The translations under genes were made by a program, and so were the position numbers. This document shows, one piece after another, positions 1 through 64,000 of a stretch of DNA of 64,000 bases. Position 1 is the first letter of the stretch, and every line of letters starts with the position of its first letter. The DNA lies in the IMG/VR virus record IMGVR_UViG_3300031687_000001, positions 1 through 64,000 of that record. One strand, given 5' to 3'. This DNA comes from a virus. The notes beneath the pieces are model-generated. The model was given only the letters and a program-made list of their open reading frames with translations, was not told the origin of the DNA and did no database searches.

Positions 1-346
1 AGCCTACGTCTGGTTCAAATAGAAAGATTTCTGAATTATGATATAATTGAATATTACCTGTTCCGACAGGTGGTGCAACTGTAAACGTAACTAGAAAATT
101 ATTTGTGGTGTAATTAGTTGTCTCCACACCATCTACATATATTTTGTATGAAGTACCATGCGCCTCATCTAAATCAACACCAAAATCGTGTCCGACTGTC
201 GAGCCGTCACCATTAAGAGATGATACTGTATTACCAATGAATAATCGTTTTGCATCTAATGCATATCCTAATTCACCAGCCAGTAATATAGGAAGATCTG
301 CTAGATTTCCTTTTCGTTGTTGCTGTAATTTTGTTTCAGTTGTCAT
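1..346 (-). CDS. Virion structural / tail-fibre-type protein, 3' end cut by window edge
   Basis: A minus-strand frame opens with ATG at 346-344 and stays open to base 1, so 115 codons are visible and the C-terminus is outside the window. The protein begins MTTETKLQQQRKGN. It then has LADLPILLAGELGYALDAKR and LFIGN, a pattern common at the start of phage tail-fibre or baseplate appendage proteins (the 'gelgyd...rlfiG' hyaluronidase/tropism-determinant-like leader). A polar beta-rich stretch follows. A late-type ATAAATA box lies about 25 nt upstream and an AGG-containing ribosome site precedes the ATG. The structural role is inferred from the motif, the late promoter and the neighbours; the exact protein is not recognised. 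Confidence 0.7.
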   Translation of the reverse strand, partial: MTTETKLQQQRKGNLADLPILLAGELGYALDAKRLFIGNTVSSLNGDGSTVGHDFGVDLDEAHGTSYKIYVDGVETTNYTTNNFLVTFTVAPPVGTGNIQLYHNSEIFLFEPDVG

Positions 347-370
347 TGTATTAACCTTTTTTAGTATATG

Positions 371-377
371 TATTTAT
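371..377 (-). promoter_or_regulatory. T4-late-type promoter box (ATAAATA)
   Basis: ATAAATAC reads on the minus strand about 25 nt before the ATG of the left-edge structural gene. It matches the core of the T4 late promoter TATAAATA, used by the gp55/gp33 late machinery. Confidence 0.5.
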
Positions 378-395
378 TAAAATACGATCGCCAAA

Positions 396-1085
396 TCATA
401 AGAAATTGTAGTATTCTTCCAATCTTTTTGCCCATTTGAGTTCCCATTCTGCGAACTCACCAATCTGCATTTCAAACAATTGCCATTGACCTTCTCTGCT
501 ACACATGAAGATAGCAACGTCTTTTATGTCAGTTCCATACATTTCATTGTGTGCCAACGCATACGCAGTACATTGTAGAAAATAATCACCAATCCATTCA
601 CGTCTCTTAGGCTTATTAGTCTGCTTAAAATCCATTACAGTAGGCTTACCTTTCCACACGCCTAATAAATCTGCTGATCCTGCATATAATTGGGGATAGC
701 ATAGACTAACTTCTGCTCCCCATACTTCATCCAGTTCAGCATCAATATTCTTGATTACAACATCAGCCATCATACGAGATTGAAGTAATGTTTTACCAGT
801 TTCTTCATTACCCACGTATTCTTCATTTTTAACATATGATTCTAGCATAGCGTGCATCTGAGTGCCCACCATTGATGCTTCAGTCACTATTTGTTGGGCG
901 GCTTCATCACCTACACGTTTTTTCCAATCAGATAACATCTTTCGATCGCGTGCTGGTTTTGTTGCAGACAAGACTGTAGTGACACTGGGGACAGGTTCAC
1001 CATAGGGGTTCTTATATAAACGTTGACCGTTTACAGAAGTTCGGATTAATTCGCTATAAGCGTAAGGGGTTTTAATATTTACCAT
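396..1085 (-). CDS. PD-(D/E)XK superfamily exonuclease
   Basis: The 229-residue protein has the core of a RecB-like PD-(D/E)XK nuclease. These residues are visible: E125 (GAEVSL), D139 in GSADLLG, D152/K154 in VMDFKQTNK, and Q171 with Y175 in the following helix (QCTAY). Such small nucleases are common in T4-like marine phages and probably act on DNA ends in recombination or host DNA degradation; the substrate is unknown. The gene stands alone behind its own consensus sigma70 promoter. That promoter ends only 6 nt before the ATG, so there is no room for a Shine-Dalgarno site and the mRNA may be leaderless. No better in-frame start exists before Met50. Confidence 0.8.
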   Translation of the reverse strand: MVNIKTPYAYSELIRTSVNGQRLYKNPYGEPVPSVTTVLSATKPARDRKMLSDWKKRVGDEAAQQIVTEASMVGTQMHAMLESYVKNEEYVGNEETGKTLLQSRMMADVVIKNIDAELDEVWGAEVSLCYPQLYAGSADLLGVWKGKPTVMDFKQTNKPKRREWIGDYFLQCTAYALAHNEMYGTDIKDVAIFMCSREGQWQLFEMQIGEFAEWELKWAKRLEEYYNFL

Positions 1086-1091
1086 AGAGAT

Positions 1092-1120
1092 ATTATACTA
1101 TCATAATACCCCTATGTCAA
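1092..1120 (-). promoter_or_regulatory. Consensus sigma70 promoter, leaderless type
   Basis: The minus strand reads TTGACA, 17 nt, TATAAT, then 6 nt (ATCTCT), then the ATG of the nuclease gene. The expected transcription start falls on or next to the A of the ATG. Confidence 0.8.
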
Positions 1121-1134
1121 GTGTTATTTACTGA

Positions 1135-1752
1135 TTACCAGTAAATATACCACGAAAATGTGTTACTTGTTACCGTATTTGTGATACGCTCGATCTTATA
1201 ACCGAGGTTGCTGAAATGCTTGATGACTGAATCCATATCTGAGTATGTTGCGCGATTCGTTTCAGTACCTTGCCATACATTAAAGTAACTAACACTTGAT
1301 GGATTAGTTGCTGTTGACGTACCTGCTGCTAATCCCAAACTAGTATTGGCAGTACCTGCACCAATTGTATATTGCCAATCGGTAGTACCAGAAACAGTTA
1401 TCTTTAATCGCAGTTGATCGCTTTCTTTATATGCAAGAACATTTGGAATTGCTGCATCATTTATGTCTGCAATTACCGCATTCAGACTTGTACCAGTTGT
1501 ACCTAATACAACAGTTACTCCCTCAATGATGACAGTAGTAGAATTAACAATTGTGGGAGTCGTAACTGTTCCCGACACAACTACATCTGGTGTAGATTCT
1601 GTCATAACTGTCCCATCAGACACAGTTGTTTCATATAGCCCAGAAACCGAATCTGCAATAATTGCTTTCATTATTGATTCAGTCTCATTGAAGATAGTTA
1701 AATCTTGATTGCTGTTTGCTCTTGCCTGGGATGCATTTAATCCTACACTCAT
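1135..1752 (-). CDS. Probable virion structural protein, unknown
   Basis: This 205-residue protein is rich in Thr, Ser, Val and Ala and looks beta-structured. It contains VVLGTTGTSLNAVIADIND, which resembles surface-protein and flagellin/hook-like modules. The end is an amphipathic segment closing with FSWYIYW. There are no catalytic motifs. It abuts the upstream small gene by one base (stop at 1754, ATG at 1752) and lies downstream of the late box at 2904, so it is probably expressed late. The family is not recognised, and structural is an inference from composition and context. Confidence 0.55.
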   Translation of the reverse strand: MSVGLNASQARANSNQDLTIFNETESIMKAIIADSVSGLYETTVSDGTVMTESTPDVVVSGTVTTPTIVNSTTVIIEGVTVVLGTTGTSLNAVIADINDAAIPNVLAYKESDQLRLKITVSGTTDWQYTIGAGTANTSLGLAAGTSTATNPSSVSYFNVWQGTETNRATYSDMDSVIKHFSNLGYKIERITNTVTSNTFSWYIYW

Positions 1753-1753
1753 G

Positions 1754-2071
1754 TTATATGTCCTTTTTAACTTGCTTTCTTGCCATTTTATCTATGTGCT
1801 TGTCTTGTTGATCTTTACTTGGTTCGGATGATGTTTTACCATCTCTGCCAAAGAATACAACATCATCTTTGATATTATCAATTATAGGAATGGTATCCAA
1901 TAAATCAAACAATACTGAATGATCGATCTCATTCCCCATATTGGCAAGAGATTTTGCCAATGTGTCGATACTCAAACTAGACATACCTTCTGCTGCTGCA
2001 ACTGAAATAATATCAATGATAATTGATTTAACATCACTGGTATCTTCAACTACGATTTCAGAAAAACGCAT
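1754..2071 (-). CDS. Conserved-looking small protein, unknown
   Basis: A 105-residue protein beginning MRFSEIVVEDTSD, with a helical core and a charged C-terminus (KHIDKMARKQVKKDI). It sits between two late genes with 1-base spacing on both sides, which supports it as a real gene in the same late transcript (2870 to 1135). No family is recognised. Confidence 0.5.
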   Translation of the reverse strand: MRFSEIVVEDTSDVKSIIIDIISVAAAEGMSSLSIDTLAKSLANMGNEIDHSVLFDLLDTIPIIDNIKDDVVFFGRDGKTSSEPSKDQQDKHIDKMARKQVKKDI

Positions 2072-2072
2072 T

Positions 2073-2870
2073 TTAGTTTCTCAACGTAGCAAATGCTTGC
2101 TTTAGCAATTCTTTGCTGACTTGTCCATCTTGTTGTGCTTCTTTAACCATGCGCATTGCAGAAATATACTTATCTTCTTTCATTTCGCGACCAATTGGAT
2201 TCTCTGCACCAGATGCTGCATCAACGCCTTCAAAGTCATCGCCAATTTCTAATTCATCATCAGCGAACTCGTCGCCCATGTCTAACTCGTCACCGAAATC
2301 AGTATCAAGTGTATCCATTGATCCACCAGATTCAACTGGCTGTCCCTGTGCAACTAGTAATGCGTTAGTAACTTCACTGTTAGCAGATTTAACCGCTTCT
2401 AGTGCTGCACCAATTGCTGCTTCTGATGCCATAGTGAATGCTTCTGCTTCTGCTGTGCCTACTTCTTCTTTCATAGCATTGGTGATGGACATAAGGTCTT
2501 CAACTTGCATACTTGCTAAGTTTTCAGCCATTTTTTGTAAGTCATCTGCCATTTGCTTAGCAGCAAGTAATACTTCTGCTTGATCTAAATCTTGTGATTC
2601 TTGTAATTTCATTTTAGTACCTTGGGTTGTTTTTGCTACTTCGCTTAGTACCATATTGATACCTTCTGATATTAGAAGTAACTTTTGAAAATCTTTCGCA
2701 CTAACATCTACGCCAGATTCGCGTAATAATGTGATACGAGTATTAGTTGTTTCTTGAATCTTAACCAGTTTTGCTGGCTGCATTCCGAAATTGAATTTAA
2801 TATCAAAAACTTCGTTCAAGGCTTTAGTTAACTTGGAAAATTTGTCTTCTTGCAAATCGTGTAAAATCAT
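2073..2870 (-). CDS. Acidic helical protein, possible head or scaffold component
   Basis: The 265-residue protein has a long alpha-helical N-terminal two thirds, rich in Ala, Glu, Met and Gln. A very acidic Asp/Glu/Gly linker follows at about residues 185-220 (DTDFGDELDMGDEFADDELE), then a small helical C-terminal domain. This composition resembles prohead core/scaffold proteins, but no motif proves that. It is the first gene after a late box and hairpin at 2904-2949. It could equally be a non-scaffold virion protein. Confidence 0.5.
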   Translation of the reverse strand: MILHDLQEDKFSKLTKALNEVFDIKFNFGMQPAKLVKIQETTNTRITLLRESGVDVSAKDFQKLLLISEGINMVLSEVAKTTQGTKMKLQESQDLDQAEVLLAAKQMADDLQKMAENLASMQVEDLMSITNAMKEEVGTAEAEAFTMASEAAIGAALEAVKSANSEVTNALLVAQGQPVESGGSMDTLDTDFGDELDMGDEFADDELEIGDDFEGVDAASGAENPIGREMKEDKYISAMRMVKEAQQDGQVSKELLKQAFATLRN

Positions 2871-2903
2871 TTTAGTGCTCCATTAAAATTATATATTATA
2901 ATG

Positions 2904-2910
2904 TATTTAT
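2904..2910 (-). promoter_or_regulatory. T4-late-type promoter box (TATAAATAC)
   Basis: TATAAATAC on the minus strand, 34 nt before the ATG at 2870, directly downstream of the hairpin at 2923-2949. Confidence 0.6.
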
Positions 2911-2922
2911 ACAAAAACTAAA

Positions 2923-2949
2923 TTACAACTTAACTTAATTAAGTTGTAA
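2923..2949 (-). terminator. Hairpin with U-rich tail, probable terminator
   Basis: Perfect 11-bp arms TTACAACTTAA / TTAAGTTGTAA with a 5-nt loop. On the minus strand the hairpin is followed by TTTAGTTTTTG. It lies after the gene ending at 3029 and before the late box at 2904, so it separates two late transcripts. The stem is AT-rich and may be leaky. Confidence 0.5.
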
Positions 2950-3028
2950 CTCAGTATAATTGAATTAAAATATATTTATGTGAATTGAGGTGTGCCCTTG
3001 GGCGATATATTGGTGTTGCAGTTGTTAT

Positions 3029-3613
3029 TTATAATAATTTTTTGATTGCAATCTTCATCTTATGCATCTTATCAGTTGCAACACTATGCTTTGCGGCTGC
3101 TATGTCTGATTCAATACTTTCAGTCAATGTTTTCTGTCGTCTTTTTTGCAATGCTGCTTCTTCTAGTGCAGATGCATATCGTGCATCATAATCAATAATG
3201 GATTTAGATTTGCTTGTATCATTCTTGAATAATTCATTCTTGATGATTGCCATTGCTGACTCAAATAATGCTAAATTTTCATATTTACGAATACCATTCT
3301 CTGTAACCGTATAATAAGTCTTTGCATAACCAGATATATTGTGCTTCTCTAATACAACATTGAACTTATCAATGCCCACACTCTCTGGTGATACTTTCTT
3401 AACCGATTCAGTTACAATATTACTTGCTGCTGATTCAGTTGCATCTTGTACTTTATGTAACTTAGCCAAAATATTATACATCTCTGTAGCATCTTGACTA
3501 ATATTAGTTGGTACTGAATTGCCAGTTGCATCAATTACAGGTGCTGATTTGTTATTCGTAGCATTCTCTAAATTTTGCAATATTTTAAGCATGTCCTGCG
3601 ATTCTTGATTCAT
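3029..3613 (-). CDS. Hypothetical protein, last gene of late operon
   Basis: A 194-residue, largely helical and charged protein (MNQESQDMLKILQNLENATNN...) with a Lys-rich C-terminus (KMHKMKIAIKKLL). The stop of the upstream gene at 3613 overlaps its start, indicating translational coupling. An internal LTE-S sequence near residue 165 could be a prohead-protease site of the T4 gp21 type, but this is only pattern similarity. No family is recognised. Confidence 0.5.
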   Translation of the reverse strand: MNQESQDMLKILQNLENATNNKSAPVIDATGNSVPTNISQDATEMYNILAKLHKVQDATESAASNIVTESVKKVSPESVGIDKFNVVLEKHNISGYAKTYYTVTENGIRKYENLALFESAMAIIKNELFKNDTSKSKSIIDYDARYASALEEAALQKRRQKTLTESIESDIAAAKHSVATDKMHKMKIAIKKLL

Positions 3614-3822
3614 TATAAACTGCCTCTAAGTCTCTTAAAATATACCTTACCTTCTCTTACTACTCTAGTAAGAACGCCTTTCGATACTAATGATTTAGCA
3701 ACAAATGCTTCACGCTCAGTAAAATCTGATTTACATGTTTCTTCAACAATCTTATCATATACTTTATATTCAGTATTTGATAATATGATTGAGATTCCTC
3801 CAGGACACTCGACAAGTTTCAT
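3613..3822 (-). CDS. Small hypothetical protein
   Basis: A 69-residue protein (MKLVECPGGISIILSNTEYK...) that could form a small winged-helix-like fold from its predicted alternation of strands and helices, ending KVYFKRLRGSL. It is coupled at both ends by overlapping stop and start codons within the 8058-3029 operon, which supports it being real. Function unknown. Confidence 0.5.
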   Translation of the reverse strand: MKLVECPGGISIILSNTEYKVYDKIVEETCKSDFTEREAFVAKSLVSKGVLTRVVREGKVYFKRLRGSL

Positions 3823-4742
3823 TACTTTAGACCTGCGAGTTTCTTTAATTTTTCAATAGCACTTGCATTATCACCAACTGCGCCTGCATTGCTTGCTGAT
3901 GCATCTGAGTTTGCGTCTTGCTGTACATCATCAGGATCAGTAGATGTCGTACGACCAGTAGATACCGTGTCACTGCCGTATGCTGCGTTTCCGCCGGGTG
4001 CACCTGCTACCTTACGCTCTTCAATAGTCTCTTCGTTGCGCTGAGATTTCTGATGAGCATTATACTCTTTACGACGAGCATCATGTTCTTTCTTTTCAGC
4101 AGGAGTCATTTGAGATACGAACTTCTTTGATTCGTCATACCTATCTGATGAAGTCTTTGACAGTGCGCTGGGATGACCCGCCTTTGGTGACGTAGTTGTT
4201 GTTGCAGGAGTTGATTTGCCCGCCAAACTTCTTACAGTCAAACCTAGCGCGACTCTGCCAATTGCTCCGATAATCGGTAACATTTCGTCTAATTGTTCTT
4301 CATCGTCGCGCTCATTTTTTAAATTTGCTACAACGCCAGGAGATTGCATCTCTTGCATTCTGCTATCTTTGTCATGCTGTGCGTACTCTTCATACGACAT
4401 ATAGTAATCAGTATCTGGATCATAGTATAGACCTTCTGTTGCATCATAATATACTACTTTACCAGATCGCAACATAAACGGACCTTCTAAACCATTGCGC
4501 TCTTGATAACGCTCTTTATCCATTGATGGAAGCACTGTATACCCTTCATCGAGATCTAGAGTGATATACTTAGTAAATAGATCATTGTCATTTGTCTTTA
4601 GTGCTGTAGTTAATTGCAATGTACCAGAGAAATTCAAGTCTCTTAGATCTGCACTGATCTGTTCATCAGTTAATTCTACACCAAACTGCTCTAGTGCATA
4701 ATCGCGCACTGTATGTATAATACTATTGTTCTTGATTTCCAT
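3822..4742 (-). CDS. Hypothetical late protein with basic low-complexity C-terminal half
   Basis: 306 residues. The N-terminal part (TVRDYALEQFGVELTDEQI, then acidic and Tyr-rich blocks) looks folded. The middle (about 155-190) is hydrophobic (MLPIIGAIGRVALGLTVRSLAG). The rest is Ser/Thr/Asp/Lys-rich and probably disordered. The hydrophobic segment could be a membrane or buried helix. The start overlaps the stop of the next upstream gene. No homologue is recognised; the position in a late operon suggests a virion or assembly role. Confidence 0.5.
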   Translation of the reverse strand: MEIKNNSIIHTVRDYALEQFGVELTDEQISADLRDLNFSGTLQLTTALKTNDNDLFTKYITLDLDEGYTVLPSMDKERYQERNGLEGPFMLRSGKVVYYDATEGLYYDPDTDYYMSYEEYAQHDKDSRMQEMQSPGVVANLKNERDDEEQLDEMLPIIGAIGRVALGLTVRSLAGKSTPATTTTSPKAGHPSALSKTSSDRYDESKKFVSQMTPAEKKEHDARRKEYNAHQKSQRNEETIEERKVAGAPGGNAAYGSDTVSTGRTTSTDPDDVQQDANSDASASNAGAVGDNASAIEKLKKLAGLK

Positions 4743-5029
4743 TATCGTCTCGATTTGTTTAATTGTTTTACGATTTTACTCGTTGGATTGACGCGCTTTG
4801 TCTTTTGCGCTTTTTTCGTCATCCTAGCACCCTTAGATGCTTTTGTCTTTTTCATTAAGAATCGTTTTTTAATATCAATTGGTGCGGCACATTGCTGAGG
4901 ACTTGATACAACTCTACCTTTACGCTTCCCTACGGTACATCTAAATTTCTTAACAACCTTATTTCCTCTCTTAGCAAAGACTACCTTTGATTCGGAAATA
5001 ACTGTATTGTATGCTTCATTAAGTATCAT
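4742..5029 (-). CDS. Very basic small protein with capsid-targeting-like N-terminus
   Basis: The 95-residue protein is strongly Lys/Arg-rich throughout. It has CTVGKRKGRVVSSPQQC, a pair of cysteines flanking a basic loop, and a KKTKASKGARMTKKAQKTK tail. It is likely to bind DNA. The N-terminus (MILNEAYNTVISESK) ends in ISE-S, which fits the (L/I)xE cleavage rule of the T4 gp21 prohead protease. Packaging into the head as an internal DNA-binding protein is a plausible inference. Similar small basic proteins occur in marine T4-like phages without a known role. Confidence 0.55.
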   Translation of the reverse strand: MILNEAYNTVISESKVVFAKRGNKVVKKFRCTVGKRKGRVVSSPQQCAAPIDIKKRFLMKKTKASKGARMTKKAQKTKRVNPTSKIVKQLNKSRR

Positions 5030-5032
5030 CTT

Positions 5033-5470
5033 CTATCCGATCCCTGCTATTGGAGTCATTGACTGTAAATTTATCATCAACATACCAACAACTGATATTA
5101 AACCTACAATAACCGTTCCTGCTGCTGCTACAATCAATCTCATATTGCTATCTTTGCCTAAACGATTTCTCTCAATCATATCAGACATATTATCTGATAT
5201 TTGATCGACTTTCTTTTCTAATCGTTCAGTACTATCATCTAACTTTTCTTCTATTCGTTTATTGGAATCGTTAACTTTCGCTTCCAAATTAGTAAATTTT
5301 TCTTCTAACACGCGATACCTCTCTGCACATAAATCCACATGGGCTTCGAGATTTTCACGCTCTAATCTTGACTGACGTATTGACATAATTGATTCCATAC
5401 TATCTGCGTCTTCAAAAGAGCTGATTTTCATTCTTGGGACGCTCTGCGTCTCTTCTAAGTATTTATGCAA
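5033..5470 (-). CDS. Coiled-coil protein with C-terminal membrane segment
   Basis: 145 residues. Residues about 40-100 form a long coiled coil (EEKFTNLEAKVNDSNKRIEE...). A hydrophobic segment near 110-133 (LIVAAAGTVIVGLISVVGML) should span the membrane, leaving a short tail. This is the layout of a tail-anchored or t-SNARE-like phage membrane protein, and a role in lysis (holin or spanin partner) is possible but unproven. The first codons (ATGCATAAATAC) contain an ATAAATA late box, which may give extra transcription of the genes that follow. Confidence 0.55.
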   Translation of the reverse strand: MHKYLEETQSVPRMKISSFEDADSMESIMSIRQSRLERENLEAHVDLCAERYRVLEEKFTNLEAKVNDSNKRIEEKLDDSTERLEKKVDQISDNMSDMIERNRLGKDSNMRLIVAAAGTVIVGLISVVGMLMINLQSMTPIAGIG

Positions 5471-5479
5471 AGACGCTTA

Positions 5480-5887
5480 TTATATAAAATAGATGTTTTT
5501 GATTTTTTTATTCTGTGTGGACATACTACTCGGATTGAATTTAATGGTTTCAGTTAATTCAGTGTGCATAGGAACATTATTGCAGTCATTTATTAAATGT
5601 GTGTATTTACCATCACCTGAACGATATGCATCTTGTGAATCTGTCGTGAATATTAATTTCCATACAGAATGAGTATCTTTGAATTTTGAACCAAATTTAT
5701 ATTCACTCATTGACGCATTTTCAAGTTTCGTCACAATTAGGTTTAATGGCTGGGTACGCATACTCAACACCTGTATCAATGAATTTAAATTTTGGGCTTG
5801 ACGGAATTCCATAGTGGAACCTTTAGGATTATTAACGCCAGTATCAGTAATATCAACCAGCGTGTATAATACATGCTCAATGCGCAT
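5480..5887 (-). CDS. Hypothetical late protein
   Basis: A 135-residue protein, mixed alpha/beta by composition (MRIEHVLYTLVDITDTGVNNPKG..., ends KNIYFI). The arrangement of short strands recalls small virion connector proteins, but no motif is diagnostic. It sits one base from the upstream gene in the 8058-3029 operon. Function unknown. Confidence 0.5.
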   Translation of the reverse strand: MRIEHVLYTLVDITDTGVNNPKGSTMEFRQAQNLNSLIQVLSMRTQPLNLIVTKLENASMSEYKFGSKFKDTHSVWKLIFTTDSQDAYRSGDGKYTHLINDCNNVPMHTELTETIKFNPSSMSTQNKKIKNIYFI

Positions 5888-5888
5888 G

Positions 5889-6581
5889 TTAAAGTTCTAA
5901 CGCTTTACCAGCGGCGTAACCAACTGCAAATGCAGCGGCGCCCTTTGCCAATGTGTTACCAATGCTTGATTTCTTAGCATCGTTAATCTCAAGACCTTTG
6001 TCTTTTGCAAACTTTGAATATAATGGCATCAAGTCACTACGACGAGCATTCATTCTGAAATATCTCATTAATTGAGTTGTAACCAATTGCTGTTGCTGTG
6101 TTGACAATTTAGTCCAATCTTGTGTTAGTCGACGTGCTGCACGCAACTTAGGATCTTGAATCTTTAAATCTTTTTCTAACTTAAAAAAGAACTGCTGAGC
6201 CACTGCTGGACTCATATTACCAGTTTTGATCTTTTGTAAGAATTGCTTTATCTTCGGAGTATCAATCTTTACTTTGCCCATCAACATAGTGTCTTTCTCG
6301 TCACTAAACATTTCACTTGGACGCTGAATACTAAAAATTGTTTGATATAAATCTGGACTGCTTGGACTTGGACGATTGAAATTGCCCATCGCAGTGGTTC
6401 GTTGTGCATATGCCTTTGCAACAGGTGCATAATTGTAATCATTGCTCATTGCATATAGACTCATAAGACTAACGAACAAATGATCAGTTAAACCCCTCGC
6501 TCCTGCACTAGCAATTTGATTTCTTGTTCTGAACATTCTTGCTTCGCCCAGAGTTTGCATAAATTCTAATTCATCTGACAT
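5889..6581 (-). CDS. Conserved hypothetical late protein
   Basis: 230 residues, mostly helical, with Gln-rich stretches (LSTQQQQLVTTQLMRYFRMNARR). A hydrophobic Gly/Ala C-terminus (KGAAAFAVGYAAGKALEL) could insert in or cross a membrane or channel. The start overlaps the stop of the ligase-like gene, so the two are co-translated. This layout resembles conserved unknowns of marine T4-like phages. No function can be assigned. Confidence 0.5.
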   Translation of the reverse strand: MSDELEFMQTLGEARMFRTRNQIASAGARGLTDHLFVSLMSLYAMSNDYNYAPVAKAYAQRTTAMGNFNRPSPSSPDLYQTIFSIQRPSEMFSDEKDTMLMGKVKIDTPKIKQFLQKIKTGNMSPAVAQQFFFKLEKDLKIQDPKLRAARRLTQDWTKLSTQQQQLVTTQLMRYFRMNARRSDLMPLYSKFAKDKGLEINDAKKSSIGNTLAKGAAAFAVGYAAGKALEL

Positions 6582-7813
6582 TATCTTACCACTCCTCTAT
6601 TTGCTGCACTAAACGTTGCTCTTGGAACTAACTTCATATCACCTTTGGGATGAGCGAGTACGTAACCTTCTCCGCCTGGCTGACCGTTAATGCTTTGCTT
6701 CACTTGTCCACCTTGACTATCAAATTTACCAATGATATCGTCTTTAGTAGCCATAACTGCTGCTACTACATTCCATAATGCAACGAATGCAACTTTATGT
6801 TGACCAATATATTCTAATACTTTGACTTTCATTTTATCTGAAACTTGTTTTCTATTCTCTAACCAAGTTGGGAAATCTGCACCTAACTTAGTTAGACCCG
6901 TGTCTACCTTACTATTCATATATGCGTATAGTAATTCGGGCAATACTTTCATTTTCTGTGTGGTTAGCGTGTTGTCATTTAATAGTTCATCAACGCCTGC
7001 TGCATTCTTTTTAATTATTTGTTCAAGTTGGTCAATTGCACCTGTATCAACTTCGACAGGTTGTTCTGTGGTTACACTTGGTACTACCAATACATCTTTT
7101 TGGTTGTTAAACAAGTCGATGTTACTCAAAGGTCCTTCGTTACCATTGGCATCTTCTTCTCTATGTATCACAATACCAGATGTACTTGCACCAATGCGCT
7201 TACCTAAATCGCTTTCTACATCTACTGCATACTCAACTACGTTTGGCTTGAACACATAGTTCTTTTCGACAACTTGAGGCGTTGATTGATATAATAGATC
7301 GCCTTTAAAGAATCCTCTATAGTCAGTCGGTACTGCTTTTTCATATATAGTAAACAAATTTGATAACTGTTTTGCAAATGCCATGCGCTTTGGGTCTTCA
7401 CGGAACTTACCACCACTACGACTAAGCATAATATCTTGTAGTTGTTCTGGACTCTTTGCCTTACCATCTGTTTTAACTGCTGAAAATCCTGACTTGTCTG
7501 TGAATATAAACTCACCGTCTTGATCGCGACCAAATACCATTGCAGGACTTCCATCCCATTTAAGTGTTACTGCTTTATGATCATCTCCTGACATACTGCG
7601 AAGTGCTTCAACTGCTCTCATAGCACCATTGCTGCCTTGGAAAAATATCAAGTCTTCTACGTGCTGTATGCGACTTTCTGATAGTACTGATTCTCCCAAC
7701 TCGGATACATCAACATCGTATAAATCTGATCCAGACTTCAATCTGCGATTTCTTGCATCTCTTGCTTCACGCTTCTTCTTGCCTGTAATATTAATAATTT
7801 CTGAAATTTTCAT
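6581..7813 (-). CDS. Divergent nucleotidyltransferase / ligase-like protein
   Basis: The 410-residue protein carries signs of the covalent nucleotidyltransferase fold of DNA/RNA ligases. A motif I-like K-x-D-G is seen in LKWDGSPAMVFG (K85-G88). A motif III-like YRGFFKGDLLYQ is near 165-176. A motif IV-like EGYVL is at 382-386, and a motif V-like MKLVPR is at 393-398. These match in order and spacing sense but not closely to any known ligase; the middle third is unlike ligases. Residues 1-46 are basic and end in LSE-S (44-47), a possible prohead-protease site. It is expressed from a late operon, not with the replication genes, so an in-head or early-infection end-joining role is an inference. 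A catalytically dead relative is possible. Confidence 0.55.
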   Translation of the reverse strand: MKISEIINITGKKKREARDARNRRLKSGSDLYDVDVSELGESVLSESRIQHVEDLIFFQGSNGAMRAVEALRSMSGDDHKAVTLKWDGSPAMVFGRDQDGEFIFTDKSGFSAVKTDGKAKSPEQLQDIMLSRSGGKFREDPKRMAFAKQLSNLFTIYEKAVPTDYRGFFKGDLLYQSTPQVVEKNYVFKPNVVEYAVDVESDLGKRIGASTSGIVIHREEDANGNEGPLSNIDLFNNQKDVLVVPSVTTEQPVEVDTGAIDQLEQIIKKNAAGVDELLNDNTLTTQKMKVLPELLYAYMNSKVDTGLTKLGADFPTWLENRKQVSDKMKVKVLEYIGQHKVAFVALWNVVAAVMATKDDIIGKFDSQGGQVKQSINGQPGGEGYVLAHPKGDMKLVPRATFSAANRGVVR

Positions 7814-8058
7814 TTTTTGTCTCGTAGTTTTTTTACACCGCGCACAAAACGACTTGGTTCTCTATTTTTAAGATCTAATATCATACGCTTTTGTAAATCT
7901 TGCGCGATATCAGCATCATAATTCTGTTCTATCATTTCAAGAAGATTGATCATACTACTCAATACATTAATACCACGGCTTTCTATTAATTGTGCGGTAT
8001 CTCTGGCTGGTGCAATATTATTAATTTCTTCTAATAATGATGTAGTTCGTTTCTTCAC
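7810..8058 (-). CDS. Small hypothetical protein, first gene of late operon
   Basis: An 82-residue helical, charged protein (MKKRTTSLLEEINNIAPARDT..., ends RGVKKLRDKK). The stop overlaps the start of the ligase-like gene (ATGA-type overlap). The late box at 8082-8088 is 24 nt upstream with an AAGCATGGAGA ribosome site between. Function unknown. Confidence 0.5.
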   Translation of the reverse strand: MKKRTTSLLEEINNIAPARDTAQLIESRGINVLSSMINLLEMIEQNYDADIAQDLQKRMILDLKNREPSRFVRGVKKLRDKK

Positions 8059-8081
8059 GTCAATGTCTCCATGCTTATGTG

Positions 8082-8088
8082 TATTTAT
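8082..8088 (-). promoter_or_regulatory. T4-late-type promoter box (ATAAATA)
   Basis: GCATAAATACACA on the minus strand between the end of gp41 (8093) and the 82-residue gene. It probably drives the whole 8058-3029 operon. Confidence 0.6.
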
Positions 8089-8092
8089 GCAT

Positions 8093-15725: not shown

Positions 15726-16226
15726 CTAGATCAATTCACTAATGTCCAACACTTCTGGGATCTTGTTTACTTCTTTAATCAGATAGATACACTCTGGATT
15801 GTCTCCATCAGTCAACGGCACTGACAGGATATGACCAAATTTTAGTTTCGGTGCGTGCCATTTTACATCTGTGAATACATTGACAATGTTAACATCAAGA
15901 TACTTTGGACTGTAACCAGTCATTGGATTCATTGCGAGCGTAGTGAAACCTCTGTCGTTTAATCCCATTAAACTAATCACTTCTGGATTGCCCACTTCCG
16001 GATCACAAATAACAATACTCCAATCTAATGGAACATTGATTGTATATTCACCCACTTGTAGCACTGCCGCTGGACTATAAAAACTTTCCAAAAAGATCAA
16101 TGGAATAAAAAAGTAATCCACGTTCTTTGGGTCGCTGTAATCTAATACGCCATATCGTAGATCATCTACCAATTCTGGTACATCATCCAATTCATATGTT
16201 TTGTTCTCTACTGTTAAAATTTTCAT
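15726..16226 (-). CDS. Conserved T4-like unknown (PLDWSI family)
   Basis: 166 residues. The core FIPLIFLESFYSPAAVLQVGEYTINVPLDWSIVICDPEVGNPEVISL, then MNPMTGYSPKYLDVNIVNVFTDVKW and GHILSVPL, looks like a compact beta protein. I recognise it as a recurring unknown of marine T4-like phages next to replication genes. It has no enzymatic motif. It is co-transcribed after uvsW. A protein-interaction or regulatory role is speculation. Confidence 0.55.
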   Translation of the reverse strand: MKILTVENKTYELDDVPELVDDLRYGVLDYSDPKNVDYFFIPLIFLESFYSPAAVLQVGEYTINVPLDWSIVICDPEVGNPEVISLMGLNDRGFTTLAMNPMTGYSPKYLDVNIVNVFTDVKWHAPKLKFGHILSVPLTDGDNPECIYLIKEVNKIPEVLDISELI

Positions 16227-16251
16227 ATTTTGTTCTCTGTTTTACTCTGTT

Positions 16252-17709
16252 TTACTTGTAATCTACTTTCTCTATTGAGAATGGATAGTTTGCCTCACGA
16301 TAGAACTTTTTACGTTCAGTTAAATGTCGCTTACTGAATTTTGCTGTACTAGTGAAATCATATATCTCAACATGATCCTTGTCATCTGCCTTACGCACAC
16401 CACGACCAATTGATTGTATTACTCGTACGAAACTCTTCCCAGGCTCAATTAACACCATGTTAAATATACGCGGTATGTTAAGTCCTACTGCTGCAACACC
16501 ATATGTCGCAATAGTAATACTATTAGTCGCTTCATTAATTTCATCATATGCGTCTTTACGATCAGATGATTTCATTGCACCTTTTACGAAAGTAGTGTCA
16601 CCACCAATATGCTCTACTAACATTTCACCTGCTTTGATACGATCAACCAATACTAGAGTATTACCCGATTGCGAAATCTTCTTTATCAAATCACCCATGT
16701 AACCGATTCTATGTGAATTCGTTGTTAAGAACGTCAATTCACTTTGATAATTAGTATAGTCTGTAATTTCTTTCATTTGTACAATATTTACATGACAATT
16801 ACTCAGTACGCCCATGTCTTGCAATTCGGATGCTGCTAGACGATTTACCACATTGCCCAAACTAACCTGCAATGTCATCTGTTCATGTTCTGCTTTTGGT
16901 ATTGTACCAGTTAGTCCCCATCGTAGAGGCACATTTGCAAATTCTTTAGTGAGCATATCTTTTAGAACATCTGCTTTCGCTTGGTGAACTTCGTCAACTA
17001 TGATACAAACTACATCTTCTGCAAAATCTTGTAGTCCCCAATCTTGTTCGCCATTCTTGAATCGTTTACGAATAACGTTAAGACTCTGCCATGTACAAAT
17101 AGTATGAGTACGACCGAAATCTTTCTTATCACCAAAATATACGCCAACATCTAATCCTAAGTTAACATAATCTGCATATGTCTGATTCACCAAATCTTTG
17201 TTTGGTACAATAACAATAGAGCGACCGTACTTTTCTGCTTTGTAACTCAATGCTGCTGTGATCAATGTCTTACCAGCGCCTGTTGCAATCTCTTGTATAC
17301 ATTGGGGTGTTTCTATAAACTTGTTTACGATATCGATTTGATAATCGCGCAATGTTACGGGCTTACCTTCAAATCGATGCTTTGCGGGCCATGCTTTATG
17401 TTGAAATGTAGATTCATCTACCAAATCAAACTCAAGTTTGTTATGAGTTCGAAGATCATCAAGTTCAATCTGATAACCATCTTCAATGATAATAGGAATC
17501 GCTGTTTCTAATAGACTGACAAATGTAATACCACCGATAGTGAAATATCGCTCACATCCATCCCATCTTCCTAATTTATAGGAAGGAACGTGTCGTGCAT
17601 ATGGTAAGAAAAACTTAAACTTTGCTTCTAGTTTTTTCCTAGTAGTAAGTTCAAGACCCTCTATCTTTGCATTGACTTCGTCTTTCAATATGATTGTTGC
17701 AGTTTTAAT
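16252..17709 (-). CDS. uvsW: UvsW-like superfamily 2 DNA helicase, AUU start
   Basis: An SF2 helicase related to T4 UvsW, which remodels forks and R-loops in recombination-dependent replication. The first non-AUU start codon is TTG at 17688. Counting from there, the motifs are Walker A ATGAGKT at 135-141, DEVH at 232-235, TGTIP, and motif VI QSIGRGVRK near 430. The N-terminal small domain keeps the YKLGRWDG element of UvsW. I place the start at ATT 17709-17707 because a GGAG ribosome site ends 7 nt upstream of it and the extra residues (M)KTATIIL complete the first strand. No ATG or GTG lies in the right place, and an in-frame stop occurs upstream. The promoter is at 17735-17763. Confidence 0.88.
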   Translation of the reverse strand: MKTATIILKDEVNAKIEGLELTTRKKLEAKFKFFLPYARHVPSYKLGRWDGCERYFTIGGITFVSLLETAIPIIIEDGYQIELDDLRTHNKLEFDLVDESTFQHKAWPAKHRFEGKPVTLRDYQIDIVNKFIETPQCIQEIATGAGKTLITAALSYKAEKYGRSIVIVPNKDLVNQTYADYVNLGLDVGVYFGDKKDFGRTHTICTWQSLNVIRKRFKNGEQDWGLQDFAEDVVCIIVDEVHQAKADVLKDMLTKEFANVPLRWGLTGTIPKAEHEQMTLQVSLGNVVNRLAASELQDMGVLSNCHVNIVQMKEITDYTNYQSELTFLTTNSHRIGYMGDLIKKISQSGNTLVLVDRIKAGEMLVEHIGGDTTFVKGAMKSSDRKDAYDEINEATNSITIATYGVAAVGLNIPRIFNMVLIEPGKSFVRVIQSIGRGVRKADDKDHVEIYDFTSTAKFSKRHLTERKKFYREANYPFSIEKVDYK

Positions 17710-17734
17710 TGTTGTTCTCCAATGTGATTTACTT

Positions 17735-17763
17735 ATTATAGCATTAAACTACAGTTATGTCAA
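17735..17763 (-). promoter_or_regulatory. Perfect sigma70 promoter of uvsW
   Basis: TTGACA, 17 nt, TATAAT on the minus strand. The predicted leader is about 20 nt and carries GGAG before the ATT start. Confidence 0.85.
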
Positions 17764-17788
17764 TCGATTAAATCGTATAACATAACTG
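17752..17788. promoter_or_regulatory. 9-bp inverted repeat overlapping the uvsW -35
   Basis: Arms CAGTTATGT (17752-17760) and ACATAACTG (17780-17788) are perfect, with 19 nt between. One arm covers part of the -35 hexamer. The centre-to-centre spacing is near 28 bp, so this may be two half-sites for a regulator or, less likely, a weak hairpin at the end of the AAA+ gene. Confidence 0.45.
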
Positions 17789-17814
17789 CGTTATATACAA
17801 CAGTCAATAATATA

Positions 17815-18702
17815 TTATACCTCTGATTTCATACAAGTGATTTCTGCCATACGCTGCCATTTATCACTCTTTGTTTTACGCAAGTCTGCAATTTTACCAA
17901 CCATACGCAAACTAATCTCGCGCATACGTAATTGATTGGCATCTACAAAATCAACGATTTCGTTTTGCTCTGCTGTTGTGAATCCATACTCTTCTAGCAT
18001 GCCATCCTTGACGACCTGACGACAGCGTAGTAGACGCTCACGAGTGCTATTCATAGTCAAATCAAGGTAGTGACAACGAGACATAATTGCATCTAAGTGA
18101 TCTTTGATCTTCCCGCGAACTTTATCAAATTTTAAGTTAGTGATGAAAATTACAGATCCTTTAAATTCAAATGACTCTGGAATTCCTTCACGACGTAATG
18201 CTGAACTTTCAGTGTTCCAAGAAATCCTACGCTTCTTTGAACTATCTAACGCTGCTTTTAATAGGTTTAATGATAATTCATCATACAGCACCGAATCACA
18301 ATCATCTAATACAAGTACATTGTTAGAGTCTGCATAACGATATAATAACTTATATAGACCAATTGCAGAAGCTGCGCCCTTCTCAATACCAAATCGTGAT
18401 ACCGCACCGCGCAACTTATCAAACAATGAATTCTTTTCAATAATATTCTCAACACCGAATGACTTGCCCACTCCTGGAGGACCTGTCACTACCATACCAC
18501 GAATATCGCCATCAACTGACATCTGTGTCATTTCATCTAAGATACCAAACCGTTCGCGCAAACGCTCAACAATCTGTTCATCAGTTTCAGTAGTCACAGT
18601 TTCAGTAGTATCTATTTCGATGATAGATGCTGCTGTACTCTTACGTGGGCGACCCGCTTTGCGTTTAGTAGTAGTAGTTAGTTGAATAGTTTGAGTAGTC
18701 AT
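17815..18702 (-). CDS. AAA+ ATPase with N-terminal AT-hook
   Basis: 295 residues. An AT-hook (KRKAGRPRK, residues 13-21) is followed by a Thr/Glu-rich linker and an AAA+ domain. The domain has Walker A GPPGVGKS at 74-81, Walker B VLVLDDCD at about 130-136, a sensor-1-like FITNLKFD, and arginine-rich C-terminal helices. Related ATPases are frequent and uncharacterised in T4-like marine phages. The AT-hook suggests binding to AT-rich DNA, so helicase-loader, replication or host-nucleoid roles are possible. It has its own sigma70 promoter and no terminator before uvsW. Confidence 0.75.
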   Translation of the reverse strand: MTTQTIQLTTTTKRKAGRPRKSTAASIIEIDTTETVTTETDEQIVERLRERFGILDEMTQMSVDGDIRGMVVTGPPGVGKSFGVENIIEKNSLFDKLRGAVSRFGIEKGAASAIGLYKLLYRYADSNNVLVLDDCDSVLYDELSLNLLKAALDSSKKRRISWNTESSALRREGIPESFEFKGSVIFITNLKFDKVRGKIKDHLDAIMSRCHYLDLTMNSTRERLLRCRQVVKDGMLEEYGFTTAEQNEIVDFVDANQLRMREISLRMVGKIADLRKTKSDKWQRMAEITCMKSEV

Positions 18703-18738
18703 GGCTTAGATTCCTATCTAATTAATTAATGAAGTTTT

Positions 18739-18768
18739 ATTATACAGTAATATACATTGGTGTGTCAA
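18739..18768 (-). promoter_or_regulatory. Sigma70 promoter of AAA+ gene
   Basis: TTGACA, 18 nt, TATAAT, with a leader of about 30 nt containing TAGGA before the ATG at 18702. Confidence 0.75.
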
Positions 18769-18771
18769 GGG

Positions 18772-18990
18772 TTATTTAAAATATAATGCAAATGATGTTG
18801 CATACTGCTTAACGATGTACGACTGTGGTCGAGTATATTCTGCATTTGAAGGACCACGGTACTTATAACGAAACTTCCCAGGATATTGACGCTGTACATC
18901 ATCTACATACATCATTGGGATGCCCTTTGCAAAACTGCTCTCATTAGGTGATGTTTCAAACATCTGCAATATTGAATCAAGTTGTGTCAT
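18772..18990 (-). CDS. Small early protein, unknown
   Basis: A 72-residue protein (MTQLDSILQMFETSPNESSFAKG..., ends VKQYATSFALYFK), basic and aromatic in its second half. It has a perfect sigma70 promoter and a leader nearly identical to that of the small gene at 36580-36867. The two proteins are not evidently related. Such strong isolated promoters before tiny genes are typical of early host-takeover proteins; that role is inferred. Confidence 0.55.
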   Translation of the reverse strand: MTQLDSILQMFETSPNESSFAKGIPMMYVDDVQRQYPGKFRYKYRGPSNAEYTRPQSYIVKQYATSFALYFK

Positions 18991-19026
18991 AATCTTTCTC
19001 GCTCTTCTTTATTAACTTACTTAACT

Positions 19027-19055
19027 ATTATAGCAAGGATCATTACTTTTGTCAA
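19027..19055 (-). promoter_or_regulatory. Perfect sigma70 promoter, copy A of a duplicated cassette
   Basis: TTGACA, 17 nt, TATAAT. The downstream 40 nt (AGTTAAGTAAGTTAAT..., AGCGAGAAA) is shared with the promoter at 36904-36932. Confidence 0.85.
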
Positions 19056-19067
19056 GCGATCATCCAT

Positions 19068-19095
19068 AAAAAAACCCACAAATGTGGGTTTTTAT
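19068..19095 (-). terminator. Rho-independent terminator after the UvsY-like gene
   Basis: Perfect 10-bp arms AAAACCCACA / TGTGGGTTTT with a 2-nt loop and a T-run on the minus strand. It closes the gp32-uvsX-uvsY operon. Confidence 0.85.
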
Positions 19096-19107
19096 TTTTT
19101 ATTGTTA

Positions 19108-19566
19108 TTATAGTGTTGCGTCTTCTAAACCTGCACATCGTAACTTAATTACGTTGGTAAGTTGCCATTGCTTAACTTCAAGTGCTTTGATAACACCCAT
19201 GAACTTATTTCTCACCATTGAAAATTCAACAATAAGATGCTGCAAATCAACTACATCAGGCTCACCATCTACAAATGCTTTCGCATCTGCTGATGTTAGT
19301 GCGCGTTGGTAATGCTCAGTGAAGTGTCTGAACTTCTGACTACGCAATTTGCGCATTTCGGTATTTAAATATTCAAGTATCGCTTCTGTTTCTTGTAGTT
19401 GATTGAAACGATGTTCAACGATGCCCGGAATATCACGACTGTGCTTTTCCAAACTACCTTTCATACCACATTCAAACTTAGCCTCTGAAACTTGTATTTC
19501 ATAGTGTGAAATAGCGTTAACTATTTCTGCCATGTTTCCAGTGACCTTACGATACCATTTACTCAT
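19108..19566 (-). CDS. Probable UvsY-like recombination mediator
   Basis: 152 residues, helical and charged, about the size of T4 UvsY (137). The pattern of a long N-terminal helix, EAILEYLNTEMRKLRSQKFRHFTEHYQRAL, DAKAFVDGEPDVVDLQHLIVEFSMVRNKFMGVIKALE and a C-terminal amphipathic helix fits the UvsY family, which loads UvsX on gp32-coated DNA. The context is strong: it is the last gene of an operon with gp32 and uvsX, 1 nt after the small acidic gene. Direct sequence identity is too low to be certain by eye. Confidence 0.6.
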   Translation of the reverse strand: MSKWYRKVTGNMAEIVNAISHYEIQVSEAKFECGMKGSLEKHSRDIPGIVEHRFNQLQETEAILEYLNTEMRKLRSQKFRHFTEHYQRALTSADAKAFVDGEPDVVDLQHLIVEFSMVRNKFMGVIKALEVKQWQLTNVIKLRCAGLEDATL

Positions 19567-19815
19567 TTAATCCCACTCTTCTTCTTCGTCAGTGTCATCT
19601 ACTTCTTCATGTTCAATGTATTCATCGACACTCGTTTCAAGATATTTATCATGCTCACTGATCTGTTCTGCATTTCCAGCAATGTCAAAACCATACTGAT
19701 CTAATACTTGTAAAAAATGTTCTGCAAAATTACTACGTTCCTTTTCTACAACACTAGACCTAGCAGCATCGTACATAGCAATGATAAATTCTAAATCATT
19801 ATCACTCAGACTCAT
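19567..19815 (-). CDS. Small acidic protein between uvsX and uvsY-like gene
   Basis: 82 residues ending in a run of Glu and Asp (EEVDDTDEEEEWD). The start overlaps the uvsX stop by 14 nt. The acidic tail resembles those of SSB-type partners and could contact basic recombination proteins, but this is only inferred from composition and location. Confidence 0.5.
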   Translation of the reverse strand: MSLSDNDLEFIIAMYDAARSSVVEKERSNFAEHFLQVLDQYGFDIAGNAEQISEHDKYLETSVDEYIEHEEVDDTDEEEEWD

Positions 19816-20902
19816 TGATCATCTCCCCGATAACTGCCTCATCACCACTAGAATCCATCACCTCTTCAGGCTGTTGATCCCATTCGCGCATCATAATATC
19901 TAGACAATCGTCTGTATTCTTTGACCATGCTTTACGGAATTTCTTGATGATTTCACCAGTTACTGGGCTAATGTACTCAAGACTGTTACCAGACTTTTTC
20001 AATGCACCTTTCGCTTCAAAAAATTCAGTCAATCCACTGTAAGGACTCATACCAGTATCATACGGAATTTCTACTTGTACGCTTTCAAATGGTTTAGCAT
20101 AACGTGTCTTCATAATCTTACACGCTGCACGAATACCATTTACAGTAGTCGTTTTATTGCCATCTTCGTCAACTTTCAACTTCAATTTACGCATTGCGAT
20201 TACAATTGAACTTGCATAGATAAATCCTTGACCACCAGAGATTTTATCATCTGGATCGAACATATCTTGTGATGCATAAGTATGATTCGTCGCAAGTAAA
20301 CCTACGTTGTATTCACCCAACATATTTACAGTGTTACGCACAAGTGATGTTAGTGCTTTAGGCTTACGACCCAAGTCGCCCTTCATGTCACCTGCTTCAA
20401 ACTGCTTGACATCTGTAGGTGTTAATAACATACCTAGACTGTCTACTACAAATAAGATTTTAGGACGATCTGCTGGCTCTTTATCACCATGCTCAGTCTT
20501 GTAATCTTTCATCAAGTCAGACATGATTTTTGCAACATCGTCGATCATTGCTACGTTTAACTTCATCAATTTATCTTCACTCGTATCTACACCTAACGCA
20601 TGTAACCATGCTTCGTCTAGTGCATTTTCCGAGTCAATTAGAACAACATAAATATCTTGCTCTTGTGCATGACGAATAATATTTCCCGAAGCAATGTATG
20701 ATTTTCCTGCTCCAGATTCGCCCGCTAATACTGTTACTTTACCTAGCGGAATGCCTTTTTCAAAGTCTCCGCTAATAAGTTTGTTTAATGTAAAATTACC
20801 TGTTGAAATCCAAGTATCAGGATCGTGAAATCCAGTGCTTAGACCAGGAACCGCCTTGGTAATACTACGACGGAACTTAGACACATCAAATGGTCTTGCC
20901 AT
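19802..20902 (-). CDS. uvsX: UvsX, RecA-like recombinase
   Basis: 366 residues. The RecA core has Walker A GESGAGKS at 61-68, Walker B KILFVVDSLGML at 148-159, the VLIDSENAL segment after strand 2, and NHTYASQ/DKISGGQGFIYASS corresponding to the DNA-binding loops. It forms filaments on gp32-coated ssDNA and drives strand exchange and recombination-dependent replication. The ribosome site AAGGAG is strong. It is the second gene of the gp32 operon. Confidence 0.93.
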   Translation of the reverse strand: MARPFDVSKFRRSITKAVPGLSTGFHDPDTWISTGNFTLNKLISGDFEKGIPLGKVTVLAGESGAGKSYIASGNIIRHAQEQDIYVVLIDSENALDEAWLHALGVDTSEDKLMKLNVAMIDDVAKIMSDLMKDYKTEHGDKEPADRPKILFVVDSLGMLLTPTDVKQFEAGDMKGDLGRKPKALTSLVRNTVNMLGEYNVGLLATNHTYASQDMFDPDDKISGGQGFIYASSIVIAMRKLKLKVDEDGNKTTTVNGIRAACKIMKTRYAKPFESVQVEIPYDTGMSPYSGLTEFFEAKGALKKSGNSLEYISPVTGEIIKKFRKAWSKNTDDCLDIMMREWDQQPEEVMDSSGDEAVIGEMINESE

Positions 20903-20951
20903 TTTATTCTCCTTGAAAATGGGAGCAAAGAACTTGCTCCCTATTGGTTAC

Positions 20952-21953
20952 TTATGCTTCTGCTTTACGATTGCGAATTGCTGCAAGAATATCTTGCGCA
21001 GTAGGCTTTGCCTCTGATCCCGCTGGTGCTGCTGCGACAGGCGCTGCGGCTACAGGAGCAGGATCTGCTTTAAAAGGGATATCGTCTGACGTGATCTCCT
21101 TCTCAGCAACAGGTGCTGATTGAACAACAGATGCAGCAGGCTTAGATGTCGGTGCATCTACACCCCAAGGACGGTAATAATTACCCCACTTCTCGGTGTC
21201 GTATAACTGACCATCTACAGATGCTTCAAACATCTCAACCATCGCATCTAAGTGCGCCTGATCTGGCTTTTTAGGAAGGAAGTCTGATAGATTAAATAAT
21301 CCATTTGTGTCGACTGCATCTAGTTCTTCTTGATTTAAACTACGCTCGCGACGAGCCCAGTTAGAAGTACTATAATCTGCCCACTTACCATTCTGACCTT
21401 TCACTACTTTGAAATCTGTACCTTGATCATAATCAGTAGGTAATGAAGTGAAATCTACATCCATCAACGCTGCGCTGATTACCTTAAAGATTTGAGGTGA
21501 AATCATGAAACGACGAATTGGGTTTGCAGGTGCTTCTTCAACTAGTTCACTTTCAGTGACGAAGCCTTGAAACAAGTAAGATTTTTTCTTCCAATATTTA
21601 CGTGCAACATCTTCCAATGAAGGATCTTTGAACCATTGACGCAATTCCGCGTGAATAGGACATGTTGTCTTTTCGTCGTCATACATTTCAATACATGGTA
21701 CTTGAATTGTTACAGGACGTGATTCATCACCACCTTTTACGCCTGGGAATTCTAAACGAATCATTTCACGCTTCAACCAAAAGAATGGGTTGTTCGTATC
21801 ACCGTCAGGTAAAAATCGTAGTGTTGCTGATGTGTTGTCTGGAATACTCCAGTGAGGGAAGACAGTATTGTCTGATTTGGTTGTTGATTTCGTTCCAGAT
21901 GAACGAGAGTCTTGTTCGAGTAATTTTGCTCGGATTTCTGCTAATGAAGCCAT
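20952..21953 (-). CDS. 32: Single-stranded DNA-binding protein gp32
   Basis: 333 residues. The basic LAST-type N-terminus (MASLAEIRAKLLEQ) precedes the OB-fold core. Zinc-site cysteines and histidine lie in VPCIEMYDDEKTTCPIH (C87, C98, H101). YLFQGFV / NPIRRFMISPQIFKVI are typical of marine gp32 proteins. The C-terminal 80 residues are Ala/Pro/Glu-rich and flexible, as expected for the protein-interaction tail. The gene leads the recombination operon behind a sigma70 promoter and a structured leader that may mediate autoregulation. Confidence 0.9.
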   Translation of the reverse strand: MASLAEIRAKLLEQDSRSSGTKSTTKSDNTVFPHWSIPDNTSATLRFLPDGDTNNPFFWLKREMIRLEFPGVKGGDESRPVTIQVPCIEMYDDEKTTCPIHAELRQWFKDPSLEDVARKYWKKKSYLFQGFVTESELVEEAPANPIRRFMISPQIFKVISAALMDVDFTSLPTDYDQGTDFKVVKGQNGKWADYSTSNWARRERSLNQEELDAVDTNGLFNLSDFLPKKPDQAHLDAMVEMFEASVDGQLYDTEKWGNYYRPWGVDAPTSKPAASVVQSAPVAEKEITSDDIPFKADPAPVAAAPVAAAPAGSEAKPTAQDILAAIRNRKAEA

Positions 21954-21964
21954 GATGTTTTCCT

Positions 21965-22025
21965 TTTGCCTTAGTGTTTTTTAGATATTAAGTAGAGTAT
22001 CTACCTAATACAAGTTTGCCTTAGT
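21965..22025 (-). promoter_or_regulatory. Structured gp32 leader, candidate translational operator
   Basis: In the gp32 5' leader, two exact copies of ACTAAGGCAAA (21965-21975 and 22015-22025) are 50 nt apart. They flank a 9-bp hairpin TTAGGTAGA-TAC-TCTACTTAA with one G-T pair (21988-22008). T4 gp32 represses its own mRNA through a leader structure plus an unstructured stretch, so this is a candidate for the same control. Confidence 0.5.
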
Positions 22026-22044
22026 TTTATTACTTAGCCTATAC

Positions 22045-22073
22045 AGTATACTTCTTTTCATGCCTACTGTCAA
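22045..22073 (-). promoter_or_regulatory. Sigma70 promoter of the gp32 operon
   Basis: TTGACA, 17 nt, TATACT, giving a leader of about 85 nt before the gp32 ATG. Confidence 0.8.
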
Positions 22074-22170
22074 GCACTTTTTCGTTTTAATTTGATTTAA
22101 TTTTTTAGTCTTTAATTGAAGATATTACATTGATAATGCAGGCTCTCAACTGGCGCTGCTTCATTTAAAT

Positions 22171-22335
22171 TTATTCTTCTTTAATAACAGACCAGATACC
22201 ATATACAAGGGCAATCCATGCTGCTACTTTTGCCAATGGACCTAGCAATAAAATTGCTAGTCCAGTGCCGATTAATACTGCTCCATCTAACGATGTGCGT
22301 TCTGTTAAGCGATCTTTCATCCATTTAGTAAACAT
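22171..22335 (-). CDS. Small membrane protein, 54 residues
   Basis: The ORF reads MFTKWMKDRLTERTSLDG and continues with a hydrophobic segment (residues about 19-48, AVLIGTGLAILLLGPLAKVA then a second run) ending VIKEE. It starts 2 nt after the stop of the 423-residue gene, so it is probably co-translated. Very similar tiny membrane proteins recur next to structural genes in marine T4-like phages. The role is unknown. Confidence 0.6.
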   Translation of the reverse strand: MFTKWMKDRLTERTSLDGAVLIGTGLAILLLGPLAKVAAWIALVYGIWSVIKEE

Positions 22336-22337
22336 AG

Positions 22338-23609
22338 TTAACCTACCATCTTACGCAAATTAGAAACTGCTTCGCTATCCATTGATGGCGCTGCTTGTGC
22401 CACTTCTGGAACTATTTCTTCTGTTACCTTATCAAGTAAATGATCAAGTGCAGTGCGGAATGTCTTGTTCATTTTATGAACATCTACGCTAAGCATATCA
22501 AGTAAGTTAGACAATTCAAATTGCTTTACTTTAATCGCCTTCATACCAATGTATGATGCTTTATGTCCTAGTGCTGCAATCTCGCCACCATCGCCTGAGA
22601 AATCAGTAATTGCATTTTCAGGATGCTCTGGATCAGTTGCATCAATAGGAATTTTAACACCAGATTTAACGATGTTGATCAATTTTTCTAAGTTTTCAAT
22701 TGCGCTCACGGTTTTCGCCTCTTTCAATTTAGTTTCAGATACTACACGATTTACTGTAGCAAGTGCTTGTTGCATGCTCTCAGTTGATAATGCATTATAC
22801 TTGAATTTTTCAGAGATGTCAAGGGTTTCTTCAATTAAATCTTCAGTTACTTCAACTTTAAAATTATCATAACCACGCTTGGTAGCCATACGCTTAACTG
22901 ACTCTTTTAGTTGAGCAATCTTTGATTTAATAGTTTCTACGATTTCTTGATTATCTTCGTTAACTAATTTGTTCTGCTTTGTGTATTTCGTGAATTTGTT
23001 CAAATCTGAAATCTCTTCACACATTGCCAAAATCGCTTGTCCCTTAACATCGTAAGGATTTCCCTGCTCATTAACATGCATAGTCATTGCTCTCGCACCT
23101 GCCATGTACTTATGTGGGAATGCAAACTTTTCACCTGATGCATTTTCAATAAACAAACTATGAATATTTCTACTGCGAGAACCACGAATTTCTTCATTAA
23201 CACGCTTGTTGTGCTTGATGATAAGAGTTGCTTCTGGCAATCTGATATAACTTGTTTTTGTTGAACCGCCTGCCTTCGTAAAACCTTCTGTTACTTGTGC
23301 ATCTGTCTTTGGTTGTATTTTTTTGTCAAACTTTCTCATTGTGAACTCGCCTAATTTTCCATGTGCAATTGATTTGATTGCATCTAAAATATCTTTATTT
23401 CTCTGTATGTCGTAACTTTCCCCAATCTTTACAATAACTTCAAATTTATTATCTTCTTGTTTTATCGTAACAATCAAGTTTTGATCTACTGCATATAGTC
23501 GTGTTGCTTCTTCTACATTAAGTGTCTCTACACCATCAATTGTATACAAACGCATCTTGTAGCCTGCGCCTTTTAATATGTTAAAGATTTCTGTTGAAAT
23601 GTCATTCAT
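22338..23609 (-). CDS. Large hypothetical late protein downstream of terminase
   Basis: 423 residues, mixed fold. The central SRSRNIHSLFIENASGEKFAFPHKYMAGARAMTMHV is a distinctive block that I associate with an unknown family of marine T4-like phages. The C-terminal half is helical with Lys/Glu repeats. An AAAGGAATAA ribosome site and late box at 23637 precede it. It is expressed after the terminase gene. A virion or assembly role is likely but not shown. Confidence 0.55.
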   Translation of the reverse strand: MNDISTEIFNILKGAGYKMRLYTIDGVETLNVEEATRLYAVDQNLIVTIKQEDNKFEVIVKIGESYDIQRNKDILDAIKSIAHGKLGEFTMRKFDKKIQPKTDAQVTEGFTKAGGSTKTSYIRLPEATLIIKHNKRVNEEIRGSRSRNIHSLFIENASGEKFAFPHKYMAGARAMTMHVNEQGNPYDVKGQAILAMCEEISDLNKFTKYTKQNKLVNEDNQEIVETIKSKIAQLKESVKRMATKRGYDNFKVEVTEDLIEETLDISEKFKYNALSTESMQQALATVNRVVSETKLKEAKTVSAIENLEKLINIVKSGVKIPIDATDPEHPENAITDFSGDGGEIAALGHKASYIGMKAIKVKQFELSNLLDMLSVDVHKMNKTFRTALDHLLDKVTEEIVPEVAQAAPSMDSEAVSNLRKMVG

Positions 23610-23636
23610 CGGGTTATTCCTTTTTAATTATATATG

Positions 23637-23643
23637 TATTTAT
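23637..23643 (-). promoter_or_regulatory. T4-late-type promoter box (ATAAATA)
   Basis: GATAAATACATA on the minus strand, 28 nt before the ATG at 23609. Confidence 0.55.
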
Positions 23644-23652
23644 CTTTTTGTG

Positions 23653-25209
23653 TTATAAAAATGACATTGGCATTGGATCATCGTAGTCATTATCCAAACC
23701 TTCTTCCATCAGGTATTCATATGCAGTATCTTCGTAGTTGGTTACTTCTTGTGCCATTCGTATGATCAATACTAGTGCCATAACCAAATCATCGTTCTCG
23801 CCTTCTTTTGCGCCGTAACTATTACCACGAGAAATAAATACTTTCAATTCACGTAGTAGATTATTACTTGCTATTTCCAACTTATCAGTCTCTACCCAAT
23901 ATTTCAATTTAGCACATGCTGCTATCTTTGATTTATGTGTCGTAGTGAATCCCTTACGATACGCTTTTGTATTTCCATGCTTCTTACGCTCACTCAAGAA
24001 TGTTCCTGGGAAGAATTCTTCGCCTATCTCTTCTACACATACCAATCCCGCTTCGCCCATTGAATTGTTTTCTAGGCTATAATATATTTCCGATTGCTGC
24101 TTTGTCTCTTCATCTATGTAAATCGCTATCTTCTGTAAAATTCTTACTTGTTGCTGTATAGTTGTTTTGTTATGTTGCCATTCAGCAACTTGCTTCATAC
24201 CCGGCAATTCGTACACTTGTATCGCTGCGTTATCTCCACCAGTTCCTAAACTAGGATCTAATGCAATAAGATATAAATTACCCGATTTCAAGGGCTTATA
24301 CCAGCGTACTTGTCCTTGCATTGCCCATGCTTCTTTTGGTTCCATCATGGCTAATTTCAAACTGCTTACCAATGTCTCATCAAATGCGATGAATTCATTT
24401 TTATGCTCACGTCTGAATTTCTCTTCGCCAATCTTACCTTGCTCTATTCTTGCCCACTCTTCATCTCTATCAGGATGTCTATCCCATATCGCATCATAAG
24501 AGGCAAAACTATTAATACCTAGATCAGTTTCGTTACCGTACTCATCTGTCTTCTTTTGTGAATCTCTCCAAATCTGTGCAAATTGGTCATCATCTTGGTT
24601 GGGGGTAGATGTTATAATACATTTACCACCCGTTGCTAATGTAGGTGACAATGCTGTCCAGAAATCTCTTGCGATATTTGGGCGCACGAACGCAAACTCG
24701 TCTAAGTATGCTAGTGATATAGACATACCACGACCAGTGTTATCAGTAGTTGCTTGTGCAATAATACGACTGCCATTATCAAATTCCAATGAACCTTTGT
24801 TGTATGATGTAGCGCCCGCTCTCAGATAATCAGGCAATGTTTCATATGCAAAGCGAATACGCTGCATTATCTCTTGTGCACCACTATATTTGTGTGCTGC
24901 AATTAAGATTGTCTGATCTGGTACAAACATTGCATACCATAATAGATAGCCAGCAGCACACGTTGATTTTCCCATTTGGCGGGAGATCAATGCTACTGAG
25001 TTTCTATAATTGTGATATACATCAACCAATTCTTCTTGGAAGTCAAACAACTCAAACTTCATTCTACCCTTGGTAGGATGCTGTATCCAACAATGAGTCT
25101 TCATGAAATATTTGGGATCATTAGAACATTTTGCCAATTCTACTAATTGTTCGTGTGTGTAATTTTCTTGTTGATGTGGGGTTTTTACTAATTTAGTATC
25201 TGCTGCCAT
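23653..25209 (-). CDS. 17: Terminase large subunit gp17
   Basis: 518 residues. The packaging ATPase shows Walker A SRQMGKST at 76-83, Walker B SLAYLDEFA at 165-173, and a coupling motif IITSTPN near 198. The RNase H-like nuclease follows with IALDPSLGTGGDNAA (catalytic D318), YSLENNSMG (E380) and NDDLVMALV (D473/D474). It cuts concatemers and pumps DNA into the prohead. The length is shorter than T4 gp17 (610) and similar to marine relatives. It lies downstream of the putative small subunit gene (28172-28729) with head genes between. Confidence 0.95.
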   Translation of the reverse strand: MAADTKLVKTPHQQENYTHEQLVELAKCSNDPKYFMKTHCWIQHPTKGRMKFELFDFQEELVDVYHNYRNSVALISRQMGKSTCAAGYLLWYAMFVPDQTILIAAHKYSGAQEIMQRIRFAYETLPDYLRAGATSYNKGSLEFDNGSRIIAQATTDNTGRGMSISLAYLDEFAFVRPNIARDFWTALSPTLATGGKCIITSTPNQDDDQFAQIWRDSQKKTDEYGNETDLGINSFASYDAIWDRHPDRDEEWARIEQGKIGEEKFRREHKNEFIAFDETLVSSLKLAMMEPKEAWAMQGQVRWYKPLKSGNLYLIALDPSLGTGGDNAAIQVYELPGMKQVAEWQHNKTTIQQQVRILQKIAIYIDEETKQQSEIYYSLENNSMGEAGLVCVEEIGEEFFPGTFLSERKKHGNTKAYRKGFTTTHKSKIAACAKLKYWVETDKLEIASNNLLRELKVFISRGNSYGAKEGENDDLVMALVLIIRMAQEVTNYEDTAYEYLMEEGLDNDYDDPMPMSFL

Positions 25210-25227
25210 ATAGGTTAACTATTTTCT

Positions 25228-25548
25228 CTATTTTGAAATTATATTGCGCACTGATATTTCTAAATTTTCTAGAAATGTATCAATGTCAATTACTTCGTTT
25301 ACTAGTTCGTCAGCACTAACATCTACATCATCGTCTAATGATTCTATAACATCTGATTCATTAGTACTTAATTTATTAACATTAACCCATCTTTCATCGC
25401 CGGATTGTGAACGAATCATAACATCATTGAAGTCATTAGGATTGATACCAACTACTTTATAAGATTTATTCTTATATGTAATAACATCGCCCACTTGTGT
25501 AGGTGATTCTTGTAATACTGCTTCTATTAATTTTCTCATATCGTTCAT
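25228..25548 (-). CDS. Small acidic late protein with capsid-targeting-like N-terminus
   Basis: 106 residues. The N-terminus MNDMRKLIEAVLQESPT ends in LQE-S, fitting the T4 gp21 protease rule. A small SH3/Tudor-like beta segment follows (VGDVITYKNKSYKVVGI, ERWVNVNKL), then an acidic helical tail. The AAGGAAG ribosome site is good. It may be a head-internal or prohead core protein. It follows the unusual 25549-25683 region, which would be its 5' leader. Confidence 0.55.
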   Translation of the reverse strand: MNDMRKLIEAVLQESPTQVGDVITYKNKSYKVVGINPNDFNDVMIRSQSGDERWVNVNKLSTNESDVIESLDDDVDVSADELVNEVIDIDTFLENLEISVRNIISK

Positions 25549-25683
25549 AATTTCTTCCTTAAATAATTGCCGTTTTTTATATATATAGTAGCGAATTACA
25601 TATAATGGATAACGGCATCCTCTCTCCTTAGATAATAAAAACGGGCAAGCCTGTAATTATAACGGTCCTAAGGTCTAAGTTCT
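25549..25683 (-). other. 135-nt intergenic leader with a 23S rRNA-like segment
   Basis: No gene fits here. On the plus strand 25652-25667 reads ATAACGGTCCTAAGGT, exactly as in 23S rRNA helix 69-71 (the I-CeuI site). Looser similarity extends on both sides (AACGG..GCC-GTAA-TATAACGG..., then AA-TTC-TT). The transcript runs on the minus strand, so the RNA would be complementary to 23S rRNA. TGCCGTT / AACGGCA arms at about 25568 and 25607 could close a stem over an AT-rich loop. Confidence 0.5.
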
Positions 25684-27024
25684 TTATAGTCCTGCGTTTT
25701 TAAGCAAGATTGCCAATTCTTTGGATTCTTCCAATGATTCTTCCACTGATGGCTCTTTCTTATCTCCATCGTACTCAGGCTCATCGTCCATTGTAGGCTC
25801 TTTCTTCTTAGATGCTAACATCTTCGCAAAAGCGGCTTTTTGTGCTGGACTCTGTGATTCTTCTAATGTATCACATTCACATGGATCACATTCACATTCA
25901 TTACAAGCAACTGCTTCTTTTACATCTTCTGCTGCATCTTTCATATCTTCATCAGTATCGCCATCTTTGTCAATGTCCAGAAAGTCTGGCTTGTTCTTAG
26001 ATGCTTCGTATAATGATTTCATGTTGTCTACAGTATGCTCAGTTACGCTAACCTTCATGTCTTCTGCATCCATATAACGCTTCAATGACAAGTTTACAGG
26101 CTGTGCAAACTCATATGGATCGCCATGTGATGTAGGTTCAGTTTCGCCCGCATTTGCTGGTGAATTTGCCCATTCGGTAATCTTCTTTTCTATCGCTTCT
26201 TCCGATAGACCTGCGCTATGTAACATACTTACTAATTGAGTAGTATCCATTGTTGGAGACTCTTCTAAATTTTTATCTTCCATATCGTTTGCCGCCTTTT
26301 TCATGTCTTCTTCTTTATCGCCATCTTTGTCTATATCTGCAAAGTCTGGTTTTGCTTCTTCTGTTACCCAGTTTTCACCTGTCATATCATTACAATCATG
26401 ACTGCAATCTGTGGTAGGCTTGTGCATTTCATCGCCACAATCTCTGCATACTTTCTTTACGTCTGCTTCGTACATTGACTCAATGAATTTCACTGGTGTC
26501 AATACTGTGCCACCAGTTTTATGATCAAGACGCAATGCCATATAAGTGTCATCTATTTTTGTCTTATAATCACGATGTATCTTAGCATAATCTGCTTTGG
26601 TCATTTCTATTTCACCAGCATCATTAATGTTTGCCATCGGACCCATTGCTTCTTCAACTGATTCAGTTTGTGATGCACTTACTAAATCGTCTGCGTCTAC
26701 GCCCATTGCTTCGCCCATCGTAAATCCGTCCATTGGAGCGAATTTAACACCATCACTAGTAATACTAACAACTTTGAATTCGCCTTCGCTTATATCACCA
26801 AATGCGTCTATTTGAATGGTAACATTCATGTCTTTGATATCAGCATTATAATCTTCTGATCCTTCGGTTGAACCAAAGCCATTTGCAGTTGCAGTGAATA
26901 CTTCACTGTCATCTGTTCTTTCGAAATTGTCCAATGTAACATTGCCATCTACTAATACGGTTGTTTCTACCAATACCTCAGTATTAGTAGTTAATGATTC
27001 CATTAATGTTCTCATTTCATGCAT
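25684..27024 (-). CDS. Acidic virion-type protein with duplicated Ca-binding-like loops
   Basis: 446 residues, strongly acidic. Two copies of KPDFxDIDKDGDxxEDM (loops at 230-236 and 350-356) match the DxDxDG core of EF-hand or dockerin calcium loops. Two cysteine clusters (C193, C196, C207, C211 and C374-C384) could bind metal. The N-terminal half is beta-rich. The start (MHEMRTLMES) gives LME-S, a possible prohead-protease site. It overlaps the upstream gene by 8 nt. A head-core or internal protein role fits the location between terminase and head genes, but the family has no known function. Confidence 0.55.
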   Translation of the reverse strand: MHEMRTLMESLTTNTEVLVETTVLVDGNVTLDNFERTDDSEVFTATANGFGSTEGSEDYNADIKDMNVTIQIDAFGDISEGEFKVVSITSDGVKFAPMDGFTMGEAMGVDADDLVSASQTESVEEAMGPMANINDAGEIEMTKADYAKIHRDYKTKIDDTYMALRLDHKTGGTVLTPVKFIESMYEADVKKVCRDCGDEMHKPTTDCSHDCNDMTGENWVTEEAKPDFADIDKDGDKEEDMKKAANDMEDKNLEESPTMDTTQLVSMLHSAGLSEEAIEKKITEWANSPANAGETEPTSHGDPYEFAQPVNLSLKRYMDAEDMKVSVTEHTVDNMKSLYEASKNKPDFLDIDKDGDTDEDMKDAAEDVKEAVACNECECDPCECDTLEESQSPAQKAAFAKMLASKKKEPTMDDEPEYDGDKKEPSVEESLEESKELAILLKNAGL

Positions 27025-27529
27025 CTTTCTTCTCCTGATCTTTTTTTAATTTCAATAAATCTTGAACAAAAGAAGTATTATACTTGTCACCAAAAAAATC
27101 TTCTGGATTTATATCTTCTGCTTCTGAATAGGTACTATCAGCCAACAAACTTGAAACTCCTTCATCATCAGATTCTGAATCCATTAATGATTGCTCTCGT
27201 TGCTCTAACGGCTCTTGGTCTGAACGAACTTTCATGTATCCGTCGCTAATTCCGATAAGGGCTTGTATTTCTGTTTGTATCTGATATGCACTTGCTGGTA
27301 AATTTGTCTCAAATTCAACAACATATATCTCGTATCCACGTAGTTGTGGGAAATCATAAGGTGTGCTTTGTAGCATCAACTTAGTTGGTGCACTTACTTT
27401 CTGCACATCGTACTTAGCTAAGTGATTCTCAATGCGAGTTAAATCATCGCCAGATAATTCCTTTGCTAACTTAATGCGGAATGTGTATGTTTTTTTTGAT
27501 TCTGTCAAATATTCTGTAAAGGACTTCAT
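27017..27529 (-). CDS. Head-core-type protein, possibly gp68-like
   Basis: 170 residues beginning MKSFTEYLTESKK, which mirrors the capsid-targeting sequence of T4 internal proteins (MKTYQEFIAEA) with cleavage expected after LTE. A small alpha/beta domain (TFRIKLAKEL...AKYDVQKVSAP..., DFPQLRGYEIYVVEFETNLPAS) and an acidic tail follow. The layout resembles prohead core protein gp68 of T4-like phages, though I cannot confirm it. It lies in the packaging/head gene block with a late box at 27556. Confidence 0.5.
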   Translation of the reverse strand: MKSFTEYLTESKKTYTFRIKLAKELSGDDLTRIENHLAKYDVQKVSAPTKLMLQSTPYDFPQLRGYEIYVVEFETNLPASAYQIQTEIQALIGISDGYMKVRSDQEPLEQREQSLMDSESDDEGVSSLLADSTYSEAEDINPEDFFGDKYNTSFVQDLLKLKKDQEKKDA

Positions 27530-27554
27530 TGGTTTAATTCTCCTAATATTATAA

Positions 27555-28175
27555 CTATTTATCTTTATTGTAAAAAGCGCCCGACTTAATCAGTTCTTTA
27601 CATCTCTCAAATTCATCATACAAACTGAGTTGTAGATATACTCTATCACAATCAGAATCATTTCTAACGCCATGTACCTGTGTGGCATCCATTAATGTAG
27701 GATGAACAGTTGAATACATATGTGTTCCTAAATAAAATTCTTCATCATGAGCCTCAGCGCCCGCTGAATAACCTGTTATTATCGGATTATCGCCCAGTAT
27801 AGCATAGTCATAATAATCAACCCCTACGCCACCATCTGATGGCAATATAGGTATCATTATCACACACTTTCTTGAAAAGTCAACATGTGGGTGGAATTGA
27901 AAACCAGGCCTATACACTGTTATTGCTATGTTTCCACTTTTTATCTGTTTTACTTCTGGATTGAATAATTTCACAATTTCTGATATCTCTGGATAATCTA
28001 GATATTCTTTACCTTCTAGATCTTCTACCCGAATTGAACTAAACAACCCTTTCGTGGCGTTATTTCGTATGTTTGAATAATCTTGTGCTGCATGCTTTAC
28101 TGATTCATACAATTGCTCTAATCTATTTCTGTCGAATGTGACATCAGTTAATTCAATAAATCTATCTTCTATCAT
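27555..28175 (-). CDS. 2-oxoglutarate/Fe(II) oxygenase-like protein
   Basis: 206 residues. The double-stranded beta-helix iron site is visible: H-x-D in FQFHPHVDFSRKC (residues about 112-124), the distal histidine in TQVHGVRND, and the arginine in DRVYLQLSLYD that would bind 2-oxoglutarate. Small prolyl-4-hydroxylase-like oxygenases are common in marine T4-like phages. The substrate is unknown and may be a phage virion or host protein. The start overlaps the stop of the gp16-like gene. Confidence 0.65.
   Translation of the reverse strand: MIEDRFIELTDVTFDRNRLEQLYESVKHAAQDYSNIRNNATKGLFSSIRVEDLEGKEYLDYPEISEIVKLFNPEVKQIKSGNIAITVYRPGFQFHPHVDFSRKCVIMIPILPSDGGVGVDYYDYAILGDNPIITGYSAGAEAHDEEFYLGTHMYSTVHPTLMDATQVHGVRNDSDCDRVYLQLSLYDEFERCKELIKSGAFYNKDK
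27556..27562 (-). promoter_or_regulatory. T4-late-type promoter box inside the end of the oxygenase gene
   Basis: GATAAATAG on the minus strand, 27 nt before the ATG at 27529. Confidence 0.45.
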
Positions 28176-28729
28176 TTGTCTTCTTCCGCTTTCATGTTTT
28201 TCATTATTTCTGCTAGCATCTCTGAACGATTTCCTATTAATCTACCATCAATTGATTCTGGGTCGTCATCTGGTAAACCTTTATTGATAACATGGTTTAC
28301 TTTTCGATTATCCATATCAAGTCGTTCTTTGCGCATCTGCAACTCAATCATTTTTATTTTTTTATCCATCTTTGTTTGCTTTGCGGTTATCGCGGCTGAT
28401 AGCATTTTACTAGCACTATCAAGCAATGCAGCGGCATTTCTATCGTCTACATTCTTTGCCAAATCTACTATATCATCAAACGCAGTAATTGCTCTTTTTG
28501 CATATTCATCCATCTCTGCATCTATCGCGTCTAATCCCAACACCATAGGTAGTGCTGCGTCTACTTTCATAGACATATCCATAGTTTCTGTTTGTGTTGA
28601 TATTTGTTCTGTGAGTTGCTTTATCACTTCTTCCGATGATGGTTCTATTTCATTTTCATCATCATCAAAGTTAAATGATATATCGTCTATAGGCGGTAAA
28701 TTAAATGTATCGCTTAATTTCTGTGTCAT
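28172..28729 (-). CDS. 16: Probable terminase small subunit, gp16-like
   Basis: 185 residues. The layout is that of T4 gp16: an acidic N-terminus (FNFDDDENEIEPSSEE), a central pair of coiled-coil helices (FDDIVDLAKNVDDRNAAALLDSASKMLSAAITAKQTKMDKKIKMIELQMRKERL), and a polar C-terminal region. gp16 forms the ring that regulates gp17 and recognises DNA for packaging. The gene overlaps gp4 upstream and the oxygenase downstream. No helix-turn-helix could be confirmed by eye. Confidence 0.65.
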   Translation of the reverse strand: MTQKLSDTFNLPPIDDISFNFDDDENEIEPSSEEVIKQLTEQISTQTETMDMSMKVDAALPMVLGLDAIDAEMDEYAKRAITAFDDIVDLAKNVDDRNAAALLDSASKMLSAAITAKQTKMDKKIKMIELQMRKERLDMDNRKVNHVINKGLPDDDPESIDGRLIGNRSEMLAEIMKNMKAEEDK

Positions 28730-29181
28730 TTCTTTTTCCTTTGCGCTTTTGTTCGCTTCTTTGGCTTATTGAATATCTCATGCTCAGTGATGACGCGAAA
28801 ACCTAAGCCTTTTGATCTGCACCAATGTCTTGCTGCTTCCCATTTTGCGTGATTAACTACTGCGGCTGCTTTTTGTGATTGACTTTTTGCTTCACCGAGT
28901 GTTTGTCCCGCTGGTTTTATTTCTACCATCTCTGCGTGTTGCTTACCGTTTGCATCTTGATATACCATCAATAAATCTGGCACATAATTAGAATTTTTTC
29001 CAGTAAGTGGGTTTTTGTATGGGATACGATGTGTTTCTGAGCCCCAACCTAATACGGATGGATGATTGTCACACATTCTGAAAACAACTAGTTCCCAACT
29101 TGAACGATATCGTGGTAAGCCCTTACCTAAGTATTTATCTGGATTTTTTGGCGTGTATAAGCCTTGGTGAAATTTTGCCAT
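28726..29181 (-). CDS. 4: Head completion protein gp4
   Basis: 151 residues, the same size as T4 gp4. It shares YRSSWELVVFRMCDNHPSVLGWGSETHRIPY (T4: YRSNWEKFFFEWLDKNPEIIAWGSET), PDLLMVYQDANG and AEMVEIKPAGQT. It has nuclease-like features: Glu in GSET, PDLL and EIKP resemble an E-PD-ExK site. The C-terminus is very basic. It completes filled heads before tail joining. Confidence 0.85.
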   Translation of the reverse strand: MAKFHQGLYTPKNPDKYLGKGLPRYRSSWELVVFRMCDNHPSVLGWGSETHRIPYKNPLTGKNSNYVPDLLMVYQDANGKQHAEMVEIKPAGQTLGEAKSQSQKAAAVVNHAKWEAARHWCRSKGLGFRVITEHEIFNKPKKRTKAQRKKK

Positions 29182-29183
29182 TT

Positions 29184-30155
29184 TTACTGACCTTTATTGT
29201 AGTCACTGACGATTTTTTCAAATTGCTCTTTTGTATGGTATAATGCTGAAAGCACACCTGTTGGTGGATTATTCGTCATTTTTTCATTGAGATTAGTATC
29301 AGGATTATAAACCTGCACTGTGTGAATGTTTCTGATTGCATCATATTCCACAGTTGGTCCTACTGGCACAAACTTTATTCCAAGGTTGCCATACATACCT
29401 GCTGCTAGATTATATACTTCTGCTTCATCTGCTGCTAGTGTCTCTTCTGCACTCAATCCAGGAACAACAATTGCTGCGGGGACAGGCGTAGACACTGTGA
29501 CTATAGTAGGCTCTGGTGTTATCGTTGGTGTCACTTCTACTTCTACACCATTGGTAGTTGTTTTATAACCTTCATATGTGAAATCTATACGATATTGTAC
29601 TGGTGCTGATTCTGAATAATTCAGTGTATCGCCCTGTATGTTGGTAATTATCGGATTATAAATTTCTATAATGTTTTTATCGCCGTCTGAAGAAGTTCTA
29701 ATTATCTCTATCTTAGTAATATAATAACGATCATTGGTTAAATTAAAACCCTTAGCACTCTGACCAGAAACTGCAAAATTTTGATTAATAACATCATCAA
29801 TCATAACATCAGAGTTATCTGACATAGGACTTGAATAATAATGATTGTTATATCCTACTAGAAATTTTTCTATCTCTGCATCACGGGTATCATACGCAGA
29901 CAATGATATAGGAGTGTAATCAATTCCAGTTTGAATTGTACGCTTCTTGTTATATTGATTTAATGTCTGAGTCTTCATAGAATGACTAGGCATTTGTATT
30001 TCGGATATACGTGTCAACTCCAGTGCCTTATTGCTACCAATGTGATAGACAACAACACGGAATTGAAACTTATTTCTAGGAACAAGTAAATTCACGGACC
30101 GATCATATTGATCTTGTCCGTAAATTTTTGATGCCGAATTTATAATATTACTCAT
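29184..30155 (-). CDS. Second tail-tube-fold protein
   Basis: 323 residues. The N-terminal 200 residues follow the gp19/gp54 tail-tube fold (VPRNKFQFRVVVYH, RISEIQMPSHSMKTQTLNQYNKKRTIQTG, LSAYDTRDAEIEKFLVGY, YSESAPVQYRIDFTYEGYK). A Thr/Pro/Val linker and a unique 90-residue C-terminal domain follow. It lies directly after gp19. It could be a tube initiator (gp54-like), a tube terminator, or a decorated tube subunit. Confidence 0.7.
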   Translation of the reverse strand: MSNIINSASKIYGQDQYDRSVNLLVPRNKFQFRVVVYHIGSNKALELTRISEIQMPSHSMKTQTLNQYNKKRTIQTGIDYTPISLSAYDTRDAEIEKFLVGYNNHYYSSPMSDNSDVMIDDVINQNFAVSGQSAKGFNLTNDRYYITKIEIIRTSSDGDKNIIEIYNPIITNIQGDTLNYSESAPVQYRIDFTYEGYKTTTNGVEVEVTPTITPEPTIVTVSTPVPAAIVVPGLSAEETLAADEAEVYNLAAGMYGNLGIKFVPVGPTVEYDAIRNIHTVQVYNPDTNLNEKMTNNPPTGVLSALYHTKEQFEKIVSDYNKGQ

Positions 30156-30169
30156 GAGTTACTAATAAA

Positions 30170-30742
30170 TTAGTTAGCACTTGAACCAGTATTAGCCATT
30201 GTACGCAATATCGCATTATCAAAACGAATAGTCATTGATACCTGCACAACATCGGATGTCGCATAGTTCAAATCACCGAATGTAGCACTTGGGATAAATG
30301 CGCCTTCAAGTTCCCAATAGTCAATAACACCATCTAGACTAGATGTGCCATGTGTTCCATCAAGTGTTTCGATTTTTACATTGAATTTATAATTTTCACC
30401 TGCTTCTGCGCTTACTTGAGAAGTATGATTTACTTGCTTGTTCAGTTGTGAACGAATTGCTTTTATAACATCATTGTTAGTATCATCTCGTAATGCTACT
30501 GTAACATCTTGCCACATGTGCTTTCCTGCAAGTCGTATCTTTGAGTTGTATGCATCAATGGTAATATCGTCATGATCAACTCCAGGTCTGGTTGCACTAA
30601 TTACATTCTGTGTAATTAACGATCCCTTTGAGTCACCTAATCCTGTAAATGTTACACGAAATCTGTATTGTAGTTTTGGCATCAGTGTCTGTGCAGTGGT
30701 AGTATCTCCTGCTGGAATACCGAAATTTGTTAAAATAGCCAT
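30170..30742 (-). CDS. 19: Tail tube protein gp19
   Basis: 190 residues, close to T4 gp19 (163). The order LQYRFRVTFTGLG, VISATRPGVDHDDITIDAYNSKIRLAGKHMWQDVTVALRDD and a final beta segment DVVQVSMTIRFDNAI is typical of the family. It builds the inner tube of the contractile tail. A late box lies at 30804. Confidence 0.88.
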   Translation of the reverse strand: MAILTNFGIPAGDTTTAQTLMPKLQYRFRVTFTGLGDSKGSLITQNVISATRPGVDHDDITIDAYNSKIRLAGKHMWQDVTVALRDDTNNDVIKAIRSQLNKQVNHTSQVSAEAGENYKFNVKIETLDGTHGTSSLDGVIDYWELEGAFIPSATFGDLNYATSDVVQVSMTIRFDNAILRTMANTGSSAN

Positions 30743-30803
30743 TTGTTCTCTCCTTAAAATTTAAATAGGCTATCCTAATGATAGACTATTATATATATAA
30801 ATG

Positions 30804-30810
30804 TATTTAT
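30804..30810 (-). promoter_or_regulatory. T4-late-type promoter box (ATAAATA)
   Basis: GCATAAATACATTTATA, 62 nt before the gp19 ATG and just after the sheath-gene terminator. Confidence 0.6.
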
Positions 30811-30849
30811 GCTTTTTGCATTTTTATTTTGCAGCAAATATTTTGCAAT

Positions 30850-30877
30850 AAAAAACCCACACGAAGTGGGTTTTTTT
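30850..30877 (-). terminator. Rho-independent terminator after the sheath gene
   Basis: AAAAACCCAC / GTGGGTTTTT arms with a TTCGT loop on the minus strand and T-runs on both sides, so it may act in both directions. Confidence 0.85.
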
Positions 30878-30898
30878 AAATATTAAATTTAATATTTT

Positions 30899-33295
30899 TT
30901 AACTTAAATCACCTGTATTAACAATACGAACAGGAATATAAATAAATTCTGCCGATTTGGTAGGTTCAATTGCAATATCAACGTAAATTTCATTACGATC
31001 TATACGTGCTGGTGTATTGTTAGTAGTATCACATACTACACTGAAGTCATACACACCACGATTTGCCTGAATATTAGCACAAAAACCATCAAACGTTTGC
31101 TTAACATTATCACGAATTGAATTATCATTTGGCTCAAACAAATATGGGCGCGAAATAACTGCAAAACGCTCACGTAAATATGCAACTAAACGAGCAACGT
31201 TAACACGATCTAATGCGCTTGCGCCTGCTGCCAAAGTCTTCTGACCAAATACAATAATACCTTCTGATGGGAAATTAACAATCGGATTCAATTTATTTTC
31301 ATACATTGCATCGCGATGTCCCTGTGTCAATGCTACTGCTACAAATTCGTTTTCTGAATTGATATAACCAACATTTGATGCGTTTCTTACAACACCACGA
31401 GTCAAACCTGCTGGTGCAAACCACTGGTAACTAACACTATCACTATATGCATATGTGTAAAGTGCACTGTGTGATGCTGGAGCAACTACACTTGCACCTG
31501 ATACTGGATCAGTCGTCAATACACTAGGATAATATGCTGCTGCATAAGAACTCTTGCTTACTAGTCCATCTTCACCATTTTCTACTGCGCCAGTTCCTTG
31601 AACCCAAGATACTGCATCTGCTGGAGCCAATCGTAATGGGGTATCTGCAATAACAAATGCAGTTTCATTGCGATCTGTATTCAATGTTACCATTTCATCC
31701 ATCAACTCTGGATATCCCGGTGCTGTAATTAAACGGAACTGAATAGTTTCTTCACGAAGTGCTGATCCTGATGCACTTGCTTGCATTGCTGCTGCTACAA
31801 CTTTACGCTGTGCCTTACGACCAAATGATCCTGCGCCTGTTGCTGCATTACCAGCAAGGTTACGCCATTTCCAAGTAGTTGTCAATGATGCGTCATACTT
31901 ACGTACTGTATTAGTTGAACGACACATGTTAACTGCTGATGTACCAACTGCATATAATAATGGGTTAGGACCATCTGCTAATACGTTTGCTGCTAATACG
32001 TAATCGCCTGCTGCTGAGTCTAAATCAGTGATATCACCAAATACTACACCGTTAGATGTGCTTTGATCTGTGTTATCTTTAACAACCCATGCTGTTCCAT
32101 TGCTACGATAGATAACTGGATAGTTATCTGCGTCTGTATCAATCCAATAATCACCGTCTGCTCCAACTGTTGGTGCTGCTGAAGTATAAGTTACATTAGT
32201 TGCTTTCTGCCATTTCTGTACACCACCGTCGATTGCTACTTCAAAAATAGCCAAATCATTTACTGCGGTATCAAACCAAATAGTATCAGTAAGTGGTGCG
32301 CCAGTTGGTGCAGTTGTTTGTACTGATGAAATCATGTCTACGAATGCTAGAGTAGTTGAATTGTAACGATGAATAGATACAAAACCATCATCTATATCAA
32401 ACCAAAGATCGCCTTCTGTTAATGTACGCGCTGTTGCTGCTGTGCCATCTTGGAAAGTATCACCAACTACACCAGTAGGTGCTGTTGTCTGTGCGTAAAT
32501 TGCTGTCTGTGCTACGAATGAACCCGCTGTGCTAGTGAACAATGAAATATCATAATCAATACCTGCGCCAGGAGTTGTTGTCTTAATCCAAACATCACCT
32601 ACTTCTGCGCCAACTGGTGCTGAGTAATGTGGTGCTAATGTTGATGTACCAGTTATCCATAGTTGATCTAATGCAACCCATGCACCACCTTCACCAATCC
32701 AATAATGAACGTGTGTTGATGTTACTGTCTCTTCGATAGTAACTAGATAGGTTCCGTCTACAACTACAGTCGTAGGAACGCCAACGTGAGTGGCTACAAT
32801 TTCAACACTAGGTGTTACTGCTGTCCATCCACTTGCTGTGAATTCAAAGATACCATACGCTGATGATGTTGGGTTTACCCAGTAAGTATTATTTGCTGGT
32901 AAGCCAACTGGCTCAACTGTCTGTGGGCGAAGTGCTGTTAAATCTACGTCTGCACGAACAACATATGCTGCTGATGCTTGACCTAAGAATGAATATGCTG
33001 CTAATAGACCGTAATCATTAGTTTCATCACCTTGTTGTACTGTTCCACTTACTGAACGGAAATCTACGTTTCCGAAGTATTGAGTTAGTTCACGTTGTGA
33101 TGTTACTAAGATCGGACTTCCCGATGCTGCTGATTTGGTATATTTTGCAATACCATCTACTTCTGTTCCGGTCGGGTCAACTTTGTCTTGACCTGTCGCG
33201 ATAAAAATCATTGGTACAGTACCTGCTCCCGCTGGTCCGTATACCGACTCGTCTGTTATTTGTACCTGTGTTCCAGGCGATACAAGATTTGCCAT
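30899..33295 (-). CDS. 18: Tail sheath protein gp18, with large insertion
   Basis: 798 residues against 659 in T4. The conserved ends are present: MANLVSPGTQVQITDESVYGP at the start, and RVNVARLVAYLRERFAVISRPYLFEPN, NRGVYDFSVVCD, IYVDIAIEPTKSAEFIYIPVRI at the end. Residues about 125-420 are an insertion built of tandem units with the pattern APTG..GDxWxDT...I..YN...W, apparently forming surface domains. The sheath contracts around the gp19 tube to drive injection. A box CTAAATAC at about 33362, a one-base variant of the late core, lies upstream. Confidence 0.92.
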   Translation of the reverse strand: MANLVSPGTQVQITDESVYGPAGAGTVPMIFIATGQDKVDPTGTEVDGIAKYTKSAASGSPILVTSQRELTQYFGNVDFRSVSGTVQQGDETNDYGLLAAYSFLGQASAAYVVRADVDLTALRPQTVEPVGLPANNTYWVNPTSSAYGIFEFTASGWTAVTPSVEIVATHVGVPTTVVVDGTYLVTIEETVTSTHVHYWIGEGGAWVALDQLWITGTSTLAPHYSAPVGAEVGDVWIKTTTPGAGIDYDISLFTSTAGSFVAQTAIYAQTTAPTGVVGDTFQDGTAATARTLTEGDLWFDIDDGFVSIHRYNSTTLAFVDMISSVQTTAPTGAPLTDTIWFDTAVNDLAIFEVAIDGGVQKWQKATNVTYTSAAPTVGADGDYWIDTDADNYPVIYRSNGTAWVVKDNTDQSTSNGVVFGDITDLDSAAGDYVLAANVLADGPNPLLYAVGTSAVNMCRSTNTVRKYDASLTTTWKWRNLAGNAATGAGSFGRKAQRKVVAAAMQASASGSALREETIQFRLITAPGYPELMDEMVTLNTDRNETAFVIADTPLRLAPADAVSWVQGTGAVENGEDGLVSKSSYAAAYYPSVLTTDPVSGASVVAPASHSALYTYAYSDSVSYQWFAPAGLTRGVVRNASNVGYINSENEFVAVALTQGHRDAMYENKLNPIVNFPSEGIIVFGQKTLAAGASALDRVNVARLVAYLRERFAVISRPYLFEPNDNSIRDNVKQTFDGFCANIQANRGVYDFSVVCDTTNNTPARIDRNEIYVDIAIEPTKSAEFIYIPVRIVNTGDLS

Positions 33296-33399
33296 TTTTG
33301 GAGTTCTCCTTTATTTTATTTTACATGTAATTACTAGTTTATGAATCTATATCATTGTTAGTATTTAGCGTAAGTTAAAGAAAAGACCTGATTACAGCG

Positions 33400-34050
33400 T
33401 TAACATAGCAGTTTAATAGTGATATTTCTGAATTCTTCTAATGTCGATTTATTATCAATAGCATGGTCAAATTCCCATCCCGCCCAACTAGATTCACTTG
33501 TATGAATATCTGGGAATTTCACTTCCATATGATTGCCTTCATCATATATTTGATATTGTTCTTCTTCTGATGTAGTGTTCGTGGTAACGGCGACATCCCA
33601 CCATTCTGGTACATCATATCGCCACACAGATGCAGTAGTTCCACCCAATCGCTTGATTACGGCTAACTCGTTGAAGAACCGACAATCAGAAATAACAATA
33701 TTATTATCAATTTGTAGAATCTTGCGTTCTGCTGCTGCTACCCATATATCTGGATTAAAATGTGTTCGCATGACATCTGTGCCGATATACTGTAATGCAT
33801 ATCTAGGTGTAAAATTAGGTATTCCTAATCTATTAGACCACCATGTGTCTACTCGCTCTCTCCAAACCCTACTCTCAGACGTATTACCTTCTAATAGAGT
33901 ACGATCCCAACTAAAAATATTCGCAACAGCATCTTTCAATACTCCTGCGAAACTAACTCTCTGAAATCCCTCTTCAATTAAAAACCCTGCTGCTGTGTCT
34001 TTACCATGACCGATTAATCCACATATACCTATTACTTTCTTTGTCATCAT
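33400..34050 (-). CDS. 1: Deoxynucleoside monophosphate kinase, T4 gp1-like
   Basis: 216 residues. The P-loop is GLIGHGKDT (11-19). QYIGTDVMRTHFNPDIWV and VISDCRFFNELAVIKRLGG match the dNMP kinase family represented by T4 gp1, which phosphorylates dNMPs for the phage dNTP pool. Its location among late structural genes is unusual for a metabolic gene, but the start follows the gp13-like gene by 17 nt. Confidence 0.8.
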   Translation of the reverse strand: MMTKKVIGICGLIGHGKDTAAGFLIEEGFQRVSFAGVLKDAVANIFSWDRTLLEGNTSESRVWRERVDTWWSNRLGIPNFTPRYALQYIGTDVMRTHFNPDIWVAAAERKILQIDNNIVISDCRFFNELAVIKRLGGTTASVWRYDVPEWWDVAVTTNTTSEEEQYQIYDEGNHMEVKFPDIHTSESSWAGWEFDHAIDNKSTLEEFRNITIKLLC

Positions 34051-34067
34051 TACCTTCGTTTATTATG

Positions 34068-34805
34068 TTATCCAATAACGAAACCTAATCCCGAAGAGCC
34101 GTCATTGTAAAGTGTAAGTTCTGTTTCTAGTTTATCAATTTCTGCTTCTGCTGAGGCTTGTAGTTCACCAGCGTTCATTGTAGTGCCACCCTGTGGACCC
34201 GCAATTTGTGCAAACTTACCACGCGCTTGTGCAAGCATTAATTTAGCATGACATAATGCAAAATCCTTAATCCAAGGTCCTGCATATATATCTTTTAATA
34301 ATAATTCCAATGGACGATGATTATACACATGGAGAATACATAAATCATCTGCTTTCATCATACGATGCAAAATTAATTTGTTGTCAGATTTGCGCCAAGT
34401 GAACATGATCTCTGCGCCAAATAAACGACCCATTGTTTCTCTATTCTGTTGTAGGAAATCGAAACTTGCTAAACCACCACTACGACTCGAACCTAATAAA
34501 TAAGTATTCAAGTAATTTGCTTGAAATGGTTCAAAATCATTACCCGTTCCAGATGATACACCAGTTGTGCGGCGATATATATCAGTTACTTCATCTATTT
34601 CACTAGGTAATGTATATTCTGCAACATCTTTTACCAAATCCAGTGAAACAAAACTTTCTTCTACAGAATTTTCTGAGCGTTGACGATATTTTTCTACTGC
34701 CTTCTTGATCGCTAATTCATAGTGTTCTGGATCTAATTCCACATCCACCATTTGACCACCTAAGCGTAGTTCTATTTCTTTGATTAATTCAGATTGTGCT
34801 GACAT
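34068..34805 (-). CDS. Neck / head-completion protein, gp13-like
   Basis: 245 residues. ELIKEIELRLGGQMVDVELDPEHYELAIKKAVEKYRQRSENSVEESFVSLDL, YTLPSEIDEVTDIYRR, and the C-terminal helices fit the neck/adaptor protein family of T4-like phages (gp13 or an equivalent head-tail connector). The assignment is supported by the nearby gp14 and gp15 genes on the opposite strand. It has a late box at 34828 and an AGGAGAATA ribosome site. Confidence 0.6.
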   Translation of the reverse strand: MSAQSELIKEIELRLGGQMVDVELDPEHYELAIKKAVEKYRQRSENSVEESFVSLDLVKDVAEYTLPSEIDEVTDIYRRTTGVSSGTGNDFEPFQANYLNTYLLGSSRSGGLASFDFLQQNRETMGRLFGAEIMFTWRKSDNKLILHRMMKADDLCILHVYNHRPLELLLKDIYAGPWIKDFALCHAKLMLAQARGKFAQIAGPQGGTTMNAGELQASAEAEIDKLETELTLYNDGSSGLGFVIG

Positions 34806-34827
34806 AATTATATTCTCCTATTAGGTA

Positions 34828-34834
34828 TATTTAT
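34828..34834 (-). promoter_or_regulatory. T4-late-type promoter box (ATAAATA)
   Basis: GCATAAATATACC on the minus strand, 23 nt before the ATG at 34805. Confidence 0.6.
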
Positions 34835-34866
34835 GCTTTTACTGCACGCAAGTCTGTGTTCAAAAA

Positions 34867-36126
34867 CTACTTGAACACTGCAAGAATAATAATCTCAGAA
34901 TTGAATCTACCGTTCATCTTAGTATCAGTCGTAGTCAATGCATTAAATGTCTTCAATGCCTTAGGCTTTGTAATCTTCTTGAATTCTGGTAACACATCGC
35001 CTGGCTTTCGTAATGTCTTCTGTGTACTAACCTCTTCGTTAAAGTTTAATAACGTAGTTCCCTTAACTTTGAAACCATCTGCATCAATTGCTACATATAA
35101 TCCTAGTTTTCGGTTCTTACAATTAAATACTACTGCTGCTACTGCTCCAATTAATCCACTTGGTGCTACACTCGCAATACCATACGAAGAATCATTTGAT
35201 TTAAATTTCAATTTAGATACTAACTGATCTGCCGACTTCTGCTTTACTTTACGAGGAGCCTTTGTTGCTTTCTGTTCAATGATAACAATATCACATGCAT
35301 CAATTATCTTCTTATGCATCGCAATTATAGCCACTAACTGCTTTGCATTGAAATGCGAATATGCTTCTGCTAATTGTTCACATGCATCTTGCTCTTCTTC
35401 GCTTAATTTCTTAAATGCTGCTGGTTTTGGGATTGCAGCAACTTCTAACAATTCTTCATATACATCATTATAAAAACCTTTGATGATACGAGCATGATTT
35501 GCCTTTGCTTCTGCTACAATCAAAATTGTATGGGGTTCAAAATTCGCTACCAACTTAATATCACGCGATACTACAAATTCTTCAATTCCATCATCAATCG
35601 GTTCGCACATCGCAGTGGCTGCTTTACGCATGATATCTTGAATGCTAGGAACGACACTAATTACTGGTTTCGCTTCTTCGATTGTATCATCTGCTCCAAC
35701 AATGCGTGAACCAATTGCAATAACATCTGCAATACCACCAGTTACAAACTCACTAACAGGTTTTAGTTCAGATGAAGTGCCTTTAAGATTGCGCCACATG
35801 TCTGCATGATTTTGCTGCAAATCAGGCATACCCGTAGTCAACAATTTTGCATAAATTCCAACTTGTACTGGAATATGCGACACTGCCTTTGCTGCTTTGA
35901 TATCTGCTGAACTGTATTTGTGTTGCTTCATATAGTCATACACATAACCACGCAAATCTGCCGTCTTTACATTCTGATAATACAATCGTGCAAATGCAGT
36001 TCGCTCTTTATGAAATTTATCACCAGACCAAGTTTCTGCCGAAGACCAATCTGGATCAGTAAATCCAGTTTTACGATTAATTTTTGCCCTAGGCTTCTTG
36101 CGAGGGACTTTTATGCTAATAGCCAT
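34867..36126 (-). CDS. Conserved unknown of 419 residues under an early promoter
   Basis: The N-terminus is basic (KVPRKKPRAKINRKTG). A helical middle (residues 60-290) includes DIMRKAATAMCEPIDDGIEEF, then a basic linker (KATKAPRKVKQKSADQLVSKLKFK) and a beta-rich C-terminal domain (SSYGIASVAPSGLIGAVAAVVFNCKNRKLGLYVAIDADG). I recall similar proteins as unknowns in marine T4-like phages. It has a sigma70-type promoter although it lies inside the structural block, so it is probably an early or middle protein. Function unknown; nucleic-acid binding is suggested by the basic segments. Confidence 0.6.
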   Translation of the reverse strand: MAISIKVPRKKPRAKINRKTGFTDPDWSSAETWSGDKFHKERTAFARLYYQNVKTADLRGYVYDYMKQHKYSSADIKAAKAVSHIPVQVGIYAKLLTTGMPDLQQNHADMWRNLKGTSSELKPVSEFVTGGIADVIAIGSRIVGADDTIEEAKPVISVVPSIQDIMRKAATAMCEPIDDGIEEFVVSRDIKLVANFEPHTILIVAEAKANHARIIKGFYNDVYEELLEVAAIPKPAAFKKLSEEEQDACEQLAEAYSHFNAKQLVAIIAMHKKIIDACDIVIIEQKATKAPRKVKQKSADQLVSKLKFKSNDSSYGIASVAPSGLIGAVAAVVFNCKNRKLGLYVAIDADGFKVKGTTLLNFNEEVSTQKTLRKPGDVLPEFKKITKPKALKTFNALTTTDTKMNGRFNSEIIILAVFK

Positions 36127-36151
36127 GTTGTATTTCCTTTGATTTAAATAT

Positions 36152-36180
36152 ACTATACACTACTTATAGTTTTTTGTCAA
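36152..36180 (-). promoter_or_regulatory. Sigma70 promoter of the 419-residue unknown
   Basis: TTGACA, 17 nt, TATAGT, with a leader containing AAAGGAAA. Confidence 0.75.
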
Positions 36181-36183
36181 ATA

Positions 36184-36495
36184 TTATAGTGGAATCGCTT
36201 CATATAATCGTTTTTGCTTGATATCCCACTTCTCAATGACAGGATTGCCCTCGTCATCTTCGTCAACTACAATGTACGCAATACCTTTCTTGACATTCGC
36301 ATAGCGATAACCACTATCAAACGCAGACGGACTCGTAACCCATACTAAATGCGGATACTCAGAAACATCGACAAATGGGGTATCATTTAAATTCTTAGAA
36401 AATTCAAATATCCCACCTTCTGACTTTTCAAAAAATGAACCAAGAATAGAACTGTCACCAGTGTTGAAATAAACAGACGAATCGGCAAATGCCAT
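36184..36495 (-). CDS. Small hypothetical early protein
   Basis: 103 residues (MAFADSSVYFNTGDSSILG..., VEKGIAYIVVDEDDEGNPVIEKWDIKQKRLYEAIPL region), beta-rich with an acidic centre. A TGGGAG ribosome site precedes it. It follows the small gene at 36580, probably in the same early transcript. Not recognised. Confidence 0.5.
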   Translation of the reverse strand: MAFADSSVYFNTGDSSILGSFFEKSEGGIFEFSKNLNDTPFVDVSEYPHLVWVTSPSAFDSGYRYANVKKGIAYIVVDEDDEGNPVIEKWDIKQKRLYEAIPL

Positions 36496-36579
36496 AATTA
36501 TACTCCCATTGTATTGTATGCCTCTTCATCGACGCTTAGAGGAGACATTTAGCGTACTGTAGCGACTATATAAGCCCTA

Positions 36580-36867
36580 CTACAGTGACAAATATAAACC
36601 AGTTTCTTTTTCAATTAAATCGTGCATCATATCACAGTAAATGCCATCATGCGATGCAACTACATTGAATTTCATACCCCAAATCTTACCGAATGTGATG
36701 TCATATGTGTCGCTCGCATTAAGAGCAATCTTAACGTGGTTGACACGCTTGCTACCACGAACACGAAAAGAAAGATCGTCGCCACCAGTGGCTAAATTCT
36801 TTGCACCCATCATATACAATGCTTTGTTACCGATTTGGTTCTTGATAATAGTAGCAACTTGTGACAT
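36580..36867 (-). CDS. Small early protein, unknown
   Basis: 95 residues (MSQVATIIKNQIGNKALYMMGAKNL..., DMMHDLIEKETGLYLSL). The central RVRGSKRVNHVKIALNASDTYDITFGKIWG looks like a small alpha/beta fold. It has a perfect sigma70 promoter and a leader nearly identical to that of the small gene at 18772. Probably an early accessory protein. Confidence 0.55.
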   Translation of the reverse strand: MSQVATIIKNQIGNKALYMMGAKNLATGGDDLSFRVRGSKRVNHVKIALNASDTYDITFGKIWGMKFNVVASHDGIYCDMMHDLIEKETGLYLSL

Positions 36868-36903
36868 AATTTTTCTCGCTTTGATTAATTAACTTACTTA
36901 ACT

Positions 36904-36932
36904 ATTATAGCAACATGTCTTACTATTGTCAA
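36904..36932 (-). promoter_or_regulatory. Perfect sigma70 promoter, copy B of a duplicated cassette
   Basis: TTGACA, 17 nt, TATAAT, followed by AGTTAAGTAAGTTAAT and AGCGAGAAAAATT before the ATG. The same words and order occur at 18988-19055. Confidence 0.85.
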
Positions 36933-36953
36933 GAGTTTTTCAAATCTTTTTGC

Positions 36954-36960
36954 ATAAATA
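36954..36960 (+). promoter_or_regulatory. T4-late-type promoter box, plus strand
   Basis: GCATAAATACTC on the plus strand, 22 nt before the gp14 ATG, with an AAGGAG ribosome site between. It is divergent to the early promoter at 36904. Confidence 0.65.
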
Positions 36961-36982
36961 CTCTATATATAAGGAGTAATCT

Positions 36983-38047
36983 ATGCCTCGTTTAAGTCTC
37001 TATCGTGCGACAAAAACCAATGACTTTAACTTTCATGACAGAACCATCAGAGAACAGTTTGATATCGGTGGTACTGCCATACATGTTCATAAATATCTTG
37101 GACCCAAAGAAACTATCAATAGTGATGACCCCACTGAACCAAATTATGGTTCTGGTCTTGAACTTGATCCCACTTTAGGCATTGAGATCAATCCTGAAGG
37201 ATTTATTAATGAAACTAAGATACAAGACTTGTTGTTTATGGAAAACCGTGATCGTAAGTATGATCCAGACATTTTTGAATTACGTGGTGTATACAACGTA
37301 ACAGACAATGACTTTGATTTAACACAATTTGGTCTATTCTTAACTAATGATACAATGTTCATCACATTTCACACAAACGATATGGTAGCAAAGGTCGGAA
37401 GAAAACTAATGCCGGGCGATGTACTAGAATTACCCCATTTACGCGATGATCTTTTACTAAATCATGACAGAACTGCTATTAATAAATTTTATGTCGTTCA
37501 AGATGCTAACCGTGGTAGTGAAGGATATAGTCAGACATGGTATAGTCATATCTGGCGTGTTAAAGTAACACCGCTAACCGATACACAAGAATACGCAGAC
37601 ATACTAGGAACAGCCGATGATCCAAATAGTTTGAAACAAGATCTAAGTTCATATAAAACAGAGATTAATATTTCTAATGCTATCATACAAAGTGCTGAAC
37701 TTGACGATCCGCTAGGAATACCATTGGTAGATCATTTATTTGGTCAACCAACAACAGATGATGAATACGATCATGGCGAAGTACTAGACAAAGGTGATCA
37801 ATTCCCGCAAATGCCAAACGATGGTGATTATTTCGTAAGAGAAGATTTCTCTCCTAATCGTTTATTCGTTTATCGAGGTAGTCGCTGGCAAAGATTGTAT
37901 GACAATGTCAATGACACCACTTGGACTGATAGAACATTCAACGCAAGCGGCTTCATAGAAAACCTAGCAACAACTGTTGTAGACAATAAAGAAGTGCCCG
38001 AAAGACAGGCATTATCAGATGTAATCAAACCAAAGAGTGATTTTTAA
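36983..38047 (+). CDS. 14: Neck protein gp14
   Basis: 354 residues, longer than T4 gp14 (256). FMENRDRKYDPDIFELRGVYNV, FDLTQFGLFLTNDTMFITFHTNDM and GRKLMPGDVLELPHLRDD, then FYVVQDANRG...WYSHIWRVKVTPL, match the gp14 family of marine T4-like phages (T4: GDLIYFPMDNSLFEINWV). gp14 forms the neck between head and tail. The C-terminal part has EDFSPNRLFVYRGSRWQRLYD, a typical structural module. It is co-oriented with gp15, 2 nt apart. Confidence 0.82.
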   Translation: MPRLSLYRATKTNDFNFHDRTIREQFDIGGTAIHVHKYLGPKETINSDDPTEPNYGSGLELDPTLGIEINPEGFINETKIQDLLFMENRDRKYDPDIFELRGVYNVTDNDFDLTQFGLFLTNDTMFITFHTNDMVAKVGRKLMPGDVLELPHLRDDLLLNHDRTAINKFYVVQDANRGSEGYSQTWYSHIWRVKVTPLTDTQEYADILGTADDPNSLKQDLSSYKTEINISNAIIQSAELDDPLGIPLVDHLFGQPTTDDEYDHGEVLDKGDQFPQMPNDGDYFVREDFSPNRLFVYRGSRWQRLYDNVNDTTWTDRTFNASGFIENLATTVVDNKEVPERQALSDVIKPKSDF

Positions 38048-38049
38048 TT

Positions 38050-39405
38050 ATGGCACAATATTTTTATGATAGACAAGTTCGTCGATATATACAACAGTTC
38101 ATCAGATTGTTTGGTGGATTTGATGTACAAATGGGAGTCAATGACCAAAAGATGCCCATCTACCAAACTGTACCAGTTCGCTATGGCGACACAAATCGCA
38201 TGGCTGCGCATATTACTCGCGAAAACAGTGAAAATATAATAAACACTGTTCCATTCATATCTTGTTATGTTACGGCACTTGAAATGGCTCCAGAACGTAG
38301 GATGCACCAAGGACATGTAGACAAAGTACAAGTTTATGAAAAAGCAATAGATGATACAACTGGCGAATACACGAACGAGGTCGGAAATCGATATACGGTT
38401 GAACGTCATATGCCAGTTCCATATAACTTAACTATGAATTGCGACATCTGGACTTCAAACACAGATCAGAAATTGCAATTGCTTGAGCAAATTATGGTAT
38501 TATTCAATCCTACATTAAATATCCACACAACGGACAATCCACTTGATTGGTCAAGTCTTGCTTATGTAGAAATGAAAAGTTCGCAATGGTCGAGTCGTAG
38601 TGTAGGCGCAAGTGTCGATGATATTATTGATGTTAGTACACTCACGTTTGAAATGCCGATATTTATTAATCCCCCTGCCAAATTAAAACAGCAAAAATTG
38701 ATTTATACCGTAATCAACCAATTATATAATTTAGATGATGTCAATTTAGATGCATTTGATGCAAAGGAACCATTTGACACATCATCGCTGCAATATATAA
38801 CTGTTACATTGGATGATATGAAAATTAAATTTGAAAATGACATAGCATACTTGTTTAATGATTCTGGTACTAATCTAGATGAAAATGGCGCTCAACTTGA
38901 TTGGTCTAAATTCTTGACTCCCTTCGGTGAATTACGAGAAGGTATTAGTCAGATGCGTATAAGAAAATCAAATGCACCTAACGACACAGATAATGATATT
39001 ATTGGTAGACTTAGTTTTAATACAGGCAATGTAAATGCGTTAAATGTAGATGTAGACACTAGCACTCTGCCCACGAATACATTGACTGCGGTTAATGGTG
39101 TTTTAAACCCATTACAGAATTATCCAGGCGATGGTTCGGTAGATGCTGCCGTTATCGGCACTAGATATATTATTACGAATGATATCCCGAATGGTGGCGA
39201 ATGGGCTGGGTTAAATGCGTATACCAATGACATCATTGAATACAATGGCTCAATATGGACAGTATCATTTGACCATAGTGCGGTGACTACTCAACAATAT
39301 GTAGAAAATATCTTATCCGATGACCAATTAGAATGGACAGGATCAGAATGGATTAATAGCCATGAAGGGATATATAACGCTGGGTTCTGGCGGCTTTATA
39401 TATGA
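38050..39405 (+). CDS. 15: Tail completion / sheath terminator gp15
   Basis: 451 residues, longer than T4 gp15 (272). It begins YFYDRQVRRYIQQFIRLFGGFDVQ (T4: YFYNSSFRRYATLMGDLFSNIQIK). It then has MPVPYNLTMNCDIWTSNTDQKLQLLEQIMVLFNPTLNI and STLTFEMPIFINPPAKLK, corresponding to the T4 order. It caps the tail and stabilises the sheath. The C-terminal third is an extra domain with GTRYIITNDIPNGGEWAGL, a receptor-like structural motif. It overlaps the next gene by ATGA. Confidence 0.88.
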   Translation: MAQYFYDRQVRRYIQQFIRLFGGFDVQMGVNDQKMPIYQTVPVRYGDTNRMAAHITRENSENIINTVPFISCYVTALEMAPERRMHQGHVDKVQVYEKAIDDTTGEYTNEVGNRYTVERHMPVPYNLTMNCDIWTSNTDQKLQLLEQIMVLFNPTLNIHTTDNPLDWSSLAYVEMKSSQWSSRSVGASVDDIIDVSTLTFEMPIFINPPAKLKQQKLIYTVINQLYNLDDVNLDAFDAKEPFDTSSLQYITVTLDDMKIKFENDIAYLFNDSGTNLDENGAQLDWSKFLTPFGELREGISQMRIRKSNAPNDTDNDIIGRLSFNTGNVNALNVDVDTSTLPTNTLTAVNGVLNPLQNYPGDGSVDAAVIGTRYIITNDIPNGGEWAGLNAYTNDIIEYNGSIWTVSFDHSAVTTQQYVENILSDDQLEWTGSEWINSHEGIYNAGFWRLYI

Positions 39406-40001
39406 TAAAATATGATGCACATATGTGCCACCATGAAACGTCAAATCATGTGGGTGAGACTCCGATACATTCTCAAAATTGGCTAGAACACATGCTGCCA
39501 ATGCAGTACTCTATCACAATGGAACTTACCCTATTATCAATTTATACGTTTGCAAATCATATCGAATGCTTGCTTAATGAATATCCTAATATAAAAGTAG
39601 TACACATATATGTTAGCACTAGACTAGATCCTAGATATTCCAATCAACAAACAATTGATGAGTTTTACGAGTATATTGATCACTATAAAGATAAAATATA
39701 CTTTAAGTATGACAATACCGTTTTATCCCTAGTTAAACACAAAAAAATGCCGAAAAGTGTTTTTAATAATTACTTAACACAATTTGCAAAATTTGCATGG
39801 CGGGACAAAGATCGTGATATGTATCTAGAATATAATGGAGAAGAATATAACGCATTATGGAGTCCGTTGAATGAATATCATGAAGGATTTACATGGAATG
39901 ACTTTAAGTACATAGTAACGACCAATTTAAAACCACAGAATAATTGTATTAAATATTTTAGTAATACATTAATATCAATCGAACATTTGAAACGTGGATA
40001 A
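39402..40001 (+). CDS. Hypothetical protein coupled to gp15
   Basis: 199 residues, aromatic and His-rich (MIKYDAHMCHHETSNHVGETP..., HYKDKIYFKYDNTVLSLV). An alpha/beta arrangement (VVHIYVSTRLDPRYSNQQTIDEFYEYI) could be a Rossmann-like or glycosyltransferase-related fragment, but no motif is clear. Its ATG overlaps the gp15 stop and its stop overlaps the Nudix start. Confidence 0.5.
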   Translation: MIKYDAHMCHHETSNHVGETPIHSQNWLEHMLPMQYSITMELTLLSIYTFANHIECLLNEYPNIKVVHIYVSTRLDPRYSNQQTIDEFYEYIDHYKDKIYFKYDNTVLSLVKHKKMPKSVFNNYLTQFAKFAWRDKDRDMYLEYNGEEYNALWSPLNEYHEGFTWNDFKYIVTTNLKPQNNCIKYFSNTLISIEHLKRG

Positions 40002-40452
40002 ATTGAACGCGAGTGGCTGTATATTTTTAAGTATCGATACTGGTAGAGTATTACTACAACAGCGTAGTGAGAAATCTAGTCATCCTCGTACTTGGGGTTT
40101 CTTCGGAGGCAAGGGAGAGGTAGGTGAGCGTCCATTGGAAACATTACTTCGCGAACTTGAAGAAGAGGTCGGAATGTTACCCGATGTTGAAAAGATATAC
40201 CCACTGCATAAATTTATATCACCTGACAATAGGTTTGAATATAATACATTCGCAGTTGCAGTATTTGAAGAATTTATTCCACAACTCAATAATGAAAGTG
40301 ATGGGTTTTGCTGGGTTAAGATAGGTAACTGGCCACGTCCTTTGCATCCAGGAACTAAAGCACAATTATATAATAAAGAGATTGTAAAGAAAATTAGAAC
40401 CATACACGAAACTAGTTCAATGAATGGTTCTAATTGGTTAGATACGCTTTAA
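39994..40452 (+). CDS. Nudix hydrolase
   Basis: 152 residues with a perfect Nudix box G39-x5-E45-x7-R53-E54-L-x-E57-E58-x-G60-M61 in GGKGEVGERPLETLLRELEE and following. Such enzymes hydrolyse nucleoside diphosphate derivatives; T4-like phages carry them for nucleotide cleaning or cap-like substrates. The start is GTG at 39994 inside the previous gene, or TTG at 40003; both lack a strong ribosome site. It converges with the glycosyltransferase-like gene, overlapping by 4 nt. Confidence 0.85.
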   Translation: MDKLNASGCIFLSIDTGRVLLQQRSEKSSHPRTWGFFGGKGEVGERPLETLLRELEEEVGMLPDVEKIYPLHKFISPDNRFEYNTFAVAVFEEFIPQLNNESDGFCWVKIGNWPRPLHPGTKAQLYNKEIVKKIRTIHETSSMNGSNWLDTL

Positions 40453-41543
40453 TCTGCGCTGATTCGTTTTTTCATACTTGCGATAAATTGCTCACGCAAC
40501 CATTCAAAATCATTGATTTTGTGTAACAATTCTACGTTATCTTTATGTTCGATACCGTACGCCTTTCCTTCTAATGCACCTTTAACACAATAACGTCCAA
40601 AACGTGCGCCATTATCTACTGTACACCAAGTCTCTAAGCGACTACTTGCCTCTTCATTAACTCGTGGGTTTTCACTAACATTAGATGCCAATTTAACACA
40701 TTCACGAAATGCTGAACGCCAAGTTCTGAACGGATCTTTATTAAACATTGTAGTATTAGATACATCTGATACTGGTTGATAAAATGATACACCTTGTGAG
40801 AAATCTGGCAAATCATGACCCATCTCTATTAGTTGTTCACGAGGGAATAACTTAACTGCACCATAACCATACTCCAAATCATTGATAGGATTAAGTGCCG
40901 ACCATACATACGTAGTATTCTTACGCTTGCTCATAGGTGGTATATAATCAAATTTGAAAGTTGAATGTATATCTGCGTCTGCGTCTACAATATAGACCAT
41001 TTCAGTGTTACATATAGATGCTGCTTCTTTATGTGCATTCGCAATACCTTCTACATTTTTTACATGTAGTGCATCTGGGAATACTTGCTTCAATTTCTGA
41101 TAATTCTGGTCTGCTTCTGCTTCATGGAAACTAATCATAACTACTGCAAAATCAGCATCATGATATGAACAAACAATTTTATTGTTCAATACACCATGTG
41201 CAATGCCAGAAGTGGGTACTAATTTTATATCACCCCAAGTAGTATCACGACCTGTTCGTCTTACTATTCTAGGGAAAAAGTGAATGAAATCGTGTGCGAT
41301 GTCACTCGGTTTATAGTGCCAAGGGAAGTCTGGATTAATATTTTTAGAATCATCTACTATCCAAATCATATCACTGATGTTTTCATATTCACGTGCAATT
41401 AATAACAAATCTTCGGTGTCATTGGTGCTAGGTGTTACGTGAACTGGATATGATTGGAATACATGTTTTTTTAATCTGTCCCAAGGCGAAATAATTGTCT
41501 GACCTTTAAAATCAAACAATGTTGATTGTGTTAAATTAATCAT
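40449..41543 (-). CDS. Glycosyltransferase-like protein
   Basis: 364 residues. A GT-A-like core is seen in FAVVMISFHEAEADQNYQKLKQVFPDALHVKNVEGIANAHKEAASICNTEMVYIVDADAD, with the DxD-type VDADAD near residue 195. An N-terminal 120-residue domain (WDRLKKHVFQSYPVHVTPSTNDTEDLL...MIWIVDDSKNINPDFPWHYKP) is a second copy-like module with its own DD. It probably transfers a sugar to DNA, a virion protein or a host glycan. It is coupled to the next gene (8-nt overlap). Confidence 0.6.
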   Translation of the reverse strand: MINLTQSTLFDFKGQTIISPWDRLKKHVFQSYPVHVTPSTNDTEDLLLIAREYENISDMIWIVDDSKNINPDFPWHYKPSDIAHDFIHFFPRIVRRTGRDTTWGDIKLVPTSGIAHGVLNNKIVCSYHDADFAVVMISFHEAEADQNYQKLKQVFPDALHVKNVEGIANAHKEAASICNTEMVYIVDADADIHSTFKFDYIPPMSKRKNTTYVWSALNPINDLEYGYGAVKLFPREQLIEMGHDLPDFSQGVSFYQPVSDVSNTTMFNKDPFRTWRSAFRECVKLASNVSENPRVNEEASSRLETWCTVDNGARFGRYCVKGALEGKAYGIEHKDNVELLHKINDFEWLREQFIASMKKRISAD

Positions 41544-42186
41544 TGCAATTGCCTTTTATTGTAAATGCGGTTGTACCAACATGACTTATTTGCATACTGA
41601 TATCATTGTCAACCCACACTTCGTAGCCATTATCTGCTGCTTTTTTACAGAAAAACATATCTTCGCCTATTAGGCTAGTATAATCATTATTCCATTCTAC
41701 TCCGAAATGAGGTTTTTGTATAGTTTCGTATACCGATCTTTTTACTAACATTGCACCCATTCCGACAGCATCTACGGTTTCTATGCCCGTTTGACTGAAT
41801 ACTCTCTTATCTAAATCACCAAATGTCTTAAATGCGACTGGGCGATGTGGTGGTACACGTGTGCTATAATTACACGCCATAATATCTTTATCATGCGACA
41901 TTAGTGCTTCAATAATAACTGTAGGGAATATCATATCGCTGTCAAGCCATAAAATATGTGTACAATCTGTATCTAATGCAGTGTTAACAAGTTCTTGTCG
42001 TTGCATTGCAACTTCGCTTCCTATATTCATATGAATCGTAATTGACTTATTATCTCGCCCGCATTTATTAGTTAACATAGCAAGACTATGTGTAAATGCG
42101 GAAGTGACTAAATCACGAACTGGAATACAAATTGCTACTTTTGCGTTAAGATTTTCTTTGTAGTAAAATTTGGGTATACTTACCAT
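41536..42186 (-). CDS. GT-A family glycosyltransferase
   Basis: 216 residues. VAICIPVRDLVTSAFTHSLAMLTN, HILWLDSDMIFPTVIIEALMSHDKDIMACNY (DxD in LDSDM, residues about 80-84), DAVGMGAMLVKRSVYE and SLIGEDMFFCKKAADNG form the expected order of a family-2-like glycosyltransferase. The acceptor is unknown. The start follows the 139-residue gene by 6 nt. Confidence 0.8.
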   Translation of the reverse strand: MVSIPKFYYKENLNAKVAICIPVRDLVTSAFTHSLAMLTNKCGRDNKSITIHMNIGSEVAMQRQELVNTALDTDCTHILWLDSDMIFPTVIIEALMSHDKDIMACNYSTRVPPHRPVAFKTFGDLDKRVFSQTGIETVDAVGMGAMLVKRSVYETIQKPHFGVEWNNDYTSLIGEDMFFCKKAADNGYEVWVDNDISMQISHVGTTAFTIKGNCND

Positions 42187-42191
42187 AGTTG

Positions 42192-42611
42192 TTAGATCAT
42201 ACCAGCATCAAGTTCGGCTTCAACAGTCTTGAATTCTTCATTCAAAGTCTTTGCCAATGTTGCTGTTGTCTTTACACATGCAGCAAATGCGGTATCATTT
42301 AATGATACCATATAATTCATATGCTCTGGTTGTACTTTACCGATAGTAAGGATATGAATTGCTGCTAATTTAGCAAGACGTTGAATCCAATATTCCTCTT
42401 CGGAATCTTCAATGTTTTCAAGTAATGCAGTAACATCGTGCTTTGCAGAAAAATCATCATATACCGCTTGCAATACTGCTTGATCAGGATGACCACTTTG
42501 CGTTGCTGCTGATAATTCTACTGTCAATGCCTGTGCTTGGCGTGCTGGGGTAGGGTGTGATCCTAATAGAAATGTTTCCACTTCAAATCTGGTGCGGATG
42601 CCTGTACTCAT
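42192..42611 (-). CDS. Hypothetical late protein, start revised
   Basis: I chose the ATG at 42611 (MSTGIRTRF, 139 residues). A GGAG ribosome site ends 9 nt upstream of it, and it lies inside the upstream extension that starts at 42626 without a ribosome site. The protein is helical, Ala/Thr-rich. It resembles small unknowns near fibre genes of marine T4-like phages. A variant late box (ATAAATT) lies at about 42649. Confidence 0.5.
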   Translation of the reverse strand: MSTGIRTRFEVETFLLGSHPTPARQAQALTVELSAATQSGHPDQAVLQAVYDDFSAKHDVTALLENIEDSEEEYWIQRLAKLAAIHILTIGKVQPEHMNYMVSLNDTAFAACVKTTATLAKTLNEEFKTVEAELDAGMI

Positions 42612-42706
42612 AGTTGTTTTCTCCATGTTGAGTTTACAAAATTTTAGTAAATTTATGTGTGATAAGTAGCATGAGGACTATTAATCCTCATGCTGATGCT
42701 AGATGG

Positions 42707-42892
42707 TTACGGTGACGTACCACCCGCATTAGGGTTCTGCCAACCACCGAAGGTTGCTGACAATGATATATTTGATGTTACACTTGGCGAAATAAATGCA
42801 CCTAGTTGTGACAATGATACTGTTCCAGATAATCCGAAATAGTTACGTACTGTGCCCATTGTAATGGTTACACCTGTTGCTGGTAATGCCAT
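42707..42892 (-). CDS. Small structural protein, MALxxxG family
   Basis: 61 residues, MALPATGVTITMGTVRNYFGL then GTVSLSQLGAF and a Ser/Gly/Asn-rich end. The head (MAL...G.I....I...FG) matches the frameshifted small tail gene at 55894-56417 and many short phage appendage proteins. It is first after both a late box (42937) and a sigma70-like promoter with palindrome (42957-42985), an unusual double promoter. Confidence 0.6.
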   Translation of the reverse strand: MALPATGVTITMGTVRNYFGLSGTVSLSQLGAFISPSVTSNISLSATFGGWQNPNAGGTSP

Positions 42893-42936
42893 GAGTTATT
42901 CTCCTTTTTTTGCTGATAACTAGTATCTGCTTTATA

Positions 42937-42943
42937 TATTTAT
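42937..42943 (-). promoter_or_regulatory. T4-late-type promoter box (ATAAATA)
   Basis: AAGATAAATATATAAAG on the minus strand, 45 nt before the ATG at 42892. Confidence 0.5.
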
Positions 42944-42956
42944 CTTTATATAATAT

Positions 42957-42985
42957 AGTTTAACATAGTTTTAATACTATGTCAA
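42957..42985 (-). promoter_or_regulatory. Sigma70-like promoter with CATAGT palindrome
   Basis: TTGACA, 17 nt, TAAACT. The spacer holds ACATAGT / ACTATGT arms (42963-42969 and 42976-42982) around a 6-nt centre. The same 7-bp arms occur with a 3-nt centre in the gp41 promoter. Confidence 0.5.
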
Positions 42986-42993
42986 TAACCATA

Positions 42994-45900
42994 TTATCCT
43001 TTCTTTAATATATTTATCTCTTCTTGTAGTGAGTTTATTTGTAATTGTTGCTCTTTAACTGCTTCAATTAATAATCCAACCATGTTGCCATATGCTACTG
43101 ACTTCAATCCTTCGTCATTTGTATGAACTACTTCTGGGAACACTGATTCAACTTCTTGTGCAATAACACCAGTACTTTGTCTATTGTCCTTCTCAAACAT
43201 AACACCTCTGAGATTATTAACAGTGTCTACTGCGTTAGTGATTGTTTCCACATTATGCTTAAATCTAATATCGGAATATGCAGTCACATCGCCCGATGCC
43301 ACAATACTTCCAGTAACCGTTAAACCATTGGCACAATGCCACAAACCAGCGTCAGTACTATATGCCGACCAGGCATTAGCAGAGTTTAAAAACCCAATGT
43401 TGTTAGAATTACAGTGTATTGCCCTATTACCGTGATCGGTGTCGACCATGAATATATAAGAAGAAGTACCTGCTCCTACCGTCAAGTTTCCTGAAATACT
43501 ATCAGCCGTATCACTTCTTAAATACTGTGAACCTTGTAAACCATCAAGTAAGTCAGCATCTAAGCCTGAACCTGAACCATCTACTGTTTTAACTGCTGTC
43601 AATATCTGTGCTGCTGATTGGTCTGCTGTAGCACCGTTCTCTACGTTTAATAGAGTTCTTGCTCCTGCTGCTGTGTAACTTCTACCAAAAGTATCAGTTC
43701 CGTTTGTTCCAGTGAACAGACCCATTCCACTAGATGTACCACTAGTACTAAACGTACCTGTGCCGTTATAGAAGTTAGCGTATATGTAACCACTGGCACT
43801 TCTCTCTACGATGGTACTATTAGATTGATCCTGACTAGGTAACGCACCTCCTAAAGTACCAGCATTGATACCTCCTGTGCCATTTATGTCAACAGTCTTA
43901 ATAGCAGCAAGTATCTGTGACGCAGATTGATCTGCGGTTGCACCAGTTTCAATGCCGTTTAACTTGCTGTGATCTGCTGAAGTAAAGTTAATCTGCGAAA
44001 GACCACCATCACCTACAGAATAAGTCGTATCAGTAAATACTGCTGCCGCTGGTACATTAGTCAATACCTGACTATCATCTACCTTGCCATTTAACGATGT
44101 TTGCAATCCCGTGATAAACGAGATAGGGTGACTTGAAGGGTGAACATAATTGTTGGCACTCGTTGCGATGCCATCTAACTTAGTATTATCTGCTGTAGTG
44201 AAGTTTACTTGAGTTAAACCACCATTACCTACTGAGTAGGTAGTGTCAGTGAATAAAGCGCCAGATGGTACATTAGTCAATACTTGACTGTCGTCTACTT
44301 TGGCATTTAATGCTGTTTGCAATCCCGTGATAAACGAGATAGCGTGACTTGACGGGTGAACATAATTATTGGCACTCGTTGCGATGCCATCTAACTTAGT
44401 ATTATCTGCTGTAGTGAAGTTCTTTTCAGTTAAACCACCATCACCTACCAAATAAGTCGTATCAGTGTCTGCTGCCAATGCCGAAGACAACGCTGCATCT
44501 GCTTTACTAGTTGCATCTAATGCTGCTGCCGAAATTGCATCTGCTTCTGCGGTGTCTGCATATGATTGGTACGCTGTTGTTATTGCTGTTTCACGACCAT
44601 CTGTATACGAGTTCGCATTAGATTCTGCTGTGTTTGCCTTTGTAGTCGCATCTAAACTTGCAGTTGCAATTGCATCTGCTTCTGCGGTATCTGCATATGA
44701 TTGGTACGCTGTTGTAATTGCTGTTTCACGACCATCTGTATACGAGTTCGCATTAGATTCTGCTGTGTTTGCTTTAGTGGTCGCATCCAATGCTGCTGTT
44801 GCAATTGCAACTGCTTCTGCTGCATCTACATATGCTTTATGTGTTGCATGATTAGCATTTGTTATAGGACCGTTGATATCAACATCATTTGCAATGAAGC
44901 AATCTGCTTCCATTTTTCCTAATACAAAACTTGCATCTCCCGTGTTAATATCACCATTTGGTTCTGGATCATATTCACTAAACACTTTCCATGTCAATGC
45001 ACTTGCATCATAAAATACACCAATGTGAGTGTATCCCGGCGCTGATGTGCCAGTGTTAATGTTACTAAAAATACCACTGTCAATGGCTATCGGAGCAGCG
45101 AGTCCACTCCAAACATCGCCAATTGTGTGACCAGTGGTAGCAGAGAACTTAATTGTAATGTTATTGTCCAGTGCTTGATCTGTTCCGTCGATCGCAATAC
45201 CCGTTGCTACTGTTGTTGCAAAGTTATCCTTTGACCATTCAAATGTATCTGGAGTACTATTGGCATCTATTCGTACGTAATAAGTGACTGAGGTGGTACC
45301 TTCAAAGTACCCCCCAAGAACACCATCGTCTAATCCAGCACCAGTGAATATAGTGTTTGCTGCACCAATTGCATCACCTTGATTCAAGTAAATAAAACTA
45401 TCATCAACACTCAAGTTTGCTGAACCAACACTGACAGTAGATCCGGTAACAAATAAATCTCCACCAACCGTCAAATCGTTTGTTATATTTACATCGGTAG
45501 CGAGACCTACTGTAACTGCTGAAGTTTCACTGCCACTTCCCGTTACGACTATTTCATTAACTGTTCCTGCTACGGTAGCAATATAATTACCAGTGGTATC
45601 TGTTCCTAATGCAACACTGTTTGCATCAACACTTGCTGATTGTATATTTAATGAATCTATATATGCCTTTGTTGTCTTTCCATCAGTGTATGCGGTTGAT
45701 GCATTGATTGCATCTGCTTCTGAGATATCTGCATATGATTGATAAGCAGTTGTTATTGCCGTTTCACGACCATCTGTATATGAATTTGATGATGTGATTG
45801 CATCTGCTTCTGCTTGATCTGCATATGATTGGTACGCTGTTGTTATTGCTGTTTCACGACCATCTGTATATGAATTTGATGATGTGATTGCATCTGCTTC

Positions 45901-46941
45901 TGCTGTATCTGTATATGATTGGTACGCTGTTGTTATTGCTGTTTCACGACCATCTGTATATGAATTTGATGATGTGATTGCATCTGCTTCTGCGGTATCT
46001 GCATATGATTGGTACGCGGTTGTTATTGCTGTCTCACGACCATCTGTATATGAGTTTGATGCATTGATTGCATCTGCTTCTGCGGTATCTGCATATGATT
46101 GGTACGCGGTTGTTATTGCTGTCTCACGACCATCTGTATATGAGTTTGATGCATTGATTGCATCTGCTTCTGCAACATCCGTATAACCTTGTAGTGCTGT
46201 AGTTTGTAGTTCATCTGCTGCGATATATGCATCTGTGACAACGGTATCTGCTGCGATATATGCATCTGTGACAACGGTATCTGCTGCGATATATGCATCT
46301 GTGACAACCACGTCTGCTGCGACATATGCATCTGTGACAACCACGTCTGCGTCGTCTGCGTACAATTGGTACGCCGTGGTTATTGCTGTTTCACGACCAT
46401 CTGTATACAAGTTTGATGATGCGATTGCATCAAGTTCTGCTTGATCTGTATACGATTGGTACGCCGTGGTTATTGCTGTTTCACGACCATCTGTATACAA
46501 GTTTGATGATGCGATTGCATCAAGTTCTGCTTGATCTGTATAACCTTGTAGTTCTGTAGTTTGTAGTTCATCTGCATCGATATATGCAGTTGTTGTTGCC
46601 GCGATGAGATCATCTACATACGTTGCAATATCACCTCTTGGGAATAAAGTGACATCAAGTACTGCTATCATACCCTGCGATTCACCACCACCTGATACTT
46701 CGTACAAATGATCTGGTAACGTATACTCTCTATCGGCAGTCAATGTAGTCGCTTTTAATCTCCCCTCAAAATCATCAGGAGGAGATGAACCTTCAAATGT
46801 AAGAGAGGTGTTAGCAGGAATATATATTTCTCCACCATCGCCTGGATATAATACAAGATCCTTATCTAGTGCAGATTCAACTCTTGTTCCACCACCTATG
46901 TCTATATCTATTACTGTTTGATTACCTACTTTAAAAGCCAC
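42994..46941 (-). CDS. Tail fibre protein with peptidase S74 chaperone domain
   Basis: 1315 residues. The N-terminus (MAFKVGNQTVIDIDIGGG..., LKATTLTADREYTLPDHLYEV) is an attachment-type domain. A helical region of tandem repeats of 30 and 11 residues (about 150-440) follows, then beta domains, a second repeat set, and a triple-stranded-type shaft (VDDSQVLTNVPSGALFTDTTYSVGNGGLTQVNF). The C-terminal 110 residues are an S74 intramolecular chaperone (AYSDIRFKHNVETITNAVD..., STGVIAQEVESVFPEVV, VAYGNMVGLLIEAVKEQQ). The Ser/Lys pair in SDIRFK should auto-cleave after trimerisation. It is the first gene of the fibre array. Confidence 0.88.
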   Translation of the reverse strand: MAFKVGNQTVIDIDIGGGTRVESALDKDLVLYPGDGGEIYIPANTSLTFEGSSPPDDFEGRLKATTLTADREYTLPDHLYEVSGGGESQGMIAVLDVTLFPRGDIATYVDDLIAATTTAYIDADELQTTELQGYTDQAELDAIASSNLYTDGRETAITTAYQSYTDQAELDAIASSNLYTDGRETAITTAYQLYADDADVVVTDAYVAADVVVTDAYIAADTVVTDAYIAADTVVTDAYIAADELQTTALQGYTDVAEADAINASNSYTDGRETAITTAYQSYADTAEADAINASNSYTDGRETAITTAYQSYADTAEADAITSSNSYTDGRETAITTAYQSYTDTAEADAITSSNSYTDGRETAITTAYQSYADQAEADAITSSNSYTDGRETAITTAYQSYADISEADAINASTAYTDGKTTKAYIDSLNIQSASVDANSVALGTDTTGNYIATVAGTVNEIVVTGSGSETSAVTVGLATDVNITNDLTVGGDLFVTGSTVSVGSANLSVDDSFIYLNQGDAIGAANTIFTGAGLDDGVLGGYFEGTTSVTYYVRIDANSTPDTFEWSKDNFATTVATGIAIDGTDQALDNNITIKFSATTGHTIGDVWSGLAAPIAIDSGIFSNINTGTSAPGYTHIGVFYDASALTWKVFSEYDPEPNGDINTGDASFVLGKMEADCFIANDVDINGPITNANHATHKAYVDAAEAVAIATAALDATTKANTAESNANSYTDGRETAITTAYQSYADTAEADAIATASLDATTKANTAESNANSYTDGRETAITTAYQSYADTAEADAISAAALDATSKADAALSSALAADTDTTYLVGDGGLTEKNFTTADNTKLDGIATSANNYVHPSSHAISFITGLQTALNAKVDDSQVLTNVPSGALFTDTTYSVGNGGLTQVNFTTADNTKLDGIATSANNYVHPSSHPISFITGLQTSLNGKVDDSQVLTNVPAAAVFTDTTYSVGDGGLSQINFTSADHSKLNGIETGATADQSASQILAAIKTVDINGTGGINAGTLGGALPSQDQSNSTIVERSASGYIYANFYNGTGTFSTSGTSSGMGLFTGTNGTDTFGRSYTAAGARTLLNVENGATADQSAAQILTAVKTVDGSGSGLDADLLDGLQGSQYLRSDTADSISGNLTVGAGTSSYIFMVDTDHGNRAIHCNSNNIGFLNSANAWSAYSTDAGLWHCANGLTVTGSIVASGDVTAYSDIRFKHNVETITNAVDTVNNLRGVMFEKDNRQSTGVIAQEVESVFPEVVHTNDEGLKSVAYGNMVGLLIEAVKEQQLQINSLQEEINILKKG
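45681..46190 (-). repeat. 90-bp tandem repeat in fibre gene
   Basis: The word CATCTGTATA and its flanks recur at 45771, 45861, 45951, 46041 and 46131, exactly 90 bp apart. It encodes a 30-residue unit SYTDGRETAITTAYQ plus SYADTAEADAINASN. More divergent copies lie near 44540-44760 and 46340-46540. Confidence 0.9.
46214..46345 (-). repeat. 33-bp tandem repeat in fibre gene
   Basis: Four copies begin at 46214, 46247, 46280 and 46313. They encode the 11-residue unit AYIAADTVVTD. Copies are nearly identical, indicating recent duplication or slippage. Confidence 0.9.
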
Positions 46942-47012
46942 TTTATATCTCCCTTATATTTACTACCATGGGACATCTAGTCTGTCCCTATATGAATGTT
47001 GTTTACTGTTAG

Positions 47013-47019
47013 TATTTAT
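47013..47019 (-). promoter_or_regulatory. T4-late-type promoter box (ATAAATA)
   Basis: GATAAATACTAAC, 72 nt before the ATG of the 1315-residue fibre gene. Confidence 0.55.
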
Positions 47020-47065
47020 CTTTTTTAAATTATATACATAGTTAATATGTTACCTTTATTTAGAG

Positions 47066-47094
47066 CAAAAAAAAGACCCCCGAAGGAGTCTTTT
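47066..47094 (-). terminator. Terminator after the first shared-N-terminus fibre gene
   Basis: On the minus strand AAAAGACTCC-TTCG-GGGGTCTTTT with one mismatch and a following T-run. Confidence 0.8.
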
Positions 47095-47121
47095 ATAAGT
47101 GTTTTATAAGTGTTTTATAAT

Positions 47122-49131
47122 TTACTTACTTTTCAATACATCAATTTCTGCTTTCAATTCCTTGACTGCTTCAATTAATAGTGCTACGATATTTCCGTAA
47201 GCCACCGAGTAATGATCATCTTCTGATCCAGGTGTGCTATTTGGTCCACCAGTAACTGCTTCAGGTAATACTTTTAGTACTTCCTGTGCAATAACACCGA
47301 CATGTCTGTCAGTAGGATTATGTGCGTATACAGTAGGCACTTCTTCCGGTGTTGCCGGAGTAAGGTCTGTTCTATCATACGTATAACCATTTAGTTGACA
47401 TACTTTGTCCAATGCATCTGGAATTATCTCAAGATTTTCCTTAACACGTTCGTCTGAGTATGCAGTAACGTTACCTGAAGTCCAGATACTATCACCAATT
47501 GCAGAACGAGTAGTACCAGCAGACATATATGCTGCGTGATGACCTGCGATCTTGCGTCCGTTTGCGTTTGTGTTATTAGAATGAGTCCATGCTATTCCGT
47601 AGAAATTGCCTGGCGCTACACCATTATCATCTAATGTATACGCTGCGCCCATACTATAAACTTGTTGGAATTTAGTAGCTGAATATAATCCAGTTACACC
47701 GTGTCCGTAGTTTGAACCGAATGTGATATTGTTAGATACATTACCACCACTCGTTGGCAAATATGCGTGAGTATGTGAGTTCTTAGTTGATCCTTGATTC
47801 AAGATATAAGGAGCCAATGAAGCTGGCGTCATATATCTCAAATAAGAATCATTTGATGCATATATACGAGCTGGTGCTGATGTACTTGCGCCCGATGCAG
47901 TGTTAATCCAACCGAAGTTAGCGTAACCATTGGCATCTGTGCGAACGACTTTGTTGGCAGCATTGTTAGTTGTACCATTCAATGTCAATCCATCTACTGT
48001 TCCAGCGTTCAATCCAGCAGTACCGTTACTATCAACTGTTTTAAGAGATGCTAATAATTGTGCCGAAGTTTGATCTGCTGTTGCACCTGACTCAATGCCG
48101 TTTAACTTAGTATGATCTGTTGATGTAAAGTTGATCTGTGAAAGACCACCATCGCCTACTGAATAAGTAGTGTTAGGCCAAGACCTGTCATAAGCCGCTT
48201 TAACTGCTGCTGATGATGCAGATACAGATGTGCTTGTTGATGTTACGCTATTTGAAATTGCGCGATGAGTATTGGTGTCCTGTGCATCTGCATAAACCTT
48301 TGCTGATGCCAATGCTGCGTTTGCTTTAGTAGTCGCATCTGCTGCTGCCGTAGAAGCCGCTGATGATGTAACACTTGCGATTGCTGAACTTAGTTCTGAA
48401 TCAGTTGCCATTGCATCTTGGATTTCTTTAAGCGTATTAAATGCTGCGCCTGCGCCATTAGTTACGTCTGCAACTGCACCTGCTCTTGCTGCGTTTGCTT
48501 TACTAGTTGCGTCTGCTGCTGCTGCTGAGATTGCTTGTGACTTTGCATTATTTGCTTTAGTAGTTGCATCAGAACTTGCTGCTGATTCTGCATCTGCTTC
48601 TGCTTGATCTGCATATGCCTTTGCTGATACCAATGCTGCGTTCGCTTTGGTAGTCGCATCACTTGCTGCTGCTGAGATTGCTTGTGACTTTGCATTATTT
48701 GCTTTAGTAGTTGCATCAGAACTTGCTGCTGAGATTGCTTGTGACTTTGCATTATTTGCTTTAGTAGTTGCATCAGAACTTGCTGCTGATTCTGCATCTG
48801 CTTCTGCTTGATCTGCATATGCCTTTGCTGATACCAATGCTGCGTTCGCTTTACTAGTTGCATCACTTGCTGCTGCTGCTTTTACTTCTGCTGGCGAATC
48901 AACACCTGAGCCATTATCGGTTGTCAACATGGTAGTTGCTAAGATAGAAATGTTACGTTCCATATCTGCTGCTCTACGAAGCGATGACTTGGAACCAGAC
49001 ATAGAAATCTCGTTATCACCTAATGTTCCAGTTGATTCAACTAAATCACCTGTTGGACTGTACTTATATTTTTTGTTTTTGTCTAATGACACACTTGTCA
49101 TTACACCATTCTTTTTAATTTTTCTTGACAT
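47122..49131 (-). CDS. Tail-fibre-type protein, S74 class A, paralogue 1
   Basis: 669 residues. The first about 90 residues (MSRKIKKNGVMTSVSLDKNK..., SLRRAADMERNISILATTML) are nearly identical in four genes of the window. Ala-rich coiled-coil repeats (SDATTKANAALVSAK, AYADQAEADAESAA) run to about 250. A variable beta region follows. The C-terminal S74 domain (AYSDERVKENLEIIPDALDK, HVGVIAQEVLKVLPEAV, DDHYSVAYGNIVALLIEAVKE) is class A, shared with the 705-residue gene. It should trimerise and self-cleave. Confidence 0.88.
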   Translation of the reverse strand: MSRKIKKNGVMTSVSLDKNKKYKYSPTGDLVESTGTLGDNEISMSGSKSSLRRAADMERNISILATTMLTTDNGSGVDSPAEVKAAAASDATSKANAALVSAKAYADQAEADAESAASSDATTKANNAKSQAISAASSDATTKANNAKSQAISAAASDATTKANAALVSAKAYADQAEADAESAASSDATTKANNAKSQAISAAAADATSKANAARAGAVADVTNGAGAAFNTLKEIQDAMATDSELSSAIASVTSSAASTAAADATTKANAALASAKVYADAQDTNTHRAISNSVTSTSTSVSASSAAVKAAYDRSWPNTTYSVGDGGLSQINFTSTDHTKLNGIESGATADQTSAQLLASLKTVDSNGTAGLNAGTVDGLTLNGTTNNAANKVVRTDANGYANFGWINTASGASTSAPARIYASNDSYLRYMTPASLAPYILNQGSTKNSHTHAYLPTSGGNVSNNITFGSNYGHGVTGLYSATKFQQVYSMGAAYTLDDNGVAPGNFYGIAWTHSNNTNANGRKIAGHHAAYMSAGTTRSAIGDSIWTSGNVTAYSDERVKENLEIIPDALDKVCQLNGYTYDRTDLTPATPEEVPTVYAHNPTDRHVGVIAQEVLKVLPEAVTGGPNSTPGSEDDHYSVAYGNIVALLIEAVKELKAEIDVLKSK

Positions 49132-49149
49132 TATTTTATCTCCTTAAAG

Positions 49150-49262
49150 ATATTGATTGATACGAAGAATATACTCTGTATATTCCAGTGTTTATGATAA
49201 TCATAACTTTTATGATAATCATAAACTAAGCAGGGAGTTAAACTCCCTACGTTTGATCAATT
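49150..49262 (-). repeat. Intergenic module with tandem palindromes (copy 1)
   Basis: Between fibre genes. It holds two copies of the palindrome TTATGATNATCATAA in tandem (about 49190-49226), ATAAACA boxes, and a GGGAGT-TTA-ACTCCC hairpin (about 49234-49248). The same words, with one palindrome copy, recur at 53455-53545. The arrangement looks like a late promoter plus weak terminator module copied with the gene. Confidence 0.65.
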
Positions 49263-49266
49263 TATA

Positions 49267-51117
49267 CTACTTTTTTAATTTAGCAATTTCCGCTGCTTGA
49301 CTTTCTACCATTGATTTTAGTTCTTTTATAGACTCAATCAATAACGGAACCATACGCTCATATTGTACAGTTTTATAATCTGTACCATTGTCGCTATTAA
49401 TCGGTGCTGATTTAACAACCTCTGGCATTACTGCTTCAACTTCTTGTGCTGATACACCAACTTGCTGAACATCAGTATCATACCCAAGTTCGCCTGCTAC
49501 ATCATTACCAGTGTAATGATAGCCATTTAGTTGCGATACCTTGTCTAATGCATTCTCGATCTTACCACTAAAGTTCTTTAGACGCTCATCTGAGTAGTAT
49601 GCTGTTACTTCACCAGTTGCAGATATATTGGCAGCTCTAAAATTTTCATAGCCAGTGCCTGGATTGTTTCGTATTGTTATCGTACCGTCCGTCTCCATAG
49701 AGATATTTGATGCGACAACGCCGCCCCAATGCATACCGATTCTAGGAGCTGACATTCCAACACCCGATCCATATCCACCTTCTCTAACCTCAATTCCCGC
49801 GTCACCGTATCCAGTAGATGTTTGTGATGCTGATGCAAACTCATGGTTTCCTAAATGATTACCACCTGCTCGCAAACTTAAATGACCCGATGCAGTATCA
49901 GTAGCATCTGATCGTAGGAATTGCGAACCTTGAACTCCATCTAATAAATCAGCATCTAAGCCAGAGCCAGAACCGTCGTTTTGGTTATCCCAAATCTTGC
50001 GCCATGAACCCCAAGTACCGCTATTCATGCCACGTGACGATAATTCGCCTGTTCTAAAGTTACTGAATATCTGAGATACCCATGATGTGCTATGAGCTGC
50101 TACAAACATACCGCCATCTGAGAAACCTGCTGCGCTTGCAGCGTTGCAATAACCAATTGTGTTTGCGGTGGCGGAGTCAATTGCTAAAGCATTGCCAGTG
50201 TTGCGAGATGTAAACGTAGACCCCGCAAAGTTATAAGTCGTGTTAGGCCATGATCTATCATATGCTGCTTTAACTGCCGCTGATGATGCAGATATAGACG
50301 TGCTAGTTGATGTTACACTATTTGAAATACCACGCCATGTATTAGTATCTGTGTCATTTGCATCTGCATAAACCTTTGCTGCTGCCAATGCTGCGTTTGC
50401 TTTAGTAGTTGCATCTGCTGATGCTGTCGCCGCTGCTGATGATGTAACACTTGAGATCGCTGAACTTAGTTCCGAATCGGTTGCCATTGCATTTTGGATT
50501 TCAACTAAAGTATCAAATGCCGCCCCTGCGCCATTAGTTACTGCTGCAATTGCTGCTGTCTTTGCTGCGTTTGCTTTTGTAGTCGCATCACTTGCTGCTG
50601 CTGAAATTGCTTGTGACTTTGCATTATTTGCTTTGGTAGTCGCATCACTTGCTGCTGATGAAATTGCTTGTGACTTTGCATTATTTGCTTTGGTAGTCGC
50701 ATCACTTGCTGCTGATGAAATTGCTTGTGATTTTGCATTATTTGCTTTACTAGTTGCATCTGAACTTGCTGCTGATTCTGCATCTGCTTCTGCTTGATCT
50801 GCATATGCTTTTGCTGATACTAATGCTGCGTTTGCTTTAGTAGTTGCATCACTTGCTGCTGCTGCTTTTACTTCTGCTGGCGAATCAACACCTGCGCCGT
50901 TATCGGTTGTCAACATGGTAGTTGCTAATATGGAAATATTACGTTCCATATCTGCTGCTCTACGAAGCGATGACTTGGAACCAGACATAGAAATCTCGTT
51001 ATCGCCTAATGTTCCAGTTGATTCAACTAAATCACCTGTTGCATCATACTTATATTTTTTGTTTTTGTCTAATGACACACTTGTCATTACACCATTCTTT
51101 TTAATTTTTCTTGACAT
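49267..51117 (-). CDS. Tail-fibre-type protein, S74 class B, paralogue 2
   Basis: 616 residues. The N-terminus and coiled-coil repeats match paralogue 1. The middle contains FTSRNTGNALAIDSATANTIGYCNAASAAGF and GGMFVAAHSTSWVSQIFSNFRTGELSSRG, a short beta domain. The C-terminal S74 domain (AYYSDERLKNFSGKIENALDKVSQLNGYHY, QQVGVSAQEVEAVMPEVV, TVQYERMVPLLIESIKELK) is class B, shared with paralogue 4. Class and variable domain were changed together relative to paralogue 1. Confidence 0.88.
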   Translation of the reverse strand: MSRKIKKNGVMTSVSLDKNKKYKYDATGDLVESTGTLGDNEISMSGSKSSLRRAADMERNISILATTMLTTDNGAGVDSPAEVKAAAASDATTKANAALVSAKAYADQAEADAESAASSDATSKANNAKSQAISSAASDATTKANNAKSQAISSAASDATTKANNAKSQAISAAASDATTKANAAKTAAIAAVTNGAGAAFDTLVEIQNAMATDSELSSAISSVTSSAAATASADATTKANAALAAAKVYADANDTDTNTWRGISNSVTSTSTSISASSAAVKAAYDRSWPNTTYNFAGSTFTSRNTGNALAIDSATANTIGYCNAASAAGFSDGGMFVAAHSTSWVSQIFSNFRTGELSSRGMNSGTWGSWRKIWDNQNDGSGSGLDADLLDGVQGSQFLRSDATDTASGHLSLRAGGNHLGNHEFASASQTSTGYGDAGIEVREGGYGSGVGMSAPRIGMHWGGVVASNISMETDGTITIRNNPGTGYENFRAANISATGEVTAYYSDERLKNFSGKIENALDKVSQLNGYHYTGNDVAGELGYDTDVQQVGVSAQEVEAVMPEVVKSAPINSDNGTDYKTVQYERMVPLLIESIKELKSMVESQAAEIAKLKK

Positions 51118-51175
51118 GGTTTGGAATTCCTTTATTTAACATCTCGTCAGATCTTACTAACGCAGTGCTTATTGG

Positions 51176-51193
51176 TATTTATGCCATATTTAT
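51176..51193 (-). promoter_or_regulatory. Two late-type promoter boxes in tandem
   Basis: ATAAATA at 51187-51193 and 51176-51182, 11 bp apart, before the ATG at 51117. Confidence 0.55.
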
Positions 51194-51231
51194 GAAAGTT
51201 AACAACCTATATTCATAAATAAAATCCAAAT

Positions 51232-51256
51232 AAAAACGCCCACTGTGGGCGTTTTT
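51232..51256 (-). terminator. Strong terminator after the 705-residue fibre gene
   Basis: AAAAACGCCCAC-A-GTGGGCGTTTTT, nearly perfect, with T-runs on both strands. Similar to the one at 58414. Confidence 0.88.
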
Positions 51257-51284
51257 CTTCTTATAGTACTAAGTACTTTATAGA

Positions 51285-53402
51285 CTAGCGATTTGCTTTT
51301 AACTCATCAATTTGAACTTGTTGTTCTTTGATTGCTTCAATAAGCAATGCAACTAGATTACCGTATGCTACAGAGTAATGATCATCTTCTGATCCTTCAT
51401 TGCTGTTAGGACCGCCAGAAACTGCTTCTGGTAGTACAGCAAGAACTTCTTGTGCTATAACGCCAACATATCTATTTTTAGGATTATGAGCGTAAATAGT
51501 ACCTTCTTCCTCTGGAGTTGCTGGTTGCTTATCAGTTCTGTCGTATGTGTAACCATTTAACTGCTTGACTTTATCAATAGCGTTAGGTATTACTTCTAGG
51601 TTGTCTTTAACCCTTGCATCTGAATATGCAATCACATCGCCAGAAGTCCAAACATTAGAACCCATAGCTGATGTTGGGCCACCATTCTGACACCAAACCA
51701 TCTGATGTCCACTAGCCAACGCACCACCAGTAGCATTGTTAGTATGCTTATAGGCTAGACCATAAAGGTTTCCGAAGTTAACTCCAGTTGCGCTAGATTT
51801 ATAAGCAGTTCCCATAGACCAGATGTGGGTAGGGTTGGTTGAGTCATAATGTCCGTAAACACCTCTGTCACGATAAGCAGTTTCGTTTACTAAGTAACCA
51901 CGTTGGTAGATAGTGTTGTTCTGATAGTCAGTTGCGTCACTACGCATATAACTAGCACCATTGACACCGTCTAATAAGTTTGCATCGGCAGCCTTGGCAG
52001 TTAAACCTAAGTAGCTATGAGTGTGTCCATCAACACTAACGCCAACAGAATCACAGTACGACTTAAATGCACCGCTAGTCATAAACCTTGTGTAGTTATC
52101 AGAAGTGGAGTTGTTTCTGAACGCAATATCCGCAGTTGTTGCTGGTGCAGTACTTTGCTCCGCATAGTTTGATCGAAATAGTCTGGCAGTTATATCCGCT
52201 GCGCTATCTCGCTCTGCTACTGTATTAGCGGTTGCTGCTGAAGTAAGAGCATGACCATCTAATCTACCAGCGTTAATACCACCAGAGCCGTCAACATCTA
52301 CTGTCTTAATAGACGCTAATAGTTGAGCTGCTGATTGATCTGCTGTTGCTCCTGATTCAATGCCGTTTAACTTGCTGTGATCAGCCGAAGTAAAGTTAAT
52401 CTGTGAAAGACCACCATCACCTACAGAATAGGTTGTGTTAGGCCAAGATCTATCGTAAGCAGCCTTTACTGCTGCTGATGATGCTGATACAGATGTGCTA
52501 GTCGATGACGTGCTATTTGAAATACCGCGCCATGTATTAGTATTGGCATCATTTGCGTCTGCATAAACTTTTGCTGCTGCTAATGCTGCGTTTGCTTTAG
52601 TAGTCGCGTCTGCTGATGCAGTTGCTGCTGCTGACGAAGTAACACTTGAGATTGCTGAACTTAGTTCTGAATCAGTTGCCATTGCATTTTGGATTTCAAC
52701 TAAAGTATCAAATGCTGCGCCTGCGCCATTAGTTACTGCTGCAATTGCTGCTGCTTGTGCTGCATTTGCTTTGGTAGTCGCATCACTTGCTGCTGCTGAG
52801 ATCGCCTGTGATTTTGCATTATTTGCTTTAGTAGTCGCATCTGATGCTGCTGCTGATTCTGCATCTGCTTCTGCTTGATCTGCATATGACTTTGCTGATG
52901 CCAATGCTGCGTTTGCTTTTGTAGTCGCATCACTTGCTGCTGCTGAGATCGCCTGTGACTTTGCATTGTTTGCTTTAGTAGTCGCATCTGAACTTGCTGC
53001 TGATTCTGCATCTGCTTCTGCTTGATCTGCATATGCTTTTGCTGATACCAATGCTGCGTTTGCTTTAGTAGTCGCATCACTTGCTGCTGCCGAGATTGCT
53101 TGTGACTTTGCATTGTTTGCTTTAGTCGTTGCATCTGTTGCTGCTGCTGCTTTTACTTCTGCTGGCGAATCTATACCTGCGCCATTATCGGTTGTCAACA
53201 TGGTAGTTGCTAAGATAGAAATGTTACGTTCCATATCTGCTGCTCTACGAAGCGATGACTTAGAACCAGATATAGAAATCTCGTTATCACCTAATTCACC
53301 AGTTGATTCAACTAAATCACCTGTTGGGCTGTACTTATATTTTTTGTTTTTGTCTAATGACACACTTGTCATTACACCATTCTTTTTAATTTTTCTTGAC
53401 AT
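51285..53402 (-). CDS. Tail-fibre-type protein, S74 class A, paralogue 3
   Basis: 705 residues. Shared N-terminus (MSRKIKKNG...), then the longest set of SDATTKANNAKSQAIS repeats. The middle has VSVDGHTHSYLGLTAKAADANLLDGVNG, a shaft typical of long fibres. A class A S74 domain follows (AYSDARVKDNLEVIPNAIDK, YVGVIAQEVLAVLPEAV). The ATG is preceded by TAGGAGATG and a strong hairpin at 53424-53450. Confidence 0.88.
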   Translation of the reverse strand: MSRKIKKNGVMTSVSLDKNKKYKYSPTGDLVESTGELGDNEISISGSKSSLRRAADMERNISILATTMLTTDNGAGIDSPAEVKAAAATDATTKANNAKSQAISAAASDATTKANAALVSAKAYADQAEADAESAASSDATTKANNAKSQAISAAASDATTKANAALASAKSYADQAEADAESAAASDATTKANNAKSQAISAAASDATTKANAAQAAAIAAVTNGAGAAFDTLVEIQNAMATDSELSSAISSVTSSAAATASADATTKANAALAAAKVYADANDANTNTWRGISNSTSSTSTSVSASSAAVKAAYDRSWPNTTYSVGDGGLSQINFTSADHSKLNGIESGATADQSAAQLLASIKTVDVDGSGGINAGRLDGHALTSAATANTVAERDSAADITARLFRSNYAEQSTAPATTADIAFRNNSTSDNYTRFMTSGAFKSYCDSVGVSVDGHTHSYLGLTAKAADANLLDGVNGASYMRSDATDYQNNTIYQRGYLVNETAYRDRGVYGHYDSTNPTHIWSMGTAYKSSATGVNFGNLYGLAYKHTNNATGGALASGHQMVWCQNGGPTSAMGSNVWTSGDVIAYSDARVKDNLEVIPNAIDKVKQLNGYTYDRTDKQPATPEEEGTIYAHNPKNRYVGVIAQEVLAVLPEAVSGGPNSNEGSEDDHYSVAYGNLVALLIEAIKEQQVQIDELKANR

Positions 53403-53423
53403 TTTTACATCTCCTAAATGAAA

Positions 53424-53450
53424 ATACCGTCAATGAATCATTGACGGTAT
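53424..53450 (-). terminator. Perfect 13-bp hairpin between fibre genes
   Basis: ATACCGTCAATGA / TCATTGACGGTAT arms with a single central base, followed on the minus strand by TTTTCATTT. It may terminate the 750-residue gene's transcript or act in the leader of the 705-residue gene, whose ATG is about 20 nt downstream. Confidence 0.6.
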
Positions 53451-53454
53451 CGAT

Positions 53455-53545
53455 TGATACGAAGGATATAACTCAGTATATCCCAGTGTTTATGATTATC
53501 ATAAACTAAGTAGAGAGTTATGACAACTATCTACGTTTGATCAGT
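53455..53545 (-). repeat. Intergenic module with palindrome (copy 2)
   Basis: Similar to 49150-49262: GATACGAAG...ATA, CAGTGTTTATGATTATCATAAACTAAG, then CTACGTTTGATCA. It lacks the second palindrome. Such copies can recombine to shuffle fibre genes. Confidence 0.6.
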
Positions 53546-53550
53546 CTATA

Positions 53551-55803
53551 TTATGAACTTAATCCTGTTACTTCAATTTCGTCGTCTTCTGCAATAATAC
53601 CTTGTGAGATAGTTACAGTTGTGCCTGATACTGAATACTCGCTTGCACGTAGAAACAATCTGTTAACTAAAACAACATAATGCTTCGCACTTGACAATTC
53701 ACTAAACGTAAAGTTAGTTGTCGAAGTCGTGTTATTAGTTTCTTGTGATGCTGTAACATTCTGAACTGCACTGTGGAAGTGACTAAGTTGTGCAATTGCG
53801 CCTGCTTGTGCTGCGTTTGCTTTAGTAGTTGCATCACTCGCTGCTGCTGATTCTGCATCTGCTTCTGCTTGATCTGCATATGCTTTTGCTGATACTAATG
53901 CTGCGTTTGCTTTAGTAGTTGCATCACTCGCTGCTGCTGATTCTGCATCTGCTTCTGCTTGATCTGCATATGCTTTTGCTGATACTAATGCTGCGTTTGC
54001 TTTAGTAGTTGCATCTGTTGCTGCTGCTGATTGTGCTGCGTTAGCCTTTGAAGTAGCGTCTGCTGATGCTGTAGAAGCCGCTGATGATGTAACACTTGCG
54101 ATCGCTGAACTTAGTTCTGAATCAGTTGCCATTGCATCTTGGATTTCTTTAAGCGTATTAAATGCCGCCCCTGCGCCATTAGTTACGTCTGCAACTGCAC
54201 CTGCTCTTGCTGCGTTTGCTTTACTAGTTGCGTCTGCTGCTGCTGCTGATTGGGCTGCGTTAGCTTTAGTAGTTGCATCTGCTGATGCTGTTGCTGCACG
54301 AGTAGCGTCTTTAGATTCTGCTGCATTAATTGCTGCTAGTTCTGCTGCGTCTGCATATGAGTTTGCTGCTGATGCACGTACTACGTCTTTTGCTTCTGCT
54401 GATGCAATTGCTGCTAGTTCTGCTGCGTCTGCTTTAGTAGTCGCGTCTGCTGATGCTGTTGCTGCACGAGTAGCGTCTTTAGATTCTGCTGCATTAATTG
54501 CTGCTAGTTCTGCTGCGTCTGCTTTAGTAGTCGCGTCTGCTGATGCTGTTGCTGCTGCTGATGAAGTAACACTTGAGATTGCTGAACTTAGTTCTGCGTC
54601 GGTTGCCATTGCATTCTGAATTTCAACTAGAGTATCAAATGCTGCGCCTGCGCCATTAGTTACTGCTGCAATTGCTGCTGCTTGTGCTGCATTTGCTTTG
54701 GTAGTCGCATCACTTGCTGCTGTTGCTTCTGCTGTATCTGCGTATGATTTTGCTGATACTAATGCTGCGTCTGCTTTAGTAGTTGCATCTGTTGCTGCTG
54801 CTGATTGTGCTGCGTCTGCTTTAGTTGTTGCATCTGTTGCTGCTGCTGATTGTGCTGCGTCTGCTTTAGTTGTTGCATCTGTTGCTGCTGCTGATTGTGC
54901 TGCATCTGCTTTAGTAGTTGCATCTGTTGCTGCTGCTGATACTGCGTCTGCTTCTGCTGTGTCTACATATGATTCTTGTGCGTAACCAGTGAAGTCAACA
55001 TTGTTAGTAATTGCTGTATCTGTATAAGATGCTGCTGCTGCTATTGCTGCTGCTTCTGCTGCGTCTGCTTTAATTGTTGCGCCGTCTGCCGCTACTGAGA
55101 TGCTATTGGTGATTGTAGCAGCGAAGTTAGCATCATCGCCAAGTGCGGTAGCCAATTCGTTTAGTGTATCTAATGCGCCAGGTGCGCCGTTAATAAGACC
55201 ATTGATTGCTGCGTCTACATAAGTTTTGTTGGTTGCATGTCCATCTTCAGTTGGTGCTGCTAAGTTGATGATTTGGTTATTATCCATATCAACTTTATCG
55301 CCAAACTTAACTGCTGTTCCGTCTGCATCTGTAATTTTCTTACCAGAAGCCATTTGTAGAGTTGCTGCAACGTTAACAGTTGATGCAGATGCTAGTGTCA
55401 ATACACCAGTTCCTGTTACCTGTGTAGTCAACGATTGGTTAACATCAGCCTGAACAACGATCGTACCTGAATTAGATTCGATAACTTTCTGTCCATCAAT
55501 ATAAAGTGAACCTTCTGATAGGTAAAGGTCACGCCATTTCATTGTTGGTGAACCTAAGTCATAACCAGTAGTTCCGTCTGAATCTATTGAAGGTATGATA
55601 TGAGCAGACATAGTTAGATCACCTGTCATGGTGTCGCCTGATTTGCTTACTGATTGTGCTACTGCGCCGCCTGATGCTGATGCAATTGCTGATGCTAAGT
55701 CTTGTCCGTCTAATAAAACCGTATCAACTGTTAAATTACCAGTGATTACTGAATCTGCATTAGTTTCAAAACCTGCATCTATTAAAAATCTTTTTTGTGC
55801 CAT
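53551..55803 (-). CDS. Long helical tail-fibre-type protein without S74 domain
   Basis: 750 residues. The N-terminus (MAQKRFLIDAGFETNADSVITGNLTVDTVLLDG, YDLGSPTMKWRDLYLSEGSLYIDGQKV) is a phage-fibre attachment type seen in many T4-like phages. Residues about 210-680 are Ala-rich coiled-coil repeats (AAATDATTKADAAQSAA) sharing units with the S74 paralogues. The C-terminus (SSAKHYVVLVNRLFLRASEYSVSGTTVTISQGI) is a small beta domain. It may be a proximal shaft or partner for the S74 fibres. Confidence 0.78.
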   Translation of the reverse strand: MAQKRFLIDAGFETNADSVITGNLTVDTVLLDGQDLASAIASASGGAVAQSVSKSGDTMTGDLTMSAHIIPSIDSDGTTGYDLGSPTMKWRDLYLSEGSLYIDGQKVIESNSGTIVVQADVNQSLTTQVTGTGVLTLASASTVNVAATLQMASGKKITDADGTAVKFGDKVDMDNNQIINLAAPTEDGHATNKTYVDAAINGLINGAPGALDTLNELATALGDDANFAATITNSISVAADGATIKADAAEAAAIAAAASYTDTAITNNVDFTGYAQESYVDTAEADAVSAAATDATTKADAAQSAAATDATTKADAAQSAAATDATTKADAAQSAAATDATTKADAALVSAKSYADTAEATAASDATTKANAAQAAAIAAVTNGAGAAFDTLVEIQNAMATDAELSSAISSVTSSAAATASADATTKADAAELAAINAAESKDATRAATASADATTKADAAELAAIASAEAKDVVRASAANSYADAAELAAINAAESKDATRAATASADATTKANAAQSAAAADATSKANAARAGAVADVTNGAGAAFNTLKEIQDAMATDSELSSAIASVTSSAASTASADATSKANAAQSAAATDATTKANAALVSAKAYADQAEADAESAAASDATTKANAALVSAKAYADQAEADAESAAASDATTKANAAQAGAIAQLSHFHSAVQNVTASQETNNTTSTTNFTFSELSSAKHYVVLVNRLFLRASEYSVSGTTVTISQGIIAEDDEIEVTGLSS

Positions 55804-55857
55804 TATATTATGTTTCCTTTTTCGCGAAAAAAACGTTAGATCTTACTAACGTAATGG

Positions 55858-55875
55858 TATTTATGCATTATTTAT
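55858..55875 (-). promoter_or_regulatory. Two late-type promoter boxes in tandem
   Basis: ATAAATA at 55869-55875 and 55858-55864, before the ATG at 55803. The same tandem arrangement as at 51176-51193. Confidence 0.55.
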
Positions 55876-55893
55876 ATATGTTAACAACTTAGT

Positions 55894-56417
55894 TTAAGTT
55901 GAAATCTGTGCTGTGGTGGTTTGATTCTGGTAGCCTGAAGTGTCTACCCAAGAGGTTACATAATCAGACACTCTTAACCAGTATACATTGGTTCCAGACC
56001 CTATCTGATAAGCGTAAGAACCTCTTTGATAGAGACGAGTTCCTATCGTATGTGAGTAAACTCTTAAAGAACCTGAAACGTTATTTCTGTGGTAACTAAC
56101 GTTTGCAACTCCAGGATAGTCCCATATGGCAAAAGAATACATATCCTTAGCCCACGTCCAGTAACCTTGTGTATATGGGTTTGTATACGCAAGCTCTTGG
56201 AAAGTGGACTCATTATGCCCACTACTAACCCAAACGCTTGTAGTCACCTGATTACTCTTGCCGTGGAAATTATTGAATCTAATAGAACCAGATGATGGTA
56301 TACCTGAGACACCTTTACCTGCTAAGGCATGGTACTCAGATAACGAGTGGGAACCTACGCCTCCAAAGTGAGCAGCAATCTGTAGAATCTAATTTCTCCA
56401 GAGGTTTGTAAAGCCAT
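55894..56417 (-). pseudogene. Small tail/appendage gene broken by one-base frameshift
   Basis: The frame opens with ATG at 56417 (overlapping the stop of the upstream fibre gene as TAATG) and reads MALQTSGEIRF, then hits a stop after 20 codons. The next frame continues without gap as QIAAHFGGVGSHSLSEYHAL, then SGSIRFNNFHGKSN and the 117-residue beta domain TTSVWVSSGHNEST...TTAQIST to 55894. The total length, 524 nt, is one base short of a whole frame, so a single base is missing near 56381-56386 (TTCTACAG; TTCTCACAG would restore FSQI). It may be a true mutation or a sequencing error. Confidence 0.75.
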
Positions 56418-58312
56418 TACGCACCTCCTACTAGAGCCTTGAGTTCATCTATCTGAACTTGCTGTTCATCTATCTGAGTCTGTTGTTCTTTAATAGATTC
56501 GATGAGTAGAGGTACAAGTTTGTCGTATTGGACGGTCTTATACCCTTCACCAATAGCTGCATCCACTACGATCTCTGGTAACACCGCTTCAACTTCTTGG
56601 GCTGATACACCTACCTGACGCTCTTCAGTGTCGTAACCGAACGTTGCTGCTACATCGTTTCCTTTGTAGTAGTAACCGTTAAGTTGCTTAACCTTATCTA
56701 GGGCGTTAGGTATAGTTCCCTCAAAGTCCTTTAGGCGTTCATCTGAGTAATACGCAGTAACGTTACCTGTAAACAAGCCAGTTCCAGCAACATGAAAGCT
56801 CATTGAGGCTTCCGTACCGTATACCTTGAATGCATTACCAGATCCGTAACTACTGCCGTCTGAGTGAACGTATGCTATAGTTCCGTTCTGGCCTTCTGCT
56901 GGTATATTATCGGAGAAGTTTATTAAGCAAGGGCCAGCGTTAGATGTAGCTCGTAGGTTTATAACACCCGTATCACTACGGAAGTAACTTGAACCATGAA
57001 CTCCATCTAATAAATCAGCATCTAAGCCAGAGCCAGAACCGTCGTTATCGGGGTGCCAGTATTCAGCACCACCAGTGTATTTGTAGACCCCGCCATTAAT
57101 ATGAACGCTTTTGTTCATGTAGAACAGGCCACGGTCAGTTTGTATATGCCCCCAAGAGGAATTTCCAGGACCAAGGGTGATATTACCGTGTGGGGTAGTG
57201 AAAGTATGTGCAGATGAGGAAGTGGTAAAGTACCCCGGACTATTGACTGTTCCAGTAAGTGTTGGGCTAGCCTTTGGTGCTAGTGCTGACAAATCTTGAT
57301 CTGCTGTAGCTCCTGTCTCTATACCATTTAACTTAGTATGATCAGCAGATGTAAAGTTGATCTGCGTTAAGCCTCCGTCACCCACAGAGTAAGTGGTGTT
57401 GGTATCAGGCCAAGACCGATCATAAGCTGCTTTCACAGCGGCAGATGATGCAGATATAGACGTGCTAGTTGATGTTACACTATTTGAAATACCACGCCAT
57501 GTATTAGTATTTGCGTCATTTGCATCTGCGTATACTTTAGCTGCTGCCAATGCTGCGTTTGCTTTAGAAGTTGCATCTGCCGATGCTGTTGCCGCTGCTG
57601 ATGATGTAACACTTGAGATCGCTGAACTTAGTTCCGAATCGGTTGCCATTGCATTCTGAATTTCAACTAAAGTATCAAATGCTGCGCCTGCGCCATTAGT
57701 TACTGCTGCAATTGCTGCTGTCTTTGCTGCGTTTGCTTTAGTAGTCGCATCACTCGCTGCTGCTGAAATTGCTTGTGATTTTGCATTATTTGCTTTAGTA
57801 GTCGCATCTGATGCTGCTGCTGATTCTGCATCTGCTTCTGCTTGATCTGCATATGCTTTTGCTGATACCAATGCTGCGTTTGCTTTAGTAGTCGCATCAC
57901 TTGCTGCTGATGAAATTGCTTGTGATTTTGCATTATTTGCTTTACTAGTCGCATCTGAACTTGCTGCTGATTCTGCATCTGCTTCTGCTTGATCTGCATA
58001 TGCTTTTGCTGATACCAATGCATTATTTGCTTTAGTCGTTGCATCTGTTGCTGCTGCTGCTTTTACTTCTGCTGGCGAATCTATACCTGCGCCATTATCG
58101 GTTGTCAACATCGTAGTCGCTAAGATAGAAATGTTACGTTCCATATCTGCTGCTCTACGAAGCGATGACTTAGACCCAGATATAGAAATCTCGTTATCGC
58201 CTAATGTTCCAGTTGATTCAACTAAATCACCTGTTGCATCGTACTTATATTTTTTGTTCTTATCTAATGACACACTTGTCATTACACCATTCTTTTTAAT
58301 TTTTCTTGACAT
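56417..58312 (-). CDS. Tail-fibre-type protein, S74 class B, paralogue 4
   Basis: 631 residues. Shared N-terminus and coiled-coil repeats. The middle domain (ALAPKASPTLTGTVNSPGYF, TTPHGNITLGPGNSSWGHI) is unlike the other paralogues. S74 class B follows (AYYSDERLKDFEGTIPNALDK, RQVGVSAQEVEAVLPEIV, VQYDKLVPLLIESIKEQQ). The stretch from about 57450 to 55894 looks less AT-rich with different codon choice from the N-terminal part, suggesting replacement by recombination. The stop is coupled to the frameshifted small gene. Confidence 0.88.
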   Translation of the reverse strand: MSRKIKKNGVMTSVSLDKNKKYKYDATGDLVESTGTLGDNEISISGSKSSLRRAADMERNISILATTMLTTDNGAGIDSPAEVKAAAATDATTKANNALVSAKAYADQAEADAESAASSDATSKANNAKSQAISSAASDATTKANAALVSAKAYADQAEADAESAAASDATTKANNAKSQAISAAASDATTKANAAKTAAIAAVTNGAGAAFDTLVEIQNAMATDSELSSAISSVTSSAAATASADATSKANAALAAAKVYADANDANTNTWRGISNSVTSTSTSISASSAAVKAAYDRSWPDTNTTYSVGDGGLTQINFTSADHTKLNGIETGATADQDLSALAPKASPTLTGTVNSPGYFTTSSSAHTFTTPHGNITLGPGNSSWGHIQTDRGLFYMNKSVHINGGVYKYTGGAEYWHPDNDGSGSGLDADLLDGVHGSSYFRSDTGVINLRATSNAGPCLINFSDNIPAEGQNGTIAYVHSDGSSYGSGNAFKVYGTEASMSFHVAGTGLFTGNVTAYYSDERLKDFEGTIPNALDKVKQLNGYYYKGNDVAATFGYDTEERQVGVSAQEVEAVLPEIVVDAAIGEGYKTVQYDKLVPLLIESIKEQQTQIDEQQVQIDELKALVGGA

Positions 58313-58368
58313 ATTGAAATTCCTTTGTTTAACAACTCGCTAGATCTTACTAACATTTGTAGTAGTAG

Positions 58369-58376
58369 TATTTATA
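58369..58376 (-). promoter_or_regulatory. Perfect T4 late promoter TATAAATA
   Basis: GGTATAAATACTACT on the minus strand, 57 nt before the ATG at 58312. Confidence 0.65.
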
Positions 58377-58413
58377 CCATGTTAATTGTTATTTACAAAT
58401 AAAATTTACAAAT

Positions 58414-58442
58414 AAAAACGCCCACGTTATGCGGGCGTTTTT
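58414..58442 (-). terminator. Rho-independent terminator after the giant fibre gene
   Basis: AAAAACGCCC / GGGCGTTTTT arms around ACGTTATGC with T-run; related in sequence to the terminator at 51232. Confidence 0.88.
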
Positions 58443-58481
58443 CTTCTTTCAGTCGTAGTATTTAAACTACTACATTAACGA

Positions 58482-64000: not shown

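Follow-up and report, generated by a model that had tools for sequence, protein, structure and literature searches.

Does a T4-like marine phage carry a ligase-like enzyme in its head and deliver it into the host together with its DNA? The question is raised by a gene at positions 6581-7813 (minus strand) of a phage genome record of 148,882 bases, the first 64 kb of which constitute the stretch analysed here, called the window below. The gene starts with ATG and encodes 410 amino acids plus the stop. An earlier reading made from the sequence only had noticed short motifs in the order of ligase motifs I, III, IV and V, an N-terminal stretch ending in a site for a T4-type prohead protease, and the position of the gene in a late operon. 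The analysis described here points to a nucleotidyltransferase of the ligase superfamily, which is probably packaged in the phage head.

The gene and its transcription unit

The gene belongs to a two-gene unit. The first gene of the unit (7810-8058, minus strand, GTG start) matches phrog_11854, annotated 'virion structural protein', and its stop overlaps the start of the ligase-like gene. Genes of this type are seen near homologues of the ligase-like gene in 31 loci. A late-promoter-like CATAAATA is located at 8082-8089 (read 8089-8082 on the minus strand), 31 nt upstream of the GTG start. Such an element is found about 30 nt upstream of the phrog_11854-type gene in 21 of the 31 related loci, and most of the remaining loci have NCTAAATAC at a similar place. 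In the whole genome, NATAAATA occurs upstream of predicted genes 30 times in the sense and 6 times in the antisense orientation. The shorter TATAAATA alone is not enriched across the window as a whole, and the promoter signal emerges only when the strand and the position relative to gene starts are considered. The assignment to a late operon holds: as judged from the DNA, the two-gene unit is predicted to be expressed late, from a conserved late-promoter element at its start.

The gene downstream (5889-6581, minus strand) encodes an 'EARMF' family protein, which has a predicted cleavage site, TLGE-A, near its N terminus (the hyphen marks the cut here and below) and a hydrophobic C terminus. 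In one related locus (L078), the 'EARMF' protein is fused to the ligase-like protein with LMTE-A at the junction.

Elsewhere in the window, positions 47122-58312 encode several large paralogous fibre-like proteins with common MSRKIKKNGVMTSVSLDKNKKYKY starts and similar end segments, which by eye are like S74-type chaperone domains. This arrangement suggests alternative tail fibres.

Family and conserved motifs

The protein matches the Pfam family DUF6267 (PF19782; E=1e-35, 124.1 bits against a gathering cut-off of 27, model positions 4-371 of 376) over its residues 49-405, and is also a member of phrog_455. The relatives in isolated phages are mostly from cyanophages, where the family is called T4-GC71, with others in Pelagibacter, Methylophilales, Vibrio and a few other phages. 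A literature search returned no paper that names DUF6267, and NCBIfam has no model for a protein of this type.

An alignment of 52 diverse homologues, with identity down to about 21%, contains 23 invariant columns. Residues K85, D87 and G88 of motif I (KWDG, residues 85-88, window positions 7550-7561), G171 and D172 of motif III (GDLLY, 171-175, 7289-7303), G213 and H217 of GIVIH at the place of motif IIIa (213-217, 7163-7177), E382, G383 and V385 of motif IV (EGYVL, 382-386, 6656-6670), and K394 and R398 of motif V (MKLVPR, 393-398, 6620-6637), all encoded on the minus strand, are present in all 52 sequences. K85 is the predicted AMP-accepting lysine, and the letters of motif IV are identical to those of motif IV in T4 Rnl2. 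The sequence-only reading had located KWDG, EGYVL, MKLVPR and the site LSE-S (residues 44-46 and 47) correctly, and the order that it had recognised, that of ligase motifs I, III, IV and V, is kept by the invariant residues throughout the homologues. This conservation indicates that the ligase-type motifs are not due to chance.

Predicted fold

The AlphaFold2 model of the DUF6267 protein has a mean pLDDT of 88.2. A Foldseek search of the PDB with this model gave weak matches, the best of which was the adenylyltransferase domain of a tRNA ligase (E=0.078). In the VIA-align comparison, all 47 top rows are RNA or DNA ligases, with Z between 7.5 and 4.8 and thus all under 8. The best row is the Naegleria RNA ligase (Z 7.5, 181 residues at an rmsd of 4.3), followed among others by T4 Rnl1 (Z 6.3), the trypanosome editing ligase (6.1), LigIV (6.0) and Rnl2 (5.8); RNA and DNA ligases cannot be told apart by Z differences under 1-2. 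The ligase of African swine fever virus (ASFV) and LigD are also among the matches. The first row that is not a ligase, a helical BAR-type domain, has rank 48 (Z 4.8, rmsd 10.7). The comparison with ligases therefore did not reveal the unrelated fold that would have spoken against the sequence-only reading. The model is without a C-terminal domain, and its secondary structure shows about 110 family-specific residues inserted as helices between motifs IIIa and IV (about residues 257-367, 6713-7045, minus strand).

Profile comparisons add little to the structural ones. In an hhalign comparison with the Rnl2 family nothing aligned except motif IV (EGYVL), and the RNA_lig_T4_1 profile matched two of the 52 family members weakly (E 0.015). 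Since no profile homology with Rnl2 was found beyond EGYVL, membership in the superfamily rests on the fold and the invariant motifs. Matches to PDB sequences (phmmer, profile search) were only helical chance matches, and a Pfam BOF (OB-fold) match with E 0.055 was below the cut-off and was rejected. The VIA rows support a nucleotidyltransferase fold, with a strength that is only moderate because Foldseek by itself is weak. The DUF6267 protein is thus a predicted member of the DNA/RNA-ligase superfamily of covalent nucleotidyltransferases.

Predicted N-terminal leader

Short N-terminal capsid-targeting sequences (CTS) direct T4 proteins into the prohead core, a CTS alone suffices to send foreign proteins into T4 heads, and gp21 cuts short N-terminal peptides off the T4 internal proteins (IPs) and Alt (PMC3012670, PMC9958956). 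Residues 1-46 of the DUF6267 protein (MKISEIIN...SVLSE; 7676-7813, minus strand) are a predicted leader of this capsid-targeting or propeptide type. They are predicted to be disordered, with pLDDT mostly under 60, and cleavage is predicted between E46 and S47. Homology begins at the start of the predicted mature enzyme (residues 47-410, starting SRIQHVEDL; 6584-7675, minus strand), the DUF6267 match setting in at residue 49.

Of the homologues from viral contigs, 39 are extended at the N terminus, and in 38 of these an (I/L/V/M/F)xE site precedes the conserved H51 by 2-16 residues, compared with a shuffle expectation, uncorrected for relatedness, of 16.5 +/- 2.9 (maximum 28). In L064, which is without the site, the start is probably misassigned. 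Contigs of cellular genomes supplied another set of extended homologues, in which 15 of 17 sequences have the site. The leaders vary in length and letters and are not alignable, and the LxE-type site is nonetheless retained, which indicates that its presence is not due to chance. Several homologues, with MKSFKKYIAE-A, MKNFRQFLTE-S, MITFKQYLAE-A and MKSFKSFITE-A, resemble T4 ipIII (MKTYQEFIAE-A). The DUF6267 proteins of Pelagibacter phage HTVC008M and Methylophilales phage Melnitz have the leaders MYNDLLVE-D and MINFSKYITE-D, respectively. Fusion proteins in four loci (L039, L050, L078 and L081) have an LxE-type site at the domain junction. The major capsid protein of the phage has NYLTE-S aligned at the T4 gp23 cleavage place (SFLTE-A), obeying the same rule as LSE-S, and an S77 prohead (head maturation) protease is encoded in the genome. 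At the level of sequence, these results bear out the T4-type cleavable head leader that had been proposed for the protein.

The gp41 helicase neighbours, taken as a negative control, have the leader pattern at the N terminus in 2 of 37 cases. Over all open reading frames of the genome the pattern is not enriched (14 against 12.1 expected), so that it is not diagnostic by itself and the argument rests on its conservation at the family level. The leader is absent in cyanophage, Vibrio and some other orthologues, and the cyanophage proteins (T4-GC71) begin MAKNTHLEHLED; because of these, packaging cannot be claimed for the whole DUF6267 family. T4-GC71 is missing from the virion proteins named in the main text of the proteomics study of cyanophages (PMC3037559). 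The literature search found nothing direct on virion nucleotidyltransferases or packaged RNA ligases, and no report of a DUF6267 protein detected in virions.

Other genes on the minus strand of the window also have T4-like leaders. They are located at 27017-27529, 25684-27024, 25228-25548, 1754-2071 and 4742-5029, and the leaders are MKSFTEYLTE-S, MHEMRTLME-S, MNDMRKLIEAVLQE-S, MRFSEIVVE-D and MILNEAYNTVISE-S. Two of the four leader-bearing minus-strand genes that were scanned match 'virion structural protein' PHROGs. An HxGH cytidyltransferase-like gene at 85949-86557 of the record (1949-2557 of locus L119), far away and on the strand opposite to the DUF6267 unit, has a head-type leader of its own, MRISDIITE-S.

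Gene neighbourhoods in related phages

The DUF6267 gene usually follows the gene of the replicative helicase gp41. In 16 related loci a gene of a PolX-like nucleotidyltransferase is found nearby, usually directly upstream; many other homologue neighbourhoods are without it. The PolX-like protein has the signatures GS/TxG, SGDxD and QxD and a conserved (L/I)xE-GG at its N terminus, and does not match Pfam RlaP. In Foldseek its model, with a pLDDT of 82, matched DNA polymerase beta (E=2e-5); the model also resembles ASFV PolX (Z 8.2) and terminal uridylyltransferases. The annotation of a relative encoded by Pseudomonas phage PA5oct reads 'structural protein, ESI-MS/MS'. In HTVC008M, a Zeta-toxin/AAA_33 P-loop kinase with an FILKE-G start is encoded two genes after DUF6267 (L113, 6658-7320).

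HxGH nucleotidyltransferases are the commonest partner of DUF6267 in cyanophages, where one of them, the cytidylyltransferase-like T4-GC190, is the downstream neighbour. Head-type leaders are present in 17 of 22 non-identical sequences of the HxGH neighbours, and T4-GC190 of cyanophage S-SM1 begins MKKFSAFLNE-A. The text of the proteomics study reports this protein in S-SM1 virions (PMC3037559).

Two long open reading frames unite several of these domains. One, of 982 amino acids (L042, 581-3526), contains DUF6267 and two PolX/Pol-beta-like segments (GDIDV ... QLD/QID), with an LLITE-GG site before the last PolX-like segment, and looks like a processed head polyprotein. The other, of 938 amino acids (L081, 1322-4135), begins like an HxGH nucleotidyltransferase (CTP_transf_like, below the cut-off), contains a SET domain (PF00856, E 4e-7) and has DUF6267 as its C-terminal part.

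Searches of the present genome gave no match to the PolX-like family or to the Pfam RNA ligase, ATP-dependent DNA ligase and RlaP families, and found no P-loop kinase (PF13671) or tRNA genes. With no PolX-like nucleotidyltransferase, kinase or other ligase found in this genome, the repair partners discussed below are deduced from its relatives.

Proposed role

From the computational analysis we infer packaging of the DUF6267 protein, its cleavage after E46, injection, catalysis and a substrate, as follows. By analogy with T4, the protein would be made late and taken up into the prohead during assembly through its N-terminal leader. A gp21-type protease would trim the leader after LSE46, and the enzyme would stay in the mature head until it is delivered into the host along with the phage DNA. 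K85 would then be charged with AMP from host ATP (lysyl-AMP type), and the charged enzyme would perform an end-joining or end-adenylylating reaction.

In phages, RNA ligases partner Pol-beta nucleotidyltransferases, whose predicted task is to put nucleotides back before the strand is sealed (PMC7824862). Because of this partnership, the first choice of substrate, favoured at clearly less than an even chance, is host RNA (tRNA) cut by defence nucleases, the nicks of which the enzyme would seal. In related phages, the leader-bearing PolX-like nucleotidyltransferase encoded alongside may restore lost nucleotides before sealing. A tentative extension, which we regard as conceivable, is that marine T4-like phages package and inject a repair kit for the early mending of tRNA or DNA breaks caused by host defences. 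Besides the DUF6267 ligase, the kit would comprise HxGH nucleotidyltransferases and a PolX-like nucleotidyltransferase of gap-filling or terminal type, all equipped with individual cleavable capsid-targeting leaders.

The close second choice of substrate, doubtful but worth keeping in view, is damaged incoming DNA, the gaps of which would be sealed. A head-packaged ligase-fold enzyme acting together with the PolX-like partner might mend gaps and nicks in sunlight-damaged phage DNA, and the two would then be comparable to the ASFV PolX/ligase pair. The likeness of the PolX-like neighbour to ASFV PolX and DNA polymerase beta, the matches of the ligase model to the ASFV ligase, LigIV and LigD, and the usual position of DUF6267 after gp41 agree with such a role. 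Replicative DNA ligases, however, have an OB-fold domain after motif V, and the DUF6267 protein has none; the best structural rows are RNA ligases, although at Z differences too small to discriminate; and the PolX-like gene is missing from many neighbourhoods. On this evidence we consider action on DNA a minority prospect.

It is rather unlikely that the protein works as a nucleotidyltransferase inside the cell without being packaged, its N-terminal LxE site being inherited and functionless. The cyanophage and Vibrio orthologues without any leader would fit this, as would the missing mention of T4-GC71 in the text of PMC3037559, but the site stays beside the domain boundary in nearly all leaders even though their length and letters vary, the four fusions have it at the domain junction, and the promoter is late.

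Also unlikely is a ligase-fold enzyme that transfers AMP to host proteins or uses it to cap some host molecule, and so serves host takeover, in the manner of T4 Alt, instead of repair. In favour of this, T4 modifies RNA polymerase by its packaged transferase Alt, the L081 fusion unites DUF6267 with a SET domain and a segment like HxGH nucleotidyltransferases, and in cyanophages HxGH enzymes are the most frequent partner. Against this, the PolX-like neighbours in 16 loci and the P-loop kinase neighbour in HTVC008M point to nucleic-acid ends, and to our knowledge no member of the ligase superfamily AMPylates proteins. A ligase-fold protein that has lost catalysis and now serves as a structural or scaffold-core component of the head would suit the company of virion structural proteins but is very improbable, as the catalytic residues are all invariant in 52 sequences.

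DUF6267 is found in hundreds of marine phage genomes and has so far been without any function; the predicted ligase-type fold and head-targeting leader make both its function and its location directly testable. The (L/I)xE leaders may offer a general means of predicting which phage enzymes are injected. If a packaged ligase-type enzyme is confirmed, repair that counters host defences would arrive before any phage gene is expressed, changing the view of early host-phage conflict in abundant ocean bacteria.

Comparison with known systems

The protein belongs to the known family DUF6267 (PF19782, phrog_455, T4-GC71) over residues 49-405 and has the same invariant motifs; as known, the family has no assigned function or fold, and its cyanophage members have no head leader. 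With T4 RNA ligases 1 and 2 and the Naegleria RNA ligase it shares motifs I, III, IV and V in order and, in the model, the nucleotidyltransferase core, and with Rnl2 the motif EGYVL. It differs from these ligases in the helical insertion between motifs IIIa and IV, in the lack of a C-terminal domain and in showing at most weak profile similarity to them. The T4 ligases, unlike what is predicted here, are not head proteins.

With T4 IPI-IPIII and Alt the protein has in common an N-terminal leader ending in (L/I)xE, predicted late expression and an S77 protease in the genome, and Alt is an enzyme too. The probable payload here is a predicted ligase-fold nucleotidyltransferase. T4-GC190 of S-SM1, the gene of which is adjacent to DUF6267 in cyanophages, is likewise a nucleotidyltransferase with a leader but belongs to the HxGH superfamily. 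The RNA repair cassettes of jumbo phages (PMC7824862) also place a ligase, an RNA ligase in their case, next to a Pol-beta nucleotidyltransferase, RlaP; the upstream nucleotidyltransferase in the DUF6267 relatives has no Pfam RlaP match, and both proteins carry head leaders.

The sequence-only reading had held that a nucleotidyltransferase carried in the virion and injected with the DNA would be new. This stands in part: T4-GC190, of another superfamily, has been reported in virions in the text of PMC3037559, detection by mass spectrometry is noted in the annotation of the PolX-like relative in PA5oct, and T4 Alt is an injected transferase. What is predicted to be new is a ligase-type payload among the T4-style head-packaged enzymes and, in related phages, a whole set of nucleotidyltransferases.
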